From a virus: a stretch of 35,423 bases of DNA. Location of the stretch: IMG/VR virus record IMGVR_UViG_3300043466_000800, positions 1 through 35,423 of that record; one strand, given 5' to 3'. The translations under genes and the position numbers were made by a program. Shown here in pieces: positions 1 through 35,423 of this stretch. How positions within the stretch are numbered: position 1 is the first letter of the stretch; each line of letters starts with the position of its first letter. Below the pieces are notes generated by a model. It saw only the letters and a program-made list of their open reading frames with translations. It was not told where the DNA came from and did no database searches.

Positions 1-1
1 T

Positions 2-2089
2 GTTGAGGTTGAAATAGTAAGCGGCTCGGAAGATACGTGCTACGATATTTGCGACACGGGCGACCTACCATTGCCGCCCGACTTTTTGCCGTGTAACCCT
101 TGCTTAACCGAGGTTGCTGTGGATGGCGTTACAATAGTCGGAAATGGTACACCCTCCGACCCGTTAATCGCAGTTGGTGGCGGTGGGGGCGGTAGCTTAA
201 CCGTGCGCGATGAAGGCACTGTTGTGGCTTCAGGTGTTGTAAATATGAACTTTCGCGGCGGTGCTGTGAATGCGAATAGCAGCACGCCCGGCTCTGTTAA
301 TATCGATGTTCAAGAAGTACAATTGACGGAAGGCACTGGCATAGATATAACTGGTACATATCCGAGCTTCACAATTGCCAATACGCTGCCCGACCAGACG
401 GTAGTGCTTACTGAAGGTGCTGGCATTGATATAACTGGAACGTATCCAAACTTCACAATTGCTGCGACAGGCGGAACAGGAACGGTTACATCCGTAACAG
501 CCACAGCCCCAATTTCCTCAAGTGGTGGGGCAACTCCCGACATAAGCATCACACAAGCAGATACCACAACAGATGGCTACCTCAGCTCGGCTGATTGGAA
601 CACCTTTGACGGCAAATTCGATACACCAACGGGAACGAGCTCGGAGTATATCGATGGCACGGGTGCACTTCAGACCTTCCCAACGCTTACAAACGGCACG
701 GTAACATCGGTTTCAGCAACAGTACCAAACCCGACAAACCCTGCATTCAGCGTTAACGTTAATGACCCAACCACTACGCCAAGCATTGACATAACTGCCA
801 ACGGAGTAGTGAGCCAGTACGTGCGTGGCGATGGTTCTTTAGCTAACTTCCCTTTGGGCGGTGGCGGTGGCGCATCGGTTAACTATTACCTCAACGGCTC
901 GATAAGTCAGGGCACGATTGGAGGCAATGCTTATTTTCAAATGAGCCGCACTCCAGTGCTCGGAGGTGGCACGAACTTTACACGCACAAACGCGCAAGGC
1001 AATGGATACATCGCGCAATTTATAACCGATGCAGGCGACCCAAACCTTTTGGCAATCCCTTCAGGCAATTGGAACTTCGAGACCTACTTTAACGCTTCGA
1101 GTGGCGGCGGCAATCCGAGCTTTTACATGGAGCTTTACAAGTACGATGGCGCAACCTTTACGCTCATATCTTCAGGCTCTACAAACCCCGAAGCGATTAC
1201 AGGCGGCACGGTAGTCGATTTGTATGTAAGTGCGCTTGCAGTACCTTCCACAACTTTGCTTGCAACTGATAGGCTTGCAGTACGCATTTTCGTAACTACT
1301 TCGGGGCGAAACATTACGCTGCACACTGAGGACAACAACCTCTGCCAAGTAATCACAACTTTCACCACAGGGCTTAACGCATTGAACGGCTTGACTGCCC
1401 AAGTGCAAAACTTCGCAACGGGTACAAGTGGCACGGATTTCGGCATAAGCTCGGCAAGCAGCACGCATACATTCAATCTACCAACTGCCAGCGCAAGCAA
1501 CAGAGGTGCATTAAGCTCGACCGATTGGACTACATTCAATGGCAAGTTCAACACACCAAGCGGTACGACAGCGCAATATGTGAGAGGCGATGGTTCTCTT
1601 GCAACCTTTCCAACTGTGCCGCTGATTTACAAAGACGTAAACAACCAAACGGCAGTAACAGGAAATACCAATAATAACAAAGTTGTTTCTGTGCTAATCC
1701 CTGCCAACACGATAACAGTTGGAAACATTATCGAATTCAAGGCAAGGTTAGGGAAGACGGGAGGGGCTGGCATTTCAACGCTGCGAGTATATGCCAACAC
1801 AGCCGATTCAATTGTAAGCCCTGCACCAACGTTGTTACTTACAACTGCTTTGGGTTCAATTGGACAAACCTATATGGGTATTGACAGAACCGCCATAGTA
1901 AAAACAGCAACCAATACGCAAACAGCACAAGCCAACGCATCGATTCCAATTGATGCAGCGATAGGTATTGCATCGCTAACCAATTCAAACATCGATTGGA
2001 CGGTAAACCAGTATTTAATTTTCGCAATTCAGAACGGCGCAAACGGGGATTCGACTGTTCTATCATACTATCAAATTGAAATCAAATGA
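2..2089 (+). CDS. Phage fibre protein, 5'-truncated by the window edge
   Basis: The frame is open from base 2, so the gene begins outside the window; the TTG at 71 is only an internal codon. The first residues match the Cys-containing end of the neck domain in the gene at 33295, so the missing part is probably that domain. Then come a run of Gly codons (about 175-193), two related segments reading GIDITGTYP, the fibre motif GYLSSADWNTFDGKF (about 574-618), a second copy (RGALSSTDWTTFNGKF, about 1501-1548) and a distinct C-terminal domain. These motifs are typical of Bacteroidota phage fibres that bind the host surface. No terminator follows; the next gene overlaps the stop by 4 bp. Confidence 0.8.
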   Translation, partial: VEVEIVSGSEDTCYDICDTGDLPLPPDFLPCNPCLTEVAVDGVTIVGNGTPSDPLIAVGGGGGGSLTVRDEGTVVASGVVNMNFRGGAVNANSSTPGSVNIDVQEVQLTEGTGIDITGTYPSFTIANTLPDQTVVLTEGAGIDITGTYPNFTIAATGGTGTVTSVTATAPISSSGGATPDISITQADTTTDGYLSSADWNTFDGKFDTPTGTSSEYIDGTGALQTFPTLTNGTVTSVSATVPNPTNPAFSVNVNDPTTTPSIDITANGVVSQYVRGDGSLANFPLGGGGGASVNYYLNGSISQGTIGGNAYFQMSRTPVLGGGTNFTRTNAQGNGYIAQFITDAGDPNLLAIPSGNWNFETYFNASSGGGNPSFYMELYKYDGATFTLISSGSTNPEAITGGTVVDLYVSALAVPSTTLLATDRLAVRIFVTTSGRNITLHTEDNNLCQVITTFTTGLNALNGLTAQVQNFATGTSGTDFGISSASSTHTFNLPTASASNRGALSSTDWTTFNGKFNTPSGTTAQYVRGDGSLATFPTVPLIYKDVNNQTAVTGNTNNNKVVSVLIPANTITVGNIIEFKARLGKTGGAGISTLRVYANTADSIVSPAPTLLLTTALGSIGQTYMGIDRTAIVKTATNTQTAQANASIPIDAAIGIASLTNSNIDWTVNQYLIFAIQNGANGDSTVLSYYQIEIK
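481..1610. repeat. Long imperfect direct repeat, copy 1 (fibre region)
   Basis: This stretch matches 34321-35423 at high identity, including identical runs around the Gly-rich linker and the ADWNTF motif. A shorter block (about 85-195) matches 33880-33975. The segments in between differ, so the two fibre genes share a frame but carry different inserted modules. Confidence 0.9.
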
Positions 2090-2304
2090 CAAACGTAAAC
2101 ATCACATCCACAAATATCGAGTTCACCTCAACGGGCTTGCCGTGGCTTAATCTAATCGAGCCAAAATGGGAGGCTGTGGATGAAACATCCTTTCACGTAA
2201 TAACTGAGCAAGGTGTGTACTGCATCACAGTAATAGAACACAAACTAAATGCGCAAAAGTTTAAGAGTTCACAAGAGGCATTAAAGTATCTGAATAATTT
2301 GTAA
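2086..2304 (+). CDS. Small protein of unknown function downstream of the fibre
   Basis: A 72-residue protein whose ATG overlaps the stop of the preceding fibre gene (ATGA), which indicates translational coupling. It has no signal peptide or membrane segment and no motif I recognise. The C-terminal third looks helical and basic. A small gene coupled to a fibre gene may be a fibre assembly chaperone, but that is inference from position only. Confidence 0.6.
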   Translation: MTNVNITSTNIEFTSTGLPWLNLIEPKWEAVDETSFHVITEQGVYCITVIEHKLNAQKFKSSQEALKYLNNL

Positions 2305-2329
2305 ATTTACCAAACTAAAAACAACCCTT

Positions 2330-3151
2330 ATGGCAGGCGTTAAAGTAACCGATTTACCAGCATTAGGAACGGCAGCACCAGACGATATATTATACATCGT
2401 AGATACAACCGCTGACCAATCAAGAAAGATTGAGGTGGGTAATGTGGTAAACCTACAAACAGCTCACGACAATGGCAGCATAATAAATACAATTGATGTT
2501 ATTGCAGATGGCACATCTAAAAATGTGGGTTTAGGTTTTGGTGCATTAAGCGGAAATACTGGAAATGACCAAATCGGAATTGGTTCACGCGCTGGGCAAA
2601 ACTCAAGCGGCTCCACTGGCGTTTATTTAGGCGCTCAATGCGCTGATGGTAATACTGGAGACAATGTGTTTGCATTTGGTGATAGTGCGTGTTCTGGAAA
2701 TAGTGGCAGTAATGTTATAGCAATCGGTGGTGGAACTTGTGATGCTAATTTAAGCGACTATGTTATAGCGATTGGCGAACAAGCATTATCGCAAAATCAA
2801 GGGGCTAATTCAATTGGCATCGGAAAGTTTGCAGGCGAAAGCAATGTAGGCAGTACAATTGTAGCAATTGGTGATGAAGCAGGCGATACCAATACTGGCG
2901 ACTTCATTGTCGCAATAGGCAATGATGCGGCAAAAAATAATAACGGTGATAATGTTGTAGCAATAGGCGGCGGTGCTGCACTTGGCAATACATTAGCTGG
3001 GATGTTTGTTGTGGGCTCGGCAAATATGCCGTCTTACGCTAACCCAGCAGCAGCAGTAGCAGCAATAACGGTGGGGCTTGGAGCAACGGCTGGCTGCTAT
3101 TATTTATACCATAACCAAGCGGATGGCACAATCCGTGCAATCATACCATAA
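2330..3151 (+). CDS. Fibre-like protein with 16-residue beta-roll repeats
   Basis: 273 residues. The N-terminus (KVTDLPALGTAAPDDILYIV) is a recurrent attachment-type start in phage tail fibre proteins. From about residue 65 to 225 there is a run of roughly ten 16-residue repeats of the form V-x-A-I-G-x-x-A-x-x-x-N-x-G-x-N, like the head repeats of trimeric YadA-type adhesins, which suggests a trimeric left-handed beta-roll. The C-terminus is a short Ala/Gly-rich segment plus a small domain. It is preceded by an A-rich leader without Shine-Dalgarno. A virion adhesin or fibre tip is the best guess; the receptor is unknown. Confidence 0.7.
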   Translation: MAGVKVTDLPALGTAAPDDILYIVDTTADQSRKIEVGNVVNLQTAHDNGSIINTIDVIADGTSKNVGLGFGALSGNTGNDQIGIGSRAGQNSSGSTGVYLGAQCADGNTGDNVFAFGDSACSGNSGSNVIAIGGGTCDANLSDYVIAIGEQALSQNQGANSIGIGKFAGESNVGSTIVAIGDEAGDTNTGDFIVAIGNDAAKNNNGDNVVAIGGGAALGNTLAGMFVVGSANMPSYANPAAAVAAITVGLGATAGCYYLYHNQADGTIRAIIP

Positions 3152-3609
3152 TGCGCAGCACCTCGCTTCTCGGTCTGAATCTGATTAAGAAGTATGAGGG
3201 CTTGCGCCTTAGCTCCTACCTTTGTCCTGCTGGCGTGCCAACAATTGGCTACGGCTCGACACGCTACCCGAACGGCAAGAAGATTCTGCTTGGCGAAAAG
3301 CTCGCAAGCGAAAAGGAAGCAACGCAATTGCTACTTGCTACCCTTGAGCCATTCGAAGCGGCGGTAAATAAGCACCTACCGAATATCAATCAATGCCAGT
3401 TCGATGCTTTGGTATGCTTTGCCTACAATGTAGGCACGGGTGCATTAATCAAATCCACCCTGCTAAAAAAAGCCAAAGCCAACAATGCCGACCCTTCGAT
3501 ACTTGATGAGTTCCTTAGATGGAACAAGGCAGGCGGCAAGGTGCTTGCAGGGCTAACCAATCGTAGACGCGAAGAGGCGAATTTGTATTTCTCACTTTGT
3601 AAACTTTAG
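3151..3609 (+). CDS. Endolysin, GH24 lysozyme (muramidase)
   Basis: 152 residues, the usual length for a T4/P22-type lysozyme that cleaves the MurNAc-GlcNAc bond of peptidoglycan at the end of infection. The catalytic block is visible: Glu16 in KKYEGL, then YLCPAGVPTIGYG with Cys25 and Thr31. The spacing (9 and 6) matches the E-D-T triad, with Cys in the Asp position, a variant known in phage lysozymes. The conserved end motif (GLTNRRREEANL) is present. There is no signal peptide, so it would depend on a holin. Its ATG overlaps the last base of the preceding stop codon. Confidence 0.93.
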   Translation: MRSTSLLGLNLIKKYEGLRLSSYLCPAGVPTIGYGSTRYPNGKKILLGEKLASEKEATQLLLATLEPFEAAVNKHLPNINQCQFDALVCFAYNVGTGALIKSTLLKKAKANNADPSILDEFLRWNKAGGKVLAGLTNRRREEANLYFSLCKL

Positions 3610-3615
3610 GGTTCA

Positions 3616-3635
3616 ATTGCCCAAACACTGGCAAT
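3616..3635 (+). other. Small hairpin after the endolysin gene
   Basis: ATTGCC at 3616-3621 pairs with GGCAAT at 3630-3635 across an 8-nt loop. No T-run follows, so this is at best a weak RNA structure between endolysin and holin genes. Confidence 0.3.
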
Positions 3636-3655
3636 GCTTTCGCGTATTTTAACCT

Positions 3656-3862
3656 ATGCGAAAACGTGCTACCAAACCAAGGCGAATCATTGACATCATT
3701 GTTAAGCATTGGCGTAGCACTATCGGAAGCCTTATGATATTAGTTTCAATATTTTTGCTAATCTTTAAAGTGATATCAACCGAAACCCTTGCGGCAATTG
3801 TGGCAACGCTAATCGCAGCAGGGTACATTCCAAAAGCCAAAGACGATGCAGCAAGTTCGTAG
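3656..3862 (+). CDS. Holin candidate (small membrane protein)
   Basis: 68 residues. It has a strongly basic N-terminus (MRKRATKPRR), a hydrophobic segment at about residues 22-41 and a second weaker one at about 44-58, then a charged tail. Size, topology and the position directly after the lysozyme fit a holin that permeabilises the inner membrane. Holins share little sequence, so the call rests on context. Confidence 0.6.
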   Translation: MRKRATKPRRIIDIIVKHWRSTIGSLMILVSIFLLIFKVISTETLAAIVATLIAAGYIPKAKDDAASS

Positions 3863-4247
3863 AGATACCGTAAAGATTGCACGCCATAACAAGGTGAATG
3901 TCGACACCATGAGCTGGGAGGTTGCAAATGCCGACACAAGCTTTCAGCAAGCTAATCGTAAAAGCTTCGAGTTCGTCATGGCACAGCCAAAGCCAGTGCG
4001 TGAACTTACCGCATTCGATACCATTCAGCCCTGCGATTTGTCACTATACCCACAGCCCACAGCCTATACTTTCAAACCTCAGCCTGTAAGAAACACGCAA
4101 GAATTGGATTCGCCTATGAACTACGATATACTCCTGAATGGTGTTGTGTTTAGCTTTGCCCTGTGGATGAGTGCGAAATACTTGATGGGTTGCGGTGCTG
4201 CCTGGATCAATTTATTTAACGATCTAAGAAGCGAGCTAAGGGCTTAA
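3846..4247 (+). CDS. Unknown protein with one C-terminal membrane segment
   Basis: 133 residues, overlapping the holin candidate by 17 bp. The first 95 residues are polar and Pro/Gln-rich. Around residues 100-120 (ILLNGVVFSFALWMSAKYLMG) there is a single hydrophobic stretch followed by a short charged tail. This is the layout of a tail-anchored membrane protein. Its place in the lysis block suggests a lysis accessory or antiholin-like role, but no family is recognised. Confidence 0.55.
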   Translation: MQQVRRDTVKIARHNKVNVDTMSWEVANADTSFQQANRKSFEFVMAQPKPVRELTAFDTIQPCDLSLYPQPTAYTFKPQPVRNTQELDSPMNYDILLNGVVFSFALWMSAKYLMGCGAAWINLFNDLRSELRA

Positions 4248-4251
4248 ATCT

Positions 4252-4259
4252 TATCTTTG
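4252..4259 (+). promoter_or_regulatory. Promoter -7 box (TATCTTTG) for the PAS-DHp gene
   Basis: An exact match to the Bacteroidota core TAnnTTTG lies only 4 bases before the ATG at 4264. No clear TTTG is seen at -33. With a start point about 7 bases downstream, the mRNA would begin at or next to the start codon, so it would be leaderless or nearly so. Confidence 0.5.
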
Positions 4260-4263
4260 CTTT

Positions 4264-4830
4264 ATGGCATCACTGCACATCCTTGAGGCGAGCATCGACC
4301 TCTTCTATGTGATTACCGACAGGGATGGAAACATTGTCACATCAAACGATTTGTTTCGCGAATACGTAAGTCATATCAAGCCAGGCAATATTTTGGACAT
4401 TGCAGCCAATGACAGCGATCGCGATGAAATGCTTGGAGCAATTAGGAAAGCACAGAGCAAGGCACCGGATCCGATAAGAGTCTATTCCAAGACACGCCAG
4501 AAGATGTCATCTGAGCGGTACAATATGTGGAATGTTTACTCAATCATGAACAGCGTTCACATAATTGGCATTCAGTTGGTCGATGTGACTTCGATAAGCT
4601 CGCATGAACATGAGCGGCAGAAGATCCTTCTGGAAGAGTTTCGCTTCATGTTGAGCCACGAGCTTCGCCAGCCATTGACTTCAATTGGTGGCTTGGTGCA
4701 GATGATCATGGAGCACAAAGAAATCACAGAGGAAGAGCGCAAAGGAATTATGGAGATGATAGCAGACAGCGTGCAGAAGCTTGACGAAGTGATCAGGCTT
4801 CTGGTAAAGAAAGCAACGAGACAGCTATGA
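4264..4830 (+). CDS. PAS domain + histidine-kinase DHp (HisKA) protein lacking an ATPase domain
   Basis: 188 residues. Residues about 8-110 read as a PAS sensor fold (DLFYVITDRDGNIVTSND near the start, IIGIQLVDVTS as the last strand). A linker helix leads to a clear H-box at 127-140, with phosphoacceptor His132 in MLSHELRQPLTSI, and a second helix (about 155-182), together a DHp four-helix-bundle half. The protein ends there: no N, G1, F or G2 boxes, and neither this gene nor the next carries a HATPase domain. It could dimerise with host kinases or act as a phosphotransfer intermediate or decoy. It has its own promoter-like box and lies inside the lysis block. The domain call is firm; the role is inference. 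Confidence 0.8.
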   Translation: MASLHILEASIDLFYVITDRDGNIVTSNDLFREYVSHIKPGNILDIAANDSDRDEMLGAIRKAQSKAPDPIRVYSKTRQKMSSERYNMWNVYSIMNSVHIIGIQLVDVTSISSHEHERQKILLEEFRFMLSHELRQPLTSIGGLVQMIMEHKEITEEERKGIMEMIADSVQKLDEVIRLLVKKATRQL

Positions 4831-5030
4831 ATGAAGCAAACACCTACTTACCAAGCACTGATGATGAATGTGACGAGCGGCTGGTGAAGGTGCTTGCGAT
4901 TTACATCTTAGAAAGGGCCATGCCGCTGAAAGTTGCGAGCCAGATACTGCTTTCAAACTTGCGAAACAAGGACCTTTACATGGTGCGATTTAACGAAGTT
5001 ATGCAATTTGTAAGCAATGGAACAACCTAA
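4827..5030 (+). CDS. Small helical protein of unknown function
   Basis: 67 residues, starting in an ATGA overlap with the PAS-DHp gene, so the two are probably co-translated. The N-terminus is acidic (STDDECDERL) and the rest is predicted helical. It holds no kinase ATPase or receiver motif. Coupling suggests it may work with the PAS-DHp protein, but nothing in the sequence shows this. Confidence 0.55.
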   Translation: MNEANTYLPSTDDECDERLVKVLAIYILERAMPLKVASQILLSNLRNKDLYMVRFNEVMQFVSNGTT

Positions 5031-5676
5031 CTTAAGCAGGCTTTATTTGGTGACAATTACGGTTGTCCTTGCCTTGATGATGATCAGGACTTGCGGAAGA
5101 TTGGCCTCAACAGAGGTTGAACTGGAGCGGCTTGACAATGCCAATGACGAATACACCATGCGAATTGCTCAAGACTCGGCCAAGATTTACAGCCAGTCGC
5201 AGACCATTGTGAGCAGCGAGCGCAAGTATGCAGAGCTTGAGAAGATCAACGCAGCACTTGGAATTAAAGCAAGCCAAGCCGTACAATATAGGACCAAGAC
5301 AGTGATACAAACCGAGTTTGAACTTGGTGACACGGTGTACATCGATAGCTTTCCGCACTTGCGCCTGCCAAGATCATTCGGGCGTGAAGGTAAATGGCTA
5401 TCCATAGGCGGCACGATAAACCGCGTAGGAAGGCTTCAGATTGACTCAATGATAATTCCGGTAGCTTATACCGTTGCCATCGGAGATACGCTGCGTGAGG
5501 GCTCTATTTTGCGAAAGCGTGACAAGGTTGTCCGCATTGCAGTTGACAACCCTTATGTTAGCGTGACTGGCATCAACAATGTGGTGATTCGCCAGGATAA
5601 AAAGTGGTATCAAACCGATGCGGCCAAGATTGGGCTCGGGGCGTTTATTGGTTTCGGCCTGACACGCATAAAATAA
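5017..5676 (+). CDS. Membrane-anchored coiled-coil protein, possible spanin-like lysis protein
   Basis: 219 residues. A single hydrophobic segment at about 8-25 (YLVTITVVLALMMI) acts as a signal anchor. It is followed by a heptad-rich region (about 30-85) and a C-terminal beta-rich domain with repeated D-T-V/L and V-R-I pieces. This is the layout of an inner-membrane protein with a long periplasmic part. Proteins like this recur in Bacteroidota phages near the lysozyme. A spanin role (outer-membrane disruption in Gram-negative hosts) is plausible, but no lipoprotein partner is seen. It overlaps the previous gene by 14 bp. Confidence 0.55.
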   Translation: MEQPNLSRLYLVTITVVLALMMIRTCGRLASTEVELERLDNANDEYTMRIAQDSAKIYSQSQTIVSSERKYAELEKINAALGIKASQAVQYRTKTVIQTEFELGDTVYIDSFPHLRLPRSFGREGKWLSIGGTINRVGRLQIDSMIIPVAYTVAIGDTLREGSILRKRDKVVRIAVDNPYVSVTGINNVVIRQDKKWYQTDAAKIGLGAFIGFGLTRIK

Positions 5677-5741
5677 TTGCGTTGATTTTCAGGCACTTGC
5701 GTTTTTTTACGCTGGTGGTTTATTGTTTTCTTTGTTTTTCG

Positions 5742-5772
5742 CTTGCGAATTCAAAAAAGGGGTGTACATTTG
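5742..5772 (+). promoter_or_regulatory. Promoter for the early replication block
   Basis: A -7 box TACATTTG (5765-5772) fits TAnnTTTG, with a CTTG element at 5742-5745 about 19 bp upstream. The region before it (5677-5764) is noncoding and T-rich. The transcript would lead into the gene at 5798 and the SSB-like gene. Confidence 0.55.
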
Positions 5773-5797
5773 CCTCAACAAAACAACGAAACAAAAC

Positions 5798-6106
5798 ATG
5801 AAAACACCACTATCAACAGCAACGACCTTCAAGAATTGGAAGGGCACTGAATTTTTCCACTACAATCACTTAACCGGCACGCTGGTAATGATTGTAAACG
5901 ATGGCCCAATCAAGGGGCTTTACACTCGCTGCGATTCGCAAGCTGCAAATCTTTCACGCCAGTACCACCGCTCAATGGAGCACGGCACAGCACCCGAGAA
6001 GCGCATCTATGATCCTTGCGACATGGAAGAATTTCACAACAACTTTGCAATTGTAACTGAGCAATTGCACTACCAAGCAACAGACGCATTAATCACTAAT
6101 CTTTAA
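5798..6106 (+). CDS. Unknown early protein
   Basis: 102 residues from the ATG at 5798. The open frame extends upstream to 5723, but that part would overlap the promoter box, so the internal ATG is preferred. Polar, with no membrane segment or recognised motif. It is the first gene after a promoter and directly precedes the SSB-like gene, so it is probably expressed early. Function unknown. Confidence 0.6.
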   Translation: MKTPLSTATTFKNWKGTEFFHYNHLTGTLVMIVNDGPIKGLYTRCDSQAANLSRQYHRSMEHGTAPEKRIYDPCDMEEFHNNFAIVTEQLHYQATDALITNL

Positions 6107-6123
6107 TTCTTAATCTTTTAAAC

Positions 6124-6780
6124 ATGAAAGCACCAGTAAACAGTTCAACAGGCGGCACACGCCAAATCGCTCCTGAAGGGGCTTATCCAGCAGTCCTAAT
6201 CCAAATCATTGACAAGGGCACAACCCTCGATGAAAAGTGGGGCAGCAAAAAACGCAAGGTTCAATTCGTATTTGAACTACCAACAGAAACCGCAATCTTC
6301 AAGGAAGAGAATGGCGAGCAGCCTTTCATCGTGAAGACAATCTTCAACCTAAACATGGGCGAGAAGTCATCGATGCGCAAGTTCATCGAATCATGGGCAG
6401 GCAAGAAGATGACAGACAAGCAAGCTGGCGACTTCGAGATTTTCACACTACTTGGCAAAAGTGCATTGGTTAACATTGCACACAACGGCAAAGAAGATAA
6501 GACCTATGCGAACATCATGAGCGTGTCTCCAATGCCGAAAGGCATGCAATGCCCTCCAGCCTACAATGAGCTCCTTGCTTATGATTCAACTGAGCACGAT
6601 GGCGAAGTATTCGGCAAGCTGCCAGAGTTCATCCAAGAAGACATTCGCAAGAGCGATGAGTGGATTGCTCGCGTAAGCAAGCCTGCAAAGGTTGCCGCTC
6701 CGGTGTACCAATCATCTGCAAGCGATGCTTTGGATGTTGATCTTGATGCATTATTCTCAAACGACTCAACCCCTTTCTAA
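6124..6780 (+). CDS. Single-stranded DNA-binding-like phage protein with acidic tail
   Basis: 218 residues. The middle is beta-rich, as in OB-fold DNA-binding proteins of phage recombination clusters (the DUF669-type group is the closest I recall). The C-terminus ends in an acidic, disordered tail, DVDLDALFSNDSTPF, with the final Pro-Phe that bacterial SSBs use to recruit partner proteins. It lies upstream of an exonuclease, helicase and primase. It would coat ssDNA during replication and recombination. The tail is clear; the OB-fold family is inferred. Confidence 0.65.
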   Translation: MKAPVNSSTGGTRQIAPEGAYPAVLIQIIDKGTTLDEKWGSKKRKVQFVFELPTETAIFKEENGEQPFIVKTIFNLNMGEKSSMRKFIESWAGKKMTDKQAGDFEIFTLLGKSALVNIAHNGKEDKTYANIMSVSPMPKGMQCPPAYNELLAYDSTEHDGEVFGKLPEFIQEDIRKSDEWIARVSKPAKVAAPVYQSSASDALDVDLDALFSNDSTPF

Positions 6781-6789
6781 CATAAACCA

Positions 6790-6825
6790 AAAAGCCGAGC
6801 CCCACTTCAAAAAGGCTCGGCTTTT
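6790..6825 (+). terminator. Strong intrinsic terminator, usable in both directions
   Basis: A perfect 12-bp stem pairs AAAAGCCGAGCC (6790-6801) with GGCTCGGCTTTT (6814-6825) across a 12-nt loop. The A-run on one side and T-run on the other make it a classic rho-independent terminator after the SSB-like gene. It separates that gene from the block starting at 6829. Confidence 0.85.
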
Positions 6826-6828
6826 ACT

Positions 6829-7482
6829 ATGCATACACACATGAACAGCATTGCAAAGATACAAATTCCAATTCAGAATCTATACGCTGCGATTAATTCG
6901 CCAAAGGTTCTGCAAGCTCATGCACTCATTGACACCATGAGCATCGATGGTGATTGCTTCAGCGTTAGCAACGTGAGCGATTACAACAACACAAGCCAAG
7001 CAATCAAAGAAGCAAACGATGCCATCAAGGCCATCGAGGAAGCTCGCAAGATTGTCACCATCCCGATTGACCAGTACAAGAAGCAGCTCATGAATATCGA
7101 GCAAGAAGCAACTGAACCGCTCAGAGCCTTCATCGCATCGGCCAAGTCCAAGATGCTGGAGTACACAAACGAACTGGACCGCAAGCACGAAGAAGATCAG
7201 AAGCGCATAAAAGAGCAAGCTAAGTCGATGGCTGCCTTAACCGATGAGCTCGCTGAGGTTAGCATCCAGCACAGCCACATCAAAGGCATTCGCTCAATCC
7301 GCAAGGCTCGCATCAATGGCGAGGTAGATTGGGTGACAGTGCTTGGCGTGCTGTTCTCATCAGGGAATCTGAAGCAACAAACCTTGCTTACTGGCCTGCC
7401 AAAAGCAATGCAAGAGCTCGGCGTGGAGCAGATCGCCGGCATTGAGATTTATGAAGAAAAAATTCAAACAATAATACGATGA
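6829..7482 (+). CDS. Coiled-coil recombination-cluster protein (DUF1351-like)
   Basis: 217 residues from ATG 6829; an in-frame ATG at 6841 (MNSIAKIQ) is an equally good start because 6829 lies 4 bases past the terminator. Residues about 55-145 form a long charged coiled coil (AIKEANDAIKAIEEARKIV, then ELDRKHEEDQKRIKEQAK). The C-terminal part looks globular. Length, coiled coil and the place between SSB-like and exonuclease genes resemble DUF1351 proteins of phage recombination clusters, whose biochemical role is unsettled. Confidence 0.6.
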   Translation: MHTHMNSIAKIQIPIQNLYAAINSPKVLQAHALIDTMSIDGDCFSVSNVSDYNNTSQAIKEANDAIKAIEEARKIVTIPIDQYKKQLMNIEQEATEPLRAFIASAKSKMLEYTNELDRKHEEDQKRIKEQAKSMAALTDELAEVSIQHSHIKGIRSIRKARINGEVDWVTVLGVLFSSGNLKQQTLLTGLPKAMQELGVEQIAGIEIYEEKIQTIIR

Positions 7483-7715
7483 AGCACAACCCTACCAAGC
7501 AGGTGCGCGCAATACTTGAGCGCGTGCCTGCAACACGCAAGAGCGATGCAAGGCTAATCGCTTACGTTTGGGCCGACACAATCGGCTATGACAAACTCAA
7601 TGAAACAACTGCAAAGGAAGTGCTCGACATGATGAGCGAGGGCAAGCTTCCAGCTGCCGAAAGCATCCGCAGAGCACGCCAAAGAGCACAACAGTCTAAC
7701 CCAAATTTGAAGTAA
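7479..7715 (+). CDS. Small basic protein, conserved phage type
   Basis: 78 residues, overlapping the previous stop by 4 bp (ATGA). It has the pattern VRAILERVPATRKSDARLIAYVW followed by ESIRRARQRAQQ, which resembles small phage proteins of the 'RNSD' type that end in an IRR-A-R helix. It is basic and probably binds nucleic acid. Precise function unknown. Confidence 0.6.
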   Translation: MKHNPTKQVRAILERVPATRKSDARLIAYVWADTIGYDKLNETTAKEVLDMMSEGKLPAAESIRRARQRAQQSNPNLK

Positions 7716-7719
7716 CACC

Positions 7720-7950
7720 ATGAAAACACCAGTGCAACAATTAATAACCGAGCTCAGAGAATTGCATCCCGAATTCTTTGACGTGCATACGGATAAGGGC
7801 AGGCAATTCCTAAACAACTTTCACAAGTACATTGCGATCGAAAAAGAATTGATAGTGCAGACCTACAACGAAGGTGCACTCGATGGCTTGCAGTTAGGGG
7901 AGGAGTTTTACAAAATCACATTTAAGCCATTAGATTATGACACGCGATGA
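7720..7950 (+). CDS. Small protein of unknown function
   Basis: 76 residues, starting 4 bases after the previous stop and overlapping the exonuclease gene by 14 bp. Mostly helical by eye, with no metal-binding or membrane motif. Its place in the tight recombination operon is the only clue. Confidence 0.55.
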   Translation: MKTPVQQLITELRELHPEFFDVHTDKGRQFLNNFHKYIAIEKELIVQTYNEGALDGLQLGEEFYKITFKPLDYDTR

Positions 7951-8527
7951 ATACATCACATATCCAGCCGTAAGTGCAAGCCGCATCAAGCGGTTCTACA
8001 CTGGAGACATTAGCTATGCAAAGGCATCGCTGAACTATGGCAAGGACTTTCACTATTCGCTCCTTGAGTGCGAATACGAAACAATGGGCACGCCAGTGCG
8101 CAACACCTATGATGCAATTCATCAGGTGGAACTGCTTGGCGAGCTCTTCGACAAAAGCGAAAAGGAGCGCATCGTGGTGAGCGAGCTCACAATTGGCGAT
8201 AAGACCGTGCTCGCAAAGGGTGCGATGGACATCTGCTGGGATGAGATGAAGATCATCGCTGATGTGAAGACCACAACAGCAAAGAACCTGCAAGCCTTCG
8301 CAGATGACATGATCAAGCACTTCAACCATGTGCAAGCTGTGTGGTATTCCATGCTGATGGGTTGGGATCCTAAAGACTTCTACTACATCGGCGTGCCTCC
8401 CAAGGTCAAAAAGTCTGGGCAGTTCACGGATCTCTATCTCTACCGGCACAACCAGCAAGAGCTCGACCATGCTTACGAGCTCATCGCTGGATTCCTAAAT
8501 CAATTCGATGGCAATTATGGCAAGTAA
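7937..8527 (+). CDS. PD-(D/E)XK exonuclease (RecE/exonuclease VIII-like)
   Basis: 196 residues. Signs of the RecE/YqaJ-type fold: YPAVSASRIKRF near the start, GKDFHYSLLE (His39, the GxxFHxxLLE block), Asp98 in GAMDICW and the D-x-K pair Asp109/Lys111 in IADVKTT, then a helix with HFNHVQAVWYSMLMG. Such enzymes digest one strand of linear dsDNA to make 3' tails for strand annealing. Together with the SSB-like protein it forms a phage recombination module, although no annealase of the RecT or Erf type is recognised here. It is on the short side for the family but the core motifs are complete. Confidence 0.78.
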   Translation: MTRDEYITYPAVSASRIKRFYTGDISYAKASLNYGKDFHYSLLECEYETMGTPVRNTYDAIHQVELLGELFDKSEKERIVVSELTIGDKTVLAKGAMDICWDEMKIIADVKTTTAKNLQAFADDMIKHFNHVQAVWYSMLMGWDPKDFYYIGVPPKVKKSGQFTDLYLYRHNQQELDHAYELIAGFLNQFDGNYGK

Positions 8528-9134
8528 ATTCTCACAGCTCCAGCTCGACTTCATTGCTGAATACTACCCCAAGACCAAGACTTCAGAAATCGCCAAGATC
8601 ATTGGCGTGTCTGAGTCGTCAATCTACAACATTGCATTCAAGTATGGATTCAAGAAGTCACCTGAATACCTCAGAGAAGTGCATGGCACAAGGGTCAAGG
8701 AAGTTGGCATGAAGTACCGATTCACCAAAGGCCAACAGCCTTGGAACAAAGGCATCAAAGGAAAGAACAACGCACCAGAGCACACGCTATTCAAGAAGGG
8801 CCATGTGCCTGTCAACTACAAGCCAATTGGCTGGACACGCATTGATGTCGAAGGCTATCACTGGACCAAGGTTGAAGAAGGGCTCAACGGCTGGGTGCTG
8901 ACTCATCGTCTTGCCTGGGAGATGGAGCATGGCCCAATCCCGAAAGGCGCAATCATCCGCTTCAAAGATGGCAACAAGCTCAACTTTGACATCGAGAATC
9001 TATTCATCATCGACACAAAGCAGAACATGGAATTGAACACCATCCACCGCTATCCTGAAGAGATGCAATCCACAATGAAGACAATTTCAAAACTTAAAAA
9101 AATAATCAAGAATCATGGCAAGGAACAAAATTGA
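8508..9134 (+). CDS. HNH endonuclease with N-terminal helix-turn-helix
   Basis: 208 residues. The N-terminus (TKTSEIAKIIGVSESSIYNIAFKYGF, about 20-45) is a helix-turn-helix of the type fused to homing nucleases; next comes a basic linker with FTKGQQPWNKG. The HNH core follows: His133 in LTHRLAWEMEHGPIPKG, then IIRFKDGNKLNFDIENL. The usual His before the DGN turn is replaced by Arg-Phe, as in an HNH subfamily that carries F-K/L-DGN. The gene overlaps the exonuclease gene by 20 bp and sits in the replication block, typical for a homing nuclease. ATG 8517 is an alternative start. Confidence 0.78.
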   Translation: MAIMASKFSQLQLDFIAEYYPKTKTSEIAKIIGVSESSIYNIAFKYGFKKSPEYLREVHGTRVKEVGMKYRFTKGQQPWNKGIKGKNNAPEHTLFKKGHVPVNYKPIGWTRIDVEGYHWTKVEEGLNGWVLTHRLAWEMEHGPIPKGAIIRFKDGNKLNFDIENLFIIDTKQNMELNTIHRYPEEMQSTMKTISKLKKIIKNHGKEQN

Positions 9135-9327
9135 ACACCTAAGGGATCACCTCTTCGAAGTAATCGAAATGCTCAAGGATGGTGACATGGAAATCGACAA
9201 GGCGAAGGCCATCACTGATGTGGCCCAGACCATAATAAACTCAGCAAAGGTTGAGGTTGACTTCATCAAGACCGTGCATGGCAACGGCTCGGACTTTATA
9301 CCAATGGATAAAAGACTTGAGGCATGA
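9115..9327 (+). CDS. Small helical protein of unknown function
   Basis: 70 residues, overlapping the HNH gene by 20 bp and the helicase gene by 4 bp (ATGA). It is charged and helical, with KAITDVAQTIINSAKVEVDF in the middle, resembling small phage proteins often seen beside replication genes. No enzymatic motif. Confidence 0.6.
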   Translation: MARNKIEHLRDHLFEVIEMLKDGDMEIDKAKAITDVAQTIINSAKVEVDFIKTVHGNGSDFIPMDKRLEA

Positions 9328-10841
9328 CCCTTCGCCCCTACCAGGAACGATTCATCAACAACATCGCTGCGAGTCTGCGCACTCACCGCAAGGTGGTTGC
9401 GCAGCTCGCAACTGGTGGCGGCAAAACCGTGTGCTTTTCTGCGATTTGCGACCGCTTCACAGCACGCAACAGCAAGGACATCCTAATCCTTGTGCATCGC
9501 GAAGAACTGCTCGCACAGGCCACGAAAGCCATCAAGCTACGCACACAAGCCGTGACCGCCGGCATCAAGTCGATTCCGCATGCTCGCGTTTATGTGGCAA
9601 TGGTTGAGACGGCATACAAGCGGCTCGACAAGTTCACCAACATCGGGCTGGTCATTGTCGATGAATGCCACATCGGCAACTTCACAAAGGTAATCGAGCA
9701 CTTCACGGACAGCTACATCATCGGCTTCACAGCAACGCCATTGGCAGCTCGCAAGACCAATCCCTTGAAGAACTACTTCGATGACATCGTGTGCGGCATC
9801 GACATCCCTGACCTCATCGAACAAGGCTACCTTTGCCAAGAACTTACCTACTCAGCAAAGTCAATTGTGGACCGAGCAAGGCTGAAGATGAAAGCTGGCG
9901 ACTTCGATACGGCACAGATGGCAGCGGCCTACAAGAATCCAAAGTACATCGACACAACAATCAATGCCTACAAGAAGCACTCACTCGGCCAAAAAACAAT
10001 TATCTTTAATTGCAATGTTGAGCACTCGATGGCAGTCAATGCCGCATTCCAAGCAGCAGGCTTCAACTCTCGACATCTCGATGCTGACTCGCCTGATCGG
10101 GCTGAGGTGCTCGAATGGTTCGCCAACACACCCGATGCAATCCTCAACAACATCGGAATCGCAACAACAGGATTCGACCAGCCCGACATCGAGACCGTAA
10201 TCGTAAACAAGGCCACAGCATCAATGCCTCTTTGGCTTCAGATGTGCGGACGTGGAGCAAGGCCGCATCCGGTGAAGCTCGCATTCACCATCATCGATCT
10301 TGGTGGCAACTGCGAAACACATGGACTCTGGTCATCACCTCGCAATTGGGAGCGAATCTTCCACAATCCAAAAAAGCCAGGCGAAGGAGTTGCTCCGGTT
10401 AAGTCATGCCCTGAATGCGAAGCAAGGCATCACACAGCAAAGAAGGTTTGCGATGCAATTCCAACAGGGGAATTATTCCCTTGCGGATATATCTTCCCAC
10501 CAATCGTGGTTAAAGATGAAGGCATTGATGAATTCATCCAAATAGGTCGCAGGATTGATGTAAAAAAACTCATTGAAGCACACGCTCATAATCAGCAGTA
10601 CCGGTCTCTTTATGTGCTGGTTGAGAAAGTATTCACCTCAGCATTGGGAGTGCTCAAAGAAATTAATGAATCACACATGCCCATAATTCAGAAAAAAATT
10701 CATGAACTTGCAAGGCTCTGGTGCCACGAGCACAATAAACGATTCGATGCTTGGCACAGGGACCTCATAGACAATAAACTTAAAACACTTCTAAATGATC
10801 ATCTCACAGTACGACAGCATCTACAACACCAAGGACACTGA
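9324..10841 (+). CDS. Superfamily 2 DEAD/DECH-box helicase
   Basis: 505 residues. Helicase motifs are intact: Q-like start LRPYQERFI, motif I LATGGGKT (28-35), motif II VDECH (112-116), motif III FTATP (135-139), motif VI QMCGRGAR (306-313). After the two RecA-like domains there is a possible zinc site (CPECEARHHTAKKVC) and a helical C-terminal region. It would unwind DNA at the fork or during recombination using ATP. The last 47 bp overlap the primase-helicase start. Confidence 0.9.
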   Translation: MTLRPYQERFINNIAASLRTHRKVVAQLATGGGKTVCFSAICDRFTARNSKDILILVHREELLAQATKAIKLRTQAVTAGIKSIPHARVYVAMVETAYKRLDKFTNIGLVIVDECHIGNFTKVIEHFTDSYIIGFTATPLAARKTNPLKNYFDDIVCGIDIPDLIEQGYLCQELTYSAKSIVDRARLKMKAGDFDTAQMAAAYKNPKYIDTTINAYKKHSLGQKTIIFNCNVEHSMAVNAAFQAAGFNSRHLDADSPDRAEVLEWFANTPDAILNNIGIATTGFDQPDIETVIVNKATASMPLWLQMCGRGARPHPVKLAFTIIDLGGNCETHGLWSSPRNWERIFHNPKKPGEGVAPVKSCPECEARHHTAKKVCDAIPTGELFPCGYIFPPIVVKDEGIDEFIQIGRRIDVKKLIEAHAHNQQYRSLYVLVEKVFTSALGVLKEINESHMPIIQKKIHELARLWCHEHNKRFDAWHRDLIDNKLKTLLNDHLTVRQHLQHQGH

Positions 10842-12918
10842 CATCGAGCTCGCAGCCTTCATCGAAGGCGTGCGCACCGGAAAGTGGCAAGACATCGTCC
10901 TCCAAGTCAGAGCAACAGCCGACAAGGACGAACGCGATAAAAAGAAAAAATCAGCTCCACTGGTAACAGTCAGCGGATCATTCTCGGCCCGAAAGGATGA
11001 AGCCATTCGAGCACACTCTGGCTTCATTGCAATCGATATCGACAACATCGAGAACCCTGAAGAGACCAAGAAGCTAATCGCAGCCGATGCCTACATCTAT
11101 GCCGCATTCACATCCATCAGCGGACACGGCCTTTGCCTGATCATCCGCATCGATGGCACACGCCATCTCGATGCTTTCAACGGCATCGCTTCCTATCTCT
11201 ACAATGAGTACCAGCTCATCGTGGACCAATCCGGCAAAAACGTCTCCAGAGCGCGCTTCATATCCTACGACCCTTGGATAATTATCAACACCAAGGCTGT
11301 GCTATTCAAGAAGTATCTACCCAAAAAGAAGGAGCAGAAGCTTGCAAGAGTTGCGGTTATAAAGACCGACTTCGATGCCATGATTGCAGCGATGGACCGC
11401 AAAGGACTCAACCTCTGCGAAGATTATTCCGACTGGATCCAAATCGCTTATGCACTTGTGTCTGAATTTGGCGAAGGTGGTCGTGACTACTTTCACACAT
11501 TGTCCTCACACTCATCAAAGTACAACTCCGATGACTGCAATGCGCAGTACACAGCATGCTTGAAGAACCACAGCGAATCCAAAGGCAAAAGGTCAACCAT
11601 TGCCACCCTATACTACCACGCCAAGAAGAACGGCATCGAGACCTATTCCGAGCAAAGCAAGGCCATTCTCAGGGCCGCAAGCTCGCAGCGTGCCGCTGGA
11701 CTTTCGCCTGAAGCCATCGTGCGAAGCCTCGAAGTTTCAGGCATCAGCCCAGAGGAAAGCACGAAAGTTGTCAATGAGATAGTAGCAAAGGATATTAAAT
11801 TCAAATCGGAGAACGTAAGTGCTGATATTGCGGCATTTATAAACACTTACGACCTCAAAAAAAATGTAGTTACTCGCAAGATTGAACTCAACGGAAGGGC
11901 CATCGATGACAGTGATCTCAACTCGATATTCTTGGATTCAAAAGCAATCTTTAAGGAATCAACAAAAGACCTTGTCACCGCGATAATTTTCTCAAATCGC
12001 ATTCAGACATACAACCCGTTGCATGAATTCTTTGAAGAAGAACTGCATACCGATGACCTTTGCCCAAACCTAACGCACCTGCTCAACAGCGTTGTGACTG
12101 ACACGCCAAACGCGCACAAGTGGATCACCAAGTGGCTTATCTCTGCCGTGGCATCAGCCTATGGAAATCACTCGCCTCTGGTGCTTATCTTTTGCGGTCA
12201 AAAGCAAGGCACCGGAAAGACGCATTGGTTCCGCTATCTTCTGCCAAAGCGATTGCGCTACCTCTACGCCGAGTCGAAGATGGATGGCGGCAAAGATGAC
12301 GAAATCCTGATGTGCCTCAAGTGGTTCATCATGGATGACGAGTACGGTGGTAAGTCCAAGAAGGAAGAGAAGCGGCTCAAGGAACTAACATCGAAGGAAT
12401 TCATAAACGTGCGCGAGCCATACGGCCGCGTGTCTATGGACCTCAGAAGGCTTGCCGTGTTCTGCGGAACATCGAACGAAACGCAGATACTCAACGATCC
12501 AACTGGTAACCGCAGGCAGCTACCCATCAACATTATTGACATCAACAAAGATGAGTACAACAAGTGCGACAAGGAAGGCTTATGGCGTGAGCTCTATGCC
12601 ATGTACATCAACAATTGGGATTACACCGTGCTGCATGAAGATATACAAGAGCTGAATGAATCGACCAATACCTTCAAGCACTCAACACCTGAAGAGGACT
12701 TGATACACAAGAAGCTTCAGCCTGGCAATTCTTCATCCTATGGCGAGTGGATGTCGCTCACTGACATTCAGCAATATCTGATGATTGAAACCAAGTTCAA
12801 CTACCTCAACATCCAGCGCATTGGCTCGATACTTAGCAGCCTTGGCTTTGAGAAAGATCGCAGGTCAAGAGGCAGCTCGAAGGTGACAATGTACTTTGTA
12901 ACCAAGAATCCCATGTAA
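10795..12918 (+). CDS. Primase-helicase (BT4734/VirE_N-type N-domain + VirE/VapE-type ATPase)
   Basis: 707 residues. The N-domain contains GFIAIDIDN (about 76-84), the metal-binding strand of BT4734-like/VirE_N primase-type domains common in Bacteroidota mobile elements, and SGHGLCLIIRIDG, the second catalytic strand. A PriCT-like helical part follows (about 195-280, EDYSDWIQIAYAL). The C-terminal half is a VirE/VapE ATPase: Walker A GQKQGTGKT (468-476), Walker B WFIMDDE (to 516), sensor FCGTSNE and NRRQLPI. It is probably the phage replicative primase-helicase. The gene ends at the border of the origin-like region. Confidence 0.87.
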   Translation: MIISQYDSIYNTKDTDIELAAFIEGVRTGKWQDIVLQVRATADKDERDKKKKSAPLVTVSGSFSARKDEAIRAHSGFIAIDIDNIENPEETKKLIAADAYIYAAFTSISGHGLCLIIRIDGTRHLDAFNGIASYLYNEYQLIVDQSGKNVSRARFISYDPWIIINTKAVLFKKYLPKKKEQKLARVAVIKTDFDAMIAAMDRKGLNLCEDYSDWIQIAYALVSEFGEGGRDYFHTLSSHSSKYNSDDCNAQYTACLKNHSESKGKRSTIATLYYHAKKNGIETYSEQSKAILRAASSQRAAGLSPEAIVRSLEVSGISPEESTKVVNEIVAKDIKFKSENVSADIAAFINTYDLKKNVVTRKIELNGRAIDDSDLNSIFLDSKAIFKESTKDLVTAIIFSNRIQTYNPLHEFFEEELHTDDLCPNLTHLLNSVVTDTPNAHKWITKWLISAVASAYGNHSPLVLIFCGQKQGTGKTHWFRYLLPKRLRYLYAESKMDGGKDDEILMCLKWFIMDDEYGGKSKKEEKRLKELTSKEFINVREPYGRVSMDLRRLAVFCGTSNETQILNDPTGNRRQLPINIIDINKDEYNKCDKEGLWRELYAMYINNWDYTVLHEDIQELNESTNTFKHSTPEEDLIHKKLQPGNSSSYGEWMSLTDIQQYLMIETKFNYLNIQRIGSILSSLGFEKDRRSRGSSKVTMYFVTKNPM

Positions 12919-12930
12919 TCGGACAACCTT

Positions 12931-12958
12931 GGACAACTTACTAAAAAGCAAGTTGTCC
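12931..12958. repeat. Perfect 9-bp inverted repeat (iterons 2 and 3)
   Basis: GGACAACTT (12931-12939) and AAGTTGTCC (12950-12958) face each other across 10 bases. The stem could form a hairpin in RNA or ssDNA; no T-run follows, so a protein-binding site is more likely than a terminator. Confidence 0.7.
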
Positions 12959-12995
12959 GCTCGAAAGCCCATATTTAACAACTCTTTCAGCCATA

Positions 12996-13113
<118 letters not shown>

Positions 13114-13198
13114 TTCGCTGAATTGCTTGGCATCATTGGGATTGAAGGATGTTTTTTGTAATTTTAAGGCATGTCCAAATTTGTAAGTTGTCCTGTCC

Positions 13199-13525
13199 AT
13201 GAGCGAAGTAAAAACACAATCGAAGGCATTCACAAACCTATGGAATGCGCGTCCTGACTTGCGAGGAAGGATATTTGCCATCAATAACAACAGCCCAAAC
13301 GGAATCAAGGGCGCAATGAACAAAGCTATGGGTGTTGTGCCTGGAGTGGCCGACATGTGCTTCCTAAGACCTGAAGGCAGAACTTGTTGGATCGAATGGA
13401 AGACAGAGACTGGCAGGCAGTCGGAGGACCAGAAGCGATTCCAAAAGCTTTGCCTATCGCTTGGCCATGATTATGTGATCGTAAGATCGGAAGAGGAATT
13501 CTTGAAGGTTATCAATCATGACTAA
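13199..13525 (+). CDS. VRR-NUC domain nuclease
   Basis: 108 residues, the usual size of stand-alone phage VRR-NUC proteins. The catalytic pattern is visible: GVADMCFL with Asp52, then CWIEWKTETGRQSEDQKRF with Glu66, Lys68 and Gln78. This PD-(D/E)XK subfamily cuts branched DNA such as Holliday junctions. A phage copy would resolve replication or recombination intermediates before packaging. First gene after the origin-like region; the sixth iteron ends 5 bases before its ATG, so it may be regulated through that site. Confidence 0.85.
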   Translation: MSEVKTQSKAFTNLWNARPDLRGRIFAINNNSPNGIKGAMNKAMGVVPGVADMCFLRPEGRTCWIEWKTETGRQSEDQKRFQKLCLSLGHDYVIVRSEEEFLKVINHD

Positions 13526-13754
13526 TTACGAAAAAATCATTCACTACATGACCGAGAAGCTTCCAGACGAAGCAACGCTTGTGAATGGGCCGACAACTTA
13601 CACCTCAACCACAAGAGCTCACCAAGCACTTGCGAGATACCTTATGGCCACGAATAAGCATGCACCTGTGCATCGGACTTATATGCTCAAGGCATTCAAT
13701 TGGCTTGTGCTTCTGAAAAAAAAGAACATTCAATTGCATAACACAATCAAATAA
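13518..13754 (+). CDS. Small basic protein of unknown function
   Basis: 78 residues, overlapping the VRR-NUC gene by 8 bp. Helical and basic toward the C-terminus, with no known motif. Probably part of the same late-replication operon. Confidence 0.55.
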   Translation: MTNYEKIIHYMTEKLPDEATLVNGPTTYTSTTRAHQALARYLMATNKHAPVHRTYMLKAFNWLVLLKKKNIQLHNTIK

Positions 13755-13758
13755 TAAA

Positions 13759-13766
13759 TACATTTG
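13759..13766 (+). promoter_or_regulatory. Promoter -7 box (TACATTTG) before the gene at 13772
   Basis: TACATTTG fits TAnnTTTG and is followed by GCACAGAT, the same extension seen at the tail-tube promoter (23916-23930). A TTG lies about 21 bp upstream. The ATG is only 5 bases after the box, so the transcript is nearly leaderless. Confidence 0.5.
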
Positions 13767-13771
13767 CACAG

Positions 13772-13966
13772 ATGGAACAGCAAAAAAAAGGCAGAGGAGG
13801 CAAGCGCATAGGCGCAGGCCGCACTCATAAGTATGGCGAGCCGACCATAAACATCACATTCAGAGTGCCGATTTCAAGCAAGGAAGCAATAAGAAAACTT
13901 GTGAACGGTTATCTTGACAGCCTTGTGACTCCAAAAAAGATTCATGAACCTGAAGGCGGTTGTTAA
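13772..13966 (+). CDS. Small basic DNA-binding candidate
   Basis: 64 residues. It begins with a basic, Gly-rich patch (KGRGGKRIGAGRTHKYGEP) followed by INITFRVPISSKEAIRKLVNGYL, a beta-strand plus helices that resembles a ribbon-helix-helix half. Similar K-R-x-G-A-G-R proteins are frequent phage and mobile-element regulators. It has its own promoter and may be a transcriptional regulator; the fold is inferred. Confidence 0.55.
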   Translation: MEQQKKGRGGKRIGAGRTHKYGEPTINITFRVPISSKEAIRKLVNGYLDSLVTPKKIHEPEGGC

Positions 13967-14010
13967 ACTTTGGCACGATAAATGCATTACACATTCAAAA
14001 CATACACAAC

Positions 14011-14181
14011 ATGATGACACTTGAAGAAATTAACCAAATCTCAGAAAGGCTCCTAAGAGAGTTTGAATTTTTGAAATCAAACAACAATGATGAAGATGAA
14101 GAGCATGATGAATGCTACGAAAAGGATTCCATTGACTTAGATTGCGAACGCTATCATGCCAAGAAAGATGACGGATTTTAA
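14011..14181 (+). CDS. Small acidic protein
   Basis: 56 residues from the ATG at 14011 (a second ATG follows at once). The frame opens earlier with a TTG at 13960, but the ATG after an A-rich leader is preferred. The first half is helical (TLEEINQISERLLREFEFL), then a highly acidic stretch (NNDEDEEHDECYEKDSIDLD). Small acidic phage proteins are sometimes DNA mimics or host-enzyme inhibitors; nothing here proves it. Confidence 0.5.
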   Translation: MMTLEEINQISERLLREFEFLKSNNNDEDEEHDECYEKDSIDLDCERYHAKKDDGF

Positions 14182-14569
14182 TTCTATGCAGACAACGCGC
14201 CGGCTCAGAGCTGGCGTGTTTGTCGATTCGAAGTACATGCAAGACCATTGCTTCTTTGGATACCTAACACATCCAGGCCTTGAGTATGACATCGCCATCG
14301 CCATCAATATCGATGAGATCCACAAGTTCTCGAAGATCAATAAGCTTGTCCTTGATAAGCATGCCGGAATCGATTACAGGTTTGGAGTCCTGATATCCAC
14401 TGAAGACAAGAACGGCGTTGAGGGCTTTACTTTCAAAGCATTCATTGAAGGCAAGCTTCACGACATGTTCATTTATCACTCGCAGTATAAAGAGATTGTC
14501 TTCAGAGGCCATGCGGTAAACATCGACCACGAAGGCGAGATATTTGAAAGATTACTAAATATTAACTAA
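14156..14569 (+). CDS. Unknown protein, about 130 residues
   Basis: The longest frame gives 137 residues from ATG 14156, overlapping the previous gene by 26 bp; ATG 14168 and ATG 14186 (just after the previous stop) are equally possible. Mixed alpha/beta, no membrane segment, no recognised motif. It ends beside the promoter at 14543-14574. Confidence 0.55.
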   Translation: MPRKMTDFNSMQTTRRLRAGVFVDSKYMQDHCFFGYLTHPGLEYDIAIAINIDEIHKFSKINKLVLDKHAGIDYRFGVLISTEDKNGVEGFTFKAFIEGKLHDMFIYHSQYKEIVFRGHAVNIDHEGEIFERLLNIN

Positions 14570-14574
14570 TTTTG
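14543..14574 (+). promoter_or_regulatory. Promoter upstream of the packaging genes
   Basis: -33 element TTTG at 14543-14546 and -7 box TAATTTTG at 14567-14574, 20 bp apart: one of the best matches to the Bacteroidota promoter in the window. The next ATG is at 14579, so the late packaging transcript is nearly leaderless. Confidence 0.65.
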
Positions 14575-14578
14575 TAGT

Positions 14579-14719
14579 ATGCCACTATTCCAAGGCGATA
14601 GCCAAACCGTCATCAGCATGAACATCCGCAAGCTAATTGGCGAAGGATATTCACCTCAGCAAGCTGCTGCAATCGCACTGGCAGAGGCTGAGAAATACAG
14701 ATCAAAGCGCGCAAAGTAA
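14579..14719 (+). CDS. Small conserved phage protein upstream of terminase
   Basis: 46 residues with the pattern G-x-S-Q-x-V-I-S-x-N-I and YSPQQAAAIALAEAE, which I recognise as a recurrent small phage protein with a KQA-VAIAL helix. It sits directly after a strong promoter and 17 bases before the terminase small subunit candidate. It is probably helical; its role is unknown. No stop interrupts it, and its match to a known pattern supports coding. Confidence 0.65.
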   Translation: MPLFQGDSQTVISMNIRKLIGEGYSPQQAAAIALAEAEKYRSKRAK

Positions 14720-14736
14720 ACAACGACAAAACAGCG

Positions 14737-15045
14737 ATGCCAAAGCCGGAAAACATAGAGCCGCATAAGTTCAAGAAAGGGCAGACAGGCAACCCTAATG
14801 GGAGACCGCGTAAGCTGCCAGAACTCAGCAAGCTAATGGCTGACATCTTAGGTGATGAGAAGAACGGATTGAGCACAGCGGAGCGCATCCTTAAGGCGAT
14901 TGAGGCCAAGGCATTGCGTGGCGATATCAAGGCGGCAGAGATGTTGCTCGATCGCGGCTACGGCAAGCCGAAGCAAACGACCGACACCAACATCACAAGC
15001 ACTGAGCCCTTGGTGATCATTCGCACGGAGCCAAAGAGTGAATGA
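14737..15045 (+). CDS. Terminase small subunit candidate (DUF5681-type)
   Basis: 102 residues. The N-terminus, HKFKKGQTGNPNGRPRKLPEL, is the hallmark of DUF5681 proteins, which are often coded right before the large terminase. A helical region follows (ERILKAIEAKALRGDIKAAEMLLDRGYGKPKQ). It would recognise the packaging site and recruit TerL. Its stop overlaps the TerL start by 4 bp (ATGA). Confidence 0.7.
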   Translation: MPKPENIEPHKFKKGQTGNPNGRPRKLPELSKLMADILGDEKNGLSTAERILKAIEAKALRGDIKAAEMLLDRGYGKPKQTTDTNITSTEPLVIIRTEPKSE

Positions 15046-16319
15046 GCTACCGGCTAACCGAAACACAAACGATTGCATTTGACCAGGCGATAAGCGGCGA
15101 GAAGCGCGTGATCGTTTTCGGGGGCGCGATTCGAGGCGGCAAAACGTACTGGCTTTTGCTTACCATCAGTCATCTGGCATTGCACTATGCAGGCAGCCGC
15201 TGGGTGATTATCCGCAAGAGCCTGCCGGATCTTAAGCGCACAACCTTTCCAAGCTTCACGGGATTGCTTAGTGATGGGCTGAATGCCCACATCAGAAGCT
15301 GGAACAGGGATACGAATGTGGTGACATTCAACAACGGCAGCGAGCTGATCTTCATGGCTGAGAGCTTTGACGAAGACAAGGACCTCAACCGCTTTCGCGG
15401 CTTGGAGATCAATGGTGCCGGATTGGATGAGGTGAACGAGCTGCAAGAGCCTACCTTCTACAAGGTGCAGGAGCGCATCGGCAGTTGGAACAAGGCGCAT
15501 GGCAAGCCTCCGATTGTTTGCTTGGCCACTTGCAACCCAGCCAACAACTGGGTGAAGTCAATCATCTACGAGCGGTACAAGGATGGCACGCTGCCAGACC
15601 GCTGGAGCTTCATACCTTCCAAGATCACTGACAACCCATACATCCCTGCCGAGTACCTGGAGTCACTTCGCGAGCTTCCGCCTGTGCAGTACGCACGATT
15701 CGTGGAGGGCGATTGGGATGTCATGGATGACGTGGCCAATCCGTTCCTGTATGAGTGGGCTGATGAGAAGCACATCGATGACAGCGTGCAGCTGAACAGC
15801 AACATGCCGGTGCACATCAGCGTTGACTTCAACATCAATCCGCTTTGTGCCTTGGTCATCCAGCACGTTGGCAGGGGCGCAGTGATTGTGGACGAGATCA
15901 AAATCGAGAAGGGCAGCGTGGATGCGTTCTGCGATGCGGTGCTTGCCTTGGGCGTTCCGATGGGCCTCATCAGGATCACTGGCGATGCGATGGGCAAGGG
16001 AGGCACGGTGCAGCAGCGTGACAACTCAAGTGCGTACACGCAGATCAAGCGAAGGCTTGGCATGAGCGACAGCCAGTTCTTGATTCCAGCCAATCCAACG
16101 CACTACAACAGCCGCATCGATTGCAATGCTGCGCTGCGCAAGCTCGACATCAGGGCCAACAGCAAGCGGTGCAAGGGCTTCGTGTTCGATGCGAAGCAAG
16201 TGCAGTGCGATGCCAATGGCAGCATCATCAAGAGCAACAGAAAAAACTTGAGCGAGCGTGCTGACTTTCTCGATTGTTTCCGTTACTTTGTAAACGCAAT
16301 TCTAAAGCGATACTTATGA
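15042..16319 (+). CDS. terL: Terminase large subunit
   Basis: 425 residues, the normal size. ATPase domain: Walker A GGAIRGGKT (27-35), Walker B with Asp129-Glu130 in GAGLDEVNE, coupling motif CLATCNPAN. Nuclease domain of RNase H fold: Asp262 in ISVDFNINP, Asp315 in ITGDAMG, and Asp408/Asp411 in RADFLDCFRYF. It pumps DNA into the prohead and cuts the concatemer. The fully intact active sites support a functional phage. Confidence 0.95.
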   Translation: MSYRLTETQTIAFDQAISGEKRVIVFGGAIRGGKTYWLLLTISHLALHYAGSRWVIIRKSLPDLKRTTFPSFTGLLSDGLNAHIRSWNRDTNVVTFNNGSELIFMAESFDEDKDLNRFRGLEINGAGLDEVNELQEPTFYKVQERIGSWNKAHGKPPIVCLATCNPANNWVKSIIYERYKDGTLPDRWSFIPSKITDNPYIPAEYLESLRELPPVQYARFVEGDWDVMDDVANPFLYEWADEKHIDDSVQLNSNMPVHISVDFNINPLCALVIQHVGRGAVIVDEIKIEKGSVDAFCDAVLALGVPMGLIRITGDAMGKGGTVQQRDNSSAYTQIKRRLGMSDSQFLIPANPTHYNSRIDCNAALRKLDIRANSKRCKGFVFDAKQVQCDANGSIIKSNRKNLSERADFLDCFRYFVNAILKRYL

Positions 16320-16654
16320 GCGTTTGTTCTCCTTGCTTCGATTCCGGCATCAGCGTGGCAGCTTGCAATGCTGGCATTAGCTTTGGCGTTGTCTCACCAG
16401 AGACTGAGTACAGTGTGACCATAACGCACAATGCAACCAAGAAGGTGCAGAGCTTTGTGGCCGAGTCGGATGTCGATGGCATCTTGACAATCATTGGCGC
16501 AAAGATTGACGCATTGCAGGGCTACACCATCGCCTTGAAGAATTGCGAGAAGTTCACCATCTGCGAGGTTGAGTACGACTGCATATCTTTCAGCGTTGTG
16601 AATACTGATGAGGAACCCGAAGTCATAAACCTACTCGAATGCGTAAGCTGCTAA
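16316..16654 (+). CDS. Unknown Cys-containing protein after terL
   Basis: 112 residues from ATG 16316, in an ATGA overlap with terL; an earlier in-frame ATG at 16274 is inside terL and less likely. Contains CSPCFDSG at the start, a beta-rich middle (TEYSVTITHNATKKVQSF) and ECVSC at the end, which suggests a small beta-sandwich stabilised by metal or disulfides. Position suggests a minor virion protein. Confidence 0.55.
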   Translation: MSVCSPCFDSGISVAACNAGISFGVVSPETEYSVTITHNATKKVQSFVAESDVDGILTIIGAKIDALQGYTIALKNCEKFTICEVEYDCISFSVVNTDEEPEVINLLECVSC

Positions 16655-16857
16655 ACAAGATTAAGAGCATCGCACACGGCTGGGCGTTGTGGGCGTTTGA
16701 CACGAAGGAAAGCAGAGAGGTGGCGAAGCCTCGCATGGCCATCTGCAAGGAGTGTCCATACCGAATCAAGCTGACCGATACTTGCCGCGAGTGCGGATGC
16801 TTCCTACCAGCTAAGACCAGAGTTGTTGATGAGTCGTGCCCTTTGCTACGTTGGTGA
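16639..16857 (+). CDS. Zinc-ribbon protein
   Basis: 72 residues. Two Cys pairs, CKECPYR and CRECGCF, plus a later Cys (ESCPLLRW) form a likely zinc ribbon; the pattern resembles DUF6171-type phage proteins. The N-terminus is basic. It overlaps the previous gene by 16 bp. Function unknown; it may bind nucleic acid or act in assembly. Confidence 0.65.
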   Translation: MRKLLNKIKSIAHGWALWAFDTKESREVAKPRMAICKECPYRIKLTDTCRECGCFLPAKTRVVDESCPLLRW

Positions 16858-16858
16858 C

Positions 16859-17113
16859 ATGCTTACAGGCTTCATCTTGCTCGATATCTTAAAGGCAACT
16901 GATGAGGTTGATGAGCTGCTCAACAAGGATGACGAGTGGATGGATGGCATCATCAGCACATCAGACATCAGCCTGATTTATGAAGATACGGAAAGCAAGA
17001 ACTGCGTGATCATGTTGATGAGTAGCGAAAGGGAAATAACAGTAAAGCAATCACTGGATGAAATTATTCAAAAGATTAAACGAGCAACTGCGATCACGTT
17101 TATCACGCAGTAA
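16859..17113 (+). CDS. Small acidic protein of unknown function
   Basis: 84 residues from ATG 16859, one base after the previous stop; the frame opens earlier at 16823 but that would overlap the zinc-ribbon gene. Acidic and helical (ATDEVDELLNKDDEW), no motif. It overlaps the next gene by 56 bp. Confidence 0.5.
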   Translation: MLTGFILLDILKATDEVDELLNKDDEWMDGIISTSDISLIYEDTESKNCVIMLMSSEREITVKQSLDEIIQKIKRATAITFITQ

Positions 17114-17699
17114 AAAAACCACTTACAACTTAGTTGAGGTATTTAAGCACGGCGGCCATAGGTACTACCGCTTCCCCAAGGAATTGAATATGCCCCTTGA
17201 AAGATTTGCCATGAGCATGACACTGCTGGAGCGATTGAGCTCTGGACTATCAGGCAGCGAGATGGACAAGATTCTCAATGAGATGGAGAAGGCACTTGCT
17301 GCCGGACTATCCAATCCAAAGACAGCGGCATTGATGGGCGCATACATTCATGTAATCCGCGAAAGGCAGAACACAGTAATCCATCGAGATCTGCTGCTGA
17401 ACATCGCAGCGACTTGGATCATCCGCGAAGATGAGAATCCGGCTGTGGTGAATCCCGATGTGCATCAGCAGAAGCTAACCTTATTTGAAGAGTTGAGCAA
17501 GGGGGCGGCTCACGATTTTTTTTACAGCTTGGGTATCGAGCCGCTGATGCCCTTATTCAATATTTCAGCGAACGAATTTCAAACGCTCTGGGAGTACAAC
17601 ACGGTCGAACTTCGCAAGCTCAACGAGGCGTTACGCCAGCTGAGTTCTCACCGCAAAGCAGGGCTAAGAGAACAGCCGACCGCTTCCGCGAGCAAGTGA
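17058..17699 (+). CDS. Tail assembly chaperone candidate
   Basis: 213 residues, mostly helical, directly upstream of the tape-measure gene, the position of tail assembly chaperones (lambda gpG/T type). A slippery heptamer T TTT TTT at 17516-17522 is in the correct frame, and the -1 frame is open from 17489 to 17818, giving a possible frameshifted longer product as in many siphophages. The stop TGA overlaps an ATG (TGATG) that could restart translation instead. The start at 17058 overlaps the previous gene by 56 bp; ATG 17190 is a weaker option. Confidence 0.5.
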   Translation: MKLFKRLNEQLRSRLSRSKKTTYNLVEVFKHGGHRYYRFPKELNMPLERFAMSMTLLERLSSGLSGSEMDKILNEMEKALAAGLSNPKTAALMGAYIHVIRERQNTVIHRDLLLNIAATWIIREDENPAVVNPDVHQQKLTLFEELSKGAAHDFFYSLGIEPLMPLFNISANEFQTLWEYNTVELRKLNEALRQLSSHRKAGLREQPTASASK

Positions 17700-17818
17700 T
17701 GGCATTGGCTGGTGGCTCAATCTCTGAGTTCAATGAGTTAATGAGTTCCGATGTTTCAACTTATTTGCTTAAATTTGAGGCAGCAATAAAGGCTCAAAAT
17801 GGCAGCAGCAAAGGTTGA
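17699..17818 (+). CDS. Small -1 frame extension or coupled ORF before the tape measure
   Basis: 39 residues (MALAGGSISEFNELMSS to the stop at 17816-17818), in the -1 frame relative to the chaperone candidate, with TGATG coupling. It overlaps the tape-measure start by 20 bp. Upstream the same frame stays open to 17489, including ADRFREQV, so this may be the C-terminal part of a frameshifted chaperone rather than a free protein. Confidence 0.5.
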   Translation: MALAGGSISEFNELMSSDVSTYLLKFEAAIKAQNGSSKG

Positions 17819-20297
17819 GATTATCTATGAAGCCGAGGCAACCAGCCTGAAGGCAACAGTCAACGAAGTAAACAAGGCGAACAGCGAAGTTGTAAAAGAT
17901 GCGCAAGTATCTGCGCAGAAGGTAAGTGACAGCTTCAAAGAGGCTGGCAATAACATTGCCAATGCTTTCGCAAATCAGAAGATTAAGACCGGCCTTGATA
18001 ACCTAAACAAAGAAATTAAGCAGACTTCATCTGTTGTAATTAAGTCAGCGCAAGATGTATCTAAGTTTGAAGATAGGCTTCGTGAATTATCTGTCGCAGG
18101 CCAGCGCAACACAGACGAGTTCAAAGACATTGCGAAGGCAGTCGGAGAATACAAGTCGGCCATCATTGCCGCAGACCGTGCTGTTGAATTATACGCCAAG
18201 TCTACCGATGCAGCTACTGGGCGAATAGGGGAGCTTGAAGATAAGCTATACGACTTAGCACTTGCTGGCCAAACCAATACTAAAGAATTCAAGGATATTG
18301 TTCGTGAAGTTGCTAATGTAAAAAGAGCAATTCAAGAAACTGATGCGCAGGTCGATGCGCTTGCTCAACGTGGTGCAAGATTCAAGGGATTTGTGCAGAA
18401 TGTCGAACTTGTTGGCAGTGCATTCCAAGCTTTGGAAGGTGCTCAGGCATTGATTGGTCAAGAGAATGAAGATCTTCAGAAAACGCTTGTGAGGCTTCAG
18501 GCAATCACAGCAATCACATCAGGGATTGAACAAGCCAGAGTCTTGATACTTGAGCAGCTTGCAGCTAAGACTGGGGTTGCTGGTGCAGCTCAATCTGCTT
18601 ACAATGTTATCGTTGGTACATCCACTGGATTGCTTAAGGGCTTAAGGATTGCACTTGCTGCCACAGGAATCGGTTTATTTGTCTTTGGTCTTATCGCCTT
18701 AGTTGAGAACTTCGAAAAGGTGAAGAAAGCCCTGGAGAATTCGATACCGGGATTCAAGACAGTAAGCAATGCCATTGGTGATGTTGTGGATAAAATCAAG
18801 GAATGGGTAGGTGCTTCTGGCGACGCAGAGCGTGCTGGTGCTGCATTTGATGCAGCATCAAAGAAGCAGAATGCTGCTACTAAAGCAATAGTAGATGGGT
18901 ACGAAAGACGCATCGCAGTTGAACAAGCAGCTGGAAGAAATACAACAGCACTTGAGATTGAACGTGAGGAGGCTGTAATTGCTGCAAACAAGAAGATTCT
19001 TAAAGACTATCAGCTGGCATCAACTGAAATAATAAAATTAAATCAAGAACAAAAACAAGCAGCAATCGACACAGCTCAAGCAGCTAAAGAGGCAGTTGAG
19101 GAATCTGAGAACAATATAAAAGTAATCAGAGCAACCGCTGCTAAGGAAGCAGCTGACAAAGCAAAAGAAGAAGCAGAGAATATTGCTAAGGCCCAAAAGG
19201 AAACATTCACAAACTTGCTCAATGAAACCGCTCAATTGCAAAAGGATTTTGATAAGCAACAGGCAGATGAGCGCAAGAAGAATGAGGCGAAGTTGCAGCT
19301 TGAATTGACTGACCTTGCCGATACATCTTTGCAGACCCAGTTCGATACTCGCATCGCATTCTTGCAAAGGCTGGAGATTGAGGAAGGCACATCACTTGAC
19401 AGAAGGATTGAGATCATCAACCTTGAAGCCAAGAAGCGGCAAGATGCAATTCGCAACAATGTTGCTGATACCAAGTTGGCCAATGAGCAGATTGCATTGG
19501 ATGAGGCCAAGACACAGCAGCAGATCACAGAGGAGCGAAAGAAGTCAACTGAGAAAGCAATCGACAATGCATTCGCGGTTGCCAATGCTGTTGCCGATAC
19601 ATTGGGCAGCATCATTAGTTTGCAAGGCGAGCAATCGGCATTGCGGATTGAAGAGATTGATGCAGAAAGCCAAAAGCAAGTCGAGGCGATTGAAAGGTCA
19701 ACAGAGACAGAGATAAACAAGCAGAGACAACTTGACGCACTTCGATTAAGGACTCAGCAAAAGATTGCACAAGAGAAAGCAAGACAGGCCCAATCTGAAA
19801 AGATATTCGCAATCTTTACTGCTGTGATCAACACGGCTGCTGAGGTGACAAAGAACATTGCCAATCCTGTGCTTGCTGCCATCACTGCCGCTGCCGGTCT
19901 TGCACAGATTGCCATCATATCTGCACAGCCAGTGCCAAAGTTCAAGAAGGGTGGTCCGGTAGGAGGTAGAAGCCATGAGGCTGGAGGGACATTGATCGAG
20001 GCAGAGAAAGGCGAGTATGTTGTAAACAAGAGCTCAGTGTCTCAGCATCGTAAGGCATTGGATGCGATGAACACATCGAGTGCTGCATTCAAGAAGTTCA
20101 TTGATGAAAAGTATGTACGCCCTGCCATCGCTGGCTATGCCATGAACAGCAAGCGCGATGGCATCACCGTGAATGCATCGCTCAACAGCAAGAGCATGGA
20201 GCGGAAGTTAGACAAGCTGAACAAGACAATGGCAGGCAAGCAAATGATCGTAAACATTAACGGCAGCGATTCCCGATACTCATGGCAGCAGAATTAA
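17799..20297 (+). CDS. Tape-measure protein
   Basis: 832 residues, the longest gene. Long coiled-coil regions occupy about 1-230 and 345-620, a hydrophobic membrane-like segment lies at about 279-303 (GLRIALAATGIGLFVFGLIAL), and the C-terminal region carries the tape-measure motif KFKKGGPVGG...GGTLIEAEKGEYVVNK at about 713-745. It sets tail length and takes part in DNA ejection; using about 0.15 nm per residue, it implies a tail of roughly 125 nm. Several near-repeats (LAGQTNTKEFKDI and VAGQRNTDEFKDI) show internal duplication. Confidence 0.92.
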   Translation: MAAAKVEIIYEAEATSLKATVNEVNKANSEVVKDAQVSAQKVSDSFKEAGNNIANAFANQKIKTGLDNLNKEIKQTSSVVIKSAQDVSKFEDRLRELSVAGQRNTDEFKDIAKAVGEYKSAIIAADRAVELYAKSTDAATGRIGELEDKLYDLALAGQTNTKEFKDIVREVANVKRAIQETDAQVDALAQRGARFKGFVQNVELVGSAFQALEGAQALIGQENEDLQKTLVRLQAITAITSGIEQARVLILEQLAAKTGVAGAAQSAYNVIVGTSTGLLKGLRIALAATGIGLFVFGLIALVENFEKVKKALENSIPGFKTVSNAIGDVVDKIKEWVGASGDAERAGAAFDAASKKQNAATKAIVDGYERRIAVEQAAGRNTTALEIEREEAVIAANKKILKDYQLASTEIIKLNQEQKQAAIDTAQAAKEAVEESENNIKVIRATAAKEAADKAKEEAENIAKAQKETFTNLLNETAQLQKDFDKQQADERKKNEAKLQLELTDLADTSLQTQFDTRIAFLQRLEIEEGTSLDRRIEIINLEAKKRQDAIRNNVADTKLANEQIALDEAKTQQQITEERKKSTEKAIDNAFAVANAVADTLGSIISLQGEQSALRIEEIDAESQKQVEAIERSTETEINKQRQLDALRLRTQQKIAQEKARQAQSEKIFAIFTAVINTAAEVTKNIANPVLAAITAAAGLAQIAIISAQPVPKFKKGGPVGGRSHEAGGTLIEAEKGEYVVNKSSVSQHRKALDAMNTSSAAFKKFIDEKYVRPAIAGYAMNSKRDGITVNASLNSKSMERKLDKLNKTMAGKQMIVNINGSDSRYSWQQN

Positions 20298-22279
20298 GAT
20301 TCTTGATTGATGGCATCGACAGAGGCCAGCCATTGAATCCTGAGGACTTTGGCATCACGATAAATGAAGACGACAGCATCGGAGCTCGCATAGTTTCCTA
20401 CGATGCAGAACTAATCTTTGGGGGCGATGTCTTCACCTACCTATACAGCAAGCTCGCAAGTTCGGGCTACTGCGAACTGGTGAAAGTGAATGTGCAATAC
20501 TTGTGTGCCTCTGGTAGCTGGCTCGGCTTGGTCAATGGGTACATCATTGCAACCGAATCGGCATTCCTGTTGGACCGCTGCGAGGTTAAGACCAAGATCT
20601 ATGATGAAAGCTTCAGCACCAAGATCAACAACAACAAGGCGATTCCATTCTCGATGGATCTCACAACGTCAAAGAATGGCGCAGCAATAACACCTCCGAC
20701 AAAGGTTGCGATTTATGTTTTCAATCCGAATGTAAACTACTATACTGACCCGGCTTATGGCTACACGGTCTATGATGTATTCAAGCACTTAGTTGCTTGC
20801 ATGAGCGATGGGCTGATTGACTTTGATTCGAACTACTTTGCAGCAACTTATCCGCAAAGCGATGTGCTGTTCTACACCAGCGGTGAGTCATTAAGGATCA
20901 AGCAAGATGTTGAGGTGATTGCCTCGTTCGAAAATCTTTACAATGCGTTAAGGCTGAAGTTGAACCTTGGCCTTGGCATCGAGAATCAAGGCAATGGCAG
21001 ACCATTGCTGCGCATCGAGCCAATTGCATACTTCCAGCAATCGGTTGCTTCTGCAACCTTGATTGATCAGCCAGACATCGAAATGAAATTCGACACGAAG
21101 CGGCTTTATCAAGCGGCTCAGTTTGGCAATGACTTGGTGCTGGAGGCTGGCCAATGCGATAATGGCGACACACCTTGCGAGTTTGTGCAAACGCCATTCA
21201 GAGGCTTCAGGGATGAGAAGTTCGGCTTCATTGGTGAATGCAACACAAGCAACATCTTGCAGCTCAAGACATCGGAGATTGTCTTTGATACCAATGTGAT
21301 TCAGGATGTTGTTGTATTCAACAACACTGGATATGATACCAATGGCGTTGTGCTCATGACAAATTGGACAGGGACGTTTGGTGCTGGAACTACAAGAGCT
21401 CGCCAGTTCGATCCTTATGGCATCGGCAATCAGATTTACAATGGGCCGTTCACCAATGAGTTCGTTTCTGCCAATTGGCTGAGTGGTTTCCCGAACAGCC
21501 TTGAGTCATTCCTTCAGCCATTCAATCCGGCAACAACTGTCTTCTTAGCAAGGGCAACAGTTGACACGCAGTGCTGGAATGTCGATGATGACCAGTTTTA
21601 TTCTTATGCGACTGCCACTGCAACCTTCTTGAATTATCCAAATGAGATCACTGATGCCGGCAACAACTTCAGCGGCACTACTTATGTGGTGCCATTCACA
21701 GGCATCTACACATTCAATGCGAAGATCCAGCTTGATGGCTTGACACTTGTTACAGGCAACAAGATTGGCTTTGCAAGTATTAAGCATTATGATGCAGCGG
21801 ATGCAGAGATACAGACTATCGATGGGCCGCAGATCACATCGCTTGCAATTAACTTCAGTGAGCTGACTGTTACTGCATCGATTGTATGCAATGCCGGTGA
21901 CTTGGTGCGCACGGATGCATCTGTGAAGATTGTCACTCCTGGGCCCATTGCAAGTCAGTGTGTATTGTTCCAATGGACTGACATTCCAAGCGGCACGGTT
22001 TATCGCACTGAGTTCTCAGGCTCTGGCCTTCCGCTTGCGCCAACTACATTGGAGCCAGTTGACATCAACGATGTGCAAGCCTACTTGTATAAGTTCAACA
22101 GGCCGCTCACGATGGCAGAGATAAACGCCATCACAAGCGAGACATCGAAGCCAATCCTGTTGGGTCGGCAAGATGATATTCTTGCGGTTTCTCCGACCTA
22201 CATTAAAGCAATTAACATTGAATCAGTGATGCGCAAGAATGCGCAATTCGAACTAAGATCCAACAAGCTACTGCCATGA
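20282..22279 (+). CDS. Large tail protein (distal tail/baseplate candidate)
   Basis: 665 residues, overlapping the tape-measure stop by 16 bp. The first 300 residues look like a tail-tip base. At about residues 440-550 there is a C1q/TNF-like jelly-roll (SGTTYVVPFTGIYTFNAKI, then FTELTV-type strands), a carbohydrate- or protein-binding insertion common in phage tail proteins. Position right after the tape measure fits distal-tail or tail-associated lysin-type genes; no peptidase motif is seen. Confidence 0.65.
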   Translation: MAAELRFLIDGIDRGQPLNPEDFGITINEDDSIGARIVSYDAELIFGGDVFTYLYSKLASSGYCELVKVNVQYLCASGSWLGLVNGYIIATESAFLLDRCEVKTKIYDESFSTKINNNKAIPFSMDLTTSKNGAAITPPTKVAIYVFNPNVNYYTDPAYGYTVYDVFKHLVACMSDGLIDFDSNYFAATYPQSDVLFYTSGESLRIKQDVEVIASFENLYNALRLKLNLGLGIENQGNGRPLLRIEPIAYFQQSVASATLIDQPDIEMKFDTKRLYQAAQFGNDLVLEAGQCDNGDTPCEFVQTPFRGFRDEKFGFIGECNTSNILQLKTSEIVFDTNVIQDVVVFNNTGYDTNGVVLMTNWTGTFGAGTTRARQFDPYGIGNQIYNGPFTNEFVSANWLSGFPNSLESFLQPFNPATTVFLARATVDTQCWNVDDDQFYSYATATATFLNYPNEITDAGNNFSGTTYVVPFTGIYTFNAKIQLDGLTLVTGNKIGFASIKHYDAADAEIQTIDGPQITSLAINFSELTVTASIVCNAGDLVRTDASVKIVTPGPIASQCVLFQWTDIPSGTVYRTEFSGSGLPLAPTTLEPVDINDVQAYLYKFNRPLTMAEINAITSETSKPILLGRQDDILAVSPTYIKAINIESVMRKNAQFELRSNKLLP

Positions 22280-23910
22280 GTTATACATCTCTACCTTATC
22301 AACCGATAATCTTCAACTCAACTTTGCCTGAAGGCTGCGAAGGCTGTGGCTCGGAGTATTCGCAGTTGGTGGATTTTAACGACCAACTATTCTGGCAGCT
22401 CGAGGCTGGGCAGTGTGGCGTGGTTGAGTTTTTTGACGAGACATTGGTCGCACCTTGGACACAGGATGGCAGCACCATCACAGGCGGTGGCACAAGCACA
22501 GGCGGCTACATTGCAAGCTACTTGCGGTATGATGTGGTGGCTAACTTTATCGTGACCATAACTGTGAGCGATATCGTTGGCGATTTAAGGGTAACAATCA
22601 ACGGAGGATCGTTCCTTGATGTATCAACACAAGGCACGCATACGCTATACTTAACGACATCAGATTTAACAACCAATGCGATACTCATTGCCTTTAGCAA
22701 TGGAACACAGCCATTCGATGGCTCATTTGTTATTGACAGCGTGGTGCCGGTTCCCAATGGTGGCTTGTTCGCTGGCATTGTGGATGCGCAGACTTTGGCA
22801 ATTGTTGAGCGGCTTGATCCAGTAATCACAACAAGTCAGCAATACTTGACTGCTGCCATCGACATGGCAGATGTGGATATCGAGGCAGGCTGCTATCGTT
22901 TAGCGATTGCGGATTACTGCACCAACACTTGCGCCCAATACTTCATATTCAATCCATACTTCAACAGCCCTCCAACAGGAGATCCAATTGGATGGTTCTC
23001 GCAGCCAGTAACTGGAACCGATGACTGGAACATCGGGCTTGGTGAAGCGCAAATCGATTTGACGGTTGTAGCAAATGCAACAAGTTTGGTTTCAGCAACA
23101 GAGCTGTGCGAAGACACGGATTACTATGTCGAGATTGAAGTCGAATCGATAAGCACTGCACGGCTTCGCTTGCAAGTAGATGGCCTTAATTATGGCACCA
23201 TAATCAATGCGGCAGGCACTTACAACTTCACAATCACAGTGACAAGCACAGGCCCATTAAGCTTGCTCGGCTCTCAGTTCGGAGTTGGAGATGGCGAGAT
23301 CACAGTCAAGCGTGTAACTGTGCGAGCTGACAAGAACTGGGCAAGCTATGACCTATACAGCGACCTAATCAAGATTGGCGATTACTCGGACAATTGCAAG
23401 TTCTTCAAGCTCGAAGGCTGCAATGCAGAGAATCAATTCGGCCTTGCATTCAATGGCACATCGTTCTTGCCAGGCATCCGATTGGAGGGCCGCAGATTCC
23501 GCGCTCAGTACAATTCGGATGTAGACTTGTTCAGATATGCAAGCGGCAAGGCGGTGACATCCTATGCGGATATTCGCAAGCGTGTGTCTTTCTTCTTTGG
23601 CCAATTGCCTGAGTATGTATTTGACTTCCTTTCGATCATCACCTACTTTGATAACTTATATGTCAATGGCGAGCTTTATTCGCCTGCTGAAGCAGACTTC
23701 CCAGACATCGAGTACAACGATGGTAATGACCTTGGCTCGATTACCATCGACTTGTATAAGAAGAACGAGAAGGTGCGTAAGACTGTCTGTACGGCAGCGG
23801 ATGCCAATTGCCTACCTTCGATATTGGATTTGGGAGACGAGCCTTTTATATTGGCTCAGGATGAAGATCGCTTGCTAACTCAGAACAACATCAATTTGTA
23901 TCAAGAATAA
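22276..23910 (+). CDS. Large tail protein with binding-type beta domains
   Basis: 544 residues, overlapping the previous gene by 4 bp (ATGA). Contains CEGCGSEY near the start and two beta-sandwich-like regions (about 55-150 and 235-355) of the carbohydrate-binding style (YYVEIEVESISTARLRLQVDG). It ends in FILAQDEDRLLTQNNINLYQE. That end pattern reappears out of frame after the capsid gene (see findings). Probably a tail-tip or receptor-contact protein; no known family. Confidence 0.6.
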   Translation: MSYTSLPYQPIIFNSTLPEGCEGCGSEYSQLVDFNDQLFWQLEAGQCGVVEFFDETLVAPWTQDGSTITGGGTSTGGYIASYLRYDVVANFIVTITVSDIVGDLRVTINGGSFLDVSTQGTHTLYLTTSDLTTNAILIAFSNGTQPFDGSFVIDSVVPVPNGGLFAGIVDAQTLAIVERLDPVITTSQQYLTAAIDMADVDIEAGCYRLAIADYCTNTCAQYFIFNPYFNSPPTGDPIGWFSQPVTGTDDWNIGLGEAQIDLTVVANATSLVSATELCEDTDYYVEIEVESISTARLRLQVDGLNYGTIINAAGTYNFTITVTSTGPLSLLGSQFGVGDGEITVKRVTVRADKNWASYDLYSDLIKIGDYSDNCKFFKLEGCNAENQFGLAFNGTSFLPGIRLEGRRFRAQYNSDVDLFRYASGKAVTSYADIRKRVSFFFGQLPEYVFDFLSIITYFDNLYVNGELYSPAEADFPDIEYNDGNDLGSITIDLYKKNEKVRKTVCTAADANCLPSILDLGDEPFILAQDEDRLLTQNNINLYQE

Positions 23911-23923
23911 ATTCGTATATTTG
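23895..23923 (+). promoter_or_regulatory. Promoter of the tail-tube candidate gene
   Basis: TTTG at 23895-23898 and TATATTTG at 23916-23923, 17 bp apart, fit the Bacteroidota promoter. The -33 part lies inside the end of the previous gene. The box is followed by GCACAGAT, as at 13759. Confidence 0.65.
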
Positions 23924-23929
23924 CACAGA

Positions 23930-24004
23930 TCATCATAGAGACGTAGGACTTAGTGAGCCATCCTATTCAACTGGCATCACACCAACAAATTAAATCTCTA
24001 TACT
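23930..24004 (+). promoter_or_regulatory. Structured 5' leader of the tail-tube candidate
   Basis: About 75 untranslated bases. GTGAGCCA (23953-23960) pairs with TGGCATCAC (23972-23980) with one bulged base. The start region carries ATCATCATAGAG (23929-23940), the exact complement of a segment in the capsid leader. No Shine-Dalgarno is present before the ATG. Confidence 0.5.
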
Positions 24005-24544
24005 ATGGCTTGTGTAAGCTACTGCGACTCTTCGCTACTTGATCACAACTTAGTAACCTGCAACGAATACAAGCTCGGTGGTGTTTCTGCGATTATCGTT
24101 GGAGCCTGCGGCACAGAATTGGTTGACCCTTCAGATGATGTGGCACTCCAAGCATTATTAACTGCTGGAACTGCTAAACTTATTGAAGACATCCGATTCG
24201 CTTTGCCTGCTGGTTCTCCGGTAATTGTTGATAGCCCAATCGGCTGTGGTACTCCAATTCGTATCAACGAAGACCGTACTGCAACCCTTTATGATGCAAA
24301 CGTGACTGATGAGAATAACTTGTTTTGGAATGATGTTAATAACCGCCGCATTGGATGGGTACTCGCGTACATGTGCGATAGCGGTAAGGTGATCTACATC
24401 GATCCACCACAAGGATTGAGCACATCAGCACAGTTCATCTTGCCTGAGCAGAACAACGAATTGCAGCGTTACGAAGTGACTTTCTCATGGCGTGACAAGA
24501 ATATTCCTGAACAATACGATGCCCCTGCTGGGATCTTTGGATAA
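24005..24544 (+). CDS. Major tail (tube) protein candidate
   Basis: 179 residues with its own promoter and a long structured leader, features shared only with the capsid gene, so it is probably made in large amounts. Beta-rich with an alpha helix (DVALQALLTAGTAKLIEDI), consistent with a tail-tube fold. The Cys-rich start (CVSYCDSSLLDHNLVTC) is unusual. No other tail-tube candidate is seen nearby. It lies downstream of the tail-tip genes rather than before the tape measure, which weakens the call somewhat. Confidence 0.5.
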   Translation: MACVSYCDSSLLDHNLVTCNEYKLGGVSAIIVGACGTELVDPSDDVALQALLTAGTAKLIEDIRFALPAGSPVIVDSPIGCGTPIRINEDRTATLYDANVTDENNLFWNDVNNRRIGWVLAYMCDSGKVIYIDPPQGLSTSAQFILPEQNNELQRYEVTFSWRDKNIPEQYDAPAGIFG

Positions 24545-25464
24545 TGGATATTCAACCAACAAATCAGAGTGACAAGCACGCCTCATCAGGGGTTGTGCTT
24601 GTTGCTTTTGGTAAGCCTCAGTATTACTGGGCTGCTTACAATCTTGCTTACTCGATTAAGAGATTCAATAAGCAGTTGCAGATTGCATTGATTTGCGACA
24701 GCCAAGAAAGAGCTACCTATTATTGTCATGACCTGACAAATGTCATCGATGTATATGTTGAGCTTCCAGAGCAGCACATCTACACGAACAAGAAACTTGA
24801 TCCAGGCAAGGCAAAAGTTTTGCTTTACGATTACTTGCCATACCAAAACAACTTATATCTCGATGTCGATGCTGTATGCCTAAAAGACTTGCAGCCATTG
24901 ATTGACCAGCTAATCGAGAATGATGCTGAGTATGCCACTCATGTAGTTGGCGAGCACACCATTGACAAAGGCAGAGACTTCAAGCAGATGCAATGGGCTT
25001 GGGCTGATCAACTATGGCAGCATTTTGGACTGGTGAAATCCGACAAGATATATGCAATAAACAGCTCGATTCAATTCATTCAGAAGTGCGAAAAGGCAGA
25101 AGCTATTTATCGAATGGCTGCTGATATGTACATCAACAATCCGATGCCATTGAACAAGCTGCGCATGAAGTGGGGTGGAGGGCAACCTGATGAGCTTTAC
25201 TTCAACGTGTCATTTGGAAAGAATAAATTCAAGCCTTACGAAGTTAATGCCATCTGCTTTCAGATGAATCGTGAATTTACCTTTTCGCAAATCGAAGAGC
25301 AGTTCTACCTCATGAGCTACTATGGAGGCAAAGGATTCACACCAACATTCTACACGGATTGGCTGGATCGAAAACTAAAAGCATGGATGCAAGAGGAAGG
25401 CATTCAGCACAAATACTTCATTCACAGAATAACCGACCATAAGCATGCAGACCCTAAGCGATAA
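24544..25464 (+). CDS. Glycosyltransferase (GT-A fold, family 8-like)
   Basis: 306 residues. The first strand motif VLVAFGKPQYYWAAYNLAYSI is the nucleotide-sugar-binding start of GT-A enzymes, and the DxD metal site is Asp107-Val-Asp109 in LYLDVDAV. The conserved GGGQPDELYFN segment (about 215) matches the acceptor-side region of such enzymes. It starts one base before the tail-tube stop ends (overlap TAATG), so expression is coupled to a virion gene. It may add sugar to virion proteins or to the host surface; the donor sugar is unknown. Confidence 0.8.
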   Translation: MDIQPTNQSDKHASSGVVLVAFGKPQYYWAAYNLAYSIKRFNKQLQIALICDSQERATYYCHDLTNVIDVYVELPEQHIYTNKKLDPGKAKVLLYDYLPYQNNLYLDVDAVCLKDLQPLIDQLIENDAEYATHVVGEHTIDKGRDFKQMQWAWADQLWQHFGLVKSDKIYAINSSIQFIQKCEKAEAIYRMAADMYINNPMPLNKLRMKWGGGQPDELYFNVSFGKNKFKPYEVNAICFQMNREFTFSQIEEQFYLMSYYGGKGFTPTFYTDWLDRKLKAWMQEEGIQHKYFIHRITDHKHADPKR

Positions 25465-26020
25465 GCCAAAAAGAGGCAGACCTAAAAAAGAAAAAGAAAT
25501 TGTGACAACAGCAACATTCAATGAAGTAGCACGTCACGGATGGAATAGTGAGCCTGATGTCTGTCAATTTATTGGCTCACTTATCAAGATGACACAAGCC
25601 AAGACAGTGCTTGAGGTCGGAGTATTCGAAGGCGAGACAGCAATGAAGATGATTGAGGCACTGCCAATTGGAGGCTACTATGCAGGCATTGACATCAACG
25701 ATTATATTAAGCATGACCTTGCAAGAAACGGTGTTGCTGTTGACTTTATCCTTGGCGAATCTATTCAGAAGATTAAGCAGATGCCAGCAAAGCATTTTGA
25801 TTTTATCTTCATTGATGGAGATCACTCCTGGGAGAATATCCTTCCAGAGTTCAAAGAGGTTGAGCGAGTGATTGCCCAAGGTGGAATCATTGCATATCAT
25901 GATACAATCCACATTCCTGATGTTAACAAGCTAATGGAATATGTTTCGCATTACAAGTACCATGTAATCACATTAAACACATCCGAAGGCCGTGGGCTTT
26001 CAATACTTCAAGCACTATGA
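25445..26020 (+). CDS. SAM-dependent methyltransferase (class I, Methyltransf_24-like)
   Basis: 191 residues. Motif I VLEVGVFEGETAMKM (about 55-69) binds SAM, an acidic loop follows (AGIDIND), and motif FDFIFIDGDHSWENI (about 117-131) matches the Methyltransf_24 family, which often acts on sugars or small molecules. An N-terminal KPKRGRPKK patch looks like an AT-hook. It overlaps the glycosyltransferase by 20 bp, so the two probably act in sequence, for example by methylating a transferred sugar. Confidence 0.82.
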   Translation: MQTLSDKPKRGRPKKEKEIVTTATFNEVARHGWNSEPDVCQFIGSLIKMTQAKTVLEVGVFEGETAMKMIEALPIGGYYAGIDINDYIKHDLARNGVAVDFILGESIQKIKQMPAKHFDFIFIDGDHSWENILPEFKEVERVIAQGGIIAYHDTIHIPDVNKLMEYVSHYKYHVITLNTSEGRGLSILQAL

Positions 26021-26097
26021 AAGCACTAAACTTTTGCCGCACTAAGTCTTGCGGCTCGCACATCATAAACCAACCAACCACTAAAGCAACTGCGTAA
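26017..26097 (+). CDS. 26-residue microprotein gene between methyltransferase and portal
   Basis: ATG 26017 overlaps the methyltransferase stop (ATGA), and its stop TAA overlaps the portal ATG (TAATG). Both junctions are of the coupled type seen throughout this genome. The peptide begins MKALNFCRTKSCGSHII and has a C-x4-C pair. It may be a real small virion or regulatory peptide, or a device that carries ribosomes into the portal gene. Confidence 0.45.
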   Translation: MKALNFCRTKSCGSHIINQPTTKATA

Positions 26098-28004
26098 TGG
26101 CACTTACTACTGATGAGATTGACAAGATTGTAAACAAGTTCGCTTATCTGCACAAGGGATGGGAGAATGCGGCCACTAAGAGCCCGATCAATCCCATCAC
26201 AAAGGAGCGCACTGGTGTTACACAATATCCAGAATACTGGCCGGGCTATAACTATGCCGCTAAGATGTATGACAGCATCTTGCCGCATACCCGGCCAGAC
26301 ATTTACCCTGCACATCTTCTCAGCGTGCGAGCTCCAAATCAAACCGATGCACAGGCTGAATACATCCGAGCCAACTACAAGCCCACAACACTCAGCGTGT
26401 TTGAGGACTTCAAGGCTACGATTAGCCGTGCGTTCGCCGATCAGAATTGGAGCATTCGATACAGCCAAGAGCTCGAGCCAATCTTTGGGCAAGATACTTT
26501 CCAGCGTTTTGTTAACGAAGAGATTGCAAAGTTCGGATCGCTTGAGATGTTCATCAAGACAATGGTTCCGACATTGAAGCTGATTGATCCCAATGGCATC
26601 ATTGCAATCGAGCCTGATGACATCGACACAGTGATGGATGAGGAAGGCGAGGAGATTGTCTCTAATGAGCTGATTCGCCCGATGCCGGAATACTATTCTT
26701 GCAAGAGCATAGTTGGTCAGCAATTTGGCGAGTATTACATGGTCATTACTGATGACAGAACGGAAGTAAAGGTCGCAAGCAAGACTGAAAAGAGTGGCCT
26801 TGTGTTGGAGATTTATGACAACATGAACATCTGGAAAGTTTACCAGGTAGGTAAGAAGTCAGACATGACCTTCAGCGAGCCAGTGCTTTACTTTGCACAC
26901 AACCTTGGCTATGTGCCATGCCACAAGCTTGAAGGCATGCCGCAGCTTGTAGGTGGTCACATTGCATTTCAATCGCCATTCATCACAGCGGTGCCATTGC
27001 TCGATCAGGTTATCCTCGATGAGTCATACTTGCAAATTAGCAAAGCCACAAGTGCCTTCCCTTTCATGGTGGCCCTTGGTGAAATTTGCGAGTTCGTGGA
27101 TCGTGAAGGCAACAAGTGCCAGGACGGCCAAATCTTTGATCCAATCAATGGCGGTTACAGGACTTGCGGTTCATGTAACGGGTCCGGAGTGAAGTCAAGA
27201 TTTTCGCCTACTGGCATGCTTTTGATTAAGCCAAAGACATCCTTGAGCGAAGGAGACAGTTCGCTAAACGGTGAATACTTAAAGTTCGTTTCACCTCCAA
27301 TGGATACATTGACATTCTTGCGAGGGGAAATTGAGCAGCAGATGTCTAAGGCAAGACGAATATTGCATTTGCCTTCATCAGACGAAGCCGGAACTATTGG
27401 CGAGGCATCGACTGCAACAGGATCATTGAACAAGGTGCGTGCGCTCTATGCATTCATTAAGCCTATCTCTGACCAGATATTCAACTTGTATGAGTTCTGC
27501 TTGGTGACAATGGGCAAGATGCGATATGGCGAAAACTTTGGAGGGGTGAACTTGGTTTATCCAACAAGCTTCGACATCAGCACGCCATCGGATTACTTGT
27601 CAATCATTAGCGAAGGCGTGAAGGCTGGTGTGCCTCCATCGATTACATTCAGCAATGTTTACAACTACATTCGTGCGATACACTACACGGATGAGGAAAC
27701 CTCAGCAGTTTACGATCTTATAATCAATGCCGATGAGTTGCTCCTGATGAGCAGCGCAGACATCGTTGCAAGGATTGCAAATGGCACGGTTGAGCGTTAT
27801 CAAGATGTGATTCACCACAGTGCACCTCAGCTCATCATGGAATTGATTCGCAACTTCATACCTACTGAAGATGCGCAAAGATTCATCGACCTTCCAATGG
27901 GCGAGCAAGTGGCAGCACTTAACCGATTGGCATCCGAGCGTGTGGCAGTTAAGTTGGACCCGATACAACAAGCACAACAGGACCTACTGAATGGCATCAT
28001 TTGA
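26097..28004 (+). CDS. Portal protein
   Basis: 635 residues, typical for a portal. Early motif EYWPGYNYAAKMYDSILPHTRP; mid-region YLQISKATSAFPFMVALGE and the long helix region QMSKARRILHLPSSDEAGTIGEAS match the stem and clip layout of Bacteroidota phage portals. At about residues 331-365 there is a DnaJ-like zinc insertion (CEFVDREGNKC ... CGSCNGSG). It forms the dodecameric DNA channel and terminase dock. The Mu F-like gene follows, with a 14-bp overlap. Confidence 0.82.
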   Translation: MALTTDEIDKIVNKFAYLHKGWENAATKSPINPITKERTGVTQYPEYWPGYNYAAKMYDSILPHTRPDIYPAHLLSVRAPNQTDAQAEYIRANYKPTTLSVFEDFKATISRAFADQNWSIRYSQELEPIFGQDTFQRFVNEEIAKFGSLEMFIKTMVPTLKLIDPNGIIAIEPDDIDTVMDEEGEEIVSNELIRPMPEYYSCKSIVGQQFGEYYMVITDDRTEVKVASKTEKSGLVLEIYDNMNIWKVYQVGKKSDMTFSEPVLYFAHNLGYVPCHKLEGMPQLVGGHIAFQSPFITAVPLLDQVILDESYLQISKATSAFPFMVALGEICEFVDREGNKCQDGQIFDPINGGYRTCGSCNGSGVKSRFSPTGMLLIKPKTSLSEGDSSLNGEYLKFVSPPMDTLTFLRGEIEQQMSKARRILHLPSSDEAGTIGEASTATGSLNKVRALYAFIKPISDQIFNLYEFCLVTMGKMRYGENFGGVNLVYPTSFDISTPSDYLSIISEGVKAGVPPSITFSNVYNYIRAIHYTDEETSAVYDLIINADELLLMSSADIVARIANGTVERYQDVIHHSAPQLIMELIRNFIPTEDAQRFIDLPMGEQVAALNRLASERVAVKLDPIQQAQQDLLNGII

Positions 28005-28902
28005 TTCCTTAGTCCGCGATAAGATTAGGCTATTCGAGGAAGTTCCCAAGCGACTCGAGACGGCAGCAATTAAAACTCAGGCAGAGGCATGGCGCAAGAT
28101 CAAGCCTTTGCTTGAAGATATGGATGTGTCTGCTGATGGAAACATCGAGCAGACAGAAGACAACATTAGGCGCATCGGATTGATATCAGACGAGCTCAAG
28201 AAGGTGCTTGCAGGCAGTGACTATCGCCAAGCCGTGAAGGACTTTTTGGATGCCATCGATAAGGGCGTTGTGCTGACCAATGACATTGCAAGAACATTCG
28301 AGGAAAGCTTTGAGCCGAATGAGGTGCAGAAGCAATTGCTCCAGATATCCAAGCAGAATGCAATCAATGCATTCTTTGGAAGCGGACTCGATCAGCGATT
28401 CACTCAGCCATTCCTTGAGCAGCTCACAACCAATATCGCAGCAAGGGCACCACTAAGAGAGGCAGTCAATGCATTGGAGGGATTGGTAACCGGCACAGAA
28501 GCCAATGATGGAAGGCTGCTTGCCAATATCAAAACCACAGCAACCACAGCCCAAGCCGTTGCAGATAGAAGCTATTCGGCAGCGGTGAATGATGAGCTTG
28601 GCTTGGAGTGGTTCGAATACCTTGGCGGTGAGATACCAACTACAAGGCCATTCTGCGAGCACAGGGAAGGCGGCATTTATCACAGGGGCGAGATTGAAGC
28701 ATGGGGAGCTGGGAAGAATTCTGCTGGAATAAATGACATCAGGAATGGCACATGGGCTGGGCGCATTGATGGCACAGATAGTAAGTCGATTTTTACATTT
28801 GTAGGCGGGTGGAATTGTCGGCACTATCTTGTGCCAGTGCCTGATCGCAAGGTGCCTGAGAGTGTCAAGGCAAGGGCAAGGGCAGAAGGATTTATTGATT
28901 AA
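27991..28902 (+). CDS. Minor head protein, Mu F-like
   Basis: 303 residues. The C-terminal third carries the Mu F signature: TTRPFCEHREGGIYHRGEIEAW (about 216-237) and WNCRHYLVPVPD (about 272-283). The N-terminal 200 residues are helical. Such proteins bind the portal inside the prohead and may be ejected with the DNA. Directly after the portal, as in many siphophages. Confidence 0.88.
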   Translation: MASFDSLVRDKIRLFEEVPKRLETAAIKTQAEAWRKIKPLLEDMDVSADGNIEQTEDNIRRIGLISDELKKVLAGSDYRQAVKDFLDAIDKGVVLTNDIARTFEESFEPNEVQKQLLQISKQNAINAFFGSGLDQRFTQPFLEQLTTNIAARAPLREAVNALEGLVTGTEANDGRLLANIKTTATTAQAVADRSYSAAVNDELGLEWFEYLGGEIPTTRPFCEHREGGIYHRGEIEAWGAGKNSAGINDIRNGTWAGRIDGTDSKSIFTFVGGWNCRHYLVPVPDRKVPESVKARARAEGFID

Positions 28903-28913
28903 TTAAATTTAAT

Positions 28914-28921
28914 TACCTTTG
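28914..28921 (+). promoter_or_regulatory. Promoter -7 box (TACCTTTG)
   Basis: Matches TAnnTTTG in the 23-bp gap before ATG 28926; a TTG at 28895-28897 lies 16 bp upstream. It would drive the scaffold region. The box is only 4 bases from the ATG. Confidence 0.5.
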
Positions 28922-28925
28922 TTTA

Positions 28926-29192
28926 ATGAGACACCTTATTCTAAGTAGTGGCCGTATCATTCAAGCCTCTGATATGGTGGCCGAGCACCTTCTTAAAAAG
29001 AAAGGCGCACGAGAGTTGACATTGCAACCAATTAATACCCCTACAATATATGCCGATCAAACCGGAGGAAGCACTGGAACTGGTGAACTTCCTAAACCTA
29101 AACGAAGTAGAAAACCTGGAGGAAGCGAAGGAAAAGTTTCAGGAGAACTGGGTAAACAGCAAGGAGCTAAACGACAAGCTCGGAAAGATTAA
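28926..29192 (+). CDS. Small head-region protein overlapping the scaffold gene
   Basis: 88 residues. The first 45 resemble small head proteins (LSSGRIIQASDMVAEHLLKKKGARELTL, a barrel-like domain with an 'eroded loop'); the last 45 are Gly/Lys-rich (KPKRSRKPGGSEGKV) and overlap the scaffold gene in another frame for 143 bp. It has its own promoter-like box. Function unknown, probably structural. Confidence 0.6.
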   Translation: MRHLILSSGRIIQASDMVAEHLLKKKGARELTLQPINTPTIYADQTGGSTGTGELPKPKRSRKPGGSEGKVSGELGKQQGAKRQARKD

Positions 29193-29874
29193 TGGAACAA
29201 TTGCTCACGTTGCTAAAAGAGCATTTGAGCCCTTTGGAGTTACGCTCACTGAAGAAGATTTCAAGGACAAGAAGGCACAAGATGTCTTACGCATGGCCTC
29301 GGAACGTGCTCGTGATGCTTATGAAAAGCAGCAAGATGAGTGGCAGCAAAGAGCTGACAAGTCTGGAAGCGAAGAGTTAGTCAAAGAGTGGGAGAAAAAG
29401 CACAAGAGCCTTGAGAAGAAATTGACTGAGGTTGATACTGCACGCCAAGAAGCGATCAACCAATTCGAGCAATTTAAGAATAAAATGGTTGAGGAGCAGA
29501 AGCAAACCAAAATCAGCCATACATTCGAGCGCGAACTTTCATCCATCAAGCTTGATCCTTCAGTAAATGAGTTTACCATCAAAGGCTTCAAGGCAACGAT
29601 TGGCGAGAAGTATGCAATCGACTTGGAAGATGATGGCAACATCTATGTGAAGGACCGCAACAGCGGTGAGCGATTGAAGAGCAAGGAGAAAGCTGGGTCA
29701 TTCCTCAACTTGTCTGATGTGCTACTTGCTGAAGCAACTGCTGCCGGTATCATCATGAAAAATCCATCAGCAGGGCAGAGAGTGCCAAGACCAGGTGCGC
29801 CAATGATGCCGCAATTGGAAGGGCAGTCTGATAAGAAGATCAAAGGCATCAACCCAAGATTCTTCAGCAAATGA
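29050..29874 (+). CDS. Scaffold protein candidate
   Basis: 274 residues: charged, with a long coiled coil at about 95-160 (WEKKHKSLEKKLTEVDTAR), a small domain, then a Pro/Gly-rich tail (RVPRPGAPMMPQL) and a basic end. This composition and the position between Mu F-like and capsid genes fit a scaffolding protein. The first 48 codons overlap the previous gene in another frame, but the N-terminal sequence (PIKPEEALELVNFLNLNEVE) looks protein-like, so the ATG at 29050 is kept. Confidence 0.68.
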   Translation: MPIKPEEALELVNFLNLNEVENLEEAKEKFQENWVNSKELNDKLGKINGTIAHVAKRAFEPFGVTLTEEDFKDKKAQDVLRMASERARDAYEKQQDEWQQRADKSGSEELVKEWEKKHKSLEKKLTEVDTARQEAINQFEQFKNKMVEEQKQTKISHTFERELSSIKLDPSVNEFTIKGFKATIGEKYAIDLEDDGNIYVKDRNSGERLKSKEKAGSFLNLSDVLLAEATAAGIIMKNPSAGQRVPRPGAPMMPQLEGQSDKKIKGINPRFFSK

Positions 29875-30020
29875 CACTTAAAAAAGCAATTGACATTCTT
29901 GATCAGCATCATTCTTGGCGGCAAGGATTTCACGATAAGATGGTAACTGCAAACGATCTAACAATTGCAATTGCTATAATTTTGCAAACCTTAAGAGAGC
30001 TGAAGTATGCCGATGTATGA
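29871..30020 (+). CDS. Small phage protein
   Basis: 49 residues (MTLKKAIDILDQHHSWRQG at the start), beginning in an ATGA overlap with the scaffold stop and ending 14 bases into the next gene. I recognise the pattern as a recurrent short phage protein of the A-I-x-I-L-x-x-H-x-x-W-R type. Helical; function unknown. Confidence 0.65.
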   Translation: MTLKKAIDILDQHHSWRQGFHDKMVTANDLTIAIAIILQTLRELKYADV

Positions 30021-30279
30021 GGGTTATAATGTGACTGCATCAGACCGTGCTGACAAGAAGTACAAGGCGGTTGATGAAGATGGCAATGAGATTCACTTTG
30101 GTGCATCAGGCTATCGAATCAATCCTGGCACTGATGCAGGCAATAATTACTGCGCAAGAAGCAACGGCATTCCATCGCCAAGGGGCTCGGCCAATTGGTG
30201 GGCTCGCCAGCTTTGGAGCTGCGAAGGCAGAAGATCGGTAAGTGAGAAACCTTTTTTTGGTAGAATCGAATTGCCTTAA
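30007..30279 (+). CDS. Conserved small phage protein (DUF5754-like)
   Basis: 90 residues. The pattern ASDRADKKYKAVDEDGNEIHFGASGYRI followed by GNNYCARSNGI is that of DUF5754-like phage proteins, usually coded near capsid genes. The last part (WARQLWSCEGRR) also fits. Role unknown; possibly a minor head component. Confidence 0.72.
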   Translation: MPMYEGYNVTASDRADKKYKAVDEDGNEIHFGASGYRINPGTDAGNNYCARSNGIPSPRGSANWWARQLWSCEGRRSVSEKPFFGRIELP

Positions 30280-30287
30280 TATATTTG
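30256..30287 (+). promoter_or_regulatory. Promoter upstream of a short hairpin RNA
   Basis: TTTG 30256-30259 and TATATTTG 30280-30287 are exactly 20 bp apart, a full promoter match. It starts inside the end of the DUF5754-like gene. The transcript would begin near 30294 and meet two hairpins within 115 bases. Confidence 0.65.
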
Positions 30288-30293
30288 TCAAAG

Positions 30294-30413
30294 TTTCATA
30301 CATCGATATGATTTGGGCGAAGGGCTGGCAGGGATGCTGGCCCTTCATGTAGATAGTTGTTTTGTTTCATTGTTCTTTTTTGTCAGAGCCAGCAGCAATG
30401 CTGGCTTTTTTTG
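30294..30413 (+). ncRNA. Candidate small RNA or attenuator leader before the capsid gene
   Basis: This stretch of about 120 bases has a promoter at its start and a strong terminator at its end. Hairpin 1 spans 30320-30345 (11 pairs, two G-U, GGGA loop). A 14-codon frame (ATG 30308, Trp-rich: MIWAKGWQGCWPFM) runs through hairpin 1. It could be an sRNA, a leader peptide or a transcription attenuator; no family is recognised. Confidence 0.45.
30387..30412 (+). terminator. Intrinsic terminator with GCAA tetraloop
   Basis: AGCCAGCA (30387-30394) and TGCTGGCT (30399-30406) form a perfect 8-bp stem closed by the stable GNRA loop GCAA, followed by a T-run (30406-30412). It ends transcription just before the capsid promoter. 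Confidence 0.85.
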
Positions 30414-30415
30414 TT

Positions 30416-30423
30416 TATCTTTG
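30416..30423 (+). promoter_or_regulatory. Capsid gene promoter -7 box (TATCTTTG)
   Basis: Exact TAnnTTTG, 3 bases after the terminator's T-run. No TTTG is seen at the right upstream distance because the hairpin occupies it. It would insulate and drive the capsid gene. Confidence 0.6.
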
Positions 30424-30429
30424 CGGCTC

Positions 30430-30521
30430 TATGATGATGTAGTGAGTGCCAACTTATCGGCACAAAGTAGGCGCAACTTTCGGCCTTTTAAACTGAAAGC
30501 AATTCCAAACTACATTTTATC
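30430..30521 (+). promoter_or_regulatory. Structured 5' leader of the capsid gene
   Basis: About 90 untranslated bases. GTGCC (30446-30450) pairs with GGCAC (30459-30463) across an 8-nt loop, preceded by TAGTGAG, also found in the tail-tube leader. CTCTATGATGAT at 30427-30438 is complementary to that other leader. The end before the ATG is A/T-rich without Shine-Dalgarno. Confidence 0.5.
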
Positions 30522-31568
30522 ATGTCTATATCTCGCATTCTATCGGAGTGTCCTAACGTGCAAATGTCACTTAGCGAACTCTTTATCGAAGTTGGTCAGC
30601 GTGAGCAATTGCCTTTCTTAGAGTTTTTGCTTTCACCTGAAAACACTAAACTAATCCGCACTGAGGTTTCTCCAGGAGGTGGAAAATTAAAAACAGTTGA
30701 AGCACGTTGGATTCAGCGTTTGCCTGAAACAGAAGTAGAAGAGGGTGGCCACATCCTTACATGTACTTCAACCAACAACTACGGTGACAGCACAACAACT
30801 TACACAGTTGATGTAACTGACACTTACATTGCATCACAGTTAATCAATGCTGCTGACATCGCTCGCCATTGCCAAGAAAACTCTCGCTATGTGCTTGAGT
30901 CGGTTATGCGTTTGATGGATGTAATCGACCGCAAGGTTGCTTCTGCTGCTGCTGTTCAGGCTGTTGCTGACATCGGAAACTGGGGCACTGAAGTAGAAGG
31001 TTACTACACTGTAACTGGTGACTGCTTGCAAATTGCTACTCGCCAGACTGGCGGTCAAGCATTGAATGAGTTCGCACTTGCTGACATCCTTCAAGCAACT
31101 CGCATGGCTAACTATCCAGGTGCGCCTGTGGTATTTGGTGGTGCTGAGATGCAGCGTTATGCTAATGCTGTGCAAGCTGGTTGCTGCACGCAGTTCGGCA
31201 TCGACTTGTTGGCTATCAGCCAGCAGAACGGATTCGGCTTTGCTTACGATTCTCGCGTAGCTGCTGCTCAAGGTTCACAGCTTAAGAACTTGGTGACAAC
31301 TGCCGGAGCAATCCAGTGGTTATCATTCAACTTGGCTGATTGGAACACAGGCATCACTCCTGTTGCTGGATCAAACTACTCTAAGACTTTGGTGTTCACA
31401 CCTGCTGGAGTACCAGTTGATTTGACAATGAAGGATGACTGCGGAAACTTGTCAATCGTGTTGACTACAACTGGAAAGATTGTAACTCTTCCGACTGACA
31501 TCTACGAGTCTTCTGACAAGTATGCTGGTGTTAACTATGTTAACTGTGTTCAGATTGCAAACCCGTAA
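30522..31568 (+). CDS. Major capsid protein candidate
   Basis: 348 residues, right after the scaffold region, with its own promoter, long leader and following terminator, as expected for the most abundant virion protein. Codons such as GCT for Ala and ACT for Thr are frequent, unlike neighbours. Helical N-third (LINAADIARHCQENSRYVLESVMRLMDVIDRKVASA), beta-rich C-half. No clear HK97 signature, so the call rests on context and expression signals. Its stop is preceded by a slippery heptamer. Confidence 0.72.
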   Translation: MSISRILSECPNVQMSLSELFIEVGQREQLPFLEFLLSPENTKLIRTEVSPGGGKLKTVEARWIQRLPETEVEEGGHILTCTSTNNYGDSTTTYTVDVTDTYIASQLINAADIARHCQENSRYVLESVMRLMDVIDRKVASAAAVQAVADIGNWGTEVEGYYTVTGDCLQIATRQTGGQALNEFALADILQATRMANYPGAPVVFGGAEMQRYANAVQAGCCTQFGIDLLAISQQNGFGFAYDSRVAAAQGSQLKNLVTTAGAIQWLSFNLADWNTGITPVAGSNYSKTLVFTPAGVPVDLTMKDDCGNLSIVLTTTGKIVTLPTDIYESSDKYAGVNYVNCVQIANP

Positions 31569-31650
31569 TAGGGTCGGTAGGTTTACTCTCGCAAGCCGAT
31601 GAGGACTTATTGACCCAGAGCGGATTGGATAATCTAACCACGCAATAAAG

Positions 31651-31680
31651 AAGGGCGGCTAAATGGCCGCTCTTTTTTTT
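31651..31680 (+). terminator. Intrinsic terminator after the capsid gene
   Basis: The 9-bp stem 31651-31659 / 31666-31674 (one G-U pair, TAAATG loop) has an A-run before it and a T-run after it. The T-run ends in the next promoter box, so termination and re-initiation are fused in a few bases. Confidence 0.82.
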
Positions 31681-31687
31681 ATCTTTG
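31680..31687 (+). promoter_or_regulatory. Promoter -7 box (TATCTTTG) for the neck genes
   Basis: Exact TAnnTTTG starting on the last T of the terminator. The ATG at 31702 follows 14 bases later. This decides the start of the next gene: the upstream in-frame codon at 31663 lies inside the terminator. Confidence 0.6.
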
Positions 31688-31701
31688 TAAAAACTAAAAA
31701 G

Positions 31702-32739
31702 ATGTGCATTGAATCACTTGTAGGATTAAGAGACTGCGAAGGCTTTGAGCCATCGACTGGGCTCTATATCGATGACCTCGGAATCAACACTACATTCTTG
31801 GGCCAGCTAATCACTGACCAATACAACAACGGTGCTGAGTTATTTGCAGACAAGAGAGCCTTTGCATGGCGCAAGCTTTCATCTGATGTGCTGACCAAAC
31901 TTAGCCCAATGATGAAGAGCGACACTGTGATTGAGGGGCGAAGGATTGGACAAGTTTTGTCCAACTATATGAATATGCAGACTGCACTTGGTGCCGGCAA
32001 TTATGCAGGCATCAGATTAAAGATTGATCCTAATACCATATCATACCTTAACTTTTACTTAGCGGACATCAACATCGCAATCACATCTGGGAATACCAAT
32101 GTGCCGATCTTGATTTTCGACATGACAACAGGCAAACTGCTTGAGTCATTCACTTACTTCCAAGGTTCCGTAGACCAGTACCTTGGAAAGACATTCACCT
32201 CAGCACGGCGCAAGATGGACATTGCCATCGTGTATGAGTCCACCATGAATGCTGTGAAGTTCACGCCAAAGAAGGGCACTTGCACAAGTTGTGGAGGCGG
32301 TCCAAAGGAATCGCACATCTGCCCTTTTGTGGATGCGATTGGCATTGAGCTCACAACAGATGGCACCAATGTGCTCACAAGCAAGTCGAGCAAGTACACC
32401 GCTGGCATGAGCATCAACTATTCAGTAAGCTGCGACCGGCAAGGATGGATCTGCTCGATTGGTGGCACGATGGCCTTGTCATTAGCCTATGCCACAGCGG
32501 TTGAGATTTACAACTATGCGCTGACAGTAAGCCCGAATCAAAGGGTAAACACAACTGTGATTGTGAATCGTGGGTCTAATAAGACCGAGTTGCAAGAGGG
32601 CCTAATGGCAGCAAGAGATATCGCAGCTTCAAGATATGCAGAAGAACTTAGTGCAATGTTGCAGAACATGCGCCTGCCTGATGACACGCACTGCTGGGAT
32701 TGTAGGCGCAACATGAAGTACGTCACAGCACTTCCATAA
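31702..32739 (+). CDS. Virion protein of unknown type (head-neck region)
   Basis: 345 residues from ATG 31702; the longer frame from 31663 begins inside the terminator hairpin and is rejected. Contains a Cys cluster (GTCTSCGGGPKESHICPF, about 192-209) that may bind zinc, and a second pair near the end (HCWDCRRN). Otherwise alpha/beta with no known family. Position between capsid and tail-completion candidates suggests a head-closure or neck role. Confidence 0.6.
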   Translation: MCIESLVGLRDCEGFEPSTGLYIDDLGINTTFLGQLITDQYNNGAELFADKRAFAWRKLSSDVLTKLSPMMKSDTVIEGRRIGQVLSNYMNMQTALGAGNYAGIRLKIDPNTISYLNFYLADINIAITSGNTNVPILIFDMTTGKLLESFTYFQGSVDQYLGKTFTSARRKMDIAIVYESTMNAVKFTPKKGTCTSCGGGPKESHICPFVDAIGIELTTDGTNVLTSKSSKYTAGMSINYSVSCDRQGWICSIGGTMALSLAYATAVEIYNYALTVSPNQRVNTTVIVNRGSNKTELQEGLMAARDIAASRYAEELSAMLQNMRLPDDTHCWDCRRNMKYVTALP

Positions 32740-32740
32740 C

Positions 32741-33298
32741 ATGCCGACACCTGCCGAAATTCAGAAGAATCTTGACGCACTTTATGAGGGCTTTCTAAAT
32801 GATTTTCAGCCTTTATATGATGCAGTTACGGAACTAAAAAGACTAATGTTTAAGAGGATATTTGGAACTGGATCATCAGGTGGAAGTAATACAGCAGGTG
32901 CTAAATTGCCGACCAAGCCATACAGCACAACTCCAATCTATGTATCATCAAAAAGTATTCAAGACGCTCCATCTAAATTCAAGGTTGGCAAAAGAGGCAC
33001 GCCAATTAAATCTCTTTACTTTCCTAATGGATACAATCAATTAAAAAGACAAACCTCAAGAAATTTGCCTTTAGAGTTAACAGGTAATTTAAAGGGAGCG
33101 TTTCAAGATTCTGCTATAATCGCGGAAGGATTAACTTCAGGAATTGCTCTTCCAGAATCTGAGACTGGCAAGGTTAATGGTCTTGAAGCTAAGTACGGGC
33201 CAATTTTCTTACCAACAGCTGAAGAGCAAGCTGAATTACTTGAAGATCATGCTCAGCTTTTAGTTGAGCAAATTATAAAAGCAATGAACAAATCATGA
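32741..33298 (+). CDS. Neck/tail-completion protein candidate (gp10-like)
   Basis: 185 residues, starting one base after the previous stop. The C-terminal part has the layout of HK97 gp10-like neck proteins (ELTGNLKGAFQDSAIIAEG, then KYGPIFLPTAEEQAELLEDHAQLLVEQIIKA). The N-terminal 70 residues are helical and Gly/Ser-rich. The gene is more A/T-rich than its neighbours, which may mark separate acquisition. Confidence 0.58.
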   Translation: MPTPAEIQKNLDALYEGFLNDFQPLYDAVTELKRLMFKRIFGTGSSGGSNTAGAKLPTKPYSTTPIYVSSKSIQDAPSKFKVGKRGTPIKSLYFPNGYNQLKRQTSRNLPLELTGNLKGAFQDSAIIAEGLTSGIALPESETGKVNGLEAKYGPIFLPTAEEQAELLEDHAQLLVEQIIKAMNKS

Positions 33299-35423
33299 AT
33301 CTACTTTCTACCATACTGGACAGACTCAACCAACGCATTGAAGTCGGCAATATCTTCGATCAGATTTACGGCCTTAGCGAGGCCGTAGGCGAAGGCAATG
33401 ACAAAGCGTGGGCCTTTTACATTGGCAATGGTCAGGCGATTCCTGTGACCAACTTTGATGCAAAGCAAGGAACTTTGTTCTGGGCCAAGCGTGGCAAGAT
33501 CACAGTGGCCAAGAATGACTCTTTGAGATTAGCTGGATGCAAGTCTATTTATGAGACACGCTTTAGCATGACCGCTTATGCAATGGTGCGCAAATCGCAT
33601 TTGCCTTGTGATTCTGCCGATGCACAGGACTGGATTGCATCAAGGGTGCTGAGGTTAATCAGCGGAACGGATCCGCAATTTAAGGCTGCCATTGGTGTCA
33701 TCGCTTATGAGGTTGTGCCAAGTGGATACCAGAATGAGATCCGGTACTTGCCTGTGAATTATGAGTGGGCCGCTGTTGCAATTGATGTGGATGTGAATGT
33801 AAGCACCTCAAGCGAGGACGGCTGCTATGATACTTGCGCAACTGGTGACATCCCTCTGCCAGACTTCGAGCCATGCACGCCATGTCTTACCGAGGTTGCT
33901 GTGGATGGTATTACAATTATTGGTAATGGTACGGCAGGGGACCCGTTAATCGCAATTGGTGGCGGTGGGGGTGGCGGTGCTTTAATAGCCTTGCCGTTTA
34001 CGACCGACCATTTAAGCGCAACGGGTAACGCTTACGCGATTGGTAACATCGTTTGGTATAACGGCAATGTTTATCGCTGCATCGCTGCGAACGATTCAAT
34101 ACTGCCAACTAATACAAGCTACTGGGTTAATCTTGGGGCAGGATTTCCAACTGTTCAACAGCCTTCGAATTGGAATGCTACGAGCGGAAACAATCAGATA
34201 CTAAACAAGCCAACGATTCCAGCCGCTCAAGTTAATTCCGATTGGAACGCGGTAAGTGGTGTAGCTGAAATATTAAATAAGCCAACGATTCCCGTTTTGC
34301 CTGCGACGATTGTAGAGGACGTAACCGCAACCGCGCCCATAAGTTCAAGCGGTGGCACTACGCCCGACATAAGTATAAGTCAAGCCTCGGCGAGTAGCGA
34401 TGGGTATCTTAGTTCGGCTGATTGGAACACCTTCGACGGCAAGTTCGATGCGCCAACGGGAACAAGCTCGGACTACTTAGATGGCACGGGCGCACCACAG
34501 CCATTCCCAACGCTTACAAATGGCACGGTCACATCGGTTGCGGCAACAGTACCTAACCCGACAAACCCAGCATTTAGCGTTGCAGTTCCTAACTCAACTA
34601 CTACACCAAGCATTGACATAACTGCAAACGGAGTTGTAAGCCAGTACGTTCGTGGCGATGGTTCTTTAGCTAATTTCCCTTTGGGCGGTGGCGGTGGCGC
34701 ATCGGTTAACTATTACCTCAACGGCTCAGTAAGTCAAGGGACGATTTTAGGAAATCAATATTTCGAAATGAGCCGTGTGCCGATTCTCGGAGCTGGCACA
34801 AACTTCACACGCACAAACGCGCAAGGCAATGGCTATATCGCGCAATTCATAACGGATGCAGGCGACCCAAATCTTTTGGCAATCCCTTCAGGCAATTGGA
34901 ACTTCGAGACCTACTTCAATGCTTCGAGTGGCGGCGGAAATCCGAGCTTTTATATGGAGCTTTACAAGTACGATGGCGCAACCTTTACGCTAATTTCAAC
35001 AGGGTCTACAAATCCCGAAGCGATTACGGGCGGCACGGTGGTCGATTTGTATGTTAGTGCGCTTGCAGTACCTTCGACAGTATTGGCTGCAACTGATAGG
35101 CTCGCAGTACGCATTTTCGTAACTACATCGGGTAGAACAATTACGCTGCATACTGAGGACAACAACCTTTGCCAAATAATCACGACATTTACCACAGGTT
35201 TAAACGCATTAAACGGCTTAACTGCTCAAGTGCAAAACTTCGCAACTGGTACAAGTGGCACGGATTTCGGGATTACATCGGCAACTGATACCCACACATT
35301 CAACCTACCAACTGCCAGCGCAAGCAACAGAGGCGCATTAAGCAGCGGCGATTGGACTACATTTAACGGCAAGTTTAACACGCCAATAGGCACAACTTCC
35401 GAATATGTGCGCGGCGATGGAAC
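33295..35423 (+). CDS. Neck-domain/fibre fusion protein, 3'-truncated by the window edge
   Basis: ATG 33295 overlaps the previous stop (ATGA); the frame is open to the last base (at least 709 residues). Residues about 1-185 are a compact alpha/beta domain like tail-completion proteins. A Cys-rich link (CYDTC, CTPC), a poly-Gly run (about 222-229), a chitin-binding-like CBM segment (AYAIGNIVWYNGNVYRC, about 252-268), two SDWNA/ILNKPTIP repeats and GYLSSADWNTF-type fibre motifs follow. The fusion would anchor a fibre at the neck. From about 34,320 on it is a close homologue of the gene at the left edge. Confidence 0.82.
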   Translation, partial: MNLLSTILDRLNQRIEVGNIFDQIYGLSEAVGEGNDKAWAFYIGNGQAIPVTNFDAKQGTLFWAKRGKITVAKNDSLRLAGCKSIYETRFSMTAYAMVRKSHLPCDSADAQDWIASRVLRLISGTDPQFKAAIGVIAYEVVPSGYQNEIRYLPVNYEWAAVAIDVDVNVSTSSEDGCYDTCATGDIPLPDFEPCTPCLTEVAVDGITIIGNGTAGDPLIAIGGGGGGGALIALPFTTDHLSATGNAYAIGNIVWYNGNVYRCIAANDSILPTNTSYWVNLGAGFPTVQQPSNWNATSGNNQILNKPTIPAAQVNSDWNAVSGVAEILNKPTIPVLPATIVEDVTATAPISSSGGTTPDISISQASASSDGYLSSADWNTFDGKFDAPTGTSSDYLDGTGAPQPFPTLTNGTVTSVAATVPNPTNPAFSVAVPNSTTTPSIDITANGVVSQYVRGDGSLANFPLGGGGGASVNYYLNGSVSQGTILGNQYFEMSRVPILGAGTNFTRTNAQGNGYIAQFITDAGDPNLLAIPSGNWNFETYFNASSGGGNPSFYMELYKYDGATFTLISTGSTNPEAITGGTVVDLYVSALAVPSTVLAATDRLAVRIFVTTSGRTITLHTEDNNLCQIITTFTTGLNALNGLTAQVQNFATGTSGTDFGITSATDTHTFNLPTASASNRGALSSGDWTTFNGKFNTPIGTTSEYVRGDG
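34321..35423. repeat. Long imperfect direct repeat, copy 2 (fibre region)
   Basis: Counterpart of 481-1610, about 33.8 kb away. Substitutions are spread and mostly at third codon positions, which points to old divergence under selection rather than a recent exact duplication or a terminal repeat. Confidence 0.9.

Follow-up and report, generated by a model that had tools for sequence, protein, structure and literature searches.

The window analysed here, the whole 35,423-nucleotide stretch of an IMG/VR virus record, carries on its plus strand (on which the promoter box, the 67-aa ORF and the holin candidate described below also lie) a gene at positions 4264–4830 that begins with ATG and encodes a protein of 188 aa without a catalytic domain, hereafter PAS-DHp. 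We characterized this protein by Pfam, phmmer and profile searches and by AlphaFold and Foldseek. HisKA (PF00512) was the sole Pfam domain detected, matching residues 129–178 (E 1e-8, 35.5 bits against a curated cut-off of 26.9); HATPase_c gave no Pfam match on the protein, and neither did any PAS model at E<1. Residues 8–182 were aligned by phmmer to ThkA, a PAS+DHp kinase (3a0r, E 8e-8), which was also matched by a profile of the family over residues 7–187 (E 2e-17). AlphaFold reached a pLDDT of 50.7 when given 11 closely related sequences, and 39 more diverse sequences gave a model with a pLDDT of 82.7 and a pTM of 0.53, in which a PAS topology is followed by two helices. On the basis of this model, the fold search and the ThkA alignment, the predicted PAS domain covers residues of about 1–106 (4264–4581), the signalling helix and DHp helix 1 with the H-box cover residues 108–150 (4585–4713), and DHp helix 2 covers residues 156–187 (4729–4824), after which one further residue completes the protein. 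His132, whose codon (4657–4659) lies within FRFMLSHELRQPLTSIGGLV, and Glu133 (together 4657–4662) are the predicted phosphoacceptor and acid of the kinase reaction, respectively, and Gln136 (4669–4671) occupies position H+4, where HisKA phosphatases have Thr or Asn. The top PDB matches in Foldseek were LOV/PAS histidine kinases (a LOV-FixL chimera, ThkA and Brucella LOV-HK) and PAS/LOV domains, with low whole-chain TM scores of 0.3–0.4, which may be read as a difference between structures in the angle of PAS domain and hairpin.

The profile score above the cut-off, together with the predicted two-helix hairpin bearing His132 in helix 1, places the protein in the HisKA DHp family, and the model predicts a PAS fold for the product of 4264–4830 despite the missing Pfam PAS match. 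An earlier note on this DNA had proposed a PAS fold and a complete H-box with His132 in a gene that stops after the second DHp helix and has no kinase ATPase domain. The HisKA match, the AlphaFold model and the ThkA alignment bear out the first part, and the Pfam result and the two predicted helices bear out the second; the DHp hairpin, on which the proposal depended, is likewise predicted by AlphaFold.

We looked for a catalytic partner elsewhere in the phage. Neither HATPase_c nor receiver-domain models had a match in 22 contigs (the window plus 21 siblings, many of them 30–40 kb long), whereas every control genome was positive. HATPase_c was also missing from ten more records, among them the sister clade described below, which makes 32 phage records without it, some of them fragments. 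A catalytic gene hidden at another place in the phage was rejected and, as neither HATPase_c (32 records) nor a receiver domain (22 records) was found, any donor or acceptor of phosphate would be the host's. The HATPase_c domain of a histidine kinase is missing from the protein, the phage and its siblings; PAS-DHp has a phosphoacceptor domain on a chain without a catalytic domain, as does a component of a split histidine kinase.

At least 163–325 related stretches were retrieved from IMG/VR, the number varying with the query. They include a main group, whose proteins begin with MASLHIL and share about 75–100% identity with that of the window, and a sister group beginning with MSSLFIL, at 58–60%. 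All 112 distinct gene sequences closed at 188 aa. His132 and Glu133 were invariant across 92 distinct proteins, a conservation that is partly circular for the loci found with the one pattern that demanded the SHE motif, and position H+4 was Gln in 91 of the 92 and His in one. To avoid selecting on the SHE motif, an independent set was anchored on the sister clade's holin gene. In this set, PAS-DHp was present in 60 of 80 loci and the remaining 20 were too short to judge, so that 60/60 judgeable loci carry the gene; all 54 complete copies encode 188 aa, and each of the 40 distinct proteins has the motif SHELRQPL or SHEIRQPL, with His132 and Glu133 again invariant. The histidine whose loss in homologues would have spoken against the earlier note is thus retained in both sets. 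The dN/dS of the gene was about 0.10 across the 112 sequences (medians from pairs with usable dS only, 24 for the whole gene), and nonsynonymous change was lowest in the H-box, at 0.03 of the gene dS as against 0.10 in the PAS domain and 0.29 in the loop after the H-box. Presence in every judgeable holin-anchored locus, constant length and constant motif mark PAS-DHp as a core gene of the phage lineage, with constraint centred on the phosphoacceptor motif. Searches of annotated phages by tblastn gave no PAS-DHp match at E<0.01 and, at E<10, weak partial matches only, mostly to the DHp part; PADLOC returned no match. Scanning bacterial genome contigs with full-length patterns retrieved nothing, and with the DHp half four Bacteroidota loci.

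In the loci compared, the gene order around PAS-DHp is constant as far as the contigs reach: tail genes are followed by lysozyme, the holin-like gene and a rapidly changing ORF, then PAS-DHp, and beyond it come a 67-aa ORF, a 219-aa protein and the replication genes. The same gene was accordingly found in the same place in related phages. The holin candidate (3656–3862) is a 68-aa membrane protein with a hydrophobic helix, a weak match to a holin PHROG (E 0.06) and 60–68% identity in distant loci. Directly upstream of PAS-DHp lies a 133-aa ORF (3846–4247) with a hydrophobic C-terminal stretch, which is 25–30% identical to its counterpart in the sister clade, its neighbours being 52–68% identical. 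Downstream, a soluble 67-aa ORF (4827–5030), a possible partner from the comparison of loci, has no family match, adjoins PAS-DHp in every locus compared and in most loci overlaps its stop codon with its start (ATGA); it changes faster, with 42–44% identity in the sister clade versus 58–60% for PAS-DHp. The placement of PAS-DHp between the holin candidate and a spanin-like gene (5017–5676), as first described, is correct in that both genes are nearby, but the 133-aa ORF separates it from the former and the 67-aa ORF from the latter, and no family match backs the spanin label.

A box of the Bacteroidota sigma-A −7 type (TAnnTTTG), here TATCTTTG at 4252–4259, precedes the gene. In 91/91 distinct main-clade genes such a box, mostly of this same sequence, occupies precisely −12 to −5 relative to the ATG, amid surrounding bases that are mostly variable. 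The claim that the gene has its own promoter box therefore applies to the main clade and not to the sister clade, in which the box is found at the ATG in 0/21 genes, a conserved one occurs 318 bp upstream instead and, in the loci inspected, PAS-DHp overlaps the upstream ORF. In Flavobacterium, the sigma-A box TAnnTTTG spans −12 to −5 relative to the start of transcription, and leaderless mRNAs make up 5.5% of the total (PMC9723704). The same spacing relative to the ATG predicts transcription from the A of the start codon and hence a leaderless PAS-DHp transcript in the main clade, where PAS-DHp may be the first gene of a separate transcript and not part of a lysis operon. TAnnTTTG boxes also precede the ATG of the genes at 28926 (box 28914–28921) and 13772 (box 13759–13766), by 4 and 5 bp, respectively, a near-leaderless geometry equal or nearly equal to that of PAS-DHp.

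The phage group is widespread and related to Bacteroidota phages. The primase/VirE-like protein encoded at 10795–12918 shares 32–35% identity with its counterparts in Cellulophaga phi46:1, Nonlabens P12024 and Flavobacterium mumin phages, in which tblastn found no PAS-DHp gene. These primase relatives indicate a Bacteroidota host, and from them and the promoter type we infer that the host is probably a member of this phylum.

Bacteroidota genomes contain many sensor proteins (with PAS, GAF, CBS or receiver domains) that end right after an H-box DHp and have no catalytic domain, with several per genome (loci L082, L083, L144-L149, L151, L152, L154, L155, L157-L160, L164, L167-L174, L177, L178, L181-L183, L185-L187, L190-L192 and L196). 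One example is a 339-aa CBS-PAS-DHp protein of Dawidia soli (L082:3197-4216), and several PAS-DHp proteins of 156–231 aa occur in two MAGs labelled Sphingobacteriales and Flavipsychrobacter. These proteins (PAS-DHp, GAF-DHp and CBS-PAS-DHp, including those of D. soli and of the MAG loci L144, L147, L149 and L157) share domain order and end point with the phage protein: a PAS domain followed by DHp, an H-box His, LDxxI in helix 2 and a stop 1–20 residues past the DHp. They differ from it in their 18–27% identity, their non-phage context and the residue at H+1, which is mostly non-acidic (K, V, T or other) and E in 10/37, whereas the phage family always has E. A profile built from the Bacteroidota proteins and three phage members had matches in 92/119 genomes of the same class, and 20 of its best 30 loci end within 45 aa of the DHp, a share inflated by a query made up mostly of DHp-terminal proteins. 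The best scores of the phage protein were 67 bits against a profile of 37 DHp-terminal proteins and 64 bits against one of 20 full kinases. A DNA pattern for the SHxVRAP motif of the host DHp-terminal proteins retrieved no viral contig, nor did the Dawidia query, and we found no paper on Bacteroidota DHp-terminal proteins in the open-access literature.

Given these proteins, the remark in the earlier note that no phage system of this form was known to it is not supported if taken broadly, for systems of any origin: HisKA proteins without HATPase are a recognised though little-studied class, counted at 1,556 of 42,417, and split kinases act in trans, CheA4 on CheA3 and the domains of EnvZ on separate chains (PMC3591291). 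PAS-DHp resembles CheA3/CheA4 of Rhodobacter sphaeroides, and the HisKA proteins without HATPase, in having its phosphoacceptor His on a chain without a catalytic domain (PMC3591291). However, CheA3 has no dimerisation and kinase domains, carries a P1 domain instead of DHp and has a partner encoded by the same organism, whereas the phage encodes none for PAS-DHp. RetS is a large hybrid membrane kinase, unlike the soluble, 188-aa phage protein. The RetS-GacS multikinase network is nonetheless comparable as a case of a DHp protein acting on another kinase, as RetS siphons phosphate from the GacS DHp and inhibits GacS via heterodimer formation (PMC12189002). PIT4 of Pseudomonas phage LSL4 is likewise a phage protein aimed at host two-component kinases, several of whose kinase domains it binds (PMC10714779), but it has 131 aa, no conserved domains and neither DHp nor PAS. 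Histidine kinases from phages and viruses (PHROG 10912, A0A6J5L941 and Agrobacterium phage Atu_ph07) have PAS/DHp parts resembling those of the window protein; the A0A6J5L941 and Atu_ph07 entries are annotated as histidine kinases of 528–536 aa, whereas the window protein stops after the DHp. The architecture is thus already known in cells, and the new part is its fixation in phages; no description of a phage-encoded PAS-DHp protein without a catalytic domain was found in the open-access literature.

Among HisKA proteins, the acid at H+1 serves the kinase reaction only and Thr/Asn at H+4 the phosphatase reaction only, a change of Asn to Gln having abolished the phosphatase activity of CrdS (PMC3510030). 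The motif H-E-L-R-Q of the phage protein, with E at H+1 and Q at H+4, is therefore what one would predict for a protein able to accept phosphate but ill suited to act as a phosphatase. As the phage has no catalytic domain, the phosphate would have to come in trans from a kinase of the host, in the manner of CheA4 on CheA3 or the separated EnvZ domains. We see about an even chance that PAS-DHp is a soluble phosphoacceptor or decoy of this kind, with catalysis left to a host kinase. Its DHp hairpin would pair either with a second copy or with a subunit of a host kinase, and His132 would be phosphorylated in trans by a host kinase's ATP-binding domain. The phosphoryl group would then be drained from the host pathway, much as RetS siphons it from GacS (PMC12189002), or handed to a host response regulator, under the control of the PAS domain. 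The invariance of His132 and Glu133 in the 92 proteins, and in the 40/40 not selected on the motif, argues for this reading, as does the low nonsynonymous change of the H-box; that the protein dimerises and is phosphorylated in trans is what we infer, along with its host partner, its signal and a possible influence on when lysis occurs. Control of lysis timing by PAS-DHp is a candidate role suggested by gene position. A larger proposal, in which a half-kinase fixed as a core gene supplies a leaderless phosphoacceptor that enters host two-component signalling, senses a small ligand or the cell state and, by way of the host pathway, sets the course of infection or lysis, is tentative and on balance doubtful.

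Conservation of the H-box could also reflect binding without phosphotransfer, and the strongest competitor of a phosphoacceptor acting in trans is a decoy that does no more than bind. Its hairpin would form dead heterodimers with a host kinase or sequester a response regulator, resulting in a dominant negative block, for which the inhibition of GacS by RetS (PMC12189002), the binding of host kinase domains by PIT4 (PMC10714779) and the complete DHp surface of PAS-DHp all speak; mere binding needs no Glu133, however, which is invariant all the same, and we regard this explanation as unlikely. The many Bacteroidota DHp-terminal proteins with no acid at H+1 indicate that the architecture may have a phosphorylation-independent role. 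PAS domain and hairpin could also work as a dimer switched by a ligand, whose targets would be the proteins of adjacent phage genes (the 67-aa ORF or membrane proteins) and which would involve no two-component chemistry. The conserved gene order, the ATGA overlap and the adjoining lysis genes are consistent with such a sensor, which seems quite unlikely to us as it leaves the invariant His-Glu pair and the most constrained H-box unexplained and as its 67-aa neighbour evolves much faster.

Free HisKA-type proteins can be phosphatases, as CheA3 is for CheY6, but that PAS-DHp should serve a host response regulator in this way is very improbable, since HisKA phosphatases need Thr or Asn at H+4 and loss of CrdS activity followed the change to Gln (PMC3510030); with Gln or, once, His at this position, a phosphatase function was rejected. 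The resemblance of the protein to the front part of a kinase might suggest a decaying or truncated kinase, a frameshift or bacterial contamination. Such an origin, whose probability is close to nil, is refuted by the constant length of 188 aa, kept by complete copies down to about 55–60% identity, by purifying selection and by the lack of HATPase_c anywhere in the phage.

Complete phage kinases are annotated, and PIT4 is a known case of a phage protein binding histidine kinases of the host; the present data suggest that a phage carrying a PAS-DHp half-kinase plugs into host signalling during infection. If PAS-DHp were phosphorylated by host kinases, phages would steer two-component signalling via a host-powered component, and the phage protein would then give a way into the study of the numerous DHp-terminal proteins of Bacteroidota that are still uncharacterised.

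Elsewhere in the window, a glycosyltransferase-like gene (weak match) and an O-methyltransferase gene lie amid structural genes at 24544–26020, and the O-methyltransferase is present in two copies in one related locus (L292:537-1639).
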